A DNA stretch of 64,000 nucleotides from Salipiger mucosus DSM 16094 (GTDB lineage: Bacteria; Pseudomonadota; Alphaproteobacteria; Rhodobacterales; Rhodobacteraceae): the NCBI RefSeq assembly GCF_000442255.1, contig NZ_KE557274.1:190467-254466 (forward strand), written 5' to 3'. A model generated the notes under the pieces. The model had not been told where the DNA came from and did not search any database. It saw only the letters and a list, made by a program, of their open reading frames with translations. This document shows positions 1-64,000 of this stretch, one piece after another. Every line of letters starts with the position of its first letter. Within the stretch, counting starts at the first letter, position 1. The translations under genes were made by a program, and so were the position numbers.

Positions 1-208
1 ACACCGCGATGACGCTGTCGCCGGCCGTGTTGGCGATCCGGCCCCGGTGCTCGGCAATCGTCTTGTCGATGTAGCGCCGCGACCTTTCGAGGAGGGCCAG
101 GGTGCGGTCCTCGTCGTTGGCCATGAGACGGCTGTATCCGGCCACATCTGCCGCAAAGATGATGGAGAGCTTCCGGGACTCCTTCCGGACCGCCTTTGGC
201 CGTTTCAT
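1..208 (-). CDS. Class III adenylate/guanylate cyclase, N-terminal fragment (runs off window)
   Basis: The reverse strand encodes about 69 residues beginning MKRPKAVRKESRKLSIIFAA and continuing into an ADVAGYSRLM motif and a TAGDSVIAV motif. This is the opening of the catalytic domain of class III nucleotide cyclases: the Asp in ADVAGYS is the expected metal ligand and the ERSRRYIDKTIAEHRGRI stretch is typical. The family makes cAMP or cGMP from ATP or GTP. The start at 208 is supported by an in-frame TGA immediately upstream. The rest of the gene lies left of the window, so cofactor residues and any C-terminal sensor (often TPR or CHASE-like) cannot be judged. It is divergent from the TraJ-like gene. 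Confidence 0.8.
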   Translation of the reverse strand, partial: MKRPKAVRKESRKLSIIFAADVAGYSRLMANDEDRTLALLERSRRYIDKTIAEHRGRIANTAGDSVIAV

Positions 209-275
209 TCAAGTTCTCTTCATTGCCGTTCGATACATAGCTGTCGAAACTGGCTTAAGAAGATACCAAACGGCG

Positions 276-1205
276 ATGGCCAACCTGTCACAAGTCAACT
301 TCATGGATCTGTATCTTCGGGTGGACGAGGCCGCACCGACCCTGATGCGTCCGTTTGCCCAGGACAAGAAGCTTCCCCCCATCGTGCCTGTGCCCGACAA
401 GTTCGAGGAATGGGTCTCCAGCTTGCGCAGGAAGATTGCCGCCCAGACCCAGAACGACTTCTCGATGATTTTCGACGGGATCCGCTACCGGGTGTCCTGC
501 GAGACCACGGCGCTGGGCGAACGCTGGGCCAGCCTCCGCAAGATCCCGGGGGCGGTGCCACGCATGTCCGACCTGCGGATTCCGCACCACGTCCAGAAGA
601 AACTGAAGTTCTATGCGAAGAACTCCGGACTGATCGTGCTCACGGGGCCGACCGGCTCGGGCAAGAGTACGACAGCCACGGCCTTGCTCGGCCACTACCT
701 TCAATCAAACGGGGATGTCTGCGTCTCAATCGAGGACCCGGTGGAATATGATCTCCAGTCCCAGAATTGGGGCAAGCACGGCCGTTGCTACCAATTCGAG
801 GTCTACCAACAGCATGAGTGGGCCGAGTATCTGAAAATGGCGCTGCGCTGGCACCCCAGGTACATCTATCTCGGCGAGCTCCGGACCCCCGAGGCCACGG
901 CACAGGCGCTTCGGGCCGCCACGTCCGGGCACCTGGTGATCACCACGCTGCACGCCGGCACTCTTCAGGATGCCCTCCACGCCATGCGCCAGCTTGCGGC
1001 GCCGATTGCCGGAGACCGGGCGGACCACCTGATCGCCGACAGTTTCCTGGCGGCCGTGAACCAGGAGCTGACACCCTTCGGCCCAAAGATGCAGATGCTC
1101 TATGCCGAGGGGAAGGGACTGGGTGATCCCGTGCGAGCGAACCTGCGCCGGGGCAAGATCGAGCAGATGGAAACCTGGATCGACCGACAGAACCGGCTTC
1201 ACTGA
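276..1205 (+). CDS. traJ: TraJ/DotB-like secretion ATPase of an I-type conjugation system
   Basis: This 309-residue protein belongs to the PilT/VirB11-like GspE superfamily and most resembles the DotB/TraJ branch of type IVB secretion, a cytoplasmic hexameric ATPase docking on the inner-membrane complex. Walker A GPTGSGKS lies at residues 124-131, the Asp box IEDPVEY at 152-158, a Walker B-like YLGELRT near 198-204, and the His box TSGHLVITTLHAG at 216-228. The reading frame is open upstream to 102, but that part overlaps the divergent cyclase start and reads as low-quality protein. The ATG at 276 begins MANLSQVNFMDLYLRVDE, the usual N-terminal start of this family. It is somewhat shorter than TraJ/DotB (about 380 residues, family knowledge). 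The other two motor ATPases are at 18983-21973 and 59871-62969. Confidence 0.85.
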   Translation: MANLSQVNFMDLYLRVDEAAPTLMRPFAQDKKLPPIVPVPDKFEEWVSSLRRKIAAQTQNDFSMIFDGIRYRVSCETTALGERWASLRKIPGAVPRMSDLRIPHHVQKKLKFYAKNSGLIVLTGPTGSGKSTTATALLGHYLQSNGDVCVSIEDPVEYDLQSQNWGKHGRCYQFEVYQQHEWAEYLKMALRWHPRYIYLGELRTPEATAQALRAATSGHLVITTLHAGTLQDALHAMRQLAAPIAGDRADHLIADSFLAAVNQELTPFGPKMQMLYAEGKGLGDPVRANLRRGKIEQMETWIDRQNRLH

Positions 1206-1207
1206 CC

Positions 1208-2734
1208 TCAGGACGTCATGCCCACCGACAGCGTCTCGTCGAGGTCCCGCATGAGAGAGTCATACAAGGCATCGACATCCTGCGCCTCGTACAGCGCGCC
1301 CTGCGGGTCGTAGAATTCGGTGCCGGCGATTTTCGTCATCGGAACCGTATTGCGAGCGCTGTCCTCGTACTCCGGAACCGTCTTCGACAGGTAAGCATGG
1401 TCGCTGAGGTACTGAAGATCCATGATCCAGTGGTCAATCTCGTTCAGCGACTCCCGCTCAGCCCGCTCGGCCCGGAGTTGCTCTTCCAGCTCCGGGCGCT
1501 CCATGCCGGTTACCTGTGCCATCCGCGCTCGCAGGAAGTCCCGGACCTCGTCACCATCCTTGCCGTTCCTGTTCGCCAAATCGACCGCGAGGTCCTCGTG
1601 GAACATCATGTGGCAGTCATTGCAGAGCACCAGGATCTCCTTGAGCTTCTGGACGCCGACACGGCGATCTTCATCGAGAATGCGCCACTCCCAGACCTCG
1701 TGACATTCAACGCTGTCCGACTTCTTCTCCTCGCCCTTGAAGTACTCCGAGATGAGCTTCCCGCCGCGGTTGCCGCAGACCATGCAACGATGCCCGTTCA
1801 TCAGGTTGAGGTCCTGGCGCATCGTGCTCCAGTATTCTTCCTTGAACACGTTCCGGACGTTCTGCCCCCAGGCAGCATCGGCAATGTCCAGGAAGCTGAA
1901 CCGCCGCTTGTGCATCCTGGCCGCCGTCGGAAGCGATCCCTGCCATTTCCTGGCGATCTCCATGTCCTTGTGGGGATCGAAGTAGATCTGGCTCCCTTTC
2001 CCCACGGTGTCATCGATACGGAATCCATGACTGGCCAGCTCGTTGGCATGCGACGGATGCACCGGGAGGTAGATCCTGTGTTTCTTACCTCGACCCAGGT
2101 GCGCCGCCTGCGCTGCCGACTCCGACGCCGAAACATCCGGAGCTCGGCGAACGGCCGGGGCCGGCACGGCGTCCAGCCGGGTCAGGGCACCATCGTGCCA
2201 GGCCTCGATCTTTAGTCGATTGTCCTCGAGGACCCCGACAACTTCCGGGCCCTTCTTGAATCCGGCAGACTCCTGGATCCCGACCATCTCCGAAAACAGG
2301 CGTTCAGCGATCTCCGACAGATCGTCATCAATCAGGATCGAATGTTTCCCGATGAATTTCACACGATCATGCATCCATGCCGCGGTGTCCTTGTAGGTCT
2401 GCATCCGGCTGCGTCGCGTGGCATCCTTCCTGCGCAGGTCCTTCAGGGCCTTGATTTTCACCCGGCGCCGCCGGCTCAGCTCCTCGAGCTCTGCCTGGTG
2501 CTTCCGTTCCCGGGCCCCTCCTAACAAGGGAACATGACGGATCACCCCGGGGCCGCTCTTCCGATGGATCTCGATGCGGCTGCGCAGCTCAGTGATCGCG
2601 GTCTGCAATTCGGAAAACGACGTCCGCGCCTTCTTCACGGCAATCTGTTCCTTGGCCACCTCCCGCCGAAGGATCTCAATCGCGAGACGATCCACCTCGC
2701 GCAGTTTCTTCAAGGTCGCGTTCCTGTCCATCAT
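1208..2734 (-). CDS. Coiled-coil protein with DUF5710-like and HNH-like domains
   Basis: A 508-residue protein. Residues 1-150 are charged and heptad-like, suggesting coiled coil. Around 215-260 there is a small domain (IYLPVHPSHANELASHGFRI, then YFDPHKDMEIARKW) resembling DUF5710, a module common in plasmid primase and nuclease proteins. Around 310-375 there is a zinc/HNH-like unit: CMVCGNRGG, then ECHEVWEW, then LCNDCHMMFHEDL. The arrangement Cys-x2-Cys, Cys-His, Cys-x2-Cys-His matches HNH-type nucleases. A DNA-binding or nicking role in plasmid maintenance or defence is inference. The start is an ATG-ATG pair at 2734/2731 with only a weak ribosome site. It is convergent with the TraJ-like gene, with 2 bp between stops. 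Confidence 0.65.
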   Translation of the reverse strand: MMDRNATLKKLREVDRLAIEILRREVAKEQIAVKKARTSFSELQTAITELRSRIEIHRKSGPGVIRHVPLLGGARERKHQAELEELSRRRRVKIKALKDLRRKDATRRSRMQTYKDTAAWMHDRVKFIGKHSILIDDDLSEIAERLFSEMVGIQESAGFKKGPEVVGVLEDNRLKIEAWHDGALTRLDAVPAPAVRRAPDVSASESAAQAAHLGRGKKHRIYLPVHPSHANELASHGFRIDDTVGKGSQIYFDPHKDMEIARKWQGSLPTAARMHKRRFSFLDIADAAWGQNVRNVFKEEYWSTMRQDLNLMNGHRCMVCGNRGGKLISEYFKGEEKKSDSVECHEVWEWRILDEDRRVGVQKLKEILVLCNDCHMMFHEDLAVDLANRNGKDGDEVRDFLRARMAQVTGMERPELEEQLRAERAERESLNEIDHWIMDLQYLSDHAYLSKTVPEYEDSARNTVPMTKIAGTEFYDPQGALYEAQDVDALYDSLMRDLDETLSVGMTS

Positions 2735-2874
2735 TCCGCCTGCGCAGACACCTTCTCGAGGCGAGGTGTGCCCGCGATATGAAATCCAAGAAAACGGGCG
2801 CCCGGCACCGCGTTAACCGGAGCGGAACAAGTTGCCTGTAGAACCGATGCCACAAACGGATTTCGGAAGTACCC

Positions 2875-3534
2875 ATGTCGACAGAACAATTCGAAGCACA
2901 AAAGGCTCGCAGGTCTCTCATCGCGCTGAACCGTGAGATGCGCAAACGCCTGACGCGTGCCGGCAGGCTCCTCGAAGACCGCAGCAGAACCCTTGAACAG
3001 GTCTCCGCCCAGGCGACCGGCGCCCCCGAGGAAGCCGGCGGGTCCGAGCAGTACGTGCGCCTGGCGCAAGACATCCAGCGCAAGACCAGGGCCCTTGAAG
3101 ACGCCAACCGGACCATCGAGTCCCTGCGGCGCGAGAACCAACGTCTCACGGAGGTTTCCGAAAGTCGCGTCATGGCTGTCATGGAAGAACTGTCGGACGC
3201 CAGAAGCGAAATCGAAACCCTCGAACAGGCCATCGAAACACTCCGCAGCAGCACCGAGGTTCCGGCTCAGGAGGTCCAGATCGATCTCTGGAACGAACTG
3301 ATCCGCTCGTCGCAGCACACCGCGGGCCTGGAAGCCCAGATCAGCGCCATGCGCCGGGAGAACGCACACTCCGCCCTGCTGCAATACGACGATCAGACCG
3401 GGAAATCGCAACTCCGCGACATCTATGACGATGCCTTCCGGGCGCGCGGCGATCAGTTTTCACAGAGCCCCGAGCCCGAGCAGGAGCCGGTGTCGCAAGG
3501 AGAGATGATCGCCCACCACACGTCAGATCGATGA
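2875..3534 (+). CDS. Hypothetical coiled-coil protein
   Basis: A 219-residue protein dominated by long amphipathic, Glu/Arg-rich helices (residues about 5-165), with clear heptads such as TIESLRRENQRLTEVSES. The tail is polar. No enzymatic motif, signal peptide or membrane segment is visible. GGAAG precedes the ATG at about 5 nt. The last 12 bases overlap the end of the convergent pentapeptide-repeat gene. It may be a scaffold or filament-like protein; I do not recognise a family. The high third-position GC and absence of interruptions support a real gene. Confidence 0.6.
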   Translation: MSTEQFEAQKARRSLIALNREMRKRLTRAGRLLEDRSRTLEQVSAQATGAPEEAGGSEQYVRLAQDIQRKTRALEDANRTIESLRRENQRLTEVSESRVMAVMEELSDARSEIETLEQAIETLRSSTEVPAQEVQIDLWNELIRSSQHTAGLEAQISAMRRENAHSALLQYDDQTGKSQLRDIYDDAFRARGDQFSQSPEPEQEPVSQGEMIAHHTSDR

Positions 3535-4233
3535 CCTGAAGGCGTCGTGGGACTCTTCCCGCAACGTGTAGGCGAGCTTCAACATCCGCCTCTGAACGAG
3601 GCCAAGATGATCCCAGATGCTCGTGTAGCTTTCCGGGATCATCATCTGCACCGGAACCCCGAACATGTTTCCCACCGGGTGCCCGAACCGCGTCTTCCTC
3701 AGCTCGCATGTCTTGAACGGGTCGGGGAACCGCGGCAGGGCCTCCCAGGTTCTGGCCCGCGTGGCAAACCGGTCGAACCAGAAGACATTTCGCATGTCGC
3801 ACTCGGTGACCTGGCACCGGCTGAATTGGCAACCGAAGAACTTGCTCATCACGAAGTCGCACCTGAAGAAGACCACGTCCTCGAAGACACAGTCCTGGAA
3901 CAGGGTCCCCTGGCTGTTTGTCCTGTCCGAGCGATCCGCCAAATGGTGGAAACTTGTCTGCCGGATTGTCACGTTCCTGAAAACGCATCCGGTCAACGTC
4001 GAACGCTTCAGATCCTCGAAGTCCAGAATGCAGTCTTCGAAAACGATGTTGCTGAGCGCCACCCTTTCCCGGATCGCGCTCGAAAAATCATAGTCCCTGA
4101 GGTGGGACCCGGTCCTGATCGAGAGTTCCAGAAAGATCTCGTTCCAGCTCGGTAACTCACCGGTGTATGCATTCGGTCGGACCGAAAGCTTCACGTTGCC
4201 CTCCCTGTCCCTGATTTCGATGGCCTCCGTGTC
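3523..4233 (-). CDS. Pentapeptide-repeat protein
   Basis: A 236-residue protein with a central block (about 60-150) of degenerate pentapeptide repeats of the A(D/N)LxX type, for example IVFEDCILDFEDLKRSTLTG, then VFRNVTIRQTSF, LFQDCVFEDVVFFRCDF and FFGCQFSRCQVTECDM. These repeats build a right-handed beta-helix. Some members (Qnr, MfpA) mimic DNA and bind gyrase, but function cannot be assigned from repeats alone. The frame is open to 4275; I prefer the ATG at 4233 because GGGAGG lies 9 nt upstream of it, whereas the alternative ATG at 4242 is 1 nt from that site. Its end overlaps the coiled-coil gene by 12 bp. Confidence 0.7.
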   Translation of the reverse strand, partial: DTEAIEIRDREGNVKLSVRPNAYTGELPSWNEIFLELSIRTGSHLRDYDFSSAIRERVALSNIVFEDCILDFEDLKRSTLTGCVFRNVTIRQTSFHHLADRSDRTNSQGTLFQDCVFEDVVFFRCDFVMSKFFGCQFSRCQVTECDMRNVFWFDRFATRARTWEALPRFPDPFKTCELRKTRFGHPVGNMFGVPVQMMIPESYTSIWDHLGLVQRRMLKLAYTLREESHDAFRSSI

Positions 4234-4340
4234 CATCCCTCGCATCCTCCCTGCCCGTTCCGACATCTGAAGCACTCGGATCCGGAGGAAGATGGCCTCC
4301 CAATCTTAACAGGGCGTTCGCCATCCATTTCGCATCGGGG

Positions 4341-4369
4341 TTGGCCAAGCGGCTGAATTTTGCTAAATT
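4341..4369 (+). promoter_or_regulatory. Candidate sigma70-type promoter for the H1-like gene
   Basis: TTGGCC (4341-4346) and TAAATT (4364-4369) are separated by 17 bp and lie about 145 bp upstream of the ATG at 4514. Partial inverted repeats (GGCCAAGC at 4343 and GCTTGGCT at 4392) flank the likely transcription start. The placement supports 4514, not 4379, as the real start. Confidence 0.4.
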
Positions 4370-4513
4370 TCGGTCCCGATGGTGAAATTCTGCTTGGCTG
4401 GACCCGACGAGGATGCCAAATCCCATTTTGACAGGCGGTCCGAGATCTTCCGTCACCTGGCGTCCAATCGTGGCGACGGATCAAGCCGCCTCTTTCAAAC
4501 CTGGAGTACTCTC

Positions 4514-5476
4514 ATGGATAATGCAGTCGACCTGCCGGATCGGTTTACCACGGAAAGTGCTCCGACCGACGGCCTCGTCACGATAACCGATACGCAGACA
4601 GGCCGAGCCGCAACCATCGGCCTGACCTACTTCGGCGCCGTTGCCCAGACGCTGAGTCAGCTCTTCGCAGGTGAGGGGAAGGCATCGGCAGCGTCCGGAA
4701 CGGCTACTGAAGCAACGTCCGAGGAAGCGGTGACCGAGACCGTAAGCGAGCCCGCCGTCCAGGAGGCCACCGCGGCCCAACAGTTCCTTCCGGAATTCGC
4801 GGCCGCGAGTGCTGAGGCAGCCCCGGCCGCGACATCCCCAGCCCCGGAACCCAAAAAGCGGGCCCCTCGCAAAAGGGCGGCCTCCAAGGCAAGCGCCCCC
4901 GACGCACCCGCTCCTGCAGAGAAAGAGACGGCCAAACCCGCGGCCAAGACGACAAAGACCTCTGGTACGAAATCCAAGGCCGAGACCAAGAAGTCTTCGG
5001 CGAAGTCCGCCGCGCCGAAGGAAACGGAATCAGAAGAGGTCACGGCGAAACCTGCGTCCAAGACGAAAAGGACCTCCACCGCGAAGTCCACCGCCACCAA
5101 AGCTGCCTCTGAGGAAAAGACGGCCGCCGCACCGGCCGAGGAAAAGTCCGCAACGACCTCGACCACCAAGGGGCGCGGCAAAGCGAAAGCTCCCGCCAAA
5201 CCACGCAAGGCTTCCACGAAGAAAACCCAGACGGCGCCCGCAGCGGACGTCATCAAGGGCTTGGGCTTCAGCCTTGTCCCGAAGGCCGACGCGAAGACAT
5301 TGACCTACGACATCACGGGGGACGGCGGCGCCTCACTCGGCACCGTCTGGCAAGATGCGCAGACCGGAAGATACCATGTCGCTCCGGCCGATCAGGAGAA
5401 ATTCGGTAGCACCGATCACACGTCCCTTCCGGCGGCCAAGGCCCGGGTGTTCGTCATCGCGAAGCAGTCGGCGTAG
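4514..5476 (+). CDS. Ala/Lys-rich histone H1-like protein
   Basis: The 320-residue product has a short N-terminal segment (about 1-45, MDNAVDLPDRFTTE, then LTYFGAVAQTLSQLF). It then carries some 190 residues of low-complexity Ala/Lys/Thr/Pro sequence with repeated KTTK, KKSSAKSAA and AKPRKAST units like histone H1 tails. A folded-looking C-terminal 75 residues follow (VIKGLGFSLVPKADAKTLTY, later GRYHVAPADQEKFG). Such tails bind DNA non-specifically, so a nucleoid or plasmid-compaction role is plausible but inferred. The ORF is open upstream to 4379, but that region overlaps a promoter-like sequence. The ATG at 4514 has GGAG 8 nt upstream. The gene is convergent with recQ, 3 bp apart. Confidence 0.7.
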   Translation: MDNAVDLPDRFTTESAPTDGLVTITDTQTGRAATIGLTYFGAVAQTLSQLFAGEGKASAASGTATEATSEEAVTETVSEPAVQEATAAQQFLPEFAAASAEAAPAATSPAPEPKKRAPRKRAASKASAPDAPAPAEKETAKPAAKTTKTSGTKSKAETKKSSAKSAAPKETESEEVTAKPASKTKRTSTAKSTATKAASEEKTAAAPAEEKSATTSTTKGRGKAKAPAKPRKASTKKTQTAPAADVIKGLGFSLVPKADAKTLTYDITGDGGASLGTVWQDAQTGRYHVAPADQEKFGSTDHTSLPAAKARVFVIAKQSA

Positions 5477-5479
5477 GCG

Positions 5480-7339
5480 TCAGATCTCGATCCCGAACGA
5501 CAGCTCCTCGCTCCGATCAGGGGCAAACTTCGAGGTGATCTCGCCGGCGATTTTCAGGATCGCCGGATGATCGGATACCTGCGCGACATCGGCTGTGGTC
5601 TCGGGCCTTGCCTCGAGAATGCGCACGATGTCGCGTTCGTGGATCTCTCCACTTTCGATCTCGGGCGCCAACCGGTCGCGCAGTTCGGTGAACGTCTCCT
5701 TCAGACCCTCGGGGAGACGATCCCGTTGCCCCTCGGAGGGCGCCGCGTATTCCTCGATCTCGATCTGCGGCGCAATGGCGTACCAGGTCCCGGAGAGCCT
5801 GACGGGCATCTTGTTGTCGAGCAGGACACGTCGCCCTTCCCTGGTGGCTCGCAAAGCACCGAAGCGCTCGGGCTGGATCGCCAGTAATCCGCTTCCGATC
5901 ATCTGCCGCATGATCAGCTTCCAGACATCCTGGGACAGATCCCTGCCGGCGCCAAAGCAATCAAGCTCGGCAACGTGATCTTCTGCATCCCCACCGGGGC
6001 CGGGCGACAGGATCCGGGCGAGCGTTGCCGTCCCGAAACGCTCCCCGACCTCCAGCACTGCCGAGATCACCGTCCGCGCCTGGGCCCCACCGTCCCGTGT
6101 AAGCGGCGGCCGCTTGCAGTGATCGCAGTTCCCGCATGCCGGCGTGTCGGTTTCGCCGAAGTAGGCCAGGAGCGTCTGCATCCGGCATCCCGGCGTTTCG
6201 ATGAACGCCGTCATGTTCTCGAGCTTGGACCTCAACACTGCCCGGCGCTCGTCCGGCAGATCCTGGTTGGCCTCGATCTTCTGTCGCTGTTTCCCCAGCG
6301 CCTTGTCGTGCAGGATCATCATGGCGGTGGACGGCTCTCCGTCTCGCCCTGCCCGACCGATTTCCTGGTAATATCCCTCGAGCGTGGCCGGCGGGTCGAG
6401 ATGAACGACGAAGCGCACGTCACCGCGGTCGATCCCCATGCCGAACGCAATCGTCGCCACGACGATGATGTCGTCTTCTTCGAGGAACCGCTCCTGGGCC
6501 CGGGCCCTGTCTTCAGCCGGCATCCCGGCATGATATCCAACGGCATTCATTCCTCGTCCGATCAATTCGAGGACCGTCGCGTCCACATCCTTCCTGCTCG
6601 CGCGATAGATGATGCCGCAGCATCCGGCGTAGGATTTCAGGAAGTCCGCAAGCGGAGGGAAGACGTCCGCCTCCACCCGTGTCACCCCAACCGAGAGGTT
6701 CGGCCGGGAAAAACTCGATTGGACCTGTCGCGCTTCCTGCATTCCTAAAGAAAGAAGGATGTCGGCCTGGGTCACCGGATCGGCCGTAGCTGTCAGGGCA
6801 ACCCGCGGAACGCCTGAAAAGTCCGACAGGACAGTTCCGATGTCCCGGAAGGAGCTCCGGAAATCATGCCCCCATTGCGAAACGCAGTGGGCCTCGTCGA
6901 TGGCAAAGAGAGCCACGTCCACGGATTTCAGAAAGCTCCGGAACCTCGGCAACTTCAGCCGTTCCGGCGATACATAGAGGAAATCGAGGCGCCCTTCCTC
7001 AATGTCACGCACGATTTCGCGATGCTTCTGTGGTGGCAGCTGACTGGAGATGTACTCGGCTCGCACCCCCTTGGCCTGCAGGGCGTCCACCTGATTTTTC
7101 ATGAGAGCGATCAACGGCGAGACGACAATGGCCACGCCTTTCCTGACGAGGCCAGGGATCTGGTAGCACAGGGACTTCCCGCCACCGGTCGGCATCAGGA
7201 CAAATGTGTCCTCCCCGCGCACGACGGCATCAATGACCTCGGCCTGGTCAAGGCGGAAGTCTTCGTACCCGAACACACGGTTCAATACATCGCGCGGGGC
7301 TTCCCCCTCGGAAGCGGAAACATTCTGATTTTTTCTCAA
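5480..7339 (-). CDS. recQ: ATP-dependent DNA helicase RecQ
   Basis: A 619-residue superfamily 2 3'-5' helicase, close to the length of E. coli RecQ (about 609). Motif I PTGGGKS is at 50-56, motif II DEAH at 148-151 followed by CVSQWGHDFR (the RecQ aromatic-rich loop), motif III near LTATA, and motifs V/VI around TIAFGMGIDRGDVRF and QEIGRAGRDG. The RecQ zinc-binding region follows (CRMQTLLAYFGE, then CGNCDHC, supplying four Cys). The remainder would hold a winged helix and possibly HRDC, which I cannot confirm. RecQ unwinds forks and recombination intermediates with RecJ, which is also encoded here (15262-16968). The first codons coincide with a 15-base word that recurs 200 bp upstream. Confidence 0.93.
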   Translation of the reverse strand: MRKNQNVSASEGEAPRDVLNRVFGYEDFRLDQAEVIDAVVRGEDTFVLMPTGGGKSLCYQIPGLVRKGVAIVVSPLIALMKNQVDALQAKGVRAEYISSQLPPQKHREIVRDIEEGRLDFLYVSPERLKLPRFRSFLKSVDVALFAIDEAHCVSQWGHDFRSSFRDIGTVLSDFSGVPRVALTATADPVTQADILLSLGMQEARQVQSSFSRPNLSVGVTRVEADVFPPLADFLKSYAGCCGIIYRASRKDVDATVLELIGRGMNAVGYHAGMPAEDRARAQERFLEEDDIIVVATIAFGMGIDRGDVRFVVHLDPPATLEGYYQEIGRAGRDGEPSTAMMILHDKALGKQRQKIEANQDLPDERRAVLRSKLENMTAFIETPGCRMQTLLAYFGETDTPACGNCDHCKRPPLTRDGGAQARTVISAVLEVGERFGTATLARILSPGPGGDAEDHVAELDCFGAGRDLSQDVWKLIMRQMIGSGLLAIQPERFGALRATREGRRVLLDNKMPVRLSGTWYAIAPQIEIEEYAAPSEGQRDRLPEGLKETFTELRDRLAPEIESGEIHERDIVRILEARPETTADVAQVSDHPAILKIAGEITSKFAPDRSEELSFGIEI

Positions 7340-7541
7340 AACGACCTCGATTCTTCAGTATCCAACGCTCGCGGCCTCCTGACGCTGTACACCTCAAGGT
7401 AAGCATCTTGGCCCCGGATTGAGCTTGAAGAACAGTATAGCACGAACATTAGATGAATATAAGCAGAACATAGTAAGAACACGACCCATTGAAGGACTGT
7501 AGCCTCAACAGATTCCGATACATTCTGATTTTTTCAGAATG
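7321..7541. repeat. Repeated word CATTCTGATTTTTTC, one copy part of an inverted repeat
   Basis: The same 15-mer occurs at 7321-7335 (over the recQ start codons) and at 7521-7535, exactly 200 bp apart. The second copy forms a palindrome, CATTCTGA / TCAGAATG with a 5-T spacer (7521-7541), just upstream of the promoter of the MucR-type gene. It could be an operator shared by the divergent recQ and regulator genes; this is inference. Confidence 0.55.
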
Positions 7542-7544
7542 TCC

Positions 7545-7573
7545 TTGACGAAACTTCCTGAAAATAGAATTAT
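7545..7573 (+). promoter_or_regulatory. Promoter of the MucR/Ros-type gene
   Basis: TTGACG (7545-7550) and AATTAT (7568-7573) are spaced by exactly 17 bp, a good sigma70-type promoter, about 48 bp upstream of the ATG at 7621. The palindrome at 7521-7541 sits directly upstream of the -35 box, a natural position for a regulator. Confidence 0.6.
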
Positions 7574-7620
7574 GACCCTGCACTCAAAACGGAACTCCCA
7601 ACATGACGGAGTAAACTTCA

Positions 7621-8259
7621 ATGACTAAACATGACCAATCCCCCGGCGCAGAATGGATCCGGATAGCCGAAGCGTTCGCTTCAAAGGATTCATCGTCGGC
7701 GGAGGACGTCATCAAGCTCGTGGCGGGCCTCCAGAATACCCTCGGAGCGCCGGCACCGACCAGCGAGCCGGCACCGACCTCAAAGCCGGTCGCCCAGACA
7801 TCCCCCCGAGCTGAAACGATCCACGCCGCGGCAACGGATACCACCCCGGCTCCTGCCCCGGCCAAAGCCGCCGAAAAGCCGGCCCCCGCTCCCACGAGCG
7901 CCGCCGTCGAGACCACGCCGCCAGCAAGCGCGTTGACCGAGACTCCGAAAGAAGAGCCGAAACTCCCCGAACCGACCAACCAAGAGCCTGCTGTTCCCAT
8001 CGAGGAGTCTCTCACCGACGAATTGGTTTTCTGCCTCGAGTGCGGGCGTTCCATGAAGATGCTCAAGCGCCACCTCAAGGCAGCCCACGGCCTGACCCCG
8101 GAAGCGTACCGTCACAAATGGGGCCTCCCGGAAGACTACCCCGTGACTGCCCCGAACTACTCGGAGTCGAAGTCGGCCTATGCCAAGGACATGCAGTTCG
8201 GGGTCACCGGCGCCAAGGCCTCCCCGAAGAGACGTGGACGCCGCACCAAAGCCGAGTGA
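7621..8259 (+). CDS. MucR/Ros-family zinc-finger transcriptional regulator with long disordered N-terminus
   Basis: A 212-residue protein. The last 85 residues are a MucR/Ros domain: FCLECGRSMKMLKRHLKAAH supplies the Cys-x2-Cys and His-x4-His zinc ligands, followed by LTPEAYRHKWGLPEDYPV and APNYSESKSAYAKDMQFG, which are near-canonical for the family. MucR proteins are alphaproteobacterial regulators or H-NS-like silencers binding AT-rich DNA. Unusually, about 120 residues of Ala/Pro/Thr/Glu-rich linker precede the domain, whereas most family members are about 140 residues in total. The gene has a strong promoter (7545-7573) with a palindrome upstream, and GGAG 9 nt before the start. Control of the adjacent recQ or of transfer genes is inferred. 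Confidence 0.85.
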   Translation: MTKHDQSPGAEWIRIAEAFASKDSSSAEDVIKLVAGLQNTLGAPAPTSEPAPTSKPVAQTSPRAETIHAAATDTTPAPAPAKAAEKPAPAPTSAAVETTPPASALTETPKEEPKLPEPTNQEPAVPIEESLTDELVFCLECGRSMKMLKRHLKAAHGLTPEAYRHKWGLPEDYPVTAPNYSESKSAYAKDMQFGVTGAKASPKRRGRRTKAE

Positions 8260-8287
8260 GCCAAGACGTCCCATTCGGACCCAAGTC

Positions 8288-8320
8288 GCCGCCGGGCCCA
8301 GCGCTCGGCGGCTTCTTATT
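8288..8320 (+). terminator. Rho-independent terminator after the MucR-type gene
   Basis: GCCGCCG (8288-8294) pairs with CGGCGGC (8306-8312) across an 11-nt loop, followed by TTCTTATT. It sits 29 bp after the regulator stop and before the next gene. Confidence 0.6.
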
Positions 8321-8375
8321 GTCTTCAGATTAACCCCCGTGTGCTTGGTTCTCCGAAAGGAAATCGGAGTATCCC

Positions 8376-9509
8376 ATGCGCATGAAACGTCCTCTCTTCA
8401 CACTTCTTCTCTGCGGCGTCGCGGCCTGTAGCGCGAACGAGCCTCGCGAGATACAGATTTCCAACTCGGTGAGCCCTTTCTCTGCCGAGGCGGAGGACCA
8501 GGGTCCAACAACCGGCGTGGATGACTTCGACCGCGGGGTCTCCTACCATCATGGCCTTGGCAGCCCGGTGAACCATGAAATCGCCGAGAGCTACTACCGC
8601 GAAGCCATCGAGGCCTCCGACGACACCCGGGCCATGAACGAGCTCGCCGTCCTTCTGCTGAACGAGGACACCCGCAAGGCACGCTCCAAGGAGGCCTTCG
8701 ATCTTCTCCGGCGCGCCGCCGCCCTGGACAATTCCTCGGCCAGGTTCAACCTCGGTCTGGCCCACTACTACGGTTTCGCCGGAATGGACCGGACCCCGCC
8801 CCGGGGTCTCGACCTGATCGCCACCGCCGCCAACCAGGGCAACGCGAAGGCCCAGAGCTTCATGACCAATTACGTCGCCACCGCCGCGGCGACCGAGGCC
8901 GAGACCCATGCGGCCGTCGATGATCTCCTTCATGGCTGGGCCAACGAAGGTGACGTGACCTACTGGGAAATCGCCTCCATGGGATCGGGATACTCGGACC
9001 TCTGGCACCGTTTCTTCGAGACGCCGCTCGCGGACAAGTCGGTCATGCTGTCGGATATCCTGGCAGTCGAAAGCGGGTGCCGAGAGTGCACCTCAAGCGA
9101 CGTCAACACGGTCGCGCGCAAGCTCAACGAGATCGAGACCTGGCGAGAGAGGGCCGCCGAGCAGGACAACTCCGCGATGTTCAATCTTGGTCTCGCCTAT
9201 CTCAAGGGTGAGGGCGCCCCGAAGAATCTTGAGGAAGGCGCCAGGCTGATCATCCGCTCTGCAGAGAACGGCTATGTGCCCTCGCAATACGTTCTCGGGA
9301 AACTCTACCTCGAGGGGCGCGGCATCGAACGCAACCCGGGCATGGCCTACGCCTGGTTCAACATCGCGGCCGCCGACGAGGAAGGGTACCGTGAAGCGGA
9401 CTGGGCCCGGGCCATGCGGGACTGGGTGACCGCCTACCTTCCTCCCGAGCATGTCGCCGCAGGCCAGAGATGGTCCACCGAGTGGGTCGCCGAGAACGCG
9501 GCCGACTGA
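8376..9509 (+). CDS. Sel1-repeat (SLR/TPR-like) lipoprotein
   Basis: The 377-residue precursor starts with MRMKRPLFTLLLCGVAACSA, a lipoprotein signal with lipobox VAAC (Cys about residue 18). The mature part carries Sel1-like helical repeats: ARFNLGLAHYYGFAGMDRTP, AKAQSFMTN, then SAMFNLGLAYLKGEGAPKN, EEGARLIIRSAENGYV and SQYVLGKLYLEGRGIERNP. Sel1 repeats mediate protein-protein contacts, often in envelope assemblies. It overlaps functionally with, and is 2 bp from, the following L,D-transpeptidase gene, so the two are very probably co-transcribed. A periplasmic scaffold for cell-wall remodelling around a transfer channel is an inference. CGGAG lies 8 nt before the ATG; an in-frame ATG at 8382 is an alternative. 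Confidence 0.8.
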   Translation: MRMKRPLFTLLLCGVAACSANEPREIQISNSVSPFSAEAEDQGPTTGVDDFDRGVSYHHGLGSPVNHEIAESYYREAIEASDDTRAMNELAVLLLNEDTRKARSKEAFDLLRRAAALDNSSARFNLGLAHYYGFAGMDRTPPRGLDLIATAANQGNAKAQSFMTNYVATAAATEAETHAAVDDLLHGWANEGDVTYWEIASMGSGYSDLWHRFFETPLADKSVMLSDILAVESGCRECTSSDVNTVARKLNEIETWRERAAEQDNSAMFNLGLAYLKGEGAPKNLEEGARLIIRSAENGYVPSQYVLGKLYLEGRGIERNPGMAYAWFNIAAADEEGYREADWARAMRDWVTAYLPPEHVAAGQRWSTEWVAENAAD

Positions 9510-9511
9510 AG

Positions 9512-10393
9512 ATGCGATCACGGATCTTGAAATCTCTTATCGTGGCCACCTGCCTCGGCTCCCCGTCAGCGCTCGTCGCCGGCGGGGAGGATGTGATTTC
9601 CGAATTCATCTCGAAAGCACGCCCCATGGTGGACGCCTGCAGCCGGGCCGCCAGCGCCATCGACCTCAGCGTGGACCAGCTGGGGGATCTCGCTTTTCGG
9701 GACACCGGAAAGTTCGTCCTCGTCAACATCGCCGCAGGATCCCTGGTCGCGTACGAGAATGGCATTCCGGTCATGGAGATGGACGCTATCGTCGGAAAAC
9801 CGGAGCACGAGACGCCCGAGTTCGACACCGAGATCACCTCCGTCCGCCTGAATCCAACCTGGACCGTTCCCTGGTCGATTGTGCGGGAAGAGGACTGGCT
9901 CGAACGCCTCGAGACGGATCCTGATTTTTTCCGGCGGAACCGCTTCGAGATCCGCGACGGAGATGGTGACCTGATGTCACTGGACGAAGCTGCGGCCGAT
10001 CCGCACCGTGTCCGCAAGTTCATCCAGGCACCGGGGCGGTACAATGCGCTGGGCAAGTTCCGATTCAACATCGGCAGTTCCCAGGCGATCTACCTGCACG
10101 ACACCCGCAACCGGGAAAACTTCTACGACGGCAGCCCCATCACCCTGTCCCATGGCTGTGTCCGCATCGAGAAACCGCTCTCTTTCGCGGCCTGGCTCCT
10201 GGAGCGCAGCGAAAGCGAGATCACGGCGATGACGCGCGATGGCTGGACCCGGGACATTTCGCTCGGAACCGACGTGCCCATCATCATGGATTACTTCACC
10301 GCATGGCCCAACAGCGCCGGCGAGCTGATGATCTACGACGACATCTACGACAAGGAAAAGCCGGCCTGCAGAAGACCGGAGGAGAAATCATGA
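9512..10393 (+). CDS. L,D-transpeptidase (YkuD/ErfK family)
   Basis: A 293-residue protein with an N-terminal signal (MRSRILKSLIVATCLGSPSA) and a YkuD catalytic domain. The His of GSSQAIYLHDT and the SHGCVR box with its catalytic Cys (about residue 218) are intact, as are GKFRFN and the upstream NPTWTVPWSI motif. These enzymes act in the periplasm, forming 3-3 peptidoglycan cross-links or attaching proteins to the wall. The frame is open upstream to 9470, but that would overlap the Sel1 gene. The ATG at 9512 follows the Sel1 stop by 2 bp. The next gene starts inside its stop (ATGA overlap at 10390), giving a tight three-gene operon. Confidence 0.88.
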   Translation: MRSRILKSLIVATCLGSPSALVAGGEDVISEFISKARPMVDACSRAASAIDLSVDQLGDLAFRDTGKFVLVNIAAGSLVAYENGIPVMEMDAIVGKPEHETPEFDTEITSVRLNPTWTVPWSIVREEDWLERLETDPDFFRRNRFEIRDGDGDLMSLDEAAADPHRVRKFIQAPGRYNALGKFRFNIGSSQAIYLHDTRNRENFYDGSPITLSHGCVRIEKPLSFAAWLLERSESEITAMTRDGWTRDISLGTDVPIIMDYFTAWPNSAGELMIYDDIYDKEKPACRRPEEKS

Positions 10394-10722
10394 AGTTGCT
10401 TCGCAAATGCCTTCGCGCCGTCGGTCTGGTCGCCGACGGTTTCGAGATCACCTTCGCCGCGGCCACCGCATTCCTGTCGGCCAACGTGGCGATCTATTGC
10501 GCTCACCTCACGTCACAGGGCTGGGCCGCTCTGTCCTTCCCGCTAGATCACTGGGCACGGTACGATGTTGTCCTGCCCTGGTTCCAAAGCACCATCATGA
10601 CCGGCCAAGGCCTGCTACTGCTGAAAACCTGGGGGACCGCGGGGCTGTGCGGGTTCTTTTCCGTCGTCACGCTCACGGCCGCCCAGGATGCCTTCTCCCG
10701 ATTCCGGGCCCGCTGCGGCTGA
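10390..10722 (+). CDS. Small two-segment membrane protein
   Basis: A 110-residue protein whose ATG overlaps the transpeptidase stop (ATGA). Hydrophobic segments lie about residues 15-37 (ITFAAATAFLSANVAIYCAH) and 78-98 (LLKTWGTAGLCGFFSVVTLT). No known domain is recognised. Translational coupling suggests that it works with the Sel1 lipoprotein and the L,D-transpeptidase in the envelope. The ORF can be extended to 10303 in the transpeptidase gene but only the 10390 start makes sense. Confidence 0.65.
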   Translation: MKLLRKCLRAVGLVADGFEITFAAATAFLSANVAIYCAHLTSQGWAALSFPLDHWARYDVVLPWFQSTIMTGQGLLLLKTWGTAGLCGFFSVVTLTAAQDAFSRFRARCG

Positions 10723-10791
10723 TACGCTGGTTCAAGTCCGCGGCACAACGGAATCGTGGTATTCTGGGCCGATTATAGCGGAGGACGGACC

Positions 10792-11232
10792 ATGAGTATG
10801 GAACAAACTGCACGCAATTTTTTTGAAGCCTGCGAAGGCGGCAAAGGCTGGAAGACGTGCCGCGCCTTCTGCCATGACGACGCGACCTTCTCCTGCCAAG
10901 CTCCCACGCTGGATGATATCCAGACGCTCGAAGACTATACCGAGTGGACCAAAGGCATTCTGGGACCGATCCCGGACGGTCACCCCGAGCTGATGGCCTT
11001 CGCGACCGACGCTGGGCGGCCTCGCGTGGTCGCAGTCGCAACCTTCCATGGCACGCAGACAGGAGAGGGTGGGCCGGTCGCGCCAACGGGCCGCCCCGTG
11101 GCGACAGACTATGTCTATGTGATGGATTTCGAAGACGAGAAGATTCGTCACATGACGAAAATCTGGAACGACCAAGTGGCGCTCCGGCAGCTGGGTTGGG
11201 CCGAGCCCGCAACCGAGCCCACGCCCACCTGA
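10792..11232 (+). CDS. SnoaL-like / NTF2-fold protein
   Basis: A 146-residue protein reading MSMEQTARNFFEACEGGKGW, then CRAFCHDDATFSCQ, WTKGILGPIPDG and YVYVMDFEDEKIRHMTKIWN. The helix start, the phrase placing an early His/Asp pair, and the closing DYVYVMDFEDEKIRHMTKIW strand are characteristic of the SnoaL/NTF2 fold, a small alpha+beta cone used by isomerases, cyclases and many non-enzymes. Substrate is unknown. The ORF is open from 10756, but GGAGG 6 nt upstream points to the ATG at 10792. It stands alone between the membrane operon and a convergent exonuclease gene. Confidence 0.65.
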   Translation: MSMEQTARNFFEACEGGKGWKTCRAFCHDDATFSCQAPTLDDIQTLEDYTEWTKGILGPIPDGHPELMAFATDAGRPRVVAVATFHGTQTGEGGPVAPTGRPVATDYVYVMDFEDEKIRHMTKIWNDQVALRQLGWAEPATEPTPT

Positions 11233-11251
11233 CGCAGGTTTGCTGAACGAG

Positions 11252-11276
11252 TGCCCGCGCCGTACTGGTGCGGGCA
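11252..11276. terminator. Hairpin between convergent genes
   Basis: TGCCCGCGCC (11252-11261) and GGTGCGGGCA (11267-11276) form a 10-bp stem with one G-T pair and a 5-nt loop between two convergent stops. There is no U tract, so terminator function is uncertain. Confidence 0.4.
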
Positions 11277-11328
11277 TCGACACGGCGTCTCCGGGTCGCC
11301 CACCCGCATCGCACCTCGCCAGCAGCGC

Positions 11329-12924
11329 TTACACGAAGAGCTCGAGATCGATCTCGTTCTTTTCCTGCTGCGCGATCTCGAAAGCCTTGAGGTCATCGAT
11401 CCGCTCATCGATCTTTCGGATCTGCGCGGCGAACTCCAGGCGGAGCGTTTTCAGCATCTCGGCACATTCCGCGCGCAGGTCCGGGTCCTCGACGTTCTCG
11501 AGCTCCTGCTCGGCGATGGCGATGGTCTGAACGACCCCGCTATCGTCCTCATCGTTCAGACGTAGGGCGTATTGCTCTCGAAGGGCCAGAAGATCTTCCT
11601 CCCGCACCAGATCCTCGGGAGCGGACATTGCGATCAGACGGCCGGCGAATTCCTTGATCCGCGGATCCTTGATCTTGGCAACCTGGGGCATGCGGCGTTC
11701 CCAGTCGTCCTCCTCGCTGATGATGCGGCACAGGTTCCTGTCCTCGTTCGCGGTGAACCCGTTGTAGAGTTCCGCCTCGCGCGTCACCTTGCGGCCGCTG
11801 AACTTGTCCCGGGCTCCCTGCTCCATGAGCGCGGTCACTTCCTGGAACTTGCGGACGATATCCGGACGGCGGATGTACTCGGCCCGGCGCTCATAGGTCT
11901 CGACCTTCGAACGGTACTGGATCTCGTCCAGCCGGCCGCGCAAATCGGCATCATTCCGGTCGAAAATCAGAGGGCAGCTGTTGTGCTTCACGATCCGGAA
12001 GGGGCTGTCACCGCGGTAGAGATTGTCGGCGATCTCACGGGCGGACATGGACATCCACTCCCGCGGATGGACGGCGAGATCGACGCCCAGCGTCTTGTAT
12101 CCCGAATGCCCCACCTTCGCCATCGGCGCCAGGGGCGTGATTTCGGGCATTCCAAAGTGCGAGAACTCGAACACGAAGTTTTCGCCATGCATGTTTGCGC
12201 CAAGGAGGCCGGACACCGTACGCTTGTCGGAAAGCTCGACGATCTTGTTAAAGGTGTTCGGCGCGCCGTGAATGAAATCCACGAGCAGATCCTTGGTCAT
12301 CAGGGTGTCGGCCTCGGCGTCGTGCGCGTTCTCGCTGACCTTTCCGTTGGCCTCCATCACGTCCGAAAGGCGCCAGCTGAGCGTTCCGTCATCCTTCTGA
12401 CCAGGAAGGATGATGCCTGGCGAAATGAAGTGCAGGTACTGGAACGCCGGGTAGAGATCGAGGCGCCGCGCGTTCTTCCCGGTCGTCAGGTAGGTGTCCT
12501 GCAGATTCCGGAAGAGGAAATAGCGGAGCAACTGCTCATCGTAGGACAGGATGTTGTACCCGAAGATCAGCATTTTCTTCTGGCGTTCGGCTGTCGACCT
12601 CCGTCCGACCAAATCGGCAACTTTCCGCGCGGCTTCGAACTCCGACACCCGGTCATCACCATGAAGATCCGACGGCCGCAGCCCCGTCACCTCGAGCGCC
12701 TTGGGGCCAGGCACAGCATAGGGATTTCGTTCGATCTTGAGATTGATCGACTTGACCACGTCGAGACACTCGTCCAGCCGCACGAAGGCAGCCTGCACCG
12801 GCTGGTCGGTCTCGCAAAAAAGTCCTAGAGCTTCGAAGTCGTAGCCTATATAGTCGTATTCAGGCAGACTGGATGTCGACGAAGGCGCAGGTGACGCTTC
12901 TTTTCGGAGGGTTATGGATGCCAT
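11329..12924 (-). CDS. Exonuclease I (SbcB)-like DEDD 3'-5' exonuclease
   Basis: A 531-residue protein related to E. coli exonuclease I (475 residues). The ExoI motif GYDFEALGLFCETDQPVQAA (about residue 27) corresponds to HDYETFG...RPAQFAA and supplies the first Asp and Glu. LEVTGLRPSDL matches the ITGITPQE loop. LIFGYNILSYDEQLLRYFLFRN matches GYNNVRFDDE...NIFYRN with the second Asp. LSWRLSDVMEANG then AHDAEADT carry the final His and Asp. ExoI digests single-stranded DNA 3'-5'. N-terminal residues 1-22 are an unusual Ser/Pro extension. It is divergent from 13009, with 84 bp between start codons. It adds to the ssDNA-processing set here (RecJ, RecQ, UvrD). Confidence 0.85.
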   Translation of the reverse strand: MASITLRKEASPAPSSTSSLPEYDYIGYDFEALGLFCETDQPVQAAFVRLDECLDVVKSINLKIERNPYAVPGPKALEVTGLRPSDLHGDDRVSEFEAARKVADLVGRRSTAERQKKMLIFGYNILSYDEQLLRYFLFRNLQDTYLTTGKNARRLDLYPAFQYLHFISPGIILPGQKDDGTLSWRLSDVMEANGKVSENAHDAEADTLMTKDLLVDFIHGAPNTFNKIVELSDKRTVSGLLGANMHGENFVFEFSHFGMPEITPLAPMAKVGHSGYKTLGVDLAVHPREWMSMSAREIADNLYRGDSPFRIVKHNSCPLIFDRNDADLRGRLDEIQYRSKVETYERRAEYIRRPDIVRKFQEVTALMEQGARDKFSGRKVTREAELYNGFTANEDRNLCRIISEEDDWERRMPQVAKIKDPRIKEFAGRLIAMSAPEDLVREEDLLALREQYALRLNDEDDSGVVQTIAIAEQELENVEDPDLRAECAEMLKTLRLEFAAQIRKIDERIDDLKAFEIAQQEKNEIDLELFV

Positions 12925-13008
12925 TTTGTCCCAGTTGAGTTAAGTCTCTGCTAACCTATACCCTATGTTGGGTTTTCCAATAGTTAAAACACAAACCGAA
13001 GGCAGCGA

Positions 13009-14109
13009 ATGAGAACTCAGTTTCGGTCCCCCGGACAATTCACAGTTCAAAGAAAGCGCGGCAAGAGCATCCAGGAAGGATATCAGACGTTCGATCAAAC
13101 GAGCGTGTTCGATACCACGGAAGCCAGCCAGGCCACCATGCTTGCAACCGTGATCTCGACCGACCCGAAACCGGTTGTCCGCGTCAGGTCCGACGCATTC
13201 GGGGCCCGCAGCGATGAGGTCACGGTGCAATTCCGCAGCGAAGAGGCTGCCAGGAAAGACGCGCCCGCCGAGGACGTCTACTCGAAATTCGCCGTCAAAC
13301 CCGCCTGCCACGGCGACGTCCCGAGACTGGCCGACAAGATGTCCATCGGCGACCTGGTCGAATTGCAGGCCGTCCTTGTGGACGCTTCGGACCCGACAAC
13401 GATTTACCCCTGGTCCTACCGACATATCGCCAGCGCCAGAGAGACATCGTCGTTCCTCTGCATGCCGGAAGTTCTCTGCTCGATCCTGTACGCCCCGAAC
13501 CGGAAAGACGAGGCGAAAAAGGATTTCCGAATAGCCATCGCATCGCCGGCCGAAGCAGAGACGGTCACCGATGTTCTCGGGGACCTGTCGCGCCTCAAGA
13601 AGTTCCTCGGGTACAAGTACGGCCCCCTCAACGGCTTCGTTGTTCGCGGCAAGCGGGGACCCGGAAAGAAATCCCTGCACGGCGCAGCCTGCTACCGCTC
13701 CCTGCAGGATGACGAAGCCGGCCTTTCCGACGAAGCCGTCATCCTGAACTTCCTGAAAAGGAAGAGCCAGGTGTTCGCGCCCTACATGTCGGAAGACAAT
13801 CCATGGGAAGTGATCCCCCTGCATATCGTGAACATGGCAACAAGCGGCGCTCATCGACTGGAATCCGTTCTCAAGCGTCACCGTTTCATGACCCAGCAGG
13901 ACGGCAGCCACGCCGAGATGGAATTCGCCCATGCCAACGTCGTCCTCGACTACGCGCGGAACGCAGAGCGCCCGACCTGCAAGTATTTCAGTATCTGCCG
14001 CAGCAAACCGATCCGGATTGAAACCGGACTGCCGACACGGGCCCGCCCGAAGAAGATCAAATCGACGGAAGACGCGACTGTCATCAAGGCGTCCCACCTG
14101 TTCGGTTAA
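13009..14109 (+). CDS. Hypothetical plasmid protein
   Basis: A 366-residue soluble protein with no signal peptide or membrane segment and no family that I recognise. It contains YGPLNGFVVRGKRGPGKKSL, a basic Gly/Lys stretch near residue 210 that resembles a loop but not a Walker A motif. Two Cys-containing phrases (CMPEVLCSILY and CKYFSICRS) are also present. AAGG lies 7 nt before the ATG. The reverse strand carries a longer open frame over the same region, but the forward strand has the better codon pattern and a proper start. It lies between the divergent ExoI gene and the MotB-like gene, 48 bp upstream of the latter, so the two may be co-transcribed. Confidence 0.6.
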   Translation: MRTQFRSPGQFTVQRKRGKSIQEGYQTFDQTSVFDTTEASQATMLATVISTDPKPVVRVRSDAFGARSDEVTVQFRSEEAARKDAPAEDVYSKFAVKPACHGDVPRLADKMSIGDLVELQAVLVDASDPTTIYPWSYRHIASARETSSFLCMPEVLCSILYAPNRKDEAKKDFRIAIASPAEAETVTDVLGDLSRLKKFLGYKYGPLNGFVVRGKRGPGKKSLHGAACYRSLQDDEAGLSDEAVILNFLKRKSQVFAPYMSEDNPWEVIPLHIVNMATSGAHRLESVLKRHRFMTQQDGSHAEMEFAHANVVLDYARNAERPTCKYFSICRSKPIRIETGLPTRARPKKIKSTEDATVIKASHLFG

Positions 14110-14157
14110 CGGACGGGAAAGACGTCGAAACCATCTCCCACCGCAAAGGTGGGACGC

Positions 14158-15261
14158 ATGGCAGACAACAACAACAGACCAATCATCGTGAAAAAGGTCA
14201 TCGAAGAAGGTGGCCACGAACACCACGGCGGCGCCTGGAAGGTGGCCTACGCGGATTTCGTGACCGCCATGATGGCCTTCTTCCTGTTGCTCTGGATCCT
14301 TGCCTCCTCCGAGGAAGAGCAGCTCAAGGGGCTTGCGAACTACTTCACCCCGACCATGAGTACCGCGGATGGTCCCGGCGGTGATGGACCCCTCGATGGC
14401 GATACCATTGGCCCACCGGGCACCCTGACGTCCTCGAATTCCCCGATGAGTACGGTCGCGATGCCGCAGTTCGGACAACAGGATCCGATGGATGCCTCCT
14501 CGGCCGGCCGGGATGAACACGAAGCCGTGGTGGAGTACGAGGACCGCGAGCCGTCACAGGAAGCCCAGACGATCCAGCAGGAAATCCAACAGGCGCTGCG
14601 CGAAAAGGATGAGCAGAGTTTCGATGAACTCGAGGACGAGATCGTCCAGGCGATGAACCAGGTTCCGGACCTGAAACCGCTCATCCCCAACGTGATCTTC
14701 GACGAGACCGAAGAAGGTCTCCGGATCCAGATCATCGACCAGGATGGGCAATCCATGTTCGACAGTGGCAGCGCTGACGTAGGTCCACGCACTGCGGAGC
14801 TCCTCCGGCTGATCGGCCAGGCCGTCGCCAAGCTGCCGAACAATGTCCTGATTTCCGGGCACACGGATGCCGTCCCCTTCGGCAACGAGGACGACGAAAC
14901 CGGGTACGGGAACTGGGAGCTCTCGGCCGACCGCGCCAATGCCACCCGCCGCGTCTTCGTGAATGCCGGGATCGAAAGCGAACGCGTCGTTCGCGTCTCC
15001 GGGCTGGCTGACACGGAGCCCTTCGATACAGAAAACCCGCGGGCCCCGACGAACCGGCGGATCAGTGTCGTGCTCGGCTACAGCAAGGCGCCCTCTCCAA
15101 ATGACATCTCGGAAGCTCTTTCCGGGAATGAAGAGGAATCCGCGCCGGCGGATGACGCCTCCATGTCCGAGAGCTCTCAAGATGCCGGCGCCGGCGAGGC
15201 GGAGAACACATCAACCCCGCAGACCATCGGCATCGACGGCCTGCGGGAGATGGCGGAGTGA
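14158..15261 (+). CDS. MotB-like OmpA-domain motor/stator protein, orphan
   Basis: A 367-residue protein. The N-terminus has HHGGAWKVAYADFVTAMM then AFFLLLWILAS, the highly characteristic MotB transmembrane helix with the proton-binding Asp (YAD). A long acidic linker follows. The C-terminal OmpA-like peptidoglycan-binding domain runs about 185-310 (VLISGHTDAVPF, WELSADRANATRRVF, RVSGLADTEPF, NRRISVVLG). Real MotB pairs with MotA to drive flagella; no motA is adjacent, so the partner and function here are open. A role anchoring or energising an envelope complex of the transfer system is inference. The start at 14158 is preferred over 14149. The gene is convergent with recJ and directly abuts it. 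Confidence 0.85.
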   Translation: MADNNNRPIIVKKVIEEGGHEHHGGAWKVAYADFVTAMMAFFLLLWILASSEEEQLKGLANYFTPTMSTADGPGGDGPLDGDTIGPPGTLTSSNSPMSTVAMPQFGQQDPMDASSAGRDEHEAVVEYEDREPSQEAQTIQQEIQQALREKDEQSFDELEDEIVQAMNQVPDLKPLIPNVIFDETEEGLRIQIIDQDGQSMFDSGSADVGPRTAELLRLIGQAVAKLPNNVLISGHTDAVPFGNEDDETGYGNWELSADRANATRRVFVNAGIESERVVRVSGLADTEPFDTENPRAPTNRRISVVLGYSKAPSPNDISEALSGNEEESAPADDASMSESSQDAGAGEAENTSTPQTIGIDGLREMAE

Positions 15262-16968
15262 TCAGAACGCGAGTTCCGGCTGCTTCTGTGGCCGGACGTC
15301 CTCGGGTTTCACCTGGATAGAGACATTTCCCATGTACTCGTTGATTTCCACCCGCCCGTAGACATCGACGATGCTGCCCTTGGCCGCCAGGATCGCGTCC
15401 CCCATCGGGGTTCCCTTGGCGTTGAACATGATGATGTCGATGTCGCCGGCTTCTCCGGAAATCCGGCCCTTCACGTGCTTCTCCTTGAGAACCTTCGTGG
15501 AGATGAGCATGCCGCCGGATATCATCGCCCGCGGCTCGCTGTTGTTCGCGCCGAACGGCGCCAGAAGATTCAGGCTTTCAACCAGGCGCCGACTGATGCC
15601 GCCACACGGGACATCAATGTCCGCGACCAGCGGCGGCCGGTCAACGTGCCCGGCGGCAGCATTCATCGCGTCCCGGAAAGCCTCGAGTTTTTCAGGATCG
15701 ATGGTAACGCCAGCCGCCATTTCGTGGCCACCGCCCTTGATCAGGATCCCGTCCGCGGCCGCCTTCTTGATCGGCCGTCCGACATCGAAGCCTTCGATTG
15801 AGCGTGCGGACCCCTTCCCGCCTTCACCGATCACGATGGACGGGCGGTCGTAAGCCTCAGTGATGCGCGAGGCGACGATCCCCACGACGCCCGGGTGCCA
15901 GTCCTCGTTGTAGCAAACGATGACATTGTCGTCGCTGTGGGCCTCCGCCTGCTCGAAGGCACCGGCTTCCATGAGTTGCTGCTTGGCCTTGCGCTCCTTG
16001 TTGATCTCGTAGAGCGCGTTGGCGCGTTCGGCGCATTCCGTGAGGTCGTCACAGGTCAGAAGCAGTGTTCCCAGCCAGGTATCATCGATCCGGCCGCCCG
16101 CGTTGATGCAGGGACCGAAGACGAAGCCACAGGTGCGCTCGTTGAAGCTTTCCGGCTCGACCTCGTTGCACTCGGCGAGGGCCATCAGCCCGGGGTTCCG
16201 CGCCATGTGCCGCAGTCCGATCTTCACCATCGCCCGGTTGAACCCGACCAACGGCACAACGTCGGCAACGGTTCCGAAGCAGGCGAGCCCCAGAAGGTGA
16301 TGCATGTCGTATTCGGTTCGGTCCTCGAAGAACCCGTCCTCCCGCAACGCGCGCTGCAGACCCACGACGTAGAGAAAGGCGATCCCGGCCGTGCACAGAT
16401 ACCCGTAGTCGCCGGTTTCGTCATTCCGGTTCGGGTTGACCAGGATTCCCTCCGGGTGTTTGTCGTCGGACAGGTGGTGATCCAGGGTGACAACGTCCAT
16501 GCCCAGCGCGGCTGCCCGTGCCAGGGGCTCGAACGCGACGGTCCCACAGTCGGCGAAGATGATCAGGTCGATCTCGTCTTCGGCGATCTTCTCGATGGCC
16601 GGTACGTTGGGGCCATACCCCTCGGTGAGCCGCTGCGGGATGTAGAAGCTGACCTCGCAGCCCATGGTTTCCAGGAACCTCTTGAGGATCGACGTGGAGG
16701 TCGCGCCGTCGACGTCGTAGTCGCCGAAGATGCAGACACGCTCGTTTTTCAGGACGGCCTGCTTTCCCCGCTCGATGGCCTTGTCCATGTCCTTCAGGAC
16801 AAGCGGATCCGGCATGGAGCCCTTGAGTGTCGGCTTGAAGAACTCCCCGAGGTCTTCGATACCCCTGTTCAACGCGATGGACACGACTTCGCTCGGAATG
16901 CCCGGGAAGGACCCCTCTTTTTCTTCAGGCGCACTCCACTCCAGACCTCTTACAGACAGCCCCGACAT
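15262..16968 (-). CDS. recJ: Single-stranded-DNA-specific exonuclease RecJ
   Basis: A 568-residue DHH-family exonuclease, the usual length. Motif I IFGDYDVDGATST, motif II IIFADCGT, motif III LDHHLSDD, and the INAGGRI-type motif (CINAGGRIDD) are present, followed by a DHHA1 region with KGGGHEMAAGVTI and a C-terminal OB-type domain. RecJ degrades ssDNA 5'-3' with manganese or magnesium and acts with RecQ. It is read in the same direction as the UvrD-like and TraU-like genes downstream in position but separated from them by about 86 bp. A second copy of a housekeeping nuclease on a plasmid is unusual. Confidence 0.93.
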   Translation of the reverse strand: MSGLSVRGLEWSAPEEKEGSFPGIPSEVVSIALNRGIEDLGEFFKPTLKGSMPDPLVLKDMDKAIERGKQAVLKNERVCIFGDYDVDGATSTSILKRFLETMGCEVSFYIPQRLTEGYGPNVPAIEKIAEDEIDLIIFADCGTVAFEPLARAAALGMDVVTLDHHLSDDKHPEGILVNPNRNDETGDYGYLCTAGIAFLYVVGLQRALREDGFFEDRTEYDMHHLLGLACFGTVADVVPLVGFNRAMVKIGLRHMARNPGLMALAECNEVEPESFNERTCGFVFGPCINAGGRIDDTWLGTLLLTCDDLTECAERANALYEINKERKAKQQLMEAGAFEQAEAHSDDNVIVCYNEDWHPGVVGIVASRITEAYDRPSIVIGEGGKGSARSIEGFDVGRPIKKAAADGILIKGGGHEMAAGVTIDPEKLEAFRDAMNAAAGHVDRPPLVADIDVPCGGISRRLVESLNLLAPFGANNSEPRAMISGGMLISTKVLKEKHVKGRISGEAGDIDIIMFNAKGTPMGDAILAAKGSIVDVYGRVEINEYMGNVSIQVKPEDVRPQKQPELAF

Positions 16969-17054
16969 AGTTATCCTTTCAAATGCCCTTCAAACATAGA
17001 GCAAGAACAGGCCCCATGAAAGAACAAATATACATCAGGATAAAGAGAGGCCTC

Positions 17055-18980
17055 TCACCCCTTCCCGTACTCCTCGGGCGGGATCAGGGAGCGACCACCC
17101 CTGTTGCGGTAGCTCTTGCGCCTCCGCGTAGCCGAGGTGCTCTCGTCTTTCCGTGAAGAAGATCCTGATTTCTTGTCCGGAGCCTCTTCATGGTCCCGGC
17201 CCTTCCCATTTTCAGGATCGCTCCACTTGAAGACGCCGGGGTTCTCCCCTTCAGGAAGTTTGGCCTCTTGCAGGAAGGGGGACGGCTTCTTGTCCTTGTC
17301 GTTTCTCAGGCGCGCATAGGTCATCAGCAGCTGGTGCCGGGCCCGCGTCATGCCGACATAGAACAGCCGCCGCTCCTCCTCCACGTTGGTGCTCTTGAAG
17401 TGCGGCAGCAGTTCGCTCTCACAGCCAGCCACGAAGACCATGTCCCACTCGAGCCCCTTGGCGGAGTGCAGCGTGCTGAGCGTCACGCAGTCCCCGTCCC
17501 GCTTGCCCTCTTCCTCGGTGCGCTGCGTGACATAATCGAGGAAGCCTCCGAGATCATCGAAATCGAGAAGGAGGTTCGACACGGCCTCAACAGAGGCCAT
17601 CCAGCTCGACCGGCGTTCCTGGTCCAGGCTACGGGGGCGATGCTCGTAGAGAACGCGAGCAAGCGGCTCGGAGATCACCCGGGCCGTCTCCCCGTGAAGC
17701 TCTTCGGCAAGAGACCGGCACTTGAACCCGGCCTTCGTGCGCCCGAACCCTTTGCGGGTATCGAACCGCTTGTCTCCGGCAACCGAGGCCACCGCGGTCA
17801 CGTACAGGGACACCTCCGGCAGTGACCAGAACGACCCCGTGCCGGTCAGCCGGAACGGGACCCTTTCCCGCTCCAGGCGTCGCTGCAGGGTATTGGCGAC
17901 GGTTGCCGTCCGGAAGAGAACCGCCGCATTCTCAAGCTTTCCGCCGTTCGCCTGGAACTTCGCGAGCTGCTTGGCGATCCAGTCGGCCTCCGCATCATGC
18001 GTGAGGAAGCCCTTGAACAGGACGAACTCCCCCTTCCGGGACTTGCGCGCCGGTTTCATCGCCTTGTCATACCGTGACCGGTTCCTGGAAATGACGCGCG
18101 AGGACATTTTCACAATCTGCGGGCTGCAGCGGAACCCTTCGTTCAGCTCGTGGATCGTCGCTCCGGGGAAGATCTTTCCGAAGTTCAGGCAGTAACTCGG
18201 GCTGCTCCCCCGCCACTCGTAGAGCGACTGGTTTTCGTCCCCCACTGCCCAGATCTGCCCGTACGGGCCCAGCGCGGCGCGCAGGAAATCTATCTGGGTC
18301 CGGTTCGTGTCCTGGAACTCGTCGATCACGAAATGACTGAAGTTCCCATGAAACCATTTCTGCCCTTTCCCGCCCGATTTCAGGATCTGCGTGGACAGGG
18401 TGATCAAATCGGAAAAATCGACGGCCGCTGTTTCCCTCCGGGCCTCTTCATATCGTGCATAGGCCTTGGCGGCTCCGACCGTGAACTTGTCCCCGAGCTC
18501 ACGGGCCTCCTCCATGGCCTGCTCCGGAGTCCGTGCCCGATCCTTCCAGCGCGAAATCATGTCGACGTAGTTTCCGTCTTCCTCGTCCCACTGGATCTCG
18601 AGATCGTACAGGAGCTGGCGCTGATCCTCGTCCCCGATGATCTCGAAATCATAGGGCAGACCAACATCCGTCGGGAACCGCTTGAGAAGACGGGCACACA
18701 GCGAGTGAAAGGTCCCGATGTGGGCATTTTTCAGGATCTCGTCCTTGTCCACCACACCGTCAGTCGTCGTGGCGAGAGAGGCTTTCAACCTCTCTCGGAT
18801 CTCCGTCGCCGCCTTGGCCGTGAAGGTGCTCACGAACATCGCGTCGAGCGGAACGCCCGCCCGCACCAGGGTCCGACACCGCTCGATAAGCGTCGTCGTC
18901 TTGCCGGTTCCGGGGCCGGCCAGGACGAGCGTGTGCCCCTTCGAGCGGGCCGCGGCCAACTGTGCGCGGGTCGCCGGCAT
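17055..18980 (-). CDS. UvrD/Rep/PcrA-type superfamily 1 DNA helicase
   Basis: A 641-residue helicase. Motif Q/I is AATRAQLAAARS-like then LAGPGTGKTTT; Ia is FVSTFTAKAATEI; II is FVIDEFQDTNRTQ; III is AVGDENQSLYEWRGS; IV is near VLFRTATVANTLQ; V is STLHSAKGLEWDMVFV; and VI is LFYVGMTRARHQLL. All key residues are intact. It is slightly shorter than UvrD (about 720) and ends in a basic Arg/Lys/Ser-rich tail (RKDESTSATRRRKSYRNRGG) that probably binds DNA. The family unwinds DNA 3'-5' in repair and rolling-circle replication. The stop of the TraU-like gene lies 2 bp downstream of this gene's start region on the same strand, so the two are probably co-transcribed. Confidence 0.9.
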   Translation of the reverse strand: MPATRAQLAAARSKGHTLVLAGPGTGKTTTLIERCRTLVRAGVPLDAMFVSTFTAKAATEIRERLKASLATTTDGVVDKDEILKNAHIGTFHSLCARLLKRFPTDVGLPYDFEIIGDEDQRQLLYDLEIQWDEEDGNYVDMISRWKDRARTPEQAMEEARELGDKFTVGAAKAYARYEEARRETAAVDFSDLITLSTQILKSGGKGQKWFHGNFSHFVIDEFQDTNRTQIDFLRAALGPYGQIWAVGDENQSLYEWRGSSPSYCLNFGKIFPGATIHELNEGFRCSPQIVKMSSRVISRNRSRYDKAMKPARKSRKGEFVLFKGFLTHDAEADWIAKQLAKFQANGGKLENAAVLFRTATVANTLQRRLERERVPFRLTGTGSFWSLPEVSLYVTAVASVAGDKRFDTRKGFGRTKAGFKCRSLAEELHGETARVISEPLARVLYEHRPRSLDQERRSSWMASVEAVSNLLLDFDDLGGFLDYVTQRTEEEGKRDGDCVTLSTLHSAKGLEWDMVFVAGCESELLPHFKSTNVEEERRLFYVGMTRARHQLLMTYARLRNDKDKKPSPFLQEAKLPEGENPGVFKWSDPENGKGRDHEEAPDKKSGSSSRKDESTSATRRRKSYRNRGGRSLIPPEEYGKG

Positions 18981-18982
18981 GA

Positions 18983-21973
18983 TCAGTCCTCCGCCAGTTC
19001 GTCGACCAGCCCCTCGATGACACCCTGGTCATCGTCCAGTTGAAGACCCTGCTCGGCGAGGCGCGCCGTCCGGAGTTCGACGTCGGCTTTCGCGCTGCCG
19101 TTCGCCCATCGCTTGGCGAGGCGGCGCCGCGCTTCCTGGGGGCCGATCCTGTTATAGAGGCTGTTCCGAATCTTCGCATCCTCAGGCGTGGTGGAAAACG
19201 CCCACAGCTCCATCGGCCCCAACGTATTGTAGAGCAGGTGCTCGTGGGCCCCGTCCTTCAAATTCAGGATCGCCAGGAACGGAGCGCCACGGGGTCCGGG
19301 ACCGTTCAGCTTGGTCCTCAGGACCCGGTTAGCGGCAGGCGACAGCCCGAAAATCTCGTTGGCTTTCTTGGCTGCGCGCTCGGTACCCACCCCCATGATC
19401 CAGACACCGGTCGCCACGTCGACCATGCTGTCGTCGAAGTCTTCCAGAAGCTGGGAGGCCAGGGCGATGTGGACGCCCCATTTCCGGCCCTCGCGCAGGT
19501 CGACCATGACCTGGTCGCGCACCTGGGGTGTCGACTTCGTCCGGTGGAACTCGTCCATCACGATCTTCTTGGGGATTTCACGAAGCGCGTTGATCCGCTT
19601 CTCATGGTGGCGCTGGTAGCTCTCCGGGATGAGATGAACGACCTCTTCGTTGAGATAGAAGTCGCGGGCCAGAACGAACCTGGCCAGCATGTAGACCAGC
19701 GAGGTCTGCTTGTCGGCCGGATCCCCGCCGCGGGGCGCCGCCTCGTCGATATCCAGGGACACCACCCGGCTGTCGCCGATGTCGAAGCGGGTCGGGACAG
19801 TCAGGATCTCGTACTCCCGCAGCGCGGAGGAAATCATCCTCTGGAAGACATCGATCAGAGGTTCACCGGTGGTCGTCTTCGCCGATCCGTGCACGTCCTG
19901 GACCTGGGTCTTGCGAACCACCACGTTGAGATCCTGGATCAAGGGAACGGCGAAGCGCTGGGCGAGCGTTGCTGCATGCAGGTCACCGACCTCGAAAAGC
20001 TTGTCGACCACGTCCCACCAGGTTGCCTCCTCGTCCAGCTTGATGTCGTAGCGCTTCAGGGCCGCATCGACGGCCTCGTCTTCCTGCGGGCTGTAGAGGC
20101 GCGGGTTGCCGCGACGCGACTGGTCATCGAGCTCCTTGTAGACCTCGTCGACCACCATGCCGGCCAGGTCCGAAAGTCCGGACGGAGGCGCCTTGTCGCC
20201 CACCGGTGTACCCAGAATGGACAGGAAGTTCACCAGGAATGCACGCTCCAGCGGCAGGGGGTACCGGCACCCCAGCTGGGTATCGAACGGGTTGATCGCG
20301 TGATCCTTGATCATCCGCAGACGCCTGTACTGCGCCTGGTGGCGCTTGTCGGCGGGCAAGGCTTCCTTGATCAGCGAAATGAGACCGGACGACGAGGGAC
20401 CGATGTCGATGATCGCCACGCGCGGAAGCTGCACCCCGGACGAGGAAGACGTCGCGCTGGGCGAAAGGCAGAGCGCGAGGTTCGTGGTATTCAGGAACAC
20501 CGACTTCGCATAGCCCGGAGGCGCGAAAATCAGGTCGATGAAAGTGGACTGCTTGGACGAGCCGGGCTCGTAGGGCCAGGGGCGCCCATCCGGCGTCCGG
20601 AACAACACCGATCCCTTCTCCCAGGGAGAGGCATCCCTGTTCCAGGGCATCATGTAGAGCGCATCGCGCATGGGCGGCGCGCCGGCCGCACCGGTGGAGG
20701 CGACATCCACGCCCAGCGCCGAGGACATGAAGGACGCCAGCGGATCCCCGGAACTCGAGGTGACCCCGCAATACCCCCAGCTTTCCACCGACCGCTGCAG
20801 CTGAGATACACGCTCCTCAAGAAGACGGACATTATCGACCGGGGCCCAGGTTGCGAAGGACACCCGGTACCGGACGATGACCTCCTCACCGTTCCGCTTG
20901 AGGTCCTGCATCGCGTTGATGGCTTCGCGGATCTGGACGTTTTCGGAATTCGTGAAGCCGACCACCGCCGCCAGGGTCGATTTCAGCTGCATCTCCCCGG
21001 ACAGACCGTTTCCTTCCAGCAGGAAACTCGCCCGCCATGGGAACTCCTTGCCCATCAGCATGCGGTTCAGAAGCTCGGAGAACGGCCGAACCTCCTGCGG
21101 GCCGACCGTCATGTCCAGCGTCGCGAAGTTGTACCGGCCGACCCGCACGATGCGGGGACTGAGCACTTCCCCGCCGCGGGAAAACACCTGGTCCCTGAGA
21201 GGCGGCACGAAGAGATGGCTCACGTCGCCCTTTGCCCAGGACGGGTTTCTCTGGAAAACCTTGTCCCCCGGAAGGGCCGGCTTCCAGTCCGCGCCCTGGA
21301 GATCGGGGTAGAGGGAGCCGCGGACCGCGCCGATGGCGTCATGAGCTTCGAGGACGTCGGCGCGCAGGTTGAGCGTCTTGAGGTCGGCAAGGAAGGCCGC
21401 CACGAAGCTGTCGTGGCGCGTGATGAGCTGCCGGGACGCCCGGAACACATCCTGCGTGCTTGCGGCCTGCGGCCAGGCATCGGGTTTCTTCCGCTCGCGC
21501 TTGATGCTCTCCAGCTCGGTCTTTGTGAGAACCGACGGCCGGGTCCAGAGAGCCAGGTAACATCCCTCCCAGGTGATGAAATCAGACAGGTGGTTCTCAC
21601 GTTCGTCGAACACGTCCTCGAGGTTGAGTTTCAGCTTATCGGACACGATCCGGGCCGGGCGATTCAGCCGTGAGACGAGTTCCTTGGAGGCATCCGGGTC
21701 CCGCGCGAACCAGACCTGAAGGGCGTGCCCCGAGGCGTCGAAGTAGCTCGACAACTTCAGGTTCATCTCGTCGATGACGCCGGCCATCTCCTCTGCGCCG
21801 GCCATCTTCTTCAGGCCGTCGATGCGGATCACCGACATGATGGACCCGTCCGCAGCCACCACGTTGTTCGTGCCCGAGATGCCGGTTTCAAGGAAGAAGA
21901 AGGAATCCATGTCCTTTTTCAGAATGCCGCCCAGGGCGGAGGCCAGACCGGACTTGATCGATGCGATACCCAT
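18983..21973 (-). CDS. traU: TraU/IcmB (DotO)-like type IVB secretion ATPase
   Basis: About 996 residues, matching TraU of IncI plasmids and DotO/IcmB (about 1010). The N-terminal half (SFFFLETGISGTNNVVAADG, then VIRIDGLKKMAG) has the IcmB signature. The ATPase half has a Walker A-like FAPPGYAKSVF near residue 490, in which the usual Gly before Lys is Ala. Walker B is KKIVMDEFHRTKS. The protein is the VirB4-like motor of I-type T4SS, on the cytoplasmic face of the inner membrane. The frame is open to 22021; I chose 21973 (MGIASIKSGLASALGG) because GGAG lies 10 nt upstream while earlier ATGs lack a ribosome site. Its stop is 2 bp from the UvrD-like start. Confidence 0.85.
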   Translation of the reverse strand: MGIASIKSGLASALGGILKKDMDSFFFLETGISGTNNVVAADGSIMSVIRIDGLKKMAGAEEMAGVIDEMNLKLSSYFDASGHALQVWFARDPDASKELVSRLNRPARIVSDKLKLNLEDVFDERENHLSDFITWEGCYLALWTRPSVLTKTELESIKRERKKPDAWPQAASTQDVFRASRQLITRHDSFVAAFLADLKTLNLRADVLEAHDAIGAVRGSLYPDLQGADWKPALPGDKVFQRNPSWAKGDVSHLFVPPLRDQVFSRGGEVLSPRIVRVGRYNFATLDMTVGPQEVRPFSELLNRMLMGKEFPWRASFLLEGNGLSGEMQLKSTLAAVVGFTNSENVQIREAINAMQDLKRNGEEVIVRYRVSFATWAPVDNVRLLEERVSQLQRSVESWGYCGVTSSSGDPLASFMSSALGVDVASTGAAGAPPMRDALYMMPWNRDASPWEKGSVLFRTPDGRPWPYEPGSSKQSTFIDLIFAPPGYAKSVFLNTTNLALCLSPSATSSSSGVQLPRVAIIDIGPSSSGLISLIKEALPADKRHQAQYRRLRMIKDHAINPFDTQLGCRYPLPLERAFLVNFLSILGTPVGDKAPPSGLSDLAGMVVDEVYKELDDQSRRGNPRLYSPQEDEAVDAALKRYDIKLDEEATWWDVVDKLFEVGDLHAATLAQRFAVPLIQDLNVVVRKTQVQDVHGSAKTTTGEPLIDVFQRMISSALREYEILTVPTRFDIGDSRVVSLDIDEAAPRGGDPADKQTSLVYMLARFVLARDFYLNEEVVHLIPESYQRHHEKRINALREIPKKIVMDEFHRTKSTPQVRDQVMVDLREGRKWGVHIALASQLLEDFDDSMVDVATGVWIMGVGTERAAKKANEIFGLSPAANRVLRTKLNGPGPRGAPFLAILNLKDGAHEHLLYNTLGPMELWAFSTTPEDAKIRNSLYNRIGPQEARRRLAKRWANGSAKADVELRTARLAEQGLQLDDDQGVIEGLVDELAED

Positions 21974-22224
21974 GAACGGGAGTCTCCGTGTTTCCTGCGG
22001 AGACATTTGTGCAGGGAACATGAAAACAGGGTTTGTTCGGGATCAGCGGCTCTTCCCATGCCGTGGTGTTGGCGAAAACCATGGAAGGTCTGACACCAGC
22101 CTCATCACGTTCCGAAATTTTCGTGTTTCAGACGGAACAAGCCCCCAATCTCAAAAATGAGATGAAACATTGATCCATCAGCAGCTTTGCGACTAGTTTC
22201 AGTAAGCTTTGGGGAGAGTGATCA

Positions 22225-22557
22225 ATGTGCAGATCGGCAGTTTTCGGCGTGATTTTGACAGTACTGCCGTTCGCGGCACAAGCTTACGAAACTCTGAAAG
22301 TCTGCGCCACGTACACCAATACATCTACCAGCTATAAGGTTCGGGCCGACGTCATGAGGGGCTCAGAGCTCAATAAACTGACCAAAAGCTACGACTACAC
22401 AAGTTTCTCGAAATACGCCGTGATTTTCTGGGCAGATGACCAAGCATCTGTAATTGAGCTTCCGAGCTATTGCTCTTTCGGTGCCATTGGGTGCAGCGGC
22501 ACTGATCAGAGGGGATACCCATGGTCGATCAAGAGAGGATGGAATTTCTGTTTCTAG
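22225..22557 (+). CDS. Small exported Cys-containing protein
   Basis: A 110-residue protein with a Sec signal peptide (MCRSAVFGVILTVLPFAAQA, cleavage after AQA) and a mature part with five Cys (VCATY, YCSFGAIGCSG, NFCF), suggesting disulfides in the periplasm. No family is recognised. GGGGAG lies 6-10 nt upstream. The region 22.0-23.2 kb is richer in A+T than its neighbours, so this may be part of a recently acquired island between conserved backbone genes. Confidence 0.5.
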   Translation: MCRSAVFGVILTVLPFAAQAYETLKVCATYTNTSTSYKVRADVMRGSELNKLTKSYDYTSFSKYAVIFWADDQASVIELPSYCSFGAIGCSGTDQRGYPWSIKRGWNFCF

Positions 22558-22714
22558 CTTGAGGCCTGCATGGAGAAAGACGACCAAGAATCGTCGCTCG
22601 GGTCTTGTACTCCGTCCGCACTTTCCCAAAAGTCCACGATTGTCGATTTCCCAAACTTTCTGAAGGAATGCCCTACGGTGGCTGTGCATCGAGGCCAAGG
22701 AACATCCGGAACGT

Positions 22715-23215
22715 ATGCGCGAGAAGATCTTTGCCAGAATAATGAGTATGTTCGACGCCCCCGAGATGCAGAATAACCTGCGAGGACTCTGGGTTGAGGC
22801 GATGGTGTGCGAGCTTCTCGGAGACGGGTGGATCTATACCGGGAATGACTGGTCTGCTTGGGACCTAGAGCGGGAGGACGGGCTTCGGGTCGAGATCAAG
22901 CAGTCGGCAATGTACCAGTCCTGGGGTCCGTCCATAAGCCCGCCGCGCTTTTCTATCGCCACACCCAAAGGATACTATCCCGATGGCGAGACTTACGTTG
23001 CAAACGATACAGGCTCACGTATGGCCCACATTTACATCTTCGCTTGGCACGATAGGGCGGACCAGAGGATCGTATCCGAATGGAATTTCTATGTGGTCGA
23101 GACTTCGCGACTCCCCGAGGGGCAGAAGAGCATCAGTCTGAACGCGCTGACGAAGCTCGTGGCTCCCGTCTCCGCAACAGAGCTCCGGAACAGGCTGGAG
23201 AATGCCCGGAGATAG
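22715..23215 (+). CDS. PD-(D/E)XK nuclease-like protein, possibly N-terminally truncated
   Basis: A 166-residue protein with the pattern WVEAMVCELLG (Glu), then WSAWDLERED (Asp) and GLRVEIKQSAM (E-x-K), which fits the PD-(D/E)XK restriction-like nuclease core. The C-terminal part (ISLNALTKLVAPVSATELRN) is typical of uncharacterised members. The frame remains open and protein-like upstream of the ATG (reading LCIEAKEHPER) to a TGA at 22661, without a good start codon, so the N-terminus may be broken or use a non-standard start. It could be a solitary restriction or defence nuclease; no methylase is nearby. Confidence 0.5.
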   Translation: MREKIFARIMSMFDAPEMQNNLRGLWVEAMVCELLGDGWIYTGNDWSAWDLEREDGLRVEIKQSAMYQSWGPSISPPRFSIATPKGYYPDGETYVANDTGSRMAHIYIFAWHDRADQRIVSEWNFYVVETSRLPEGQKSISLNALTKLVAPVSATELRNRLENARR

Positions 23216-23243
23216 GCGCCGAGATAGGGCCAAACGCGATTCT

Positions 23244-23828
23244 TCATGGGGCGTCTTCGAGCACACCGAGATTGTCGAGCTCGAGCATGACCTTCATGCA
23301 GTAGCGCGCATCCTGAAACCCGTCGTGGAGGTCGTCGTCATCGATCTCATCATCGGTGAGCGCGTTCACGGCCTCCACGAGTGAGGGGCGCTTGTAGCCG
23401 TCGCCATAGGGGATCCCGACCAGGGAGGCCGACCGGATCATGGTGCAGATCCCCTTCCGGAATTCGGGCATCTTCGCCTCGGGATGGAAGGCCGCCTCGA
23501 TTTCCAGGATCCTCCGGTCGAACGCGAGGTGATGGGCACCGACGACGTCGGCCCGGGCACACATATCGGCGAAGGCCGCCATGGCCTCTGCGGCGGGGAT
23601 CCCGAGGAAGGCACAGTCTTCCGTCGTCCAGCCGTGCACCTGTTCACTGTCGTAATCGACCTGCCAGCCATCCGGCGTAATGAGTGTGTTCAGCGCCTGA
23701 ATCTCACGGCCTTTGGTGTCACACAGGACGGCACCGAGCTGCACCATGCGCGGTTGCACCGGATGGTCCAGCGGAAGACCGGGACTGGGCAACCCGGTTG
23801 TTTCGGTGTCGAACGAGAGCAGGTTCAA
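23244..23828 (-). CDS. DnaQ-like DEDDh 3'-5' exonuclease
   Basis: A 194-residue exonuclease of the DNA polymerase III epsilon type. ExoI motif SFDTETTGLP at 5-14 carries the Asp-x-Glu pair, ExoII is VGAHHLAFDRRIL (Asp near residue 105), and ExoIII is HDGFQDARYC near 174-183 with the His and Asp. Epsilon proofreads for Pol III, but stand-alone relatives act in repair. It lacks the C-terminal part that tethers epsilon to the polymerase. Its start is 6 bp from the stop of the RecD2-like gene upstream on the same strand, so they are likely one operon. Confidence 0.88.
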   Translation of the reverse strand: MNLLSFDTETTGLPSPGLPLDHPVQPRMVQLGAVLCDTKGREIQALNTLITPDGWQVDYDSEQVHGWTTEDCAFLGIPAAEAMAAFADMCARADVVGAHHLAFDRRILEIEAAFHPEAKMPEFRKGICTMIRSASLVGIPYGDGYKRPSLVEAVNALTDDEIDDDDLHDGFQDARYCMKVMLELDNLGVLEDAP

Positions 23829-23834
23829 AACAGA

Positions 23835-26510
23835 TCAGAGCTTCATCGAAGGTTGCGGCTCCTCAACTGCCTCCTCCTCGTTTACCCGGGGTTTCTTCCG
23901 GATGCGTCCTGCCAGGGGGCGCACCTTCCGACCGGCGGGCTTGGGCGCCACCGGTGTGTCCCCCCTGCCCTCATCCTTCGGCGCCGGGTTGACCTCTCGT
24001 GTTGTGTCGACCTTGCGCTTGGCCAGCCCTTTGGCGAGGCTGACCCGCTTCCGGGTCGTGGGCGCGGCTTCGACATCCGGCGCCGGCTGAGAGGACTTGA
24101 CCTTCTTGCCCAGGTTCACCTTCGGTCTGCTTACCGGCCGCGATGTCTGGGCCGGTTTCACCGGCATTTTCGGCGTCGCCCGACCGCTCGGGATCTTCGG
24201 CGGTTTCTGGAGAGGCACCGGCTCGGCCACCGCTCCGAGACAACGCACTTTCCGACGCCCGGCCAGGTGCTCGAACATGGGCCGCAGGATCGTGAACCGC
24301 TTGCTGGCTTTGTCCGTCTTCACGAACTTTTCGAAGGTGTCCTTGCTGCCGATGCCGACGACCATCTTCTTCGCACGCGTCCATCCCGTGTAGACCAGCG
24401 ACCGGTCAGCCATGCGCTCGTGCATTTCCGAGAACGGCATGACGACGATGGGATACTGGCTACCCTGGGACTTGTGACAGGTGATGGCATAGGAGAGCAT
24501 CAGGTCCCGCCACTTTTGAGACGGCATGTCCACCTCGCGACCGTCGTCGTACTCAATCGTCATGATCGACGCGTTCGGGTTTTTCTCGTTCGGCTTGAAC
24601 CCTCGGATGAACCCCACGTCGCCGTTCATGACGTTGTTCTCGTGATCGTTGTCGGTCAGCATGATCCGATCACCGACCCTCGGCAGGGGCATGCGTTCGT
24701 CGTCGTACTTTCCGCGAACCACCCCCGGGATGGCTTCGCCGTCCGGATTGAGCTCCTTGGACAGGGCCGCGTTGATTTCCCACGTTCCCCCGAACCCGGG
24801 TGCCTGCGGCGCAATGATGGCAACGTCCTGCGCCGGGTCGATCCCTTTCGCCACGAACTGGTGGCGCACCATGTTCAGAATCTGAGACGTGATCTCCCGG
24901 CTCGAGCACTCCTTGAACATCACGCCGCCGCGGAGGCTTTCGCTGAGCTCCGGCACGACCCCGTCCTTGATGGAGTCCGCGACCTTCGAAATCAGGGAGT
25001 CCTCGTCCTGGCGGTAGACGTTGACCAGCTCGGCAGTCGGGACGACGTTCTGGCCGTCGATGTTTACTTCCATCAGGTCGGCGAGCACCCGTCCGATGCC
25101 GACGGACGGCAGCTGGTTCTTGTCACCCTGCAAGACGATCCGCCCACTCTGGGGCATGGCCGAGAACAGTGCTGCCAGCAGTTCGTTGTCCATCATCGAC
25201 ACCTCGTCGACGACCACGACCGTATTTTCGGGAATCGGATTGTCCCGGTTTACCCTGAAGGCGTTGCGACCTCGCTTCTCGTCGTAATGTTGCCCAAGAA
25301 GCATCTGCAGGGTCTGGCCCTGTTCACCGGTGACCTCTTCCGCCCGCTTCGCCGCCTTGCCCGTCGGAGCGGTCACGATAACCTCGCAGTCCTCCACCTG
25401 CTTCGAGACCTCGATGAGCTTTTCCAGGATCGTGGACTTGCCCGTCCCGGGGCCGCCGGTAATGACGCTGATCGGATGCGTGACGCCGACCTCAACCGCC
25501 TTCTTCTGGTGCTCGTCCAGCCTGGTGTCGGCCAGGATCTTCTGCGCGGCGGCGGCAACCAGGTCCGGATCATTGCGGCGGTTGCGCTCGAGCACGTTGA
25601 GCAATGAGGAAGCCGCAGAGATCTCGTTCCGATAGCTCGATTCCGACATCACGTAGACGGTGGATGTGCCGGGGATCTGCAGAGCGTGGAACTTGTCCGC
25701 ATCCCGGCTGCTGATCTTTTCCAGGATGATTTGGTTCACGTAGTCGCGTTCCAGGGAGAACCGTTCGGAGACATTCGTGATGATGTCTTCCACCGGGGCA
25801 CAGGAGGCGCCGAGGCTCGCGGCCTTGTGGATGTAGTCCCATCCCGCGGCGACAACACGGCGATGGTCCTTGCCACTCACACCCATGTGGTTTCCGAGGC
25901 GATCCGCCTTGTCGAAATCGACCGACGGCACGACCATGATGTCGTAGGGATTCCGCTGCAGGGTCTGGTAGGTCTCGTTCTTGAATGCCGACAGGATCCG
26001 ATTGATCGACGGCGTGTCGAGCTTGGCGGACTGCATCATGTCGGTCGCCCGCTTGGCAGACGACCGGAATTCGACGATACGCCGGATGACGTCCCCGTGC
26101 TCCTCGGGGTCGGAGGACTTCGCAATCAGATTGTCGGGGGTCCTGACGACCTGCTCCGCGTCGTCATGACTGTCGATGGCCGCCTCGATGTCGGCGGGAC
26201 CCAGGCCGGTCTTTTCAGCCGGCAGGATTGCCTTCAGCCAGGAAACGACGCCGTTTCTCGTTTTCGGGAAATCCGGCCGTATGCTGCGAGCGTTGAAGAT
26301 GTGCTGCGTCTTGCCGCGGTATTCGCTGGTTCGCCACTGGCCCTCGGCCGAAAAGCAGTCCCCTTCGCCCAGTCCGCCCATCCGGCCGCCGAGACGAACC
26401 TCGGACAGGGTCCCGTCATCCTTTTCGTAGGACACGACGGCAAAGCTCCGATCCTGTGGACCGTCGCCGTCCTTGAGAACCCTCTTCACGATACCCCGAA
26501 TGGCGGCCAT
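23835..26510 (-). CDS. RecD2-type superfamily 1B DNA helicase
   Basis: An 891-residue helicase. An N-terminal OB/RecD2 region (about 1-320) is followed by motif I TGGPGTGKST (about residue 353), Ia VTAPTGKAAKRAEEVTG, II VVVDEVSMMDNELL, III LQGDKNQLPSVGIGRVL, and IV/V/VI: VNVYRQ, SYAITCHKSQGSQYP and VYTGWTRAKK. The 3'-terminal 140 residues are a basic Pro/Lys/Arg-rich tail with several RPKVNLGKKVKSS-like stretches, unusual for RecD2 and probably DNA-binding. RecD2 unwinds 5'-3'. It has the organisation of the DNA-processing helicases of the transfer/repair set here, and is followed by a DnaQ-like exonuclease on the same strand. Confidence 0.88.
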   Translation of the reverse strand: MAAIRGIVKRVLKDGDGPQDRSFAVVSYEKDDGTLSEVRLGGRMGGLGEGDCFSAEGQWRTSEYRGKTQHIFNARSIRPDFPKTRNGVVSWLKAILPAEKTGLGPADIEAAIDSHDDAEQVVRTPDNLIAKSSDPEEHGDVIRRIVEFRSSAKRATDMMQSAKLDTPSINRILSAFKNETYQTLQRNPYDIMVVPSVDFDKADRLGNHMGVSGKDHRRVVAAGWDYIHKAASLGASCAPVEDIITNVSERFSLERDYVNQIILEKISSRDADKFHALQIPGTSTVYVMSESSYRNEISAASSLLNVLERNRRNDPDLVAAAAQKILADTRLDEHQKKAVEVGVTHPISVITGGPGTGKSTILEKLIEVSKQVEDCEVIVTAPTGKAAKRAEEVTGEQGQTLQMLLGQHYDEKRGRNAFRVNRDNPIPENTVVVVDEVSMMDNELLAALFSAMPQSGRIVLQGDKNQLPSVGIGRVLADLMEVNIDGQNVVPTAELVNVYRQDEDSLISKVADSIKDGVVPELSESLRGGVMFKECSSREITSQILNMVRHQFVAKGIDPAQDVAIIAPQAPGFGGTWEINAALSKELNPDGEAIPGVVRGKYDDERMPLPRVGDRIMLTDNDHENNVMNGDVGFIRGFKPNEKNPNASIMTIEYDDGREVDMPSQKWRDLMLSYAITCHKSQGSQYPIVVMPFSEMHERMADRSLVYTGWTRAKKMVVGIGSKDTFEKFVKTDKASKRFTILRPMFEHLAGRRKVRCLGAVAEPVPLQKPPKIPSGRATPKMPVKPAQTSRPVSRPKVNLGKKVKSSQPAPDVEAAPTTRKRVSLAKGLAKRKVDTTREVNPAPKDEGRGDTPVAPKPAGRKVRPLAGRIRKKPRVNEEEAVEEPQPSMKL

Positions 26511-26630
26511 TCATCTATCCCTTTGGGCACGCGTAAATTCATGCGCACGCGCCTGCCTTCAAGAAGCCACTTATTTGACAGACTGCAAGAAACCCGGACC
26601 CTGCCCACAAAGTATCCTTCGCCCACGCTG

Positions 26631-27494
26631 TCAGGCGAAATGCAGGCCGACACCAAGGGCCTCGAGAGCCGCCACGATCAGGAATGCCGCGGACAGAGAG
26701 GGCCCGAAGGGAACCCACCTTTCGCCGGTCCGGTAGTAGACCGTTCGCTCGTGACAGATGAAGAAGACCGATCCCAGGAAAATGAGGCAGATCACCGCCT
26801 CCACGCCGAACCAGGCGCCCGCCATCATGAGAAATGCGACGTCCCCTCCCGACCACATGTCGAGAAGCGGCCGGCGAGTGAGAATGGACACCAGAAAGAA
26901 GCTCACCCAGATGACCCCGCCCGCGGCGGCCGCTCCGACCACCCGCTGGAAAACGTCGGCCTCAAACGGACTGGCAAGCAGGCCGAGCCAAAGCATCGGC
27001 GTCGTAATGACCGCCGGGATCCAGTGATGCCGGAGATCGATCATTGAAATCACGAACCCCACCCAGGCGAACAGCATCAGGATCAGCGCTTCTACGGTGC
27101 CGGGCACGAAAACGAAGATCGTCGGAAAGGCGACTGCCATTCCCAGCTCAGACAGTGGATATACCCTGGATACGCTCTGGAGGCAGTTGCCACACCGACC
27201 CCGGGCCACGAACCACCCAAGCACCGGGACCATTTCCAGGATCCGCAATCTCCGGCCACATTGGTCGCAGCGGGATCGGGGGCTCCAGAGCGTCAGTTTC
27301 GGATCGGGCTCGTCCACCCACTCGAGCTGGTGCGGGAGCCGATCAATCACCAGGCCACCAAAGGACGCCAGGAGGCCGCCAATCAGGGCAAGATAACCGA
27401 GCAGAAGCCACGGGGCATGGTCACTCGCATTGGTGAGGTAACCGGCCAGCTGGTCGAAAAAATACATGGGCGACATCCGTGATAATCCGGACAC
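26631..27494 (-). CDS. Prepilin peptidase / N-methyltransferase (A24, PilD-like)
   Basis: A 287-residue polytopic protein. The N-terminal region has two Cys pairs (CDQCGRRLRILEM and CGNCLQSVSR) typical of the PilD methylation domain. The catalytic aspartates lie in MIDLRHHWIP and in SGGDVAFLMM (GxGD-type). Seven or so hydrophobic segments span the rest. PilD cleaves type IV prepilins at the inner membrane and methylates the new N-terminus. IncI plasmids also encode such an enzyme (PilU) for their thin pilus, but no pilin is visible here. The first codon is GTG at 27494; an ATG at 27476 is an alternative and neither has a strong ribosome site. It follows the 357-residue gene on the same strand. 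Confidence 0.85.
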   Translation of the reverse strand: MSGLSRMSPMYFFDQLAGYLTNASDHAPWLLLGYLALIGGLLASFGGLVIDRLPHQLEWVDEPDPKLTLWSPRSRCDQCGRRLRILEMVPVLGWFVARGRCGNCLQSVSRVYPLSELGMAVAFPTIFVFVPGTVEALILMLFAWVGFVISMIDLRHHWIPAVITTPMLWLGLLASPFEADVFQRVVGAAAAGGVIWVSFFLVSILTRRPLLDMWSGGDVAFLMMAGAWFGVEAVICLIFLGSVFFICHERTVYYRTGERWVPFGPSLSAAFLIVAALEALGVGLHFA

Positions 27495-27512
27495 CGATGT
27501 AGCCGCGTCTGC

Positions 27513-28586
27513 TTAATCCTGATTTTCGCCGCCAAGATCCTGCAAGGCAATGGACACGGTCACGTCCTCGATGCGAGCATCCCCGAGATCATATTTTTGC
27601 AGCCAGCGTGAGAAGACCGCGAAGAGGTTGTCGAGCTCAATGCCCTCTCCGGTCTCACCCGCGCGGACGACCCGGGCGATGGGCATGAACAGCAGGTAAG
27701 GCGAGGAGGCGAGAACATCGGCCACCCGGAACCCGACCAGGGCCTCGGTGTCCCGTTTGAGACGTACATCGAAACCGCCGCGACCCACCTTGGCCACCAC
27801 CGGAGACCATTTCTCGGAGGCTGCCACCAGGAGGACCGGCAGAAAAGCGTCACTCGCACCAACGAAGGAGGCGTCGACCGCGAGCCCGGCCGCGAAGATG
27901 TCCCGGTCCTTCGCGAGGTTGTCGACCAGTGAGGTGACCATTTTCTCCAGATGCTGGACGCGCTTCGGGGATCCGTCGTTGAGTCTGAATTTCTCAGTCG
28001 AGACCTGCGCCGGGGACGTGACCGCGGTTTCAGGGAGAGGTTGCTCCCCCGGGAGGGTCTCTCGCCAATTGGCCTGGGCCTTGGTGACCGTGCCCGGCTC
28101 GTAGGCCGATGCCCCCGGCGCAAGTGACTGCAGGATCGCCTCGATGTCGGCGACCGAAAGCTTGCTGGTCTGGACACGCATCGCGCCGGCAACCTCGGCG
28201 AGGTCAGGCGTCACCGCTGCTTCCGCAATTCCGTCCACCCGCGGAAGAGAGGACCTGGCGCACTCCGTCGCAGACAGTACGATCACGCCAACCGGACCGA
28301 GGCCGTGGCCCTGGGAAGCCTCCGTCGCCTCCGCCATGAGATCCGGGATATCCACTGCCTGGTGTCCGGTCGTGATCTCCTGGGCATCAAGATCGACCGC
28401 TCCGACGGTCTCGACGCATCGGACCACAACCGGAAGCTTCCCCGGGGCCATGCAAAGAAGTCCACCTGTGGACGGAACATTCTGAAAAATGATCGTCTCG
28501 TCGCCGATCTCCGATTGCAAGCGGGTCAGCAACGAGTCTCCGTGGTCCGTCTTCGTCTTCGGTTTGGCTGGAACGATCCGCGCCAT
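27513..28586 (-). CDS. Hypothetical protein upstream of the prepilin peptidase
   Basis: A 357-residue soluble protein with no motif I can name. The N-terminus (MARIVPAKPKTKTDHGDSLL) is basic. The middle contains a helical segment (LSVADIEAILQSLAPGASAY) and a C-terminal alpha/beta region (VLLVAASEKWSPVVAKVGRG, VSIALQDLGGENQD). It ends 18 bp before the prepilin peptidase start and reads in the same direction, suggesting an operon, so a pilus or secretion accessory role is possible but unproven. The divergent intergenic region holds a small palindrome (28627-28645). Confidence 0.6.
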   Translation of the reverse strand: MARIVPAKPKTKTDHGDSLLTRLQSEIGDETIIFQNVPSTGGLLCMAPGKLPVVVRCVETVGAVDLDAQEITTGHQAVDIPDLMAEATEASQGHGLGPVGVIVLSATECARSSLPRVDGIAEAAVTPDLAEVAGAMRVQTSKLSVADIEAILQSLAPGASAYEPGTVTKAQANWRETLPGEQPLPETAVTSPAQVSTEKFRLNDGSPKRVQHLEKMVTSLVDNLAKDRDIFAAGLAVDASFVGASDAFLPVLLVAASEKWSPVVAKVGRGGFDVRLKRDTEALVGFRVADVLASSPYLLFMPIARVVRAGETGEGIELDNLFAVFSRWLQKYDLGDARIEDVTVSIALQDLGGENQD

Positions 28587-28626
28587 GTCTGTCTCCGGGA
28601 AAGGCGTTTACCCGGGATATATTCGG

Positions 28627-28645
28627 TAAGGATAACTGGTCCTTA
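28627..28645. promoter_or_regulatory. Inverted repeat in divergent intergenic region
   Basis: TAAGGA (28627-28632) and TCCTTA (28640-28645) are perfect 6-bp arms with a 7-nt spacer, midway between two divergent start codons. It is a candidate operator. Confidence 0.35.
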
Positions 28646-28667
28646 AAATTGACTGACGGACAGCGCC

Positions 28668-29159
28668 TTGCAGACTTCGAGAGACGAACACCCCTTCCTG
28701 ATCTGGTACGCCTACCTCAACAAGCGGGCCATGGCCGTGATCCGAAAGCGAGACATCTTCCTGAACGACATCGGCGCCGCGCGCTTTGCCATGGGGGTCG
28801 ACGAGGACTCGGATCGGAAAACACCGGCGCTGGGCGTCGGCGTCCATGACAGCAAGGCAATCAAGTCCATCGATTGGTCGAGCGCCGGATTTATCCTGGG
28901 TCACAAGAACCGGGACTGGCTCGCCCTCGCGGCCAGGGACATCCGGCAGGTGGACAGCGTGGAGCCGGACCCGGTTCCCATGCGCCTGTGGATCCCGTTC
29001 ACCACCGGTCTGTTCAATGCGTGGGCACACAAGACGACCGACAAGCTCGAACTCAAGCGGGTGAAAAACGGAAAAGGGGTCGTCCCGGTGTTCGAGAAGA
29101 CCCCTTTCCTGTCTGTTTCACTCCAGCTCAAGAACCACTGGAGCGACCTTCCGAGCTAG
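28668..29159 (+). CDS. Hypothetical protein (TTG start)
   Basis: A 163-residue soluble protein that I do not recognise. It opens MQTSRDEHPFLIWYAYLNKR with TTG as first codon; an in-frame ATG occurs at 28731. The body has the phrases FLNDIGAARFAMGVDED and FILGHKNRDWLALAARDIRQ, with a strongly basic and aromatic C-terminus (VPVFEKTPFLSVSLQLKN). It may be a small DNA-binding or phage-like protein. Codon bias fits a real gene. It is convergent with the GapR-like gene with a 1-bp gap. Confidence 0.55.
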   Translation: MQTSRDEHPFLIWYAYLNKRAMAVIRKRDIFLNDIGAARFAMGVDEDSDRKTPALGVGVHDSKAIKSIDWSSAGFILGHKNRDWLALAARDIRQVDSVEPDPVPMRLWIPFTTGLFNAWAHKTTDKLELKRVKNGKGVVPVFEKTPFLSVSLQLKNHWSDLPS

Positions 29160-29160
29160 C

Positions 29161-29673
29161 CTACGAAGTGCCCACGGCCGCGAGATAGGTTTCCACCTTC
29201 ATCTCGAATTCCGTGGCCTCGGCCGGGCCCTGCTTGCGGATTTTCAGGAGCGCGTTGAGGATCTTCGGATCGAAGCCTTCGCCCTTGGCCTCGGCCTTCA
29301 CTTCCTTGACCTGCTCAGCGACCTCCTTCTTTTCCTCCTCGAGGTTCTCGAGGCGCTGGATGAAGCCGGACAGCTCGCTCTCGCCGCCCTCGAGTTCACC
29401 CACATCCCCCATCCGTTCGGGCGTCTCCATGCCCAGCGCGGTCAGGTAGGTGTCGAGCAGCGTGTTGAACTCTTCCTGTTCTCCCGGCGGCTGCTTCCGG
29501 ATTTTCAGGACGGCCGTGATCACCTTCGGCTCGAAGCCTTGGGCCTTGGCCTCTTCCTTCACTTCCTTGATCTGCTCGGTGAACTCGGACTTTTCTTCCT
29601 CGAGGGTCTCGATGCGCTCGATGAAGCTCCCGAGGCGCTCCGCGCCTTCGACACTGGGCTCTTCTTCGCTCAA
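29161..29673 (-). CDS. Tandem GapR (DUF2312) DNA-binding protein
   Basis: The 170-residue product holds two complete GapR-like domains. The first (about 11-80) has SFIERIETLEEEKSEFTEQI then GFEPKVITAVLKIRKQP and YLTALGME; the second (about 98-169) has GFIQRLENLEEEKKEVAEQV then GFDPKILNALLKIRKQG and YLAAVGTS. GapR proteins are alphaproteobacterial and form dimers or tetramers that clamp overtwisted DNA and stimulate type II topoisomerases; normal members have one domain of about 90 residues. A fusion should fix the subunit stoichiometry; this is inferred. The ATG-initiated frame starts at 29736 inside a palindrome; I prefer the TTG at 29673, which has GGAAGGAAAG 5-7 nt upstream. The two halves also show repeated DNA words. 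Confidence 0.85.
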   Translation of the reverse strand: MSEEEPSVEGAERLGSFIERIETLEEEKSEFTEQIKEVKEEAKAQGFEPKVITAVLKIRKQPPGEQEEFNTLLDTYLTALGMETPERMGDVGELEGGESELSGFIQRLENLEEEKKEVAEQVKEVKAEAKGEGFDPKILNALLKIRKQGPAEATEFEMKVETYLAAVGTS

Positions 29674-29711
29674 AGGTCTTTCCTTCCAAATGGCAGTGAG
29701 CGAGTGTCTAG

Positions 29712-29748
29712 CACCAAGAATAGACACAATCAACATCTATTCTTGGTG
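29712..29748. promoter_or_regulatory. Perfect 13-bp inverted repeat upstream of the tandem GapR gene
   Basis: CACCAAGAATAGA (29712-29724) and TCTATTCTTGGTG (29736-29748) are perfectly complementary with an 11-nt spacer. It lies between the 70-residue gene and the start of the GapR-like gene. There is no T tract on either exit, so an operator or attenuator fits better than a simple terminator. Confidence 0.6.
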
Positions 29749-29762
29749 GCAGTTTCCTTTCC

Positions 29763-29975
29763 TCAGGAGAAAGGTGTGGGCGCCTGTCCCGGTTCGGGAT
29801 CGGGCGTCTGGTCCATCGTGTGGTCGAAAGTCTCTTCCTGGGTCGCGGCCGGCGCAGCCGGTGCGAGCGTCTGGGCGAGGAACGTCCCCTCGATGGCCCG
29901 GATATCCGCCTCCTGGACGAAATCCTCGTGATCGTGTGCACCGGTAACCCGTCCCGGGAATCCGCGTGTCGTCAT
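29763..29975 (-). CDS. Small acidic hypothetical protein
   Basis: A 70-residue product, MTTRGFPGRVTGAHDHEDFV then ADIRAIEGTFLAQTLAPA and a Pro/Glu-rich tail (DQTPDPEPGQAPTPFS). An AGGAGG sequence 5 nt upstream of the ATG is near-ideal. No family is recognised. It lies upstream of the tandem GapR gene on the same strand, separated by a hairpin, so co-transcription or attenuation is possible. Confidence 0.5.
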   Translation of the reverse strand: MTTRGFPGRVTGAHDHEDFVQEADIRAIEGTFLAQTLAPAAPAATQEETFDHTMDQTPDPEPGQAPTPFS

Positions 29976-30053
29976 GTCTGCCTCCTGCTTTTCAATTCCT
30001 GTTTACGCTGTCGGACAACGTCTTCCTCAAATGAGACGGCAGGTGAATAAAAC

Positions 30054-30545
30054 ATGATCTCTCTCGACATCAGTTCTCTCGCGCAATGGTACGCGAAGCT
30101 GCCGAACGACTTTCAGAAGGCGATCAAGAGTGACCTGCCGGATCCGGACCGTGAGGATCTGAAGGCCCTGTCTACCAAGCTCGCCGAAACAGAGCTTGCC
30201 GATCTCAAGACTCTTCTCGAGGGATCCACCGAGGAGCTTCGGGCGCTCGGTCGCATCGGGCGGATCCGGCTCCTGGCTGCCATCACGGCGAAGACGTACC
30301 CCTACCAGGTGAAAGTCTTCAAAGAGATCACCGAGGCCGAGGACAGCGAAGGCGGCGGGCACTCGGAAACCCAGGTGCTCTTTATCGAGGACATCAAGGC
30401 CTTCAACGAGGCCGTGGCCGCGCGCGTCTATACCTCCAACCTGGACTCGGTCGCTCTCTCCGCGCTCAACGATGCGGCCATCGACCAAGCACCGGACATT
30501 GAGCCGGACCCTGAGCCGGACGCTCCCGCTGCGCCCCCGCAATAA
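30054..30545 (+). CDS. Hypothetical soluble protein
   Basis: A 163-residue protein, MISLDISSLAQWYAKLPNDF then IKSDLPDPDREDLKALST, IGRIRLLAAITAKTYPYQ and FIEDIKAFNEAVAARVYT, ending in an acidic Pro-rich tail. It is alpha-helical and acidic; no domain is recognised. It heads a run of forward genes leading to the exported proteins and the topoisomerase (30.0-35.5 kb). Codon use is like its neighbours. Confidence 0.55.
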   Translation: MISLDISSLAQWYAKLPNDFQKAIKSDLPDPDREDLKALSTKLAETELADLKTLLEGSTEELRALGRIGRIRLLAAITAKTYPYQVKVFKEITEAEDSEGGGHSETQVLFIEDIKAFNEAVAARVYTSNLDSVALSALNDAAIDQAPDIEPDPEPDAPAAPPQ

Positions 30546-30610
30546 CGAATTCGTGGGCATTTTTTGCAGGAAACCTGCCCTGCGCATATATCGCAACAAA
30601 GGATTGAATC

Positions 30611-31384
30611 ATGAAGCAAGCATTTCTACCCGCTCTTGTCCTTGCGGTCTCCGCGGGAATGGCAATGGCCCAGTCTGCAAACACCATTTCCTTCGTCGAA
30701 GGGGACAACGGCGGCGCCCTCGGAGCGGCACAGTCGAAATACGGGCGGTCCCAGGCGATGTCGACCGCGATCATGGATCTCGACGACGACGGCAATGCCG
30801 AGATCGGCGTTCGTTTCGATGACACCTGCAGCGGGGGCCGCTGCGACCACGCTATCCTCTACTTCTCTGGAAATCAGTGGCAGGAGATCCTGGACACCAC
30901 GACATCCTCACTCGCGGTCGGCCGGACCAAGCAACAAGGCGTTCGCCACATTTTCGGCGACCGCAACGTGCAGTGGTCCTGGATGAACGGTGTCTACGAG
31001 CCCAGGCCGGCCGAATTCACCGAGATCGAAGAGATCAGCGAGCCCTCCGGATCCCTCTCGCGGGCCGAGGCCGCAGATCCGGATGTTCGCGAGCTGTCCA
31101 AGGTGACGCGTGAACGCGTTGATCTCAATGGCGACGGGAGCCTGGAAAGCGTCGTGAAGTCGAAGATCATCCCGGACTGCACGGGCACGAACGCCTGCCC
31201 GGTTTTGGTCTTCGATGCGGACGGAAACAAGGTCGCGGACCTGATTTCCAATGCAGCTCGCCTCGGGATCGGTGACGGTGAAATCTATACTTTCGGGCGC
31301 TTCGGCTTCTCGTCCTATGCTTTCGACGGGCAAGATTATTCCAGAAAAGACACGTTCATGTCCCTGGCCGCGCCCGGGAAATAA
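30611..31384 (+). CDS. Exported protein with EF-hand-like Asp-rich motifs
   Basis: The 257-residue precursor has a clear signal peptide (MKQAFLPALVLAVSAGMAMA, cleavage before QSANT). Two Asp-rich motifs, MDLDDDGNAEIGV and VDLNGDGSLESVV, resemble dockerin/EF-hand-type calcium loops or VCBS/FG-GAP-like units, and a third is DADGNKVAD. Two Cys pairs occur (CSGGRCDH and CTGTNACPV). It is a periplasmic or surface protein; function unknown. AAAGGA lies 7 nt upstream of the ATG. The next gene starts 12 bp downstream, so both are likely co-expressed as an envelope component of the conjugation apparatus (inference). Confidence 0.65.
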   Translation: MKQAFLPALVLAVSAGMAMAQSANTISFVEGDNGGALGAAQSKYGRSQAMSTAIMDLDDDGNAEIGVRFDDTCSGGRCDHAILYFSGNQWQEILDTTTSSLAVGRTKQQGVRHIFGDRNVQWSWMNGVYEPRPAEFTEIEEISEPSGSLSRAEAADPDVRELSKVTRERVDLNGDGSLESVVKSKIIPDCTGTNACPVLVFDADGNKVADLISNAARLGIGDGEIYTFGRFGFSSYAFDGQDYSRKDTFMSLAAPGK

Positions 31385-31396
31385 GAGGTTTCAAGC

Positions 31397-32623
31397 ATGG
31401 CATTTCAAAGAAAAAGGGCCCTTCTCGCATCTGGTGTCTGCATTCTCGCTGTCGCGTCTGCGCCGATCCCGGCCATGGCCGGCTTCCTTGAATGGGCGGA
31501 TCAGACCGCGAGCCAGGAGAGTTCGGGTTATCCGAATGACGGATACGCGGCCGACAACGGCGCTGGGCCCGGAGATTCAATCGGAACCGGCATCGGACAA
31601 GGGACCACCGCGGTCGGGAAATACCAGATCCTTCTCGCCAACTGGGAAGACCACGGATACATCGAGGCCGGCGCCGGGAACTGGGGCGATGCCGTTTTCA
31701 CCGACAAGGCCAGGAACATGGGTGTGTCATCCTATGAAGACCTCCTCATGTCCGATGCGGGAAGAACGGTTCAGGACGCGATGGCAGGTGAACTCGCGAC
31801 ATCCATGTGGAATTCGCTCAATTCCAATGCAACGGGCGCCATTGGCCAGACAGTAAACGGCGTGACCATCAACGAAGCCGGCATGCTAGGGGGCTCCTGG
31901 TTTCTCGGGCCCGGCGCGATGAACACCTGGGCCAACGGAGGTTTCTCGGCGAGCGCCCTAGCGAATATCGATGATATCGATGAGGTTTTGGCCGCCAACG
32001 GCTTCTCGAATGTGCAGGAGCTCCAGAACTACCTGATGAACCGCATGGAGGAGTTCGAAGGCGTCGACATTTCGGAAATCACGGATGGTACCTACACACC
32101 CGGTGAAGGCACCCTGGAAGTTCTTGTTGAATGCGCGCCGGCAGTCAGCCAGGGCATGCAGGAAACCTCGAATGCCTATGTCGAAGGGATCGCCGCAGCA
32201 GCCCAGGACGACACCATGGGGTTCAGCCAGCTGCAACAACCCTTCGGCCAGATGTCATGCATCGACTTCGCCTTCACCGGCGGGTTGGACATCCTGTTCT
32301 CGGCGCCGTCCCTATCGGATATCGGAAGCCAGGCGATGGACATGGCCTGCAGCCAGGTCAACCAGATGGTCGCGGAGCAGACGGGTGGCCTGACCGGGCA
32401 ACTCCAGCAACTGGCCGGCGAGCTCTCCACCGAAGGGATGAACGTCGGCCCGCTCGGCAATTTCGGCGCCATCACCACGTCCTACAATTCGAACACATCC
32501 GGCGTGAACTTCGGCCTCGGCGGGGGAACCGGCGGAGGTGACACCGGCGGGTTCGGCGACACCGGAGGCGTGAACTCAGACCCGGCCGCGGGTGGTTTCG
32601 ACAGCCTCTTCGTTCAGCAATAA
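31397..32623 (+). CDS. Exported protein with lysozyme-like N-terminal domain
   Basis: The 408-residue precursor carries a signal (MAFQRKRALLASGVCILAVA, cut near PAMAG). The start of the mature part has WADQTASQESSGYPN and AVGKYQILLANWEDHGY, with a Glu followed by a GKYQI motif as in lysozyme-like lytic transglycosylases, so it could locally open peptidoglycan. The C-terminal part has Cys residues (ECAPAVSQGM, MSCIDFAFTGGLDIL, MACSQVNQMVAEQTGG) as seen in pilus-tip or channel accessory proteins of T4SS, and a Gly-rich tail. The fold assignment is from motif only. It is read in series with the neighbouring exported genes. Confidence 0.6.
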   Translation: MAFQRKRALLASGVCILAVASAPIPAMAGFLEWADQTASQESSGYPNDGYAADNGAGPGDSIGTGIGQGTTAVGKYQILLANWEDHGYIEAGAGNWGDAVFTDKARNMGVSSYEDLLMSDAGRTVQDAMAGELATSMWNSLNSNATGAIGQTVNGVTINEAGMLGGSWFLGPGAMNTWANGGFSASALANIDDIDEVLAANGFSNVQELQNYLMNRMEEFEGVDISEITDGTYTPGEGTLEVLVECAPAVSQGMQETSNAYVEGIAAAAQDDTMGFSQLQQPFGQMSCIDFAFTGGLDILFSAPSLSDIGSQAMDMACSQVNQMVAEQTGGLTGQLQQLAGELSTEGMNVGPLGNFGAITTSYNSNTSGVNFGLGGGTGGGDTGGFGDTGGVNSDPAAGGFDSLFVQQ

Positions 32624-32635
32624 TCGAAATTCAGT

Positions 32636-33856
32636 ATGAGAGATTTCATGATGACCAAGACATTCGCAAACAAGGCGGTCGCGGCTGTCCTCTCGGCCAC
32701 CATCATCGCCAGCCCGATGCCAGCCTTGGCATTCTTGGGAGGTGGCATGCCTTCAGACATCGCCACAGACGGAACGCTGGAAAGCGTCGGGGATAGCCTA
32801 AGTGCCCTCCTTCGGGCGATCAGGGAAACCCAATTCGAGCAGACCGGCCAGCTGTCGGGGAACCTGAAGGAGCAGATCAGCTCCGAGGCCAACATGCGGC
32901 AGCTGATGGACGAGCGGGCGCGCCAGCGCGAGATCGAACGGCAGAAGTTCGAGGCCCTGAAAAACTCGGCCGTGTCCCACCAGGAATGCGTGATCCGCAC
33001 CCGCGTGGCCGAAAGCGATGTCTTCAATCGTCCGGAGGAACGTCTCAGCCAGCAGACCCTGAACACTCTGGAACAACTTGCATCCTGGAATCTCGGGACA
33101 CCCGTGGGCGGCTCCGGTGCGCCGCGTCGTTACGACTCCATGGAGCAGAAGGCCGAAATGGAGCTCAAGGACCAGGCCAACAAATTCTGCGATCCGGCTC
33201 TCGCGTCCCAAGGGTACTGCGCCGCACCCGTGGCACCCAATCTCCAGGGCATGAACTACGATGCCGGCAAATCGATGTTTTCCGGGATCAACTACTCTTC
33301 CGACCAGGTGTTCGAGGGCTGCCGTGCCCTGATGAAGAACACCGCCGGCCTGGGCGGCGAAGGGATTGTCAATACCTCTTCGAAAGCGACCGTGGACTCC
33401 GCCGTTCAGCAGCGTGCGATCTTCACGTCGCAAAGCCGGATGTCGATTGCCCAGAAGGTGATGCTCGACTACTGCCACAACCGGAATCCGAACTCGAACA
33501 AGATGGACGCCTCGCAAGAACGGGTCATCGAGACGGCCACGAAAATGGCAGGCTACGAGGAGTCGGATTTCCCGAACGGCATGAGCTACGCCATGGGCAT
33601 GCAGATCCGCTCGCAGGAATGGCTGTCGAAAGACTACGATGCCGCAGACCAGGACTACACGGAGGTCGGGATCCTCAAGGACGTCGCCATGACTCTCGGA
33701 TGGATGGCGCACCAGAACAACGAGCTATACAAGAAAGTCGACCAGATGGGCGTCCTTCAGGCTGCGACCCTGGCCGCCATCAACGAGGGCGTATCGCTCC
33801 AGCGAGACCAGCTCGAGGACAACGACACCATCGTCGACGCGATCAACAGCAACTGA
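32636..33856 (+). CDS. Exported conjugation-associated protein with coiled coil
   Basis: The 406-residue precursor begins MRDFMMTKTFANKAVAAVLS with a signal peptide (cleavage near PALAF). A coiled coil (about 50-110) is followed by several Cys (ECVIRT, FCDPALASQGYCAAP, GCRALM, DYCHNR) consistent with periplasmic disulfides, and a helical C-terminus (VDQMGVLQAATLAAINEGVS). Exported coiled-coil plus Cys-rich proteins are usual among T4SS accessory genes, but I cannot name a family member. The gene is 12 bp downstream of the lysozyme-like gene and 1 bp from the topoisomerase start, so translational coupling is probable. Confidence 0.6.
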   Translation: MRDFMMTKTFANKAVAAVLSATIIASPMPALAFLGGGMPSDIATDGTLESVGDSLSALLRAIRETQFEQTGQLSGNLKEQISSEANMRQLMDERARQREIERQKFEALKNSAVSHQECVIRTRVAESDVFNRPEERLSQQTLNTLEQLASWNLGTPVGGSGAPRRYDSMEQKAEMELKDQANKFCDPALASQGYCAAPVAPNLQGMNYDAGKSMFSGINYSSDQVFEGCRALMKNTAGLGGEGIVNTSSKATVDSAVQQRAIFTSQSRMSIAQKVMLDYCHNRNPNSNKMDASQERVIETATKMAGYEESDFPNGMSYAMGMQIRSQEWLSKDYDAADQDYTEVGILKDVAMTLGWMAHQNNELYKKVDQMGVLQAATLAAINEGVSLQRDQLEDNDTIVDAINSN

Positions 33857-33857
33857 C

Positions 33858-35498
33858 ATGGTCGCGTCCCTGTTCGTCATCGAAGCGCCCGGCAAGATCC
33901 GGGCGCTCGAACACATCCTGAAAACGCTCGGACATGATGCCGCGGTGCAGGCCACCAGCGGGCATCTCTACGAAATGCCGGAAGACCTCGGCGATCTCGG
34001 GATCGACAAGACATTCCGGGATCACAAGCGCACGGCCCGCAACGACAAGGCCATCTGGTACCTGCGCAAGGCGGCCCGAGAAGCGGAGACCATCTACGTT
34101 GCCACGGACGCCGATGCCGAGGGCGACGTCATCGCATGGGATGTCCATGAACTTGTGAAGGACATAAATCCTGAAATTTACCGGATGAAGCTCAAGGGCA
34201 TGGACACGGCCTCCATCGAAGCGAGCCTGGCGGATGTCTACCCCGTCCGGAAATCCGACGCCGTTCCCGGAAGAACCCGGGCCATCATCGACCGCATGAT
34301 CGGGCACAGCTTCAGCCGGGATGGCATCGGCGTCGGCCGTGTCTCGACAGGGCTGCTTGGCATGCTGTCCAAGCACGGCGACAAGCTGGGGACCGTCAAG
34401 GTACGGCTGGTCGCGCCGGCCAAGGATGGCGATGCCCCCTGGGCCACCGAGTTCGACACCAACAAGACGATCACGCCGGAGATCGCCGACAAGCTCACTG
34501 CCCTGAGTTTCCCGGCCATCGACATGCGTGCCCGGAAGCCGGCGCCCGGTGATGCCATGCACATGGGTGAGATCATGGTCCGCGCGGGTGACGAGCTCGG
34601 AATGACGCCGAAGGAGAGCGCCAAGAGTCTCCAGAGCATGTACGAGACCGGGCAGATGTCCTACCCGCGCTCGAACTCGAAAGGCGTTAGTAAAGGGGCC
34701 CAGCGCCGACTCGAGCGAATGATCAGGAAATCAGGATTTCGCGGGAAAGCTGACCGTATCTCCGCGAAAGGCGACGAAGACGTGCACGACGCCCCCTACC
34801 CTATCGGCGATGTCGACGTCTCGAAGGATCCCAGGAAACTCGGCGACGACCACGGTGTCCGCACCATGGTTGCCAGGAACATGGTGCGGTCCTCCTTGTC
34901 TCGCGAACGCCAGGCCGCCCACTCCGCCGAGATCGAGGACTTCCTGAAAACGCAGGGCTTCGACGACAAGGTTTCGAAATTCGTCGCCAGCCGGAACTGG
35001 ACACGCGAGATCGGGCCGCGTTTTCCCGGTGAGAAGACATTCCAGGAAAGCTCGACCACGCAGCGCATGCCGGAAACCGTTCTACTGGAAAAAGCGGTCG
35101 CGTTGGGCCTCGGTCGCCCCAGCACATGGGCGAACCACATCGACAGTTTCATGAGCCGCGGCCTTTGCGACGACAACCTCCAGCTCACGGACAAGGGCCA
35201 GGCATGGGCTGCCGCATCCCCGGACGAATTGTTGAACCCGCAACTGTCGAACCTGATCGAGAAGGCCTGCGACCGGATCCTGCCGGAGATGATGGATGAT
35301 CCGGATCGGGAACCATGGAGTATCCTGGCCGAGAAGATCGCCGGCTCGCTTCCTGACAACCTTTCCAATCAGATGCTCGGCGACCTTGAACCGGATGCCC
35401 CGCGTACTGAGAATGCATACGAAATGGATATTCAGCGTATTGACGGTGGCTCCGACGTGCAGGCAGACCAAACACGCGAGGCCGAGCTCAAGCACTGA
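33858..35498 (+). CDS. Divergent type IA DNA topoisomerase
   Basis: A 546-residue topoisomerase I/III-like enzyme lacking the C-terminal zinc ribbons of TopA. The Toprim part has FVIEAPGKIRALEHIL (catalytic Glu), ATSGHLYEMPEDLG, and ATDADAEGDVIAW, in which the usual DPDREGE is DADAEGD. The catalytic Tyr lies in MSYPRSNSKG (normally YPRTDS), and GRPSTWANHI matches the GRPST box. Type IA enzymes relax negative supercoils or decatenate via an enzyme-DNA 5'-phosphotyrosine. Plasmid versions (TraE, TopB-like) help transfer or segregation. The start is 1 bp after the preceding stop. The Toprim and active-site deviations suggest a diverged subfamily. Confidence 0.85.
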   Translation: MVASLFVIEAPGKIRALEHILKTLGHDAAVQATSGHLYEMPEDLGDLGIDKTFRDHKRTARNDKAIWYLRKAAREAETIYVATDADAEGDVIAWDVHELVKDINPEIYRMKLKGMDTASIEASLADVYPVRKSDAVPGRTRAIIDRMIGHSFSRDGIGVGRVSTGLLGMLSKHGDKLGTVKVRLVAPAKDGDAPWATEFDTNKTITPEIADKLTALSFPAIDMRARKPAPGDAMHMGEIMVRAGDELGMTPKESAKSLQSMYETGQMSYPRSNSKGVSKGAQRRLERMIRKSGFRGKADRISAKGDEDVHDAPYPIGDVDVSKDPRKLGDDHGVRTMVARNMVRSSLSRERQAAHSAEIEDFLKTQGFDDKVSKFVASRNWTREIGPRFPGEKTFQESSTTQRMPETVLLEKAVALGLGRPSTWANHIDSFMSRGLCDDNLQLTDKGQAWAAASPDELLNPQLSNLIEKACDRILPEMMDDPDREPWSILAEKIAGSLPDNLSNQMLGDLEPDAPRTENAYEMDIQRIDGGSDVQADQTREAELKH

Positions 35499-35656
35499 AC
35501 ACGATATGATTTCGGGAATGCAACACTCTGCAGCCGAACTGCACATTGATTGGCTCCATACCTGACATCCTGCGACCATTGGATATCGATTGGACACGGT
35601 TCGGACTCAATTCAGCTACCATCCGTCCATGGACCTACGCCGGCCTGCACAGGGTC

Positions 35657-35696
35657 AAAACAAAAAGTGCCGGCACCATGTACACGGGCCGGCACT
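35657..35696 (-). terminator. Terminator of the parA operon (minus strand)
   Basis: Between convergent topoisomerase and partition genes, AGTGCCGGC (35666-35674) and GCCGGCACT (35688-35696) form a perfect 9-bp stem with a 13-nt loop. On the minus strand the stem is followed by TTTTTGTTTT, a classic intrinsic terminator. The rest of the 220-bp gap shows nothing else. Confidence 0.7.
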
Positions 35697-35718
35697 CAAG
35701 TTCACACAGCCCGAACTC

Positions 35719-36444
35719 TCAGGTCTGGAGCTCACCGTCGACGAAGACGAATTCCATTTCCTTCTTGTACAGTTCCCAGCTCCGTTCGAGGATCGCCCTG
35801 TAAACCAGTCCCCCAACGGACTTTTTCAGCGTCGTGATCTCCCGCTTGTTTGTCTCGGTAACCGGAAAAATCAGGACATCAGCCCCCTGCCCTACCCGGT
35901 TCCCGGCCAGCAGCTTTTGCTGTTTCAGCACATCGAACGCGACCAACGCTCCGGTGTCATCGAAAGCAACGCCCATGTCGGCTTTGTACATGGACCACAT
36001 CGTTCCGCTGATGGCGGTCAGGTTCAGAGCGGGCTGGTGAGTGCGAAGCGAGTTGACTTCCTCGATCATCTGCTGGGAAACGTTGACCCGGATCCGCGAT
36101 TTCGGCTCATTCCCGACCGAAAAACCGAGACTGAACGAAGGTTTGGGGGAAGCTTCTGATGCTGTCGGACTCTCAGGAGCGGCTTGAGGACTACCCGAAG
36201 TCTGATCTTTGACCTCGACCTCCGGCTGACTTTCCGGATCGAGGACCTCGTCCGGCTGGGCCGACCGACTGACTCCGTACCCGGCCAAGCCGCCGGACTT
36301 GCTGACCCTTTCGAGCTTTTCTTCATCATCGTCCGGCTTCGGGACTGATTTCAGCGCACTCGCCGGGGATCGCGCGGAGCGCCGTCCCGCGAACGATCCC
36401 GCCATGATGCTGGTGAGGTCTTTCTTGCGTTCTGAATTGCTCAT
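35719..36444 (-). CDS. Partition partner protein next to ParA
   Basis: A 241-residue protein. The first 110 residues are disordered (Ser/Pro/Glu-rich). The C-terminal 120 residues look folded: RIRVNVSQQMIEEVNSLRTH, ALVAFDVLKQQKLLAGNR, and YRAILERSWELYKKEMEF. Its start is 10 bp after the parA stop, and a GAGG lies 8 nt upstream, so it is co-transcribed with parA and by position is the ParB-like centromere-binding partner. No HTH or ParB motif is obvious, so this role is inferred from position. A terminator follows the gene on the minus strand. Confidence 0.6.
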   Translation of the reverse strand: MSNSERKKDLTSIMAGSFAGRRSARSPASALKSVPKPDDDEEKLERVSKSGGLAGYGVSRSAQPDEVLDPESQPEVEVKDQTSGSPQAAPESPTASEASPKPSFSLGFSVGNEPKSRIRVNVSQQMIEEVNSLRTHQPALNLTAISGTMWSMYKADMGVAFDDTGALVAFDVLKQQKLLAGNRVGQGADVLIFPVTETNKREITTLKKSVGGLVYRAILERSWELYKKEMEFVFVDGELQT

Positions 36445-36454
36445 CTGTCTTCCC

Positions 36455-37168
36455 TCACTCGGCCGCGACGTTCAAAGCAGCTTCGGCTTTCTTGTCTCCC
36501 GACGTCTGCCGGATGGCATCCACGAGGAGCCCATAGACGCTATCGGTCAGCCGTTCAGCCTCAGAAATCGCGTTCGGCAGAGACTTGTGCTCGGGAAGCT
36601 GTCGTAGACCACCACCGTAAGAGTGAAGTAGCGAATAGTGCGTTCGGTGAGACAGGAACGGCGTCACCAGATCAATCCCGGACCCGCGCACGACCTCGAT
36701 GACGCTCCTGGCCTCTTGGGTAAGAATGTACGGGGTTTGCGTAAAGACGACCGCGTGCGCGATGTCACGACCAAGCGTGTCCTCTTCGACATGGATCGCT
36801 TCCGCTGCCTTGTGCGCACAGTCCAGGTCGACTTTCGCGGCACGCGAGACGATCAGGACCAGGTCCGACCGCATCATCGCGCGGGAGTTCAACATCGAAG
36901 CAACGCCCTCCAGGTCGACGATGACAACACAGCCATCCCTGTCATGCTGCCTGATCGTCGAGAGGATGTTTTTCTCATCACGCTCCGAGACGACGAGGAT
37001 ATCAGTCGCGTCCGGATCGGCGGCCTTCCAGTTTTGACACGCCTCGTTGGGATCTGTGTCGACGATCACGACATCGATCCCCCTAGCCGCGAACTCCGTT
37101 GCGAGAACGACCGACAAGGTGGATTTCCCCACGCCCCCCTTGGGCGACGAACATGAAATTACGGGCAT
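36455..37168 (-). CDS. parA: ParA-type partition ATPase
   Basis: A 237-residue ParA/MinD-family ATPase. The deviant Walker A is CSSPKGGVGKST at residues 6-17, the Walker A' switch is VVIVDTDPNEACQNW, and Walker B is VVIVDLEG. There is no N-terminal HTH, so it is the short type Ib form. ParA distributes plasmid copies by ATP-dependent, non-specific DNA binding. A GGAG lies 7 nt upstream of the ATG. Directly upstream are three GACATAG copies and a 2.1-kb non-coding region with spaced repeats, a natural position for the operator and centromere. Confidence 0.9.
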   Translation of the reverse strand: MPVISCSSPKGGVGKSTLSVVLATEFAARGIDVVIVDTDPNEACQNWKAADPDATDILVVSERDEKNILSTIRQHDRDGCVVIVDLEGVASMLNSRAMMRSDLVLIVSRAAKVDLDCAHKAAEAIHVEEDTLGRDIAHAVVFTQTPYILTQEARSVIEVVRGSGIDLVTPFLSHRTHYSLLHSYGGGLRQLPEHKSLPNAISEAERLTDSVYGLLVDAIRQTSGDKKAEAALNVAAE

Positions 37169-37286
37169 TGCTGCTCTCCGTTCTGCCTGTGCTTCTGCCG
37201 TTGTTTTTCCTCAGCATGCGCCAACTCCGGACATCAGGCAAGACATTGGCTGTCTTCTGGCGCTCCAGTGGGTACAGATTGCTACC

Positions 37287-37321
37287 GACATAGACATAGA
37301 TGCCACGCTAAGTGGACATAG
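37287..37321. promoter_or_regulatory. Three GACATAG copies upstream of parA (possible operator)
   Basis: GACATAG occurs at 37287-37293, 37293-37299 (overlapping the first by one base) and 37315-37321, about 120-150 bp upstream of the parA start. Such clustered repeats commonly bind the partition regulator; function is inferred. Confidence 0.4.
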
Positions 37322-37716
37322 ACCGCACTTGAACATGCCCCGCTTCGACCAAGAACCGAATCCTGCATGGCCATCTACCACCTTGCGGGGAATGAGCGTT
37401 CACCACTGGTCCAGCCTCATGGATGGAGTTCGCAGGCAGGGGCTCCTGGCCTTCCAAGATGGGGCACCTGAAGGACGACGCGCCCGAGGAAACCCTACCC
37501 GCACCAGCCATCGCTCTTCGTCTTCCCCTGTTTTTGGGCGCTGCGTTAGAACCCCCCAAAGAGAACCCGGTCCGAACTGTCCACGGGGACACCTGCCATC
37601 CACGCTGCCGGCCAAGCTCGCCAGATATTCAGTTTAGATCCTGTCCAAGGCCATTTCGTTTGCAATCTGGATCCAAACTTTCTCCAAAGTCGGGTAGTCG
37701 GATCAAGTTTGGACAC

Positions 37717-38850
37717 GAACTGGATGAGGTAGCCTCACGATCCAGCACTGATGAGGACACGGGATGGCTCCCTGGTGTGCGTGTGGCCTTCCTTCATAGC
37801 CCCCTTCTCGATGCCCATGGCATCTTCGTGCGTTGGACTAGCTATCAACCTAACCCCGGCCCCTGGGTGGACATCCCACTGGATGAATACTGAATATATC
37901 AAGAATCCGCTTCGGATGCGTAGTGGATACATATTGCCCACTGACAGGCCCCGGATCGCGACCTCCGAAGCGCTATGAGTGGATGCATTCAGTCAAGGAA
38001 TTGGCCCTCGGTTGGCAATGGTTTGGATATGCAGAGCACCTTCAGCGCGTATGCAGTGTTTCCCTGTTTCGCCACCTGCAGGTCGGTACCTCCAGTCCCT
38101 GCATACCGCATGAACACCATTCGGCCCGCTTGTGGCTCCTCTATGGCTAGGAACTGGATACCTGCATGACCGAGGACTGTGCCGTTCAAACCGACCTCAC
38201 TCATACTGCATGTTTTCCGAGACCGTGCATCGTCGAACCCCTGGACGATCACTGTACCTATGCTGCCCGCGGTCTGTGCATGAACTGGATATCCACCCCA
38301 TATCCGATCCAGGGCCGTGCTCTGTCGAGACAGGAAACCGGAAGCACAGCCATGCACGCACACAGAAAACCGTTAGCATGCATCCCGGATAGGTTTTGCC
38401 CCCGAACTGGATATCCAGGTGACCGACAAACGATATGCAGGGTGGGTACCCAACGGAACAGCCCCGCCCGGATACACGATCAACTTTTGACCCAACATGG
38501 ACTAGCCCTTCACTCATCTCGCACACCAAATGGATATCCAATTGACGTGTGACGCACAGCCACCCTTGAAGGCCAGGCTACTCCGTCTGGATCAATGCAC
38601 GCCTTCTTCGGGATCTCGCAGACCAAGATCGAGCTTTCCAGGACTTGGCTTCAAGAGTGGTCAGGCACAGTTTAGGTTCACTAAGCAAGCACCCCGGGGC
38701 CATTTACCCTCCAGTCCGAGTACAGATAGAATCCAGTCCTTCGGCATCCGCTCCGGCGACCAGATCACGAAACGCTCAAACATACCCAAAAATCCCTGAC
38801 CTAGGGAACTAAGATCGCAGACACAGCGCACACTAAGTGGCACCATGGTG
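37717..38850. repeat. Spaced degenerate repeats around TGGATATCCA
   Basis: Copies related to GAACTGGATAYC begin at 37717, 37876, 37920, 38020, 38151, 38282, 38404, 38527 and 38845. Three contain the palindrome TGGATATCCA (38286, 38408, 38531), the middle one extended to CTGGATATCCAG. From 38020 the spacings are 131, 131, 122 and 123 bp, remarkably regular. They look like protein-binding sites in a centromere or origin; the binding protein is unknown. Confidence 0.6.
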
Positions 38851-39314
38851 GATACCTCCTGAATATCGCACGGACGTACGTTGTGCGAACTCCGCATCTG
38901 GAACGAACCCACGTCGGGCGCCGGTGCGCGTATCTCATACATTTTGGGACCGCACCGAGTGAAAATCACATCCAGTATTGATCCATTTCGCTTGTAATTC
39001 TCATCCATTTTTAGGGCTCTCCCGAGCGGCAAACGGCCGCGTCCGGCAACGAAACCGCGACATTCATGAACATCGGACCCGACACACGAAGCAGGAAAGA
39101 ATGACCTGCTGAGTTCGACGAAGTAAGCCGCGCCAAAATCAGAGACGTTCAACACTCACGCCAACCAACTCCATACATTCAGACTCCATCCAACCTGCTC
39201 GTGACGTCCATCAGGTGGAACACCCGGATCCACACCAAGACCACACAATATCCACACAGTGACCATCACATGGCTTAGCCGAGTACATCCCGGGGGCAAT
39301 GAGCCCAAATGCCG

Positions 39315-40025
39315 TCAGAGGTCTGGTTCCGAACCTGAAGGTCTGGCCACCGGGCCTCCAGGAAACAGGTCCAGCAGCGCTTCCACATCAAGCTCGCCAT
39401 CGACCGCCGGCGGGGCAGGGGGCTCTGCCATTGATGTTACACTGTTCGGCGAACCGGCATCTGCACCGCAGGGCGCAGTCTGATCACCGTCCGAAAATGT
39501 CTCGGGTTCCGTTTCGCCGACCACCATCTCAAAAACAGTGCGCTTCAGGTGAGACATCCCGTCAGCACATGACGAATGCAATGCGATCTCGCCTTCTTCG
39601 ACATCGCCGTACCAAAGGGGGCTTCCGCAATATACGCACGTCAGCTGTGGCACGGGAACCTCAAGAGACATCCAAAACTCATCGGGCGTCATGCTCGAGA
39701 CCGGGGTGTCCCAGTGTTCAGTTGCCTTTGCTTTCAACAGCGCTTCGGTAACACGGTTCAGATCATCCTCGGAATTCGCGACGATCAATGGCCAGGCGAA
39801 CTCACCGTATGTCCGCTCGACTTGGAAGTCGTCGAAGAGGTCTTGCTCGAGGAGTCGCCGCACTGCACTCCAGAACGCGCGCCTCTGTGGTTCACCGGTG
39901 CGTACGCCAGTCGATGCATCCTGCAGTACCGGCGCGCGCACATCAGTCGGTATGGCATGCCAGACCGCATCCGACACGAAGGCCGGCCTCTCTGCCTGTA
40001 ACTCTATTCTTATTTCCTCGCACAT
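39315..40025 (-). CDS. Hypothetical protein with a possible zinc-binding site
   Basis: A 236-residue soluble protein. It contains LTCVYCGSPLWYGDVEEG then LHSSCADGMSH, where two Cys, a later Cys and a His could bind zinc. The N-terminal part (CEEIRIELQAERPAFVSDAV) and an acidic Pro-rich C-terminus flank it. No family is recognised. It is divergent from 40060 with 34 bp between starts, and its end borders the non-coding repeat region, so it could be a plasmid-control gene, although nothing in the sequence proves it. Confidence 0.5.
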   Translation of the reverse strand: MCEEIRIELQAERPAFVSDAVWHAIPTDVRAPVLQDASTGVRTGEPQRRAFWSAVRRLLEQDLFDDFQVERTYGEFAWPLIVANSEDDLNRVTEALLKAKATEHWDTPVSSMTPDEFWMSLEVPVPQLTCVYCGSPLWYGDVEEGEIALHSSCADGMSHLKRTVFEMVVGETEPETFSDGDQTAPCGADAGSPNSVTSMAEPPAPPAVDGELDVEALLDLFPGGPVARPSGSEPDL

Positions 40026-40059
40026 CTCAAGAAACGGTCTTTACTCACACACGGATAGA

Positions 40060-40353
40060 ATGGCAATGGAAAATTCGACCCCAAGCCCTCTCGATTACGC
40101 AGACATCAGGATCGCTGAAGACGGGGCCGTGCTCATATGTATCGACTTCGCAGGCCTGACATCGAAGCTTCCCGTCGTGCTCCGAAAGGAGAACGGTCGC
40201 ATCCGGATCCTGCAGGATGACCTTCCGCGCGTAGACTTCGAGCTCCGCGTCCAGTCCGTCTACGACCGTATCCACAGGGACAACGAAGTCATGATCGCGC
40301 AGGTCCGGGAGAGTGGAAAAATTCAAATCTTCGAAAACATCTCCATAGAGTGA
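40060..40353 (+). CDS. Small hypothetical protein
   Basis: A 97-residue protein starting MAMENSTPSPLDYADIRI, continuing LICIDFAGLTSKLPVVLRKE and VDFELRVQSVYDRIHRDNE. It looks like a compact beta-rich fold of about 80 residues. No family is recognised. The frame remains open upstream to 39691 but that overlaps the divergent gene. It is 18 bp ahead of the next forward gene, probably in one operon with 40372 and 41764. Confidence 0.5.
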   Translation: MAMENSTPSPLDYADIRIAEDGAVLICIDFAGLTSKLPVVLRKENGRIRILQDDLPRVDFELRVQSVYDRIHRDNEVMIAQVRESGKIQIFENISIE

Positions 40354-40371
40354 CAACAAGAGGCCGCGGAA

Positions 40372-41670
40372 ATGGACGAGAACGATTTCGACGACAACCA
40401 GATGGACGTCGACGACGACCAGGAGGACTTCGGCACGTCGAGCTCGAAGCGGGCAGGGCGTCTGGGACGCCGCCGCAGGGCGACGGCGAGCGCCGAGGCG
40501 GGTGCACCCTCTGAAAGCGCTCCGTCGAAAGCCGAAAACGCAAGCACGTCCGATCTCAAGGCCGACACAATTTCGAAAGATAACGTGACTGTCTCCGCCG
40601 ATGAGTCCGACCTGGATGGCGCAGCGGATGACCTGGAAGATGCTTCCTTCGAGACCGGAGGCTTCGGAGCGTCCGCACCTCGAGGCCGGCTCGGCAGATA
40701 CGGTCGTAACCGGAGAAGTGCAGACTCCACGTCATCTGTGCGTATCCCGATCAGCGAGGTTTCCGAGGGACTGTCATTCGGAACGCCAGCAAACAACGCC
40801 AAACAGACACATCAAAGCGAGGTCGACGAACCCAGGTCCTTCGAAAAGGACGAGATTGCCGACATCGCTTCGCAGTTGGGCGCCACCTTGAAAGACCCAA
40901 TCGCGGATGCCGAGGCATTGCTCTCGGATATCGGCGCGTCGCCGGATGGTCTCGAGTCCGGTTCGGCTGTCGACACATCCGACGAGCCTGACACTATGGA
41001 TCAGCCGCGGGGACCCGACAAGGACACCGAAGCCGCGACAAGCCCGGCCGCCTCGTCAGAGGACAGAATCTCGCTCGGTCCCGATGGCGACAAGTTCTGG
41101 GACCTCCGCACCTCGAAGCCGCCTCGGCAGACGCACCCGGACGCGGCACCTGCAGAGGATTCAGCATCCAATGTGAGCACGCAAAGAGCGCGTTCCTATG
41201 CCGCCCGGTTCAATACTGGTGCCAAGTCCCGGACGCGCGGTGCGCCCCGCGAACAGAAACTGGATCGCTTCTTTTCAGGGAAGAGCCGTGGCTACGCGAC
41301 CATGACCCCGAAACGCGCTGCCATGCCGATGGTGGCCATCGCCCGCCGAATGGGTGTGGCCGCGATCACGGCGGTCGTTCTCACCGGCGGATTCGTGGCC
41401 TCGGCGAAGATGGGTGCGGAAATGGCCGATGGGAATTCCGTGCCTGTCGAGAACATATCCACGCAGCTCCAGGACCTTGCCGATGCGTCCCTGACCGACG
41501 CGGAACGCCAGGTCGCCTGTCCCTCTGTTGAAACGAAGACACTGGAAGCCGCGCTGGCGCCAGCCCCGGCGGCGGCGCCGATTAAAAGCTTTCGGCCAGC
41601 CGCGCGGACACAAGTGCCCCGAGATCCGGGCGATCAGGCAAGAACAGAAGTCCGGCCACCGCTCCCGTAG
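40372..41670 (+). CDS. Disordered acidic protein with a single C-proximal membrane segment
   Basis: A 432-residue protein. Residues 1-300 are mostly disordered and acidic with Arg/Gly patches (SKRAGRLGRRRRA, PRGRLGRYGRNRR). One hydrophobic segment lies about 323-347 (GVAAITAVVLTGGFVASAKM), preceded by basic residues, giving a cytoplasmic N-terminus and a periplasmic C-terminus of about 85 residues with one Cys. No domain is known. It precedes the prim-pol/helicase gene in the same direction with a gap of about 90 bp. It could tether something to the membrane; inference only. Confidence 0.55.
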   Translation: MDENDFDDNQMDVDDDQEDFGTSSSKRAGRLGRRRRATASAEAGAPSESAPSKAENASTSDLKADTISKDNVTVSADESDLDGAADDLEDASFETGGFGASAPRGRLGRYGRNRRSADSTSSVRIPISEVSEGLSFGTPANNAKQTHQSEVDEPRSFEKDEIADIASQLGATLKDPIADAEALLSDIGASPDGLESGSAVDTSDEPDTMDQPRGPDKDTEAATSPAASSEDRISLGPDGDKFWDLRTSKPPRQTHPDAAPAEDSASNVSTQRARSYAARFNTGAKSRTRGAPREQKLDRFFSGKSRGYATMTPKRAAMPMVAIARRMGVAAITAVVLTGGFVASAKMGAEMADGNSVPVENISTQLQDLADASLTDAERQVACPSVETKTLEAALAPAPAAAPIKSFRPAARTQVPRDPGDQARTEVRPPLP

Positions 41671-41763
41671 CGGAAGTTTGCCGGACTGGCGCATTGCGGC
41701 CGCCATGAAAAGTTGACACCTATCCTTTCCGGCGCTACACAGAGCCGGGAACAAGAGGCCATT

Positions 41764-44700
41764 TTGTCCAACAGCTACCTCGATCTATTCGAGGGGGAAA
41801 CCTTCTCGACGTCCACGTGGTCCAAGACCGACGACGTCGACCTCATGTTTCACCCCTCCGAACCCGTCTTCGGCGCCGTGGCCGAGGATCTGGTTCGGCA
41901 TGGATGGTCGGTTTTCCCGCAGACCATCAACCGCATGCCGGCCAAGCTGAACAACGGCGACACGATCAACTGGTCCGCGGATCACAAGCTTCCCTGGCAG
42001 CTGCCGACGCCGGGAGCTCTGAAAAAATGGATCACGCAGTGCGCGACGCTGAATGTCGGCGCTGCCATGGGGCAGGGCAGTGGGCACACATTCGCCCTCG
42101 ATATCGACGTGACCGACGAGGAGCTGTGCTCCCGCATCGTCATGCTGGCCGAGGAAATGCTTGGAGAAACCCCGTTCCACCGGGTCGGCATGGCTCCCAA
42201 GGTCGTGCTTCTCTACCGGCATCCTGCCGACGACAAGGTGCCCAGCATGTCCCGGCACCTGTCAGAGACCACAGATAACGGCCGGGTCATTGCCTCTCCG
42301 CACGCCATCGAAACCGTGGCCGAGGGCAAACCCATCACCTTCATGGGCAAGCACCATAAGACCGGCCGCTATTTCCAGTGGCTTCGGAGCAACCCAACAG
42401 AGCTCGGCCCCGAGGCCGCGCCCTTGGTCACGTCCCACCAAGTCACGATGTTCTTCGAGGCGGTCGACGAAAACATCCGTCGTCTCCACCGTAACCCTTC
42501 AGCGCTTCTGGCCCCGCAGGAAATCGAATGGGATCCGAACCAGAAGATCCACGTTCCGAAACTCCGCTCCGGGTCCAACGCCACTGGATGGGTGGAAAAC
42601 GAACAGGGCAAGATCGTCGACGGGCGGGAAGCCTACCTGACGAACCTCGTCTTCGAATTCGCCCGGAACAACCCAGGCGCCCGGGAACAACTGCGCAGCT
42701 CCATCTACGACCAGTTCGCCCAGAATGCCGAAATGTCCGGCCGCTGGACCCAGAACCGGGTCCTGAGGGAGATCGATGGCAAGCTGGGCCGTTTGATCCG
42801 CAAGCAGGACGCCGGTGAAATCGAGCTCAAGCCGCGGCGGAAGGAAGAACTGAAGGCCTCGGAAAACAAGCCGGGCACCTTCTCGCTGCCCTTTTCGAAG
42901 GAACAGCTTGCCGAACGCGGTCTCGGCTTCCTGCCGGACAAGTTCCGCCGGAAATCCCTGCCCGGTCAATACGTCGGGAAGCAGGACCCGGTCACGCTCA
43001 CCGACGAGGAACGTGCACAGCAGATCGATGAAATCGGCACCGGTCTCGAGGCCGCGCTCGACATGTTCTTCGAAGATGTTTTCATGGCCGACTGCGGCCG
43101 TACCCCCGGGGAAAACAGGGTCCACATCGTCAAGGCTCCCACCGGCGCCGGCAAGACATCGCGGACCATCCGCTACATCGGCGAGAAGAAGGCCGATCAC
43201 GAAGCGCGGGCCCACAGGCCGCGTCTCGACGGTCGCCGCGACGAAGACGGCAACATCGTCGCGCCCGCACAGGGCCTGACGACCAGCTACGAAACCTTGT
43301 CGGGAAACGAGGTCGAAGGCAGTATGCCCATCGTCTTCCTCCTGCCGACCTACGCCAACATCGAGGAGGTCAGGGTCCGGGCCGAAGTCCTCAATCTCGA
43401 CCCTGCGCTCGACGATGACCAGTTGAAGGATGCGGCCGCACAGAAGGGGCTCGTTCCGGAGGAGGAACTGGAATCCCGTCTCGAGGACATGAAGCGGGAT
43501 GCCATGGATGCCGGCCTCGACGTACTGGTTTACAAGGGAAAGATCGCGGCGGGATGCCAGATGGCAGACAAGGTCCAGGCCGCCATGGAGGCCGGGGTAG
43601 GGACCGCCGGCTTCTGCAAGGCCGACGTCACCAGAGAGGATGGAGAACGGGAGACCGTCTACTGCCCGCACTATGCAGGATGCCCGGCCATCACCCAGAA
43701 GGCGCGCATCCAGGAGAGCGACCTGGTCTTCACGCCGCACCCCTTCATGCAGCTCACGATCCCCGAGGAGCTGCAGCACGCGCGCGCGGTCATCGCCGAT
43801 GAACGCATCCACCACCTGTTCCTGCATACGACGGAATTCCCCGTCGTGGACCTGTCTCTGCCCCGGAAATCCGTGCGCCTCACGCGCCGCGAAAGAGAGC
43901 AGGGCGTCACGGCGCACGATCTGGCGCAGTCGCGCGAGGAAGCCGTCGAGATTGTCCGGCAGGCCCTGTCCGAAGATGCCTGCCCTGCCCAGCGCCTTTT
44001 CGATTACGAACAGAACCCCGAGGCTCTGGCCTATCAGCCGCCCGCGCAGTCAGACATGCCCGGGGAACACAGGCACGCCTCCCGCGGCGCACAACTCGTT
44101 CAGGATTGCATCCGTATCTGTTCGAACGCCCTGCGCAAGGACGCCAACCTGACGCCGGAGATGACCCTCGATGAAGTCGTCGAGATGTGTGAGAAGCCCT
44201 CCGGTCACCACGTTCGCGAAGAGAAACGGTTCTGGGAAATCATTGCCGACCGTATCGAGCGCCTCACGATGGGCGGCCTGGCCGACAACCTCGAAGCGAA
44301 GATCCGGGATATCAGCGGCTCCGACTTTATCGAACACCGCCTCAAGCTCCAGCGCCTCCTCGATGCCCACCGGGCAAGCCAGAAGATGCCGCATGGTGAA
44401 CGGGAGCTCAGGATCCAGAAGATCCGGGATCTGAACACGGACGGCCCGCCGCGCGAGACGATCCGCATCTCCTGGAGGACAACACCGAACTGGGAGAACA
44501 TCCCGTTGCTGCTGCTGGATGCCTCGGCCGCGCCTGAAATCATCACGAAGATCTGGGGCGGCGCCGACGTCACCACCCACGACATCAGCGGGCCGCTCCA
44601 CATGAAGGTCGTCGGAGTGGTCAACCGCACGTTCTCGAACGCGTCGATCATCGGTGACCCCGAGGGATCCGAAATCGAGAAGCTCCGGGCTGCCTCCGGC

Positions 44701-45999
44701 CTGACCAGCCTGCGTCACATGATTTCGTCCGTGAGCGCCTGGTTCGGCGACAGCCGTGTCGTGGCCGGTTCGTCGATCCTTGTTCGCCGGACACTGAACA
44801 CGGACTGGACGGGGCCGGACAACGTCGATTGGTGCCATTTCGGCGCAATGCGTGGGCTCGACTTCGCCAAGCACCATTCGGCGGCCGTCAGTATCGGGCG
44901 CATGGAGCTGCCCATCCGGACCATCGACGGTCTCGTCGCCGCGCTGACCTTCGACGATGAAGACCCCGAGCTTCCTTTCGACAAGCACGGCACCGGCCTG
45001 CGCGGGAACGGCGACGACGACCAGAGCGACCAGCCGCTTCTCATGCCGAGCCAGAACCAGAGGCTCAAGCTGAGATCCGGAGAAGTGGTGGAGATCCCGA
45101 CCCCGATGCATCCCGGCAAGTGGGGACGCATGATCCAGAAGCAGTACCGCGAAGAGGAACTACTGCAGTTCTGTGGTCGCCTGCGCCCGGTCTATCGCCA
45201 GGGCGAGGCCCCGATCTGGTTCGCGATGAGCTCGGTGATCCCGGAAAACGTCGTCATCGACGATCTGGTGCACCTGGATGACCTGGTGACCAAACGGTCC
45301 TTCTTCTGGGATGCCATCCGGAGATGCGGGGGTATCATGCAGCCCGATCTCCTGGTCGAGGAGTGCCCGGAACTATTCGCGGACCGTAACCATGCGATCC
45401 AGGAGATGGCGGCCTCCGGCTTCAGTTTCCGGGACGGCACACAGACCGGCGCCAAGACCCACGGGTTCACGGCGTACCGCATCCTGTCCGAACGCGCGGA
45501 CGCCTATGGTTTCGTGCGCACCGGTATCGACGACCATCAAAAACGTCTCGGCGCGGTGCTCGACCGCCTTGGTCTCACATATGACCGGATCGACCCGGTA
45601 AATCCTGACGCGGCAATCAAGTCGCTGGCCAGGGCCCGAGCACCGGACAACATCGAGATCGAGCTCGGCAAGTTCGAGGATCGCCAGGTTCGGGAACGGA
45701 ATACCGGACATCAGGCCGGCGTTGAAATCATGCGCCGTGGTTCGGAGCGCGTGGATCTTCAGCAAGGTCGGTCATCTAAGCTGCCCTCACATCCGTTGAC
45801 CTTCACGGCCGGGAACTCGGGGATCCTGAAAAAGAAACAGGTGTGCTTTGCCGAGATCGAGGCAGAGCTGACGCTGGCGCGGATCTGGGAGAAAATGACC
45901 TACGAACGACAAGCCGAACGTGACAAGCTCCTCTGGGAGAATAACGAAGAAACCTACGAAAGCCTCGGCGCGCATGTCGCTGACGGGAACGGAGATTGA
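41764..45999 (+). CDS. Large primase-polymerase / helicase fusion, candidate replication protein
   Basis: About 1411 residues (frame open from the TTG at 41713; the TTG at 41764 has AAGAGG 5 nt upstream). N-terminal residues about 45-250 look like an archaeo-eukaryotic-type prim-pol domain: GWSVFPQTINRMPAK, TLNVGAAMG, then the metal-binding HTFALDIDV (Asp-x-Asp), PHAIETVAEG and GKHHKTGRYFQWL. After a linker, VKAPTGAGKTSRT (about 457-465, Walker A) and ARAVIADERIHHLFL (DEx-type Walker B) mark a superfamily 2 helicase, and the C-terminal part carries a helicase-like second lobe (QYREEELLQFCGRLRPVYRQ, motif VI-like Gln-x2-Gly-Arg). Such fusions replicate plasmids and phages. No other initiator is seen, so it is a prime candidate for plasmid replication. 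Confidence 0.8.
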   Translation: MSNSYLDLFEGETFSTSTWSKTDDVDLMFHPSEPVFGAVAEDLVRHGWSVFPQTINRMPAKLNNGDTINWSADHKLPWQLPTPGALKKWITQCATLNVGAAMGQGSGHTFALDIDVTDEELCSRIVMLAEEMLGETPFHRVGMAPKVVLLYRHPADDKVPSMSRHLSETTDNGRVIASPHAIETVAEGKPITFMGKHHKTGRYFQWLRSNPTELGPEAAPLVTSHQVTMFFEAVDENIRRLHRNPSALLAPQEIEWDPNQKIHVPKLRSGSNATGWVENEQGKIVDGREAYLTNLVFEFARNNPGAREQLRSSIYDQFAQNAEMSGRWTQNRVLREIDGKLGRLIRKQDAGEIELKPRRKEELKASENKPGTFSLPFSKEQLAERGLGFLPDKFRRKSLPGQYVGKQDPVTLTDEERAQQIDEIGTGLEAALDMFFEDVFMADCGRTPGENRVHIVKAPTGAGKTSRTIRYIGEKKADHEARAHRPRLDGRRDEDGNIVAPAQGLTTSYETLSGNEVEGSMPIVFLLPTYANIEEVRVRAEVLNLDPALDDDQLKDAAAQKGLVPEEELESRLEDMKRDAMDAGLDVLVYKGKIAAGCQMADKVQAAMEAGVGTAGFCKADVTREDGERETVYCPHYAGCPAITQKARIQESDLVFTPHPFMQLTIPEELQHARAVIADERIHHLFLHTTEFPVVDLSLPRKSVRLTRREREQGVTAHDLAQSREEAVEIVRQALSEDACPAQRLFDYEQNPEALAYQPPAQSDMPGEHRHASRGAQLVQDCIRICSNALRKDANLTPEMTLDEVVEMCEKPSGHHVREEKRFWEIIADRIERLTMGGLADNLEAKIRDISGSDFIEHRLKLQRLLDAHRASQKMPHGERELRIQKIRDLNTDGPPRETIRISWRTTPNWENIPLLLLDASAAPEIITKIWGGADVTTHDISGPLHMKVVGVVNRTFSNASIIGDPEGSEIEKLRAASGLTSLRHMISSVSAWFGDSRVVAGSSILVRRTLNTDWTGPDNVDWCHFGAMRGLDFAKHHSAAVSIGRMELPIRTIDGLVAALTFDDEDPELPFDKHGTGLRGNGDDDQSDQPLLMPSQNQRLKLRSGEVVEIPTPMHPGKWGRMIQKQYREEELLQFCGRLRPVYRQGEAPIWFAMSSVIPENVVIDDLVHLDDLVTKRSFFWDAIRRCGGIMQPDLLVEECPELFADRNHAIQEMAASGFSFRDGTQTGAKTHGFTAYRILSERADAYGFVRTGIDDHQKRLGAVLDRLGLTYDRIDPVNPDAAIKSLARARAPDNIEIELGKFEDRQVRERNTGHQAGVEIMRRGSERVDLQQGRSSKLPSHPLTFTAGNSGILKKKQVCFAEIEAELTLARIWEKMTYERQAERDKLLWENNEETYESLGAHVADGNGD

Positions 46000-46000
46000 C

Positions 46001-46516
46001 ATGAGCCTGGACACCGAACTCGAGCAGATGTCGCTAGCCGGCAGGATCTCCACCGAGACCATGTCCGTGGGCGAGCTGATCTCTCTTTTCCGGGATGGCG
46101 ACCTGGCGCTTCCCGCGGGCTGGCAGAACCGGTACCGATGGTCCCTGATCCGGAAATCAGCACTGATCGAGTCCCTTTTCCTCGGGATTACGATTTCAGA
46201 TGTCTATCTCGCCGCGAACGACACCGATCAGATCGAGATCGTGGACGGCGTGGCGCGCGTGGCAACGATCCTGGAATTCGCCGGCGTTCTGCCGGACGGG
46301 CAGGGCGGGACCGCGCCGCCACTGGGGCTCGTCGGCACCCGCCACCTCCCGGCGCTCGAGGGCCTTGTCTGGAACTCGGACAATCCAGATGCCAATGTCT
46401 TGCCGCCGGCGATGCGTGTTCAGTTCCGGCGGCCCAAGCTTACGGTTCATGTTCTGGACGAACTGGCATCACCGGAGCAACGGGTCCGCTTCCAGGGACT
46501 GCTAATTAACATCTAG
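46001..46516 (+). pseudogene. DUF262-family protein, truncated at the cargo junction
   Basis: The 171-residue product has a DUF262 N-terminal domain, as in GmrSD and DndB-type proteins: MSVGELISLFRDGDLALPAG, then RYRWSLIRKSALIESLFLGI and EIVDGVARVATILEFAG with the DGxxR-type motif. Family proteins are normally over 300 residues; here the homology stops within SPEQRVRFQGLLINI followed by TAG at 46514-46516. Different, lower-GC sequence starts there, indicating truncation when the cargo region inserted. The ATG at 46001 follows the prim-pol/helicase stop by 1 bp, so it belonged to that operon. DUF262 proteins often bind or cut DNA in defence. Confidence 0.65.
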
Positions 46517-46609
46517 CGTCACCTCTCGAGACAATGCTGCCTGCTCGCCTCGCCGAAACCGTCACTATGCCCAGCGCTCATATTCATCCTGCTTCTCGCA
46601 TAGGCTGAA

Positions 46610-47254
46610 TCACGTGACATCGTGCTGACCAATGGTTTCCGAGCCTAACATTACCTCAATTGATTGTCGCCCAAGACGGGCGATTGAGACGAGTCGCGAG
46701 TGTGACAACGACAAACGCGCTGTGTTCGACAGCCCGGCTTGAAGTGTCAGAACAAAATCCGCCGCCGCCCGGCAATCAAAATCGGCTGGGGCATCGCCCT
46801 CCGCGATGGCGCGTTTGAACCTATTCTGCATTTTGCGATCATTGGCTTCTCTTTGCGCCTTTAGCCAGGCGGCGCTGACGGTAGCGTCGTCGGTGGCGCT
46901 GCCGGGAAGCATTTCCTGCAATCCGGCAATAACCATACATCCGGGCGGATGCCCCCTGCCTGAAAATGCCGACGCCGAGGCCGTGAGGAAGGCTTCAACA
47001 GCATCGCCAAGAGCGGGTGTCGAATCGAGCCGATCCCACATCTGCCCGCCGTGGTGCTCGACGAAAAATTTCAGGCTTTCTTCATACAACGCATCCTTGC
47101 TGCTGAATGCAGAATAAAAACTCGGCGGTGAGATGTTCATCGCACGCGTCAGGTCCGAGACCGATGTGTTTGCATATCCGTCTGCCCAGAACATCTCCAT
47201 GGCGCGCGCCAGCGCTGCGTCTCTGTCGAACTGTCTGGGCCGTCCTCGCGTCAT
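46610..47254 (-). CDS. TetR/AcrR-family repressor
   Basis: A 214-residue regulator. The N-terminal HTH is MTRGRPRQFDRDAALARAME then MFWADGYANTSVSDLTRAMN, ISPPSFYSAFSSKDALYEES; the ligand domain follows. The start at 47254 has AAGGA 7 nt upstream; a longer frame to 47500 is excluded because it crosses the operators and the SDR gene. It is divergent from the SDR/MFS genes, and two similar 16-bp sites lie between them, so it likely represses that efflux/reductase operon and itself. Lower GC than the backbone marks it as acquired cargo. Confidence 0.85.
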   Translation of the reverse strand: MTRGRPRQFDRDAALARAMEMFWADGYANTSVSDLTRAMNISPPSFYSAFSSKDALYEESLKFFVEHHGGQMWDRLDSTPALGDAVEAFLTASASAFSGRGHPPGCMVIAGLQEMLPGSATDDATVSAAWLKAQREANDRKMQNRFKRAIAEGDAPADFDCRAAADFVLTLQAGLSNTARLSLSHSRLVSIARLGRQSIEVMLGSETIGQHDVT

Positions 47255-47268
47255 GATGCGTTCCTTTT

Positions 47269-47284
47269 TGTATCGATGACTACA
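47269..47284. promoter_or_regulatory. TetR operator 1
   Basis: TGTATCGATGACTACA reads on the reverse strand as TGTAGTCATCGATACA, similar to operator 2 (TGTAGTGGTCGCTACA) at 12 of 16 or more positions. It lies next to the TetR start. Confidence 0.5.
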
Positions 47285-47320
47285 TAAATTGGTTGACACC
47301 ACATGGCAAGAGGGGATTTG

Positions 47321-47336
47321 TGTAGTGGTCGCTACA
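47321..47336. promoter_or_regulatory. TetR operator 2
   Basis: TGTAGTGGTCGCTACA has perfect outer arms TGTAG/CTACA with a 6-nt spacer and lies just upstream of the SDR start. Its centre is 52 bp from operator 1, about five helical turns. Confidence 0.55.
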
Positions 47337-47351
47337 TAAAAGGAGTTCGAC

Positions 47352-48090
47352 ATGCAACTGGCTGGAAAAAAGGCCTTCGTTACTGGCGGTAGTCGGGGAA
47401 TGGGCGCAGCAATCGTGCGTCGCCTCGCAGAAGATGGGGCAGATGTTGCCTTTACGTACAATTCTTCTGCCGGGCCCGCCGAGGCCCTCGCGTGACTCAA
47501 TGGAGGCCTCGGGGCGGCGCGCGCTGGCAGTCCGCGCGAACAGCATAGTACCGAGCGAGATCGAATCTGCGATCAGTGAAGCCGCCGATGCATTGGGCGG
47601 CATAGACATTCTGGTCAACAATGCCGGCATTTTCAAAGTTATGCCGATTGATGAGATGAGCCTGGATTTGTTCAACGAAACTGTCATGGTGCACCTGACT
47701 GCCGCATTTGTGGCCACGAAATCCGTCATCAATCACATGCCGGAAGGCGGTCGCATCATTTCCATCGGCAGCAACCTTGCTTTCCGGGCAAGTTTTCCGG
47801 GCCTAACCGCCTATAGTGCCAGCAAGGCTGCAATCTCCGGATTCACGCATGCACTCGCACGGGATTTAGGACCACGTGGGATTACGGCAGTGGCCATCCA
47901 TCCCGGGTCCACAGATACCGATATGAACCCGGCAAACGGTCCGGCGGCAGATGGTCAGCGCGCGGCGACAGCGACGGGTCGATATGGCACGCCAGACGAA
48001 GTTGCAGATCTTGTTGCCTTTCTCGCCGGGCCGACTGGTAGGTCGGTCACGGGCGTTGACTGGCTTCTCGACAATGGCGCAAACGCATGA
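47352..48090 (+). pseudogene. Short-chain dehydrogenase/reductase (SDR), frameshifted
   Basis: The first 47 codons give an SDR start (MQLAGKKAFVTGGSRGMGAA then IVRRLAEDGADVAFTYN, the TGxxxGxG NAD(P) motif), then TGA at 47493. The rest is in the next frame: ASGRRALAVRAN, LGGIDILVNNAGIF, EGGRIISIGSNL, the catalytic YSASKAA and PGSTDTDMNPA, to TGA at 48090. One extra base (or loss of two) near 47490 splits the gene; a sequencing error is possible. AGGAG precedes the ATG at 47352 and the MFS gene overlaps its stop (ATGA). SDRs oxidise or reduce small alcohols or ketones; substrate unknown. Confidence 0.8.
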
Positions 48091-49265
48091 CTTCGCGATC
48101 AGAGAGCGTCTTCACAACGGCAACGCTCATCACCGGCGCGTTTCTTGTTGTTGCAGTGGAATTCGTTGTCGTGGGATTGGCAGCGGACCTGTCTTCTTCA
48201 CTGGCGATCAACACTGCACAATATAGTCTTGTTGTTTCGGTTTTCGCTCTCGGGGCCGCCATTGGCGGTCCCGGTCTGGTCTATTACCTATCACGATTTC
48301 CAGCGAAGCGCGTTTTGGCTTGGTCGCTGGCGCCGTATGTTGGAAATATTGCGTTTGTTTTTTACCCGGATTTTTCCACGACACTGGCACTGCGGGCCAT
48401 TCAAGGCGCCACTCTGCCAGTGTTTATGAGTTTCGCCAACGTCTGGATGGCACAACGATATGGCACTGGACACGGGACCTCGCTTCTTTACATAGGGGTT
48501 GTTGCTGGTGGTGCATTGGCACCTCCCATCGGCGCTAGCCTTGCCGCGCTTGTCGGGTGGCAGAGTGTCATGTTTGGCTTGGGGCTCTTTTGTCTGTTGG
48601 TCCTGACAGCAGTATTCAAGTACCTTGATGAGGGAGCGCCTGGATCCAGTCGGCTGCAGCGCGACCAAACCCTTGATGGATACCTGCTTGGGCATCTGAC
48701 GCTGACAGTGTTCACGTTCGCAGCACTTTTCGCAAGCTATGCACACATTACCCAGATCCTGAGAAATGCGGGCGTGCAAAGAGACGTTGTCGATGTTCTG
48801 CTTCTCATATTTGGAGTGGCCGGCTTCGCCGGAAACTGTCTTGCAGCCAAGGTAGTTTCGTGGCCGTTAGGCGCCAGCTGCTGTGCAACGGCATTGGTTG
48901 CGCTGTGCAGTCTGGCCTTTCAGACTGGGTATAAACCCGAAACAGCTATGGCGGTGACCATTGCAGCGACATGGGGCGGCGCGCATGCGGCTAGCTTTGT
49001 TTTGAGCCAGGCACGTTTGATGAACGCCGCACCACACTTCCCCGCCTTTTCGGGTTCTCTCAATATTTCTGCCGGAAATATCGGGATCGCGCTTGGTGCT
49101 GTTCTTGGCGGCTTTTCTGTCTCTCCTGCTGGCACTGGCATGTCGACGGGGGCCGTTAGTTCCATGTTGGCCGTTTTGTCCGTTGTCTTGGCAGGCCTTT
49201 TGGCAGTCAGAAAAGCAGCGATGGCAGAAGCCAAGCGCAAAACCGAACAGAGGTGCGATATCTGA
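48087..49265 (+). CDS. MFS transporter (drug/sugar efflux type)
   Basis: A 392-residue protein with about 12 hydrophobic segments, beginning with TATLITGAFLVVAVEFVVVG. The A-motif-like loop between TM2 and TM3 (YYLSRFPAKRVL) and the large central loop are typical of the DHA1/arabinose efflux group. The start overlaps the SDR stop. Controlled by the neighbouring TetR through two operators, it probably exports a toxic compound; substrate unknown. Lower GC than the backbone. Confidence 0.85.
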   Translation: MTSRSESVFTTATLITGAFLVVAVEFVVVGLAADLSSSLAINTAQYSLVVSVFALGAAIGGPGLVYYLSRFPAKRVLAWSLAPYVGNIAFVFYPDFSTTLALRAIQGATLPVFMSFANVWMAQRYGTGHGTSLLYIGVVAGGALAPPIGASLAALVGWQSVMFGLGLFCLLVLTAVFKYLDEGAPGSSRLQRDQTLDGYLLGHLTLTVFTFAALFASYAHITQILRNAGVQRDVVDVLLLIFGVAGFAGNCLAAKVVSWPLGASCCATALVALCSLAFQTGYKPETAMAVTIAATWGGAHAASFVLSQARLMNAAPHFPAFSGSLNISAGNIGIALGAVLGGFSVSPAGTGMSTGAVSSMLAVLSVVLAGLLAVRKAAMAEAKRKTEQRCDI

Positions 49266-49274
49266 GGTCTCCCC

Positions 49275-49463
49275 CTGTCGGTCGTACAGAAACGCGTCCC
49301 TCAGCTCAGGGCATTGCTTCCGCTCTGCTTAGGAAGATCATCGTGCAGCTTGCCACTGACGGTTCCAAGATAATTGCGGCCCGATCACTCTGGTTGACCG
49401 ACCAGACGCAACACCCTGAGCTGAGGGACGCGGCGCCATTGCACGGAGGCGAGACGACCGACA
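49275..49463. repeat. Inverted-repeat element, possible MITE or IS remnant
   Basis: A 24-bp inverted repeat (49294-49317 and 49408-49431) matches at 22 of 24 positions, and an outer 11-bp pair (CTGTCGGTCGT 49275-49285 and ACGACCGACAG 49453-49463) also matches. The inner 90 bp has no coding capacity. No target-site duplication is visible. The whole stretch 49266-49720 has no gene otherwise. Confidence 0.4.
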
Positions 49464-49720
49464 GGTCGTGTCACGAGCCGGTCCCGGTTCGAAGGGCCGG
49501 ATCCCTACACGCCGCTGCCACCGTTCATGACATCTGGCAATTCGCGCCCCAATCGCCAACATCGAGAGAGGTGAAGGAGGGCAGGGCCACCGCTTGGTTG
49601 GCCTCAAGAGTACAGTGCGTTAGGATCGCGGGTCCTGACGTGCACGATACGCTAAATGCAGGGGAGACGATCCCATTCGCGCAAAAGGCCCTGACGACCA
49701 AACCGGATAGGAGCCCAACC

Positions 49721-49978
49721 ATGGAAGCTCAAATCATCGCTCTCGTGATCCTAGTGCCTTTCACCTTGGCCTTCGTCTACGCAGGATTCCACGAATTCCG
49801 ACGGTACAAGACCGAAGGCCGCGCAACCTACGGTCTGGCCTTCGACGAAGAGACCGGTACTACCCACGTCACCGGGATCCCTGATGGCAAGGAAGCCTAC
49901 AACCCCGACGACTACGACCCCAGTGACTACAATGACCCCGACACCAAGTCAGGGGAGGCGGAGGGCAACAAGTCCTGA
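49721..49978 (+). CDS. Small membrane-anchored protein
   Basis: An 85-residue protein with one N-terminal hydrophobic segment (IIALVILVPFTLAFVYAGFH) and a short acidic C-terminal tail rich in Asp/Tyr/Pro (YNPDDYDPSDYNDPD). AGGAG lies 7 nt upstream of the ATG. Unknown function. It sits between the MFS/IR element and the 74-bp repeat, probably a remnant of plasmid or cargo sequence. Confidence 0.55.
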   Translation: MEAQIIALVILVPFTLAFVYAGFHEFRRYKTEGRATYGLAFDEETGTTHVTGIPDGKEAYNPDDYDPSDYNDPDTKSGEAEGNKS

Positions 49979-50059
49979 GTGAGCGTTCATGCGCGCCGCA
50001 ACGACAAGGCCTGTCCTAGGCAGCCAGGCGACCACGATAACGGCGTAACCCGATCCGGA

Positions 50060-50133
50060 AAAATCAGGATCTCTTCTACACCCAGTCGTCATCGATCACT
50101 TGGTGGGGTCCGATGGCCTGAAGCGTGTTTGAC
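50060..50133. repeat. 74-bp direct repeat, left copy
   Basis: It matches 56234-56307 at 68 of 74 positions. It encodes (minus strand) a fragment SNTLQAIGPHQVIDDDWV that equals the C-terminus of the 56238-57059 protein. It marks the left edge of the ABC-importer cargo. Confidence 0.75.
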
Positions 50134-50312
50134 TCCATCGGGATCTGAAACCATCCGATGTCTGTTCTCGTCGGCCAAGCTCGACCAGCGCGCGTTTGCG
50201 CCGAAGATCCGGTGTTCGCGGCCGCGGCCCTAACTGAGCACGCGCGGCGAACGGTGCTCACATCATCAGAGCCATCCGGGTGAATAACTCGCGCGCCAGC
50301 AGGATCCAAATT
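50134..50312. other. Junction region without a gene
   Basis: Between the left repeat and the DeoR stop there is no credible gene. The sequence here resembles neither the flank of the right copy nor a known element. Confidence 0.3.
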
Positions 50313-51080
50313 TCATGCTAGTACGACGCGAGTCCCGGCCTGTTTGCACGCAAATGTCAACGTCTCGGGGAGTGTACCGCCGCACACGACGGTATCGAGA
50401 TCCGACACATGCCCCATGGCAAAGCCCGCGGCACGGCCGATTTTGGCGTGATCGATGACAAGGATGCGATGCGATGCACAGCATGCGATTGCTCGGCGTG
50501 CACGGACTTCGTCCATGGTGAAGTCCAGAAGGTCTCCTCCGAGCGACACCCCGCCGACACTGAAGACCGCAAATTGCATACGAAGATTCTCGTAAAACTC
50601 GCCGGCCTCGGCCCCGATCAGGTCAAGATCTCGCATGCGCACCCGACCGCCCGCCACAGAGACCGAAATGTCCGGGGCTGCGCGCAAGGCCAGCACTGCG
50701 TGCAGATTGTTTGTAGCCACCGACAGTTTCTCGTGACCGGAAAGGGCACGGGCGATGGCTTCCACCGTGGTGCCCGTCCCTAGAGCGACCGATGCGCCAT
50801 TGGGCAGCAGGGAGGCGACTGCCGCTCCGATCCTATCCTTCTCTGAGCGCGACACCTCCAGTCGGGGCTGGAAGCCGATATTCTCTTGCGGGATTGCGAG
50901 GCGCGCGCGGCCATGGCGCCGCCGGACGAGTGCCGCATCATCCAGTAATCGCAGGTCAGACCGGATCGTCTGAACCGTCACATCCAGCATTGCGGCCATG
51001 GCCTTGGCGGAGAGTTCGCCATATGCCGATAGCAGGTTGATGATCTGATCCCGACGGCGGGCGGCCTCGTCAATAGACAT
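50313..51080 (-). CDS. DeoR/GlpR-family transcriptional regulator
   Basis: A 255-residue regulator. The N-terminal HTH is IINLLSAYGELSAKAMAAML, DVTVQTIRSDLRLLDD, then a sugar-phosphate-sensing DeoRC domain (ALGTGTTVEAIARAL, VATNNLHAVLAL, GGVSLGGDLLDF, LVIDHAKIGR). The family senses phosphorylated sugars or glycerol phosphate. The start at 51080 (MSIDEAARRR) coincides with a palindrome TTTTCGTTCGAAAA, suggesting autoregulation; an upstream ATG at 51104 gives 8 more residues. It is divergent from the ABC importer operon, which it probably controls through the second site at 51265. Confidence 0.85.
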   Translation of the reverse strand: MSIDEAARRRDQIINLLSAYGELSAKAMAAMLDVTVQTIRSDLRLLDDAALVRRRHGRARLAIPQENIGFQPRLEVSRSEKDRIGAAVASLLPNGASVALGTGTTVEAIARALSGHEKLSVATNNLHAVLALRAAPDISVSVAGGRVRMRDLDLIGAEAGEFYENLRMQFAVFSVGGVSLGGDLLDFTMDEVRARRAIACCASHRILVIDHAKIGRAAGFAMGHVSDLDTVVCGGTLPETLTFACKQAGTRVVLA

Positions 51081-51093
51081 TTTCGTTCGAAAA
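51080..51093. promoter_or_regulatory. DeoR/GlpR-type operator 1
   Basis: TTTTCGTTCGAAAA is a perfect palindrome, of the TTCG/CGAA type known for GlpR/DeoR operators. It overlaps the start of the regulator gene. Confidence 0.5.
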
Positions 51094-51264
51094 CCTGCTG
51101 TCATGTTTCCCACACCTAGGTTTGCCGCGCGGCTCCAGCCGAGTCCAGCGCCGACCCGCATGATTAGTCTTATTTAGCTAGAATTTGGAATCAGGGAAAA
51201 GCGTCACACCGCTGTCATGCGATCACACTAACAGGGCGACAGCGAATGACTTCCGTCAATTTGC

Positions 51265-51276
51265 TTTCGAACGAAA
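51265..51276. promoter_or_regulatory. DeoR/GlpR-type operator 2
   Basis: TTTCGAACGAAA has perfect TTTCG/CGAAA arms with a 2-bp spacer, lies 24 bp upstream of the binding-protein start, and repeats the motif at 51081-51092. Confidence 0.5.
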
Positions 51277-51299
51277 AGACAATCCTGCAGGAGTACCCT

Positions 51300-52271
51300 A
51301 TGCTTCGCCCTCTTCTTTCTCTGTCCGTTGCGCTGGCGCTGCCGGTAGCTGCGGCTGCTGAGACCCTTACCCTCTACACCTCGCAGCCCAATGCGGATGC
51401 CCAGTCCACCGTGGATGCCTTCATGGCCGCCAATCCCGGCGTAGAAGTGGAATGGGTGCGCGACGGCACCACCAACCTGATGACCCGCCTGCAGACCGAG
51501 ATCGCCGCCGGCGACCCTCAGCCCGATGTTCTGCTGATCGCAGACACGGTGACGCTGGAAGGTCTGGCGCAGGATGGTCAGCTTGCCGCCTACAAGTCGC
51601 CCGAGACCGAGGCCTACGACCCGGCGCTCTACAGTGCGGAAGGCTACTATTACTCGACGAAGCTGATCACCACCGGCATCGTCTACCACACCGGCGCGAC
51701 TGAGGTGCCGGCGTCCTGGTCGGATCTGGCCAAGCCCGAAATGGAGGGCATGATCGCAATGCCGTCGCCACTCTACTCCGGCGCCGCGCTGATCCATCTC
51801 GCTACGCTGACCGGCGAAGACAGCCTTGGCTGGGACTATTACGAGGCACTAGCCGACAATGAGGCCCGTGCAGAAGGTGGCAACGGCGGTACCTTCAAGG
51901 CCGTGGCCTCAGGCGAAAAGCCCTATGGCGTAGTGGTCGATTTTCTGGCGCTGCGCGCCAAGGCCGACGGCTCTCCGGTCGACTTCGTCTTCCCCGAGGA
52001 AGGCGTGTCCTACGTGACCGAACCTGTCGCCATCATGAAAAAGGCCGAAAGCAACGCCGCTGCGCAGAAGTTCGTAGACTTTCTGCTGTCTGAAGAAGGT
52101 CAACAGCTGGTGGTCGAGCAGGGCTACATCCCGGCCCGCAACGGCATCAACAGCCCCGAAGGCTTCCCGTCCCGCGACGAGATTAGGTTGATGGATTTTG
52201 AACCTGCAAAGGCCCTGGCGGACACAGACGCCAACAAGGAACGCTTTGCCGAGGTCTTCGGCGTCGAATGA
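51300..52271 (+). CDS. ABC importer substrate-binding protein (Fbp/AEP type)
   Basis: The 323-residue precursor has a signal (MLRPLLSLSVALALPVAAAA) and the family 1 extracellular binding fold: TLTLYTSQPNADAQSTVDAF, PDVLLIADTV, GIVYHTGATEVP and FVFPEEGVSYVTEPVAIMK. This group includes iron(III), thiamine, putrescine and 2-aminoethylphosphonate importers; the ligand cannot be decided. It is the first gene of a four-gene operon controlled by the DeoR-type regulator. The ATG at 51300 follows GGAG at 9 nt. The permease gene overlaps its stop (ATGA at 52268). Confidence 0.85.
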   Translation: MLRPLLSLSVALALPVAAAAETLTLYTSQPNADAQSTVDAFMAANPGVEVEWVRDGTTNLMTRLQTEIAAGDPQPDVLLIADTVTLEGLAQDGQLAAYKSPETEAYDPALYSAEGYYYSTKLITTGIVYHTGATEVPASWSDLAKPEMEGMIAMPSPLYSGAALIHLATLTGEDSLGWDYYEALADNEARAEGGNGGTFKAVASGEKPYGVVVDFLALRAKADGSPVDFVFPEEGVSYVTEPVAIMKKAESNAAAQKFVDFLLSEEGQQLVVEQGYIPARNGINSPEGFPSRDEIRLMDFEPAKALADTDANKERFAEVFGVE

Positions 52272-53974
52272 CCCTTTCGTTTGCGAAACGCAGCAGTAGC
52301 CGGTCGGAAGGCCGGCTACTGTCTTGGCTTCTGCTGCCGGTGGCGCTTATAGCGCTCGGTCCGATTGTGCGCCTGCTGCTGGAGGGTGTTGGGTTCGGTA
52401 GCGGGCTGACCGGCGCTCATCTGGTCGAAGTGATCAGCCAGGGCAGCACGCACAGAGCGTTGGTGCATTCCCTGGTCACCGCCGCCGGCGGCACGATCCT
52501 ATCCGTGCTGATTGGTGGCACGTTCGCATTTCTCGTGGCACTGACGAACGTGCGGGCGCGCGGCGCCTTGGTGTTCTGCCTGATGGTGCCGATGATGATT
52601 CCGCCGCAGATCACCGCGCTTGCGTGGATGCAGGTCACGGGGCCGTCGTCGGTGATGCTGAAGATGGTGGGGCTTGCGCCACCGCTTGGCAGCTCGCAGC
52701 CGCTGCATAGCCCCGGCGGCATCATTCTGCTGCTGGGGATCCAGCACGCCTCCATCGTATTCCTGACACTCCGCGCGGGGCTGCGCCAGATTCCGGCGGA
52801 TCTCGTCGAGGCGGCGCGCATGTCCGGCGCGCACGGCCTGCGGGTCTGGGCGCAGATCGTGATGCCGCTCACGCTTCCCGCCCTCGGTGCCGGGGCAGCG
52901 ATGGCCTTCGTCACCGCCTTAGGCAATTTCGGCATTACTGCGATGCTGGGCATTCCCGCCCGCTATTCCACACTGCCGACACTGATCTACCAGCGCCTGG
53001 TGGGCTTCGGCCCCTCGGTGCTTTCCGAGGTCGCGGTGCTGGCCCTGCTGATCGGCCTCGTTGCCATCTCGGGCGTGCTGCTGGCGCGTTGGCTCCTTGC
53101 GCGCAGATCCCACGGGCTGGTGGGCCTCTCGGGACAGCCGTTATCCATTTCCTTGGGCCGCGCACGGTTGCCGGTGGAGATTGCACTCTGGACGTTTATT
53201 GCGGCCATCCTCGCGTTGCCGTTGATGGCCTTGCTCTTTACCTCGCTGATCCCGGCGTACGGCGTGTCGCTAACGTGGACGAACATGACCTTTGACGCCT
53301 GGGTTGAGGCGCTGTTGCGGCAGCCGATGACCCGCCGCGCCTACGTTAACTCAATCAGCTTGGCGTTCGGCGCCTCCGCGATCCTGATGGCGGTCTGTCT
53401 GCCGCTGGCCTGGCTGATGACGCGTCGGCCCAGTCGCGCGGCGCGTACGATAGATGTGCTGGCAGACCTGCCCTATGCGCTACCGGGGGTGGTGCTGTCC
53501 ATCGCTTGTATCCTGGCGTTTCTTGATCTGCCGTTCACTGACATGACCCTTTACGGCACGATCTGGATCATCCTTCTGGCGTATCTGGCCCGCTTCCTCG
53601 TGGTGATGCTGCGCCCGGTGCAGGCCTCTGTCGGGCAGCTGGACCCGGCCATGGAAGAGGCTGCCAGCGCGGCGGGGGCACGGCTTGGCCGGCGCTTGCG
53701 TACCATCGTGCTACCCCTTGCGGCACCGGCCGCTGCGGCGGGAGCTATCCTCGTCTTCCTGACGGCAGTCAATGAGCTGACCGTCTCGGCGCTCCTTTGG
53801 TCTTCGGGAACCGAGACCCTGGGCGTTGTTATCTTCAATCTCGAAGACAGCGGAGAGACCGTCATGGCATCGGCCCTGGCGATGTCGATTGTCCTGCTGA
53901 TCGTATTCTTGATGGCGGGAGTACAACTGTTGGCCCGCCGTCTGCCGAAAGGAGTCGTGCCATGGCAGAGCTGA
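52268..53974 (+). CDS. ABC transporter permease, fused double domain
   Basis: A 568-residue permease with two halves of about six segments each. Each half has an EAA loop that docks on the ATPase: DLVEAARMSGAHGLRVWAQI in the first and LDPAMEEAASAAGARLGRRL in the second. This two-in-one arrangement is typical of Fbp/AfuB/PhnV-type importers. The start overlaps the binding-protein stop, and the ATPase gene starts within it at 53962 (12-bp overlap), indicating translational coupling. Confidence 0.9.
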   Translation: MTLSFAKRSSSRSEGRLLSWLLLPVALIALGPIVRLLLEGVGFGSGLTGAHLVEVISQGSTHRALVHSLVTAAGGTILSVLIGGTFAFLVALTNVRARGALVFCLMVPMMIPPQITALAWMQVTGPSSVMLKMVGLAPPLGSSQPLHSPGGIILLLGIQHASIVFLTLRAGLRQIPADLVEAARMSGAHGLRVWAQIVMPLTLPALGAGAAMAFVTALGNFGITAMLGIPARYSTLPTLIYQRLVGFGPSVLSEVAVLALLIGLVAISGVLLARWLLARRSHGLVGLSGQPLSISLGRARLPVEIALWTFIAAILALPLMALLFTSLIPAYGVSLTWTNMTFDAWVEALLRQPMTRRAYVNSISLAFGASAILMAVCLPLAWLMTRRPSRAARTIDVLADLPYALPGVVLSIACILAFLDLPFTDMTLYGTIWIILLAYLARFLVVMLRPVQASVGQLDPAMEEAASAAGARLGRRLRTIVLPLAAPAAAAGAILVFLTAVNELTVSALLWSSGTETLGVVIFNLEDSGETVMASALAMSIVLLIVFLMAGVQLLARRLPKGVVPWQS

Positions 53975-55044
53975 TCTATTCCGGCCTGGCGAAACAGTTC
54001 GACGGATCCGCGCGGCCGGCACTGGACGGGATCGACGCGTGTATCGAAAGCGGAGAGTTCGTGGCCCTTCTGGGGCCATCGGGCTGCGGTAAGACCACGT
54101 TGCTGCGCCTGACTGCCGGGTTCGAGGAACCCACGCGCGGCGAGATCCGCATGGGCGACAGGCAGGTGGCCGGGCCGGGGCATTTCGTGCCCCCCGAGGA
54201 CCGCGGCGTGGGCATCGTGTTCCAGAGCTATGCGCTCTGGCCACACATGACCGTGGCGGGTAACGTGTCCTACCCGCTGAAGGTGCGTGGGCTGGCGCGA
54301 GCTGAGCGCACCCGGCGGGTGGAGGAGGCGCTCGCGCTAACCGGATTGTCCGAGTTCGCGGACCGCGCCCCGGCGCAGCTGTCGGGCGGCCAGCGCCAGC
54401 GGGTGGCACTGGCGCGCTGCCTTGTGGCCGAACCACGGGCAGTGCTGCTGGATGAACCGCTCGCAAATCTTGACTTGGCGCTGCGCGCCTCGATGCAAGA
54501 GAACTTCACGGCCTTCCACCGGCGCACCGGTGCGACAATGCTCTACGTGACCCACGATCAGGGCGAAGCGCTGGCGCTGGCCTCCCGTGTCGCGGTGATG
54601 GAGGGCGGGCGGATCCGCCAGTTCGCCGCGCCCGAGGTTCTCTATTCGGAGCCCGTGGATTGCTTTGTCGCGGGCTTCGTGGGCGACGGGGCGGTGGTCT
54701 CTGCCCGCGCGGCGGGCCCGTTCGACCGCAGCGGTCTTGAAGTGGAGGCGCTGGGTATGCGGGTCAAGGTGCGCAGCCGTGAGGCCTTGCCGACCCATTT
54801 GTGTATCCGCCCTGAGGATGTAAGCCTGACGGACGAGGGCGGCCTGCGCGCACGGGTGCGTGGGTGTACCTATCAGGGCGGACGGTTCCGGGTGGTGGTG
54901 GACGCGGCGGGCGAGGACCTCGTTGCCTTCTCGCGCAAACGGCTCGTGGTGGGCGCGCAGGTCGGTCTTCGGATCAATCGGCCCTGGGCTTTTCGCGAAC
55001 CCGGTGTAAGCGCATTTCCCGCGCGGGTGATGGTCGATGCTTGA
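53962..55044 (+). CDS. ABC transporter ATP-binding protein
   Basis: A 360-residue ATPase. Walker A GPSGCGKTT (about 38-46), Q-loop VFQSYALWPHMT, signature LSGGQRQRVALARCL, Walker B VLLDEPLANLDLALR and H-loop YVTHDQGEALAL are intact, followed by a TOBE-like C-terminus (LCIRPEDVSLTD). It energises the permease at the inner membrane. The frame remains open upstream, but MAELIYSGLAKQF at 53962 is the usual start of the family. The MBL-fold gene overlaps its last 8 bases. Confidence 0.92.
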   Translation: MAELIYSGLAKQFDGSARPALDGIDACIESGEFVALLGPSGCGKTTLLRLTAGFEEPTRGEIRMGDRQVAGPGHFVPPEDRGVGIVFQSYALWPHMTVAGNVSYPLKVRGLARAERTRRVEEALALTGLSEFADRAPAQLSGGQRQRVALARCLVAEPRAVLLDEPLANLDLALRASMQENFTAFHRRTGATMLYVTHDQGEALALASRVAVMEGGRIRQFAAPEVLYSEPVDCFVAGFVGDGAVVSARAAGPFDRSGLEVEALGMRVKVRSREALPTHLCIRPEDVSLTDEGGLRARVRGCTYQGGRFRVVVDAAGEDLVAFSRKRLVVGAQVGLRINRPWAFREPGVSAFPARVMVDA

Positions 55045-56122
55045 TGCCACCCGCAGCCCAATTCCCTGGGTCGAGGTCCTGTCGGGTCTGGGCGAAAAGG
55101 GTCCGGCCTGCATCCGGGTCTGGACCGGCCGCGAGGTCTGGCTGCTCGACGTCGGCGCAGGGCCCGAAGCCTCCTCTCCGTTCTGTCCGGCTTGGCTGGA
55201 CAGTGTGGACCGGGTTCTGATCACCCATGACCACATTGATCATATCGGAGGCGCCGGTTTCGCGGTGACGGCAGGATTGCCGATCCATTGCACGGTCGAG
55301 ACCGCGCGCTCGCTGCCGCCGGGCGCCGATGTGCATCTATTGCCGCAGCATGGCCGGACGGAGATCGCGGGCACCGTGCTGACCACAGGACCCAACGGTC
55401 ATGCCTGCGGCGGTGTGTGGTTCCACATCGCGCTTGGCGAGGGGTTGTTCTTTTCCGGCGACTGGTCGGAGGAGTCTGACTGGTTCGCATATGCTCCGCC
55501 GCCCAAGGCGGCGGTGGCGCTGATCGATTGTTCCTATCATCTGAATGATATCCCCCAGGAGGCGCGGCGGGCGAGTCTGGATGCCGCGCTAGATGCGAGC
55601 CCGCATCGCCAGCATTTGCTCCCCGTGCCTCCCTCGGGCCGGGCAGGCGAACTGGCGCTGCATCTGCTGCCGCGCGATGGCGTCTCTCTCGACGACACCT
55701 GCAGGGCGGCTTTGCGACAGATGCTGCAGGATGGCGGCGTGGCATCCGGGGCCGAGGCCCTATGGCCGCTGATCGAGGCTCCCTTCGACCCTGACGCGCG
55801 CTATCTGATTTGCGACACGCCCAATGCCGATGCAGGTGCCGCCTGGGCCATCGTGCGGGACTGGCGTGACACCGGACGGCTGGGTAGGGACGCTACGGTG
55901 ATCTTCACCGGCCATATGACGGCCCACGCCCGAGCGATCATGGCTCATGGCGGGCAGTTCCTACGCTGGAACGTACACCCGCCGCTGCGCGATCAGATTG
56001 AAATGATTCATAGCCTCGGGGCCACGCACTTTGCGCCGCTGTTCTGCGACTGCCCCGAAGACTATCTGCTGGAAACGCGTTTCCGCGCGACCCTGCTGCT
56101 GAACGAAAGGATGCTTCTGTGA
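55037..56122 (+). CDS. MBL-fold metallohydrolase of the ABC operon
   Basis: A 361-residue hydrolase. The metallo-beta-lactamase motif is ITHDHIDHIGG (about residue 58), and GPNGHACGGVWFHI, FFSGDWSEESDW and VIFTGHMTAHARAI provide later His/Asp ligands. MBL hydrolases act on phosphodiesters, thioesters or lactones; here the substrate is probably the imported compound, but this is inferred from the operon. The gene overlaps the ATPase stop by 8 bp, and the next gene starts at GTG 56119 overlapping its stop. Confidence 0.85.
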   Translation: MLDATRSPIPWVEVLSGLGEKGPACIRVWTGREVWLLDVGAGPEASSPFCPAWLDSVDRVLITHDHIDHIGGAGFAVTAGLPIHCTVETARSLPPGADVHLLPQHGRTEIAGTVLTTGPNGHACGGVWFHIALGEGLFFSGDWSEESDWFAYAPPPKAAVALIDCSYHLNDIPQEARRASLDAALDASPHRQHLLPVPPSGRAGELALHLLPRDGVSLDDTCRAALRQMLQDGGVASGAEALWPLIEAPFDPDARYLICDTPNADAGAAWAIVRDWRDTGRLGRDATVIFTGHMTAHARAIMAHGGQFLRWNVHPPLRDQIEMIHSLGATHFAPLFCDCPEDYLLETRFRATLLLNERMLL

Positions 56123-56295
56123 CCGACTTCACCTTCACCCAAGCGCTGCGCGCTCTGGATGGAATACTGGCGTCGGTCACAGAAGAGGTCAGCCGCCCGC
56201 GGCCTACGAAACCTGTGTTCCGGCCTCGTCGAGAAAATCAGGATCTTTTCTGCACCCAGTCGTCATCGATCATGTGGTGGGGTCCGATGGCCTGA
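56119..56295 (+). pseudogene. Truncated fifth gene of the ABC operon
   Basis: A GTG overlapping the MBL stop starts VTDFTFTQALRALDGILASV then TEEVSRP, a typical N-terminus of a real gene. After about 25-35 codons the reading continues into plasmid sequence (the 74-bp repeat) and stops at 56293-56295. The gene was cut at the right boundary of the cargo. Its family cannot be judged from so short a piece. Confidence 0.65.
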
Positions 56296-56307
56296 AGTGT
56301 GTTCGAC
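56234..56307. repeat. 74-bp direct repeat, right copy
   Basis: It covers the 3' end of the 56238-57059 gene plus 4 bp beyond its stop and matches the left copy at 50060-50133 with 6 differences. It borders the right end of the cargo. Confidence 0.75.
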
Positions 56308-57059
56308 GCGAACGGGCGCACGGTCAGATGAGCGTGGCCCTCCTCTGGCGCAACGTACTCGAACTTCACCTTCAGTGTCTCATCGTCGATCCGCCGCATG
56401 CTGAGCACTTCGAAGGCAATCTCCCGGGCGGGAACATCCGCCATCACCGGATCAGCCGTTTTCAGGAAGCCCGGCACCGCGGTCACGAAGCCCTCTTTCT
56501 TCATGCCGTGAGCCTCTTCCTCTTCCGCGCCCATCCTGATTTTCCCGACAAGGCACCGTTCCTCCGCAGCCTCGAACGCAGCCTCGTAGGCATGGAAGTC
56601 ATCCTGGAAAATCCGTGCCACGGCCTGCTGGACCGCGGTGTCCCCGAACTTGACCGCGGGAATGTACCAAGTGTCACGCACATTGCTTAGCCGATCCACT
56701 TCCTTCAGGTAATGGTGACATGGGTGCCCAAGAGGCATCTTCACGCGTAGTCCCGCAAGCCCTCCGAAGACTTCGAACTTGCGCATGATGCATCCACGCT
56801 TCCGAAGGACCTCGAGATTGTGCGACCAGTGCTTCGGCGCCTGGGCTTCCAGTTGCTCCGAGATCTTCTGAACGATCTCCGACGAGGAAGTCCGCACGAA
56901 GGCCGGCTTGATCTGCCATGCCTTCCTCTGAGGCGCCCAGCGCCCCTTCATCTTCTTCATGAAGGCCACGAATTCCCGGTCGTAGGGGAACACCACCTCG
57001 ACCATGTCCTCCATCTCGTACACCTGCACAGTTCCGAAGTCCACCAGCGCCATGACCAT
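56238..57059 (-). CDS. Hypothetical plasmid protein with HARP-like N-terminus
   Basis: A 273-residue protein. The N-terminal 55 residues (VEVVFPYDREFVAFMKKMKG, then RWAPQRKAWQIKP) resemble the small HARP/DUF5710-type module that precedes SNF2-like ATPases and plasmid nucleases; the match is by eye. The rest has no recognised domain. The start is ATG 57059, with AGAGAGG 4 nt upstream, rather than the TTG at 57062. The last 19 residues are duplicated at 50060-50133. It is divergent from the next gene. Confidence 0.55.
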   Translation of the reverse strand: MVMALVDFGTVQVYEMEDMVEVVFPYDREFVAFMKKMKGRWAPQRKAWQIKPAFVRTSSSEIVQKISEQLEAQAPKHWSHNLEVLRKRGCIMRKFEVFGGLAGLRVKMPLGHPCHHYLKEVDRLSNVRDTWYIPAVKFGDTAVQQAVARIFQDDFHAYEAAFEAAEERCLVGKIRMGAEEEEAHGMKKEGFVTAVPGFLKTADPVMADVPAREIAFEVLSMRRIDDETLKVKFEYVAPEEGHAHLTVRPFASNTLQAIGPHHMIDDDWVQKRS

Positions 57060-57140
57060 CAATCCTCTCTAATCCAATCGATAGATACTCGGGAACCTTG
57101 CCCTCCCCTTAATTAATCCATCTACCACCTAAGGATGAGG

Positions 57141-57169
57141 TTGACGGCAACCCTGTTCATAGAATAAAT
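57141..57169 (+). promoter_or_regulatory. Candidate promoter of the acidic membrane protein gene
   Basis: TTGACG (57141-57146) and ATAAAT (57164-57169) are 17 bp apart. The -10 box overlaps the upstream ATG at 57168, so translation from 57198 is more likely. Confidence 0.45.
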
Positions 57170-57197
57170 GGCATTATTTCAAGAACAGGACAGTGCC

Positions 57198-58193
57198 ATG
57201 AGCATGACCGCGGAAGACATTTTGCAGCTGCCCCCGGAAAAGCAGCCGGAAGCAATCGAGGACTCGGCTGACAACCTGTCCCTGGACGACATTCAGCGCC
57301 TATCGGAGGCCATGATCGAGAAGGTCGAGCAGAACCTGCAATCCTGCGACGGCTTCATCGAAGATCAGAAAGTCATCGAGAAGAGCACCGAACAGGCCGA
57401 GAACACGGAAGACCCCGCTTCTCCCCGTTCGGATGATGACTCGCATCGCGAGCAGGTGATCGAACATCAAGATACGCCTGCAGAAACCATCGAGGATGAT
57501 ACCCAACGGCCGACCGAAGACGCCGCGCAGCCGGAGATCGTAGAGGACGTCTCGGACGACTGGTCTTCCGAAGCGCCCGAGGAAACCGAACCCACTCCCG
57601 TCATGCTCACAGCCGAACAGCGCGTCGCCGAAACTCCGGAGCAAGACGGCACAGCACAGGCCGAGGATGATCCCGCCGCACGCCACGGCTTCCCGGAGCT
57701 TTCCGACGAAGACATGGAGAGCCAAAAGCGAGACCTCATCCAATCGATGATGTCGGCCTCCTACGAAGCACAGCCGGAAGACGTGGTCGAAACAGAGGAA
57801 ACCCGGAAACGTCCGATCTGGAAGGCGGCCCTGGAAGGGTTCGGAACGCTGCAGTTCCGTCTGATGCCGCTGTTCTGGGGTGTCGCCGGCGGCTGGCTCG
57901 CAATGCAGGAGATCACGTCGCGCATGGATCTGTTCCCGGCGGTCCTGGTGAGCGTTCTCGCCACGATGGTGATTGCGCAGATCATCGGCAGGATCTCAAG
58001 GCAGCCCGCCGCCATCTCCATGCTCCTGGCCGGCGCTGTCCAATGTGTCCTCGGAATTCATGCCATGGGCATTCCGGAGATCCCGTCGGAAAACCTTCTG
58101 TCGGCCGACCACCTGGTTCCGCATGCCGTCATCGTCGGGCTGGGCGTGTTCTACCTGATCGCGGCCGGCGCCACGGCCATCTTCCGTCGCTGA
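57198..58193 (+). CDS. Acidic hypothetical membrane protein
   Basis: A 331-residue protein. About 200 residues of acidic, disordered sequence (IEKSTEQAENTEDPASPRSD, WSSEAPEETEPTPV) precede three to four hydrophobic segments (LMPLFWGVAGGWLAMQEI, AVLVSVLATMVIAQIIG, AISMLLAGAVQCVLGIHAMG, AVIVGLGVFYLIAAGATAIF). A large acidic cytoplasmic domain and a membrane anchor recall structural proteins of transfer systems, but no family is recognised. AGGACAG lies 6 nt before the ATG at 57198. Confidence 0.6.
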   Translation: MSMTAEDILQLPPEKQPEAIEDSADNLSLDDIQRLSEAMIEKVEQNLQSCDGFIEDQKVIEKSTEQAENTEDPASPRSDDDSHREQVIEHQDTPAETIEDDTQRPTEDAAQPEIVEDVSDDWSSEAPEETEPTPVMLTAEQRVAETPEQDGTAQAEDDPAARHGFPELSDEDMESQKRDLIQSMMSASYEAQPEDVVETEETRKRPIWKAALEGFGTLQFRLMPLFWGVAGGWLAMQEITSRMDLFPAVLVSVLATMVIAQIIGRISRQPAAISMLLAGAVQCVLGIHAMGIPEIPSENLLSADHLVPHAVIVGLGVFYLIAAGATAIFRR

Positions 58194-58217
58194 AGGGAAG
58201 GCGCTGGCCGGGAGCGC

Positions 58218-58718
58218 CTATCTTCCGGCCCCGGGCGCAAACGGATCACGGGCATCGTCTTCCAGTGCCTGCTGCTCTTCTCGGCGCTCGATGTCCGCTC
58301 TCGCCTTCGCCATGGCCCGGGTCCGGAAACGGTCAGACGAGGAGAGCGCATTCCGCAGACCGAACCGAGCCGGGCCTTGGTCTTCTTCCTGATGCGCCCG
58401 TCCGATCCAGTCATGCCCACCGTAAAGCTCGAACGCCTTGGCCAGCACCTTTGCAGGATCCCCCTTGATCTCGTGTCGTCCCCTGATCTGTTTCAGGATG
58501 AGATGCGTGGCCCTGTAAACGGTCGTGATGTCGCTTTCGGCGAGATCGCCCTCGGCTGCATCGAAGGCCTCGAGGGCCCTCTGGAGCTCGATCAGGCGCT
58601 GGGGAAGCTGTTCGGCACCACCCTTGACCTTCAGGGCTTCGGACCCGTTTCGCTCGACCACCTCCATACGGATGGACCGGACACATTCGACGAGGTTGGA
58701 TACGTGCTGAGGCAGCAT
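58218..58718 (-). CDS. Hypothetical alpha-helical protein
   Basis: A 166-residue protein that is helical and charged: MLPQHVSNLVECVRSIRMEV then LIELQRALEAFDAAEGDLAE, TTVYRATHLILKQIRGRHEI and AKARADIERREEQQALEDDA. AAAGGG lies 5 nt before the ATG, so earlier in-frame ATGs to 58910, which overlap the divergent gene, are rejected. Function unknown. Confidence 0.55.
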   Translation of the reverse strand: MLPQHVSNLVECVRSIRMEVVERNGSEALKVKGGAEQLPQRLIELQRALEAFDAAEGDLAESDITTVYRATHLILKQIRGRHEIKGDPAKVLAKAFELYGGHDWIGRAHQEEDQGPARFGLRNALSSSDRFRTRAMAKARADIERREEQQALEDDARDPFAPGAGR

Positions 58719-58760
58719 TTTTACCCTTTCTGGATCGCCTGATGCCATATGGAGAAAGAT

Positions 58761-59252
58761 ATGAAGACCGATGAAAGCCGCGACGACACCGAACCGACCT
58801 GGTGGATGGATTCCATCCTCGGCCGCCAGGGCGAGGACCCCCAACACAACCTGCTGCGCGATACTGCCATCAATCGGATCGACATCGCCCACACGGAGCT
58901 GTCTGCCCATCTCAGATCCTCATTGTCCGGTTCGATGTCAGAGAACCAGCTTCGCCAACTTTCGGCGACCCTCATTGCCGGAGCGGCCCTCCATGTTCAC
59001 CGGGAGAACCACCCCCTGGGCCACTCCGCGCTCATGAGTTCATGCGTGGCCCAGCATCCCGATCTCGAGAAGTTCCGCGAAGACATCATCGACAGGCTGG
59101 CAACCACATCCGCGGAGAACGCGGACCTCCGCGGATGGACCAGGGCGCTGGGCATCGTTGCGGCCGCCCTGTCCGTGCTCGTCGGGTGTGTTGCGTGGGG
59201 GTGTTGTTATCCTGATCTAGGTATCAGGCTGGCTGTACCTGATGTGCCCTGA
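58761..59252 (+). CDS. Hypothetical protein with C-terminal membrane segment
   Basis: A 163-residue protein, MKTDESRDDTEPTWWMDSIL, then HLRSSLSGSMSENQLRQLSA, ending with a hydrophobic segment (ALGIVAAALSVLVGCVAWGC). It would be anchored with the C-terminus in the membrane. GGAG lies 6 nt before the ATG at 58761; a further ATG at 58749 is less likely. It overlaps the convergent kinase gene by 29 bp. No family is recognised. Confidence 0.5.
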   Translation: MKTDESRDDTEPTWWMDSILGRQGEDPQHNLLRDTAINRIDIAHTELSAHLRSSLSGSMSENQLRQLSATLIAGAALHVHRENHPLGHSALMSSCVAQHPDLEKFREDIIDRLATTSAENADLRGWTRALGIVAAALSVLVGCVAWGCCYPDLGIRLAVPDVP

Positions 59253-59829
59253 CGCGCTGGAGGACCGTATCCAGGATCGGGTCAACGCACCTCTCGAAAT
59301 CCTCGAATGACGTGTTGGAAACATCGAAGCTATCGACGTCATCGCGGTAGACGAACTCACGACAATCATCGTCGAAGGTGTGTCCATCCCGGTGGATCCG
59401 AACGAGCGTCGTGTTTTCGGCCCCGAAGTGCCGGATTAGATGGTCTGCCTCGTAGTCCATGCCAAGATCGGTGTTCACCACGATGTCCGCATCGACCGTC
59501 TCCAGGCTACGCACGAGAAGCCGGGCAACGATGTCGTATCCATGCTCGGCGCGGAGCCGTTCGCTCTTGTCGATATAGAATTCGCGCGGTGACATGCCTC
59601 GGAACTCGGACAAGGGTGTATCCTTCAGATCCTCGAACGCATGTGCATCGCCCGCCAGCCCGAGCTCCTGGTGGGCCGCGTTCTTGATCGAGGTCGTGAA
59701 CTTCACGAAGTCCGCGTGCGCCATGTCGCCGATCAGGGATCGACAGATCTCGCCCGCCGTGTCTTTGCCCGCCCGCGGTGGGCCGTTGAACATCACAAGC
59801 TGCTGCATTCTCGGTTCTCGTTTCGCCAT
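59224..59829 (-). CDS. Deoxynucleoside monophosphate kinase-like P-loop protein
   Basis: A 201-residue protein with a Walker A motif FNGPPRAGKDTAGEICRSLI (about 14-33), like phage and plasmid dNMP kinases (for example the T4 gp1 family) that phosphorylate dNMPs to dNDPs. Later, IVVNTDLGMDYEADHLI and TLVRIHRDGHTF resemble the substrate-binding and lid regions. A plasmid-encoded kinase may raise precursor supply for replication; substrate is not deducible. It follows the TrbC-like gene on the same strand with a 41-bp gap. Confidence 0.65.
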   Translation of the reverse strand: MAKREPRMQQLVMFNGPPRAGKDTAGEICRSLIGDMAHADFVKFTTSIKNAAHQELGLAGDAHAFEDLKDTPLSEFRGMSPREFYIDKSERLRAEHGYDIVARLLVRSLETVDADIVVNTDLGMDYEADHLIRHFGAENTTLVRIHRDGHTFDDDCREFVYRDDVDSFDVSNTSFEDFERCVDPILDTVLQRVRAHQVQPA

Positions 59830-59870
59830 ACCCAGCCCAGTACATGGGCTGGGTTAAGCAAAAATTTCGA

Positions 59871-62800
59871 TCAGTCGTCTTCGTCGTCATCGACGATGAA
59901 CTGGGACAGCAACTGGGTTGTGATATCGTCGGAGTCCGGCACCTCATCACCGCCTTCCTGCCCGCCACTGCCAGCGTCGGAGCCTTCGCCCTCATCCGAC
60001 GCATCCAGTTTTTCCGCCTCGTCCACCATGTCGTCCAACTCGTCGAACAGGGATCCGGCCGCCCGGGTGACGTTGTCATCGACATCTGAGGTCATGATGT
60101 CCTCCGGCCGCGGCATGTCCTCGTCATCCATCAGCGACGCGGGATCGATGGCGTCGATGATCTGTTTTTCGACCTGGTCCCGCGAAGTGTCGGAATCATA
60201 ATCCACGGCCGCCAGCGCGTTCATGACATCGTCATTGGCCGCCAGGTCACCGGACATATCGATCTCGCGCTCGTCATGATCGTCGTCTCCTTCGACCAGG
60301 ACCTGGTGGGAGATCCCACGTTTGATCATGTGCCCCTTCCGGCGCTCGGTCGCTTGATCCGTCGTATCGTTGCCCTCTGCGCCTTGGGCCCCGGCTTCAG
60401 AACCGTCATTGCCATTCTCGTCAGCGTCACCTGCACCGTCATTGGCTCCCAGGATCCTGTTATTGAATTCCTCGAGCGCCTCGGACTGCTCGTGAATGAC
60501 GGCGGCCACCGCACAGGCGCCGGCATCGGCCGGCTTGTTGCGCGACTTGATCATGTAGTCGAAGACCTTCACCGCGTTGGCAATACGATCCCGGCTGCCG
60601 CGGGCTTCCTTCACCGCCTCCTCCGCGGCCGTCTTGTTTCCGGAGATGAAGTCCTCCGACAGCATCCTATCGGTGATTTCAGGAAGTTTCCGCGCCCGCT
60701 CGAGATCGTCGTAGTCGGGCTTGGGAACCTTGATGAAGTGGTTGGCGCGCAGCTTGAGCTTGCTGTTGTCGACCGCACCTTCAGGGTTGGCGTAGAACGA
60801 CTTCGCGCGCACCACCTTCTCCTGGAAGGTGATGTGCATCATGCCCTCGGTCTGGGCCTTGAGGTCGGTGAAGTTCACTCGGTCCGTGGCCTCGATCCGG
60901 GCGTCCATCTGGTCAGAGTAACCGACACCCAGTTCGCCTGCCTTGCCCTGGTAGCCGCCGGTCTGGGCCTTGAGACCCTTGCCGCCGGCTTCGACGGCAA
61001 GCTTACCGGTGGTCTCGGCTTCTTCCGTCCGCATGAAGATCTTGGTGTTCGTGTTCGCGATGATCGATGCGGCCTCTTTCTCGTTGAGGCGTTTCATCGC
61101 GGGAATATCCTGGGAGGCGTAGACCATGGTGAAGCCCAGCGAGCGGGCTTGGGCCGCCATCAGGGCCATGCCTTCCACCGTGTAGTAGCCGACCTCGTCG
61201 AGCACGCAGATGAACGGCGAAGGCGAGTTGGTGGGGCGGTTCTCCACCACCTGCGCCCAGCTCCCCTCGAGTGACGAGCCCAGGGTGGAGCCCATCATGC
61301 CTTTCAGGGTGGCCACCACGATCTTGCCGAGGTTGGCGATCTCGTCGCCGGACTTTTCGAGCGCCGGCAACATGATCACCAGAATGCGACGGTTGAGAAC
61401 CACGTCGAACATGTCCACCTCGCCGTTGGGCGTGTGGAAGATGTGCCCGTAGACGTCCGCGAGGCTCCCGAGGATCTTCGTGAACTGCATCTCGAGATAA
61501 CCGTGCTGGTCGAGGGTGGTCTGGGCCTGCTTGTACCCTTTCTCGGGCTGAAAGCCGGGCAGGGAGGTCAGGTAAGACTTGATCTGCTTCCTGATCGGCT
61601 GCGGAAGATCGGGAAACTTCTTCTCGTCGCCGAGATCGATGATCTTCCGCAAAGACATGAATTCGCGGATCTCGCCCACGTTGAGATCGACGTGGCCCTC
61701 GTCACGCAGCCAGGTCAGCGCCCGCATCACACCGGTCAGCATTGCCGTTGCACGGCCCTTCCACATGGCGCCGTCGCCGCCGGCATCATCCATGAGGGAC
61801 ACGACCATCTGTGTCAGAGAGTCCGAAGAGCCGGTCGAGAAGGGGTTCAGCGTGTTGGACATGAGCTTGCCGCCCATGGCGCCGAGGTCCTGGTTGCCGG
61901 TCATGAAATTCAGAACCAGCAGGTCGTCCTCGCGACCGAACCGGCGGGCGAGGGCATAGACCTTCGCAAAGAGCGCCACATCGCCCTTGCCGTCGCAGAA
62001 CAGGAACCCTGATCCCCACATGAGAGCGTTCGCCGCGAACCCGAGAAGGGATTCCGTGTTGTGCGTCACGATGAAGTCGTCCGTGACGTAGAGATGATCC
62101 GGGTGATCGATGTAGATACATTGCGCCGGCTTCCGTCCGACCGGGTCGATGGAGGCAACCCTGGACATTTCCGGGGTGGCGCCAGGACGCGCGATCCTGA
62201 TTTCCTGGGTCTCCCCCTGGCTCGCCCGGGCAATGATCTCGAGGGTATCGATGATTTCCGGCTCCCCGGAGCTCCCGAAAACCTGCCACAGGTGGTCACC
62301 GCAGGCTTCGGTGGTGGCCCCGTTTTCCAGTGTGATCCTGAAAATCGCGACCTCTCCCTGGGGGTAGATCGCTTTCACCGCGGCGCGTCCGCCATCCGGC
62401 GTCGATACTTCATGACCGACCCGCAGATCTCCCATGCGAACGAACCCGTTGGGTGTCAGGACACCGGCCTCCAGCGGCTGCGCCTTACCGGCGCCGGTGG
62501 TCCCGACAACGAGGAAGTGCTGCCTGGCATCGTCGTTGGTCAGCCAGACCTCCTTGCCGGTCTTCATCTCGTTTCCAAGGAAGAAGATCCCCTTGGCCGA
62601 CGTGGGCTTGCCATGTGCCGGGTGCGGCTGGTGGGGATCGGAAAATCCGCTCTGGATCGGCATCTTCAAGGGCGCCGTTTCTTCGCGCTTCATGCCCCAC
62701 CGGTAGAACAGGACCGCGCAGATAAAGATGAACTCTGATATGCCAGGCAGCGCCCAGGCACTTGCGCCCAGGATGAACAACAGCGTGAGCATGTTGTTCG

Positions 62801-62969
62801 GGATCCTGATCCAGTCGGCAAACTTCTTGAGTTTGCCCCTCGTGTCGCGAACCAGGAACTCTTCGTTGAGCTCCTGCTCGTTCGTCAGACCCCGCGTTTT
62901 TCTTTCCACCATGCGCTGACTCTTCGCCTCGGTAACCGCTTGCCGGGCAAGTAGTCGCCAAAGGTTCAA
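59871..62969 (-). CDS. trbC: TrbC/DotL (IcmO)-like coupling ATPase containing a class 3 mini-intein
   Basis: The 1032-residue translation (890 after splicing) belongs to the IncI TrbC/DotL branch of VirD4-like coupling proteins. It has two N-terminal hydrophobic segments (MLTLLFILGASAWALPG, FIFICAVLFYRWG), then HFLVVGTTGAGK|TESLLGFAAN, where the P-loop is broken between Lys and Thr by the intein (62058-62483). Walker B is FICVLDEVGYYTVEG, followed by VYASQDIPAMKRLNE. The C-terminal 200 residues are acidic and disordered, as in DotL, where they bind adaptor proteins. It brings DNA-protein substrates to the type IVB channel at the inner membrane. Unspliced protein should lack ATPase activity. 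Confidence 0.88.
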   Translation of the reverse strand: MNLWRLLARQAVTEAKSQRMVERKTRGLTNEQELNEEFLVRDTRGKLKKFADWIRIPNNMLTLLFILGASAWALPGISEFIFICAVLFYRWGMKREETAPLKMPIQSGFSDPHQPHPAHGKPTSAKGIFFLGNEMKTGKEVWLTNDDARQHFLVVGTTGAGKAQPLEAGVLTPNGFVRMGDLRVGHEVSTPDGGRAAVKAIYPQGEVAIFRITLENGATTEACGDHLWQVFGSSGEPEIIDTLEIIARASQGETQEIRIARPGATPEMSRVASIDPVGRKPAQCIYIDHPDHLYVTDDFIVTHNTESLLGFAANALMWGSGFLFCDGKGDVALFAKVYALARRFGREDDLLVLNFMTGNQDLGAMGGKLMSNTLNPFSTGSSDSLTQMVVSLMDDAGGDGAMWKGRATAMLTGVMRALTWLRDEGHVDLNVGEIREFMSLRKIIDLGDEKKFPDLPQPIRKQIKSYLTSLPGFQPEKGYKQAQTTLDQHGYLEMQFTKILGSLADVYGHIFHTPNGEVDMFDVVLNRRILVIMLPALEKSGDEIANLGKIVVATLKGMMGSTLGSSLEGSWAQVVENRPTNSPSPFICVLDEVGYYTVEGMALMAAQARSLGFTMVYASQDIPAMKRLNEKEAASIIANTNTKIFMRTEEAETTGKLAVEAGGKGLKAQTGGYQGKAGELGVGYSDQMDARIEATDRVNFTDLKAQTEGMMHITFQEKVVRAKSFYANPEGAVDNSKLKLRANHFIKVPKPDYDDLERARKLPEITDRMLSEDFISGNKTAAEEAVKEARGSRDRIANAVKVFDYMIKSRNKPADAGACAVAAVIHEQSEALEEFNNRILGANDGAGDADENGNDGSEAGAQGAEGNDTTDQATERRKGHMIKRGISHQVLVEGDDDHDEREIDMSGDLAANDDVMNALAAVDYDSDTSRDQVEKQIIDAIDPASLMDDEDMPRPEDIMTSDVDDNVTRAAGSLFDELDDMVDEAEKLDASDEGEGSDAGSGGQEGGDEVPDSDDITTQLLSQFIVDDDEDD
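62058..62483 (-). other. Class 3 mini-intein (142 residues) inside the Walker A motif of the coupling ATPase
   Basis: Intein residue 1 is Ala (AQPLEAGVLTPNGFVRMGDL, block A), so there is no Cys1/Ser1. Block B ends ACGDHLW with the Trp; block F reads AQCIYIDHPDHLYV with the Cys nucleophile position; block G is VTHN followed by Thr of the extein. Trp, Cys and Thr thus form the WCT set of class 3 inteins, where the block F Cys starts splicing. Between blocks B and F there are about 50 residues, too few for a homing endonuclease. Removing it joins GTTGAGK to TESLLG, restoring a canonical P-loop. Confidence 0.88.
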
Positions 62970-63037
62970 AGGGATTAACGCTTCGTTCAGGGCGGCCGAC
63001 CATATCCCTGGAATACAGGAAAGACAGGGAAGGCGGC

Positions 63038-63229
63038 ATGGCGAAGAAACCGGGAAAGAAAGCGCCGATCAGGCGAGGGCAGCGCCGCAGGGAAAGCCCG
63101 ACGTCGAAGTTCATCACCGACGAGGAACAGGCCGCCATCAACGAGTGGATGAAGACCAACGAGGTCGAGGTGCTCGAACCGGTCGACCCGAACGCGCCAC
63201 CGGAAGAAGAATCCGAGGATGAATCCTGA
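63038..63229 (+). CDS. Small basic protein
   Basis: A 63-residue protein, MAKKPGKKAPIRRGQRRRES then FITDEEQAAINEWMKTNEVE, with a very basic N-terminus and an acidic tail. GGAAGG lies 5-9 nt upstream of the ATG. The basic head suggests DNA or RNA binding. It is divergent from the coupling-protein gene and its stop abuts the convergent 63230 gene. Confidence 0.5.
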   Translation: MAKKPGKKAPIRRGQRRRESPTSKFITDEEQAAINEWMKTNEVEVLEPVDPNAPPEEESEDES

Positions 63230-63931
63230 TCAGGCGGTGACGGGATCCCCGAAAGTCATCACGTCGTCGAGGTCGGCATCACGGCAGAGACGGAAGGCGA
63301 TCCGAAGCGACGGGATGTCCATCGCGGCGATATTCTTCTCTGACAGCCCTTCCTCTTCCGCCTTGTGCGCAAGGTACCTGTAGGCGCGGGCCTTGGCCTT
63401 GTTGATGACCTTCTGAAGGTCATCCGGATCCCCCGCCCAATCGAGGATGTCGGGGGCCTCTTTCCAGAGCCGGTCGAACTGTTCACGGGTCAGCTTGCGC
63501 GCGCGCCTGGTTTCCGCATCCGCGATATCGGAGGCGAGGCTCCCGCCGGTATTGGCCGGCAGAACCGTCTTGCAGGCAGTCTCGGCTTCGTGGTTCGAGC
63601 ACAGATAGAACCAGGGTGATTTCGGGTTTCCGCACGCGAAGAACTTCTTCTTCAGCTCGAGGCGGCCGGCGCAATCGGGACACCGGTGCCCGGGACGAAA
63701 CCACCTGTCCCCCTGGCTTGACCGGACCCGAAGGTTCCCGGACTTCGTGTCGAGCACGATCCTGCTGCGCTCGAGGTCAGCCAGGTCGTCCGATGATTTC
63801 CCGGGCTTCGAGTCACCAAAGATGAACGCGGAATTGGCATGCTCGGACACGTCTCCCTTCTCCCACTCGGCAAAGGTCTTTTCCCCGCCCGGAATGGAAT
63901 AGTGAACGTACTGTGCTTTGCTCGATGCCAT
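63230..63931 (-). CDS. Hypothetical zinc-ribbon protein
   Basis: A 233-residue protein. Residues 80-125 contain CPDCAGRLELKKKFFACGNP, then LCSNHEAETACK, with Cys spacings like the topoisomerase zinc ribbon and probably binding DNA. The N-terminus (MASSKAQYVHYSIPGGEKTF) and a C-terminal helical region (KLTREQFDRLWKEAPDILDW) are not assigned. The ATG at 63931 is preferred over the upstream ATG at 63982 because the extra codons look non-coding. The remaining bases to 64000 show nothing further. Confidence 0.55.
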   Translation of the reverse strand: MASSKAQYVHYSIPGGEKTFAEWEKGDVSEHANSAFIFGDSKPGKSSDDLADLERSRIVLDTKSGNLRVRSSQGDRWFRPGHRCPDCAGRLELKKKFFACGNPKSPWFYLCSNHEAETACKTVLPANTGGSLASDIADAETRRARKLTREQFDRLWKEAPDILDWAGDPDDLQKVINKAKARAYRYLAHKAEEEGLSEKNIAAMDIPSLRIAFRLCRDADLDDVMTFGDPVTA

Positions 63932-64000
63932 GAAAGTCTCCGCGTGGACACAAAACATTGCACAGGAACGTGCGGTGTTCAATATTTATTCTTTCGAAAT

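Follow-up and report, generated by a model that had tools for sequence, protein, structure and literature searches.

Within the window, a 64,000-nucleotide stretch of contig NZ_KE557274.1 of Salipiger mucosus DSM 16094, the Walker A motif of a predicted conjugative coupling ATPase is cut by 142 residues. This raises the question of what the insert is, whether its removal would restore the ATPase, how the site came to be filled, and whether the interruption matters for plasmid transfer.

The identity of the host protein was examined with its reading frame, profile searches and a structure match. The frame occupies positions 59871..62969 on the minus strand and has 1032 codons if TTG is the start. 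Good alignment of relatives begins only at about residue 26, and the alignment makes the ATG at 62912 the likelier start, giving a precursor of 1013 aa. Pfam recognized a TraG-D_C domain (E 9e-10; TraM recognition site, 60939..61217, minus) together with TrwB_AAD_bind. The solved IcmO/DotL structure 6sz9 matched with E 1.7e-155 in two stretches, residues 26-166 and 305-785, that flank the insert; the first ends four residues into the insert and the second resumes at its end. The NCBIfam model TrbC_conju (NF041447) gave E 6e-118, but its 395 bits, obtained with a query that included the insert, lie below the curated cut-off of 800. The first-pass annotation had described a DotL/TrbC-type ATPase. 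Its DotL half is borne out by the structure match, while TrbC was rejected as a name, and on sequence the protein is better called DotL/IcmO-like, a precursor of a type IV coupling ATPase that contains an intein.

Other parts of a type IVB system occur in the same genome. A DotO/IcmB-like ATPase gene (18983..22021, minus) encodes a protein 37% identical (E 9e-185) to the protein annotated as DotO on Xanthomonas plasmid p3191.2, and 38 kb separate it from the coupling protein gene. The same contig has, around 498-500 kb, a DotH-like gene and a DotG-like gene, the latter a weak match (E 1e-7, covering part of the protein) that could be another VirB10. A DotM-like gene lies on contig C9, and contig C5 has a relaxase match (PF03432) barely above cut-off. 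The contig of the window is 702 kb long and encodes, shortly beyond the end of the window, a replication initiator of the RPA type (L035, 3259-4365), and is therefore probably a megaplasmid or chromid. The best-matching plasmid records were from Rhizobium leguminosarum (1.3 Mb), Methylorubrum extorquens (1.3 Mb) and two Bosea (0.7 Mb). We also observed a frame of 1829 codons with AAA_34 and Strawberry-notch helicase domains past the window end (L035, 10894-16383) and, at 5480-45999 of the window, many replication and repair genes by Pfam, including a RecQ-like helicase gene, exonuclease I-like, UvrD-like and RecD2-like genes, RecJ, a type I topoisomerase and a Prim-Pol frame of 1428 codons.

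The position of the insert was described correctly, to the base, by the first-pass annotation. It covers 62058..62483 on the minus strand, i.e., residues 163-304 in the numbering from TTG, and separates K162 (62484-62486) from T305 (62055-62057). The alignment places the N-extein at 62484..62912 (minus), ending with the first part of Walker A, GTTGAGK (62484..62504), of which Lys is the -1 residue. The C-extein, supported also by the 6sz9 match, is the remainder of the ATPase at 59874..62057 (minus). The junctions read HFLVVGTTGAGK / AQPLEAGV...FIVTHN / TESLLGFA for N-extein, intein and C-extein. With the insert removed, GTTGAGK is followed directly by TE and the Walker A motif is whole, as in a DotL/IcmO ATPase, in agreement with the GTTGAGKTE or GSTGSGKTE of relatives with an empty site; the earlier claim of a restored motif thus stands.

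The residues of the insert identify its class. Position 1 is Ala rather than Cys, Ser or Thr, as had been noted at first pass. The class 3 signature, described as Trp at B:12, Cys at F:4 and Thr at G:5 (PMC5222942), is represented by Trp66 (62286..62288), Cys122 (62118..62120), the predicted first nucleophile, and Thr140 (62064..62066), all on the minus strand like the other residues given here. In an alignment with 29 further inteins, 28 of them with the complete signature, the insert also shows His64 at B:10 (62292..62294) and His141-Asn142 at G:6-7 (62058..62063), where Asn would cyclise. Thr305, at +1 (62055..62057), is the predicted second nucleophile and would be the Walker A Thr after splicing. 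The sole other cysteine, Cys61 (62301..62303), lies three residues before His64. Classes 1 and 2 were rejected on Ala1 and the complete Trp/Cys/Thr set, class 2 being told from class 3 by sequence alone.

Structure-based comparisons agree with this assignment. The best phmmer matches in the PDB were class 3 DnaB inteins (E 1.1e-7, 2.9e-7 and 5.5e-6). An AlphaFold2 model of the insert (pLDDT 97.7) has the HINT fold of inteins, with the MchDnaB-1 intein as best Foldseek match (E 7e-10). At 142 aa the model consists of a single splicing domain and has no homing endonuclease domain, so the insert is a mini-intein, as had been proposed. Against the assignment, Pfam made no call, its only row being Hint_2 at E 0.057, below cut-off, and NCBIfam returned no row for the insert. 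A chance or non-intein insert was rejected on the PDB matches, the model and the Foldseek result. Apart from the Pfam and NCBIfam cut-offs, sequence and fold tests thus agree on a class 3 mini-intein that splits the Walker A motif of a DotL-type ATPase. In PHROGs the insert aligned, with E from 2e-12, to internal stretches of the profiles of phage helicase loaders, terminases and primases. Its GC content is close to that of the host (62.9% vs 60.9%; 77% vs 81% at third positions), and there is therefore no strong compositional sign of recent arrival.

A splicing route can be proposed by analogy. In class 3 inteins, Cys F:4 attacks the N-terminal junction, the N-extein is passed to the +1 residue, and Asn cyclisation follows (PMC5222942). 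In the window protein, Cys122 would attack the Lys-Ala peptide bond after translation, the N-extein would be handed to Thr+1, and cyclisation of Asn142 would leave the two halves joined in a GTTGAGKT Walker A motif. The Cys, His B:10 and Thr G:5 of Mch DnaB-1 form a protease-like triad (PMC7664689), and the window intein has the same residues. We regard it as very probable that the insert splices in this way and rejoins the ATPase. The opposite view, a dead allele or a precursor that is only cleaved, could appeal to the missing endonuclease, to splicing being a prediction here, and to the mention of a pseudogene whose class 3 intein is inactive (PMC7664689). It appears highly improbable, since the catalytic residues, both junction residues and the open frame of the whole host are intact and no stop occurs within the insert. 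Taking the insert as a splicing intein, it follows from the sequence that the precursor would have no intact Walker A motif. Because Thr+1 is also the P-loop Thr, ATP binding would have to wait for splicing.

To see how common this arrangement is, we compared the Walker A region of 94 loci of the DotL family, collected by similarity (the 80 top-ranking genome loci among 389 relatives, many from Legionellales, plus 14 picked from plasmids, relatives and the window). The motif was uninterrupted in 86, carried an insert exactly at K/T in seven and was left unclassified by the script in one; given the sampling, these numbers should not be read as population frequencies, and two loci (L043 and L044) are near-copies. 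The closest host relatives, proteins of Thalassospira, Rhizobium and two Bosea that are 64-72% identical over the C-extein, all have an empty site with an uninterrupted GKT. The unclassified locus is from Burkholderia vietnamiensis, where an integrase gene interrupts icmO and the P-loop is uninterrupted in the first part. There (L030, 7403-11965) the integrase gene parts the half with the P-loop from the half with a published intein.

Short inserts at K/T were found in the window (142 aa), in Xanthomonas euvesicatoria p3191.2 (145 aa) and in Pseudomonas savastanoi, P. putida W15Oct28 and Pseudomonas sp. LB-090624 (150 aa each). Longer ones occupy the site in G033, a genome of the same family as that of the window (308 aa, no clear endonuclease motifs by eye), and in the DotL protein of the M. 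extorquens AM1 megaplasmid (365 aa, LAGLIDADG-like motifs by eye). The latter is a class 3 intein at L120 8001-10943 (NC_012811.1), where the gene table has no annotated feature. An old intein registry presumably listed it as 'Mex TrbC'; if so, the M. extorquens case is already on record.

Genome-wide searches gave few further examples. With the precursor as query, five of 101 genomes matched: that of the window itself, G033 with an insert at the site, G041 and G095 with empty sites, and G024, where the match was mainly to a class 3-like intein, at K/A.. by eye, in a phage-like gene. The intein alone had no match at E 1e-3 in 385 genomes of the class except its own. An intein profile matched 23 of 398 genomes of the phylum, that of the window included, and six or more of these matches align only with the endonuclease part of the model and are not evidence for class 3.

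A second family of coupling proteins has the same junction occupied. TraD of IncC plasmids contains a 369-aa class 3 intein at GTTGSGK/T, with LAGLIDADG-like motifs by eye (L033 6001-7107, KR827394.1 28489-29595; also L034), and sequence thus places class 3 inteins at the same K/T junction in DotL and TraD. DNA of the TraD intein occurred in six plasmid records, whole in five, vs 970 records with DNA of the TraD C-extein, and the intein is therefore rare among these plasmids. A search of complete E. coli genomes for near-identical copies found none. NZ_AP028311.1 has the intein DNA at two places, as if interrupted. The P-loop inteins of these other coupling proteins share the exact site and the Trp/Cys/Thr set with the window intein, whereas identity to it is 41-56% over 102 columns, and three of them (M. 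extorquens, IncC TraD and G033) are long.

The inteins most similar to that of the window are of the kind found on viral contigs: its splicing domain is 61% identical to L151 and 60% to L174 and L002 (102 columns). Among 66 distinct class 3-like inteins from viral contigs, 63 follow Lys, with Thr at +1 in 52 and Ser in 11; counts of the terminal Asn and of the +1 residue are partly built in because the script set the intein end at an Asn, preceded by His or one of a few other letters, with Ser, Thr or Cys as the next residue. Their hosts are varied and by eye look like terminases, helicases and AAA ATPases. They share the junction of the window intein but differ in size, those whose end was found, 65 of the 66, measuring 276-413 aa, a length that can accommodate an endonuclease. 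The window intein probably descends from a large phage family of class 3 inteins at K/T or K/S of P-loop ATPases and has lost its homing endonuclease. It would persist because an allele that no longer splices would have no active transfer ATPase.

Other class 3-like inteins were met in the same searches. One is at GEMGAGK/T of a T2SS/T4P/T4SS-family ATPase on a Miltoncostaea oceani plasmid (L135, NZ_CP064357.1, from 19842), with genes for type II secretion and a prepilin peptidase nearby. Two viral inteins (L015 and L017) are at GGGVLN/C, with Arg or Cys in place of the penultimate His and Cys at +1, and group with the B. vietnamiensis IcmO intein, a long branch. L010 (5001-6014) has a class 3 intein that is complete except for Phe at the position of the signature Trp.

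Whether the coupling-protein site was filled once or repeatedly was examined with trees of the splicing domains, which have only about 133 columns, so that most forks stay open. The 30-row set omits L012, L016 and L023, for which no end was found, and the near-copies L009, L011 and L044; the 91-row set omits the same six, L195 (no end), the same-contig repeats L140, L155, L183 and L207, and identical sequences. With 91 rows the place of the window intein is unsupported, and with 30 rows it groups with L002 (88/61). A single ancient intein in the P-loop of coupling proteins, inherited vertically and lost many times, would account for the exact insertion site common to all, and AU tests on the 30-row tree rejected no single clade: all seven coupling-protein inteins p 0.328, six without G033 p 0.482, the six DotL inteins p 0.11, the three alphaproteobacterial DotL inteins p 0.145, and window plus M. 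extorquens p 0.278. Against this, the six DotL P-loop inteins need four changes on the 91-row tree, two of them forced by starred branches, and are together in none of 200 bootstrap trees. The M. extorquens DotL intein is sister to the IncC TraD intein, which belongs to a different coupling-protein family (100/93 with 91 rows, bootstrap not settled; 98/98 with 30 rows). A C-extein tree of 23 rows chosen from the 94 loci, with the B. vietnamiensis row filled in 32% of columns, has starred branches that force at least three changes of intein state and places the window protein as sister to the empty Thalassospira protein (96/91). Single origin therefore seems unlikely, though it deserves to be kept in view, and the K/T site of coupling proteins was probably filled by more than one acquisition, the clearly favoured reading.

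The first-pass annotation also suggested that splicing could gate ATPase activity and conjugation. In such a checkpoint the coupling ATPase would be off until a signal (redox, DNA substrate or assembly) allowed splicing. The Walker A motif is indeed split in the precursor, and there are precedents. In M. smegmatis DnaB, H2O2 inhibits splicing of the class 3 P-loop intein, with a disulfide that reduction reverses (PMC6195587); on our reading the disulfide pairs the catalytic Cys118 with Cys48, both named in that paper. The RadA ATPase is disrupted by a P-loop intein (PMC6195587), and single-stranded DNA triggers splicing of the RadA intein (PMC8987985). The window intein has exactly one cysteine besides Cys122, near the block B His. 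The intein of the window is retained although it has no endonuclease, as are the 145-150 aa inteins of the Xanthomonas/Pseudomonas group. By analogy with Msm DnaB-1, a redox trap formed by C61 and C122 would be a guess.

On the other hand, 86 of the 94 DotL-family loci do without an intein, and a neutral relic would equally persist without an endonuclease. Cys61 is also no feature of coupling proteins: it occurs in 75 of 91 related inteins, a count partly built in, like those of His and Trp, by the peptide search patterns (one of the six in a first search was EACGDHLW, and the sole pattern of a second contained HLW preceded by Cys or Thr), which affect Cys F:4 and Thr G:5 much less, and in the Pseudomonas and Xanthomonas DotL inteins its place is taken by Thr. 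Splicing control of conjugation is thus possible but unsupported, and we consider the checkpoint improbable. A broader proposal is quite improbable as a whole: that the coupling-ATPase P-loop is a recurrent plasmid landing site for phage-type class 3 inteins, with several acquisitions and one lineage common to DotL and TraD, and that in some plasmid lineages an endonuclease-less intein was retained as a switch, sensitive to redox or assembly state, through which the transfer motor is armed only after splicing.

Class 3 inteins, mini-inteins, the K/T site and a class 3 intein in IcmO/DotL are all known already; the K/T junction of the P-loop has been called a 'classic' intein site (PMC5050341). 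What is added here is that this site is filled in coupling proteins also of Xanthomonas, Pseudomonas, M. extorquens and G033, and in TraD of a few IncC plasmids. A literature search, mostly of titles and the first lines of abstracts, gave no DotL or TraD coupling protein with an intein in its P-loop; searched in that way, intein with DotL gave nothing and intein with IcmO only PMC5222942, so that absence carries little weight. As an intein the insert is ordinary. Of interest is its place, as a natural intein, in the catalytic centre of a conjugation motor, which makes an effect of splicing on plasmid transfer testable. Together with its relatives it also provides small natural inteins of class 3, with Lys-1/Thr+1 junctions, that can be used to study the mechanism.

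Two characterised systems are among the closest. The Msm DnaB-1 and Mch DnaB-1 inteins (PDB 6bs8, 6rix, 6riy), the best PDB sequence and Foldseek matches, are likewise class 3, lack an endonuclease and follow the Lys of a P-loop, the +1 residue bearing a hydroxyl (PMC5222942, PMC6195587). Ser+1 of Msm DnaB-1 doubles as a P-loop residue (PMC6195587), as Thr+1 does in the window. They differ in host, the replicative helicase DnaB, in having Ser at +1, and in sequence, with about 21-27% identity. The other is the Bvi IcmO mini-intein of B. vietnamiensis G4 plasmid pBVIE03, which splices in E. coli (PMC5222942). Class 3 inteins had been thought uncommon in type IVB coupling proteins at first pass; this published, splicing example, at another site, and the further P-loop cases found here weaken that view. 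Like the window intein, Bvi IcmO is a 142-aa class 3 intein with Cys 122 and Asn 142 in a plasmid-borne IcmO/DotL coupling protein. The splicing domains are 36% identical over 102 columns, and the Bvi intein, unlike that of the window, starts with Pro, has Cys at +1 and is located at ARSLGF/C after Walker B, in a host whose P-loop is uninterrupted.
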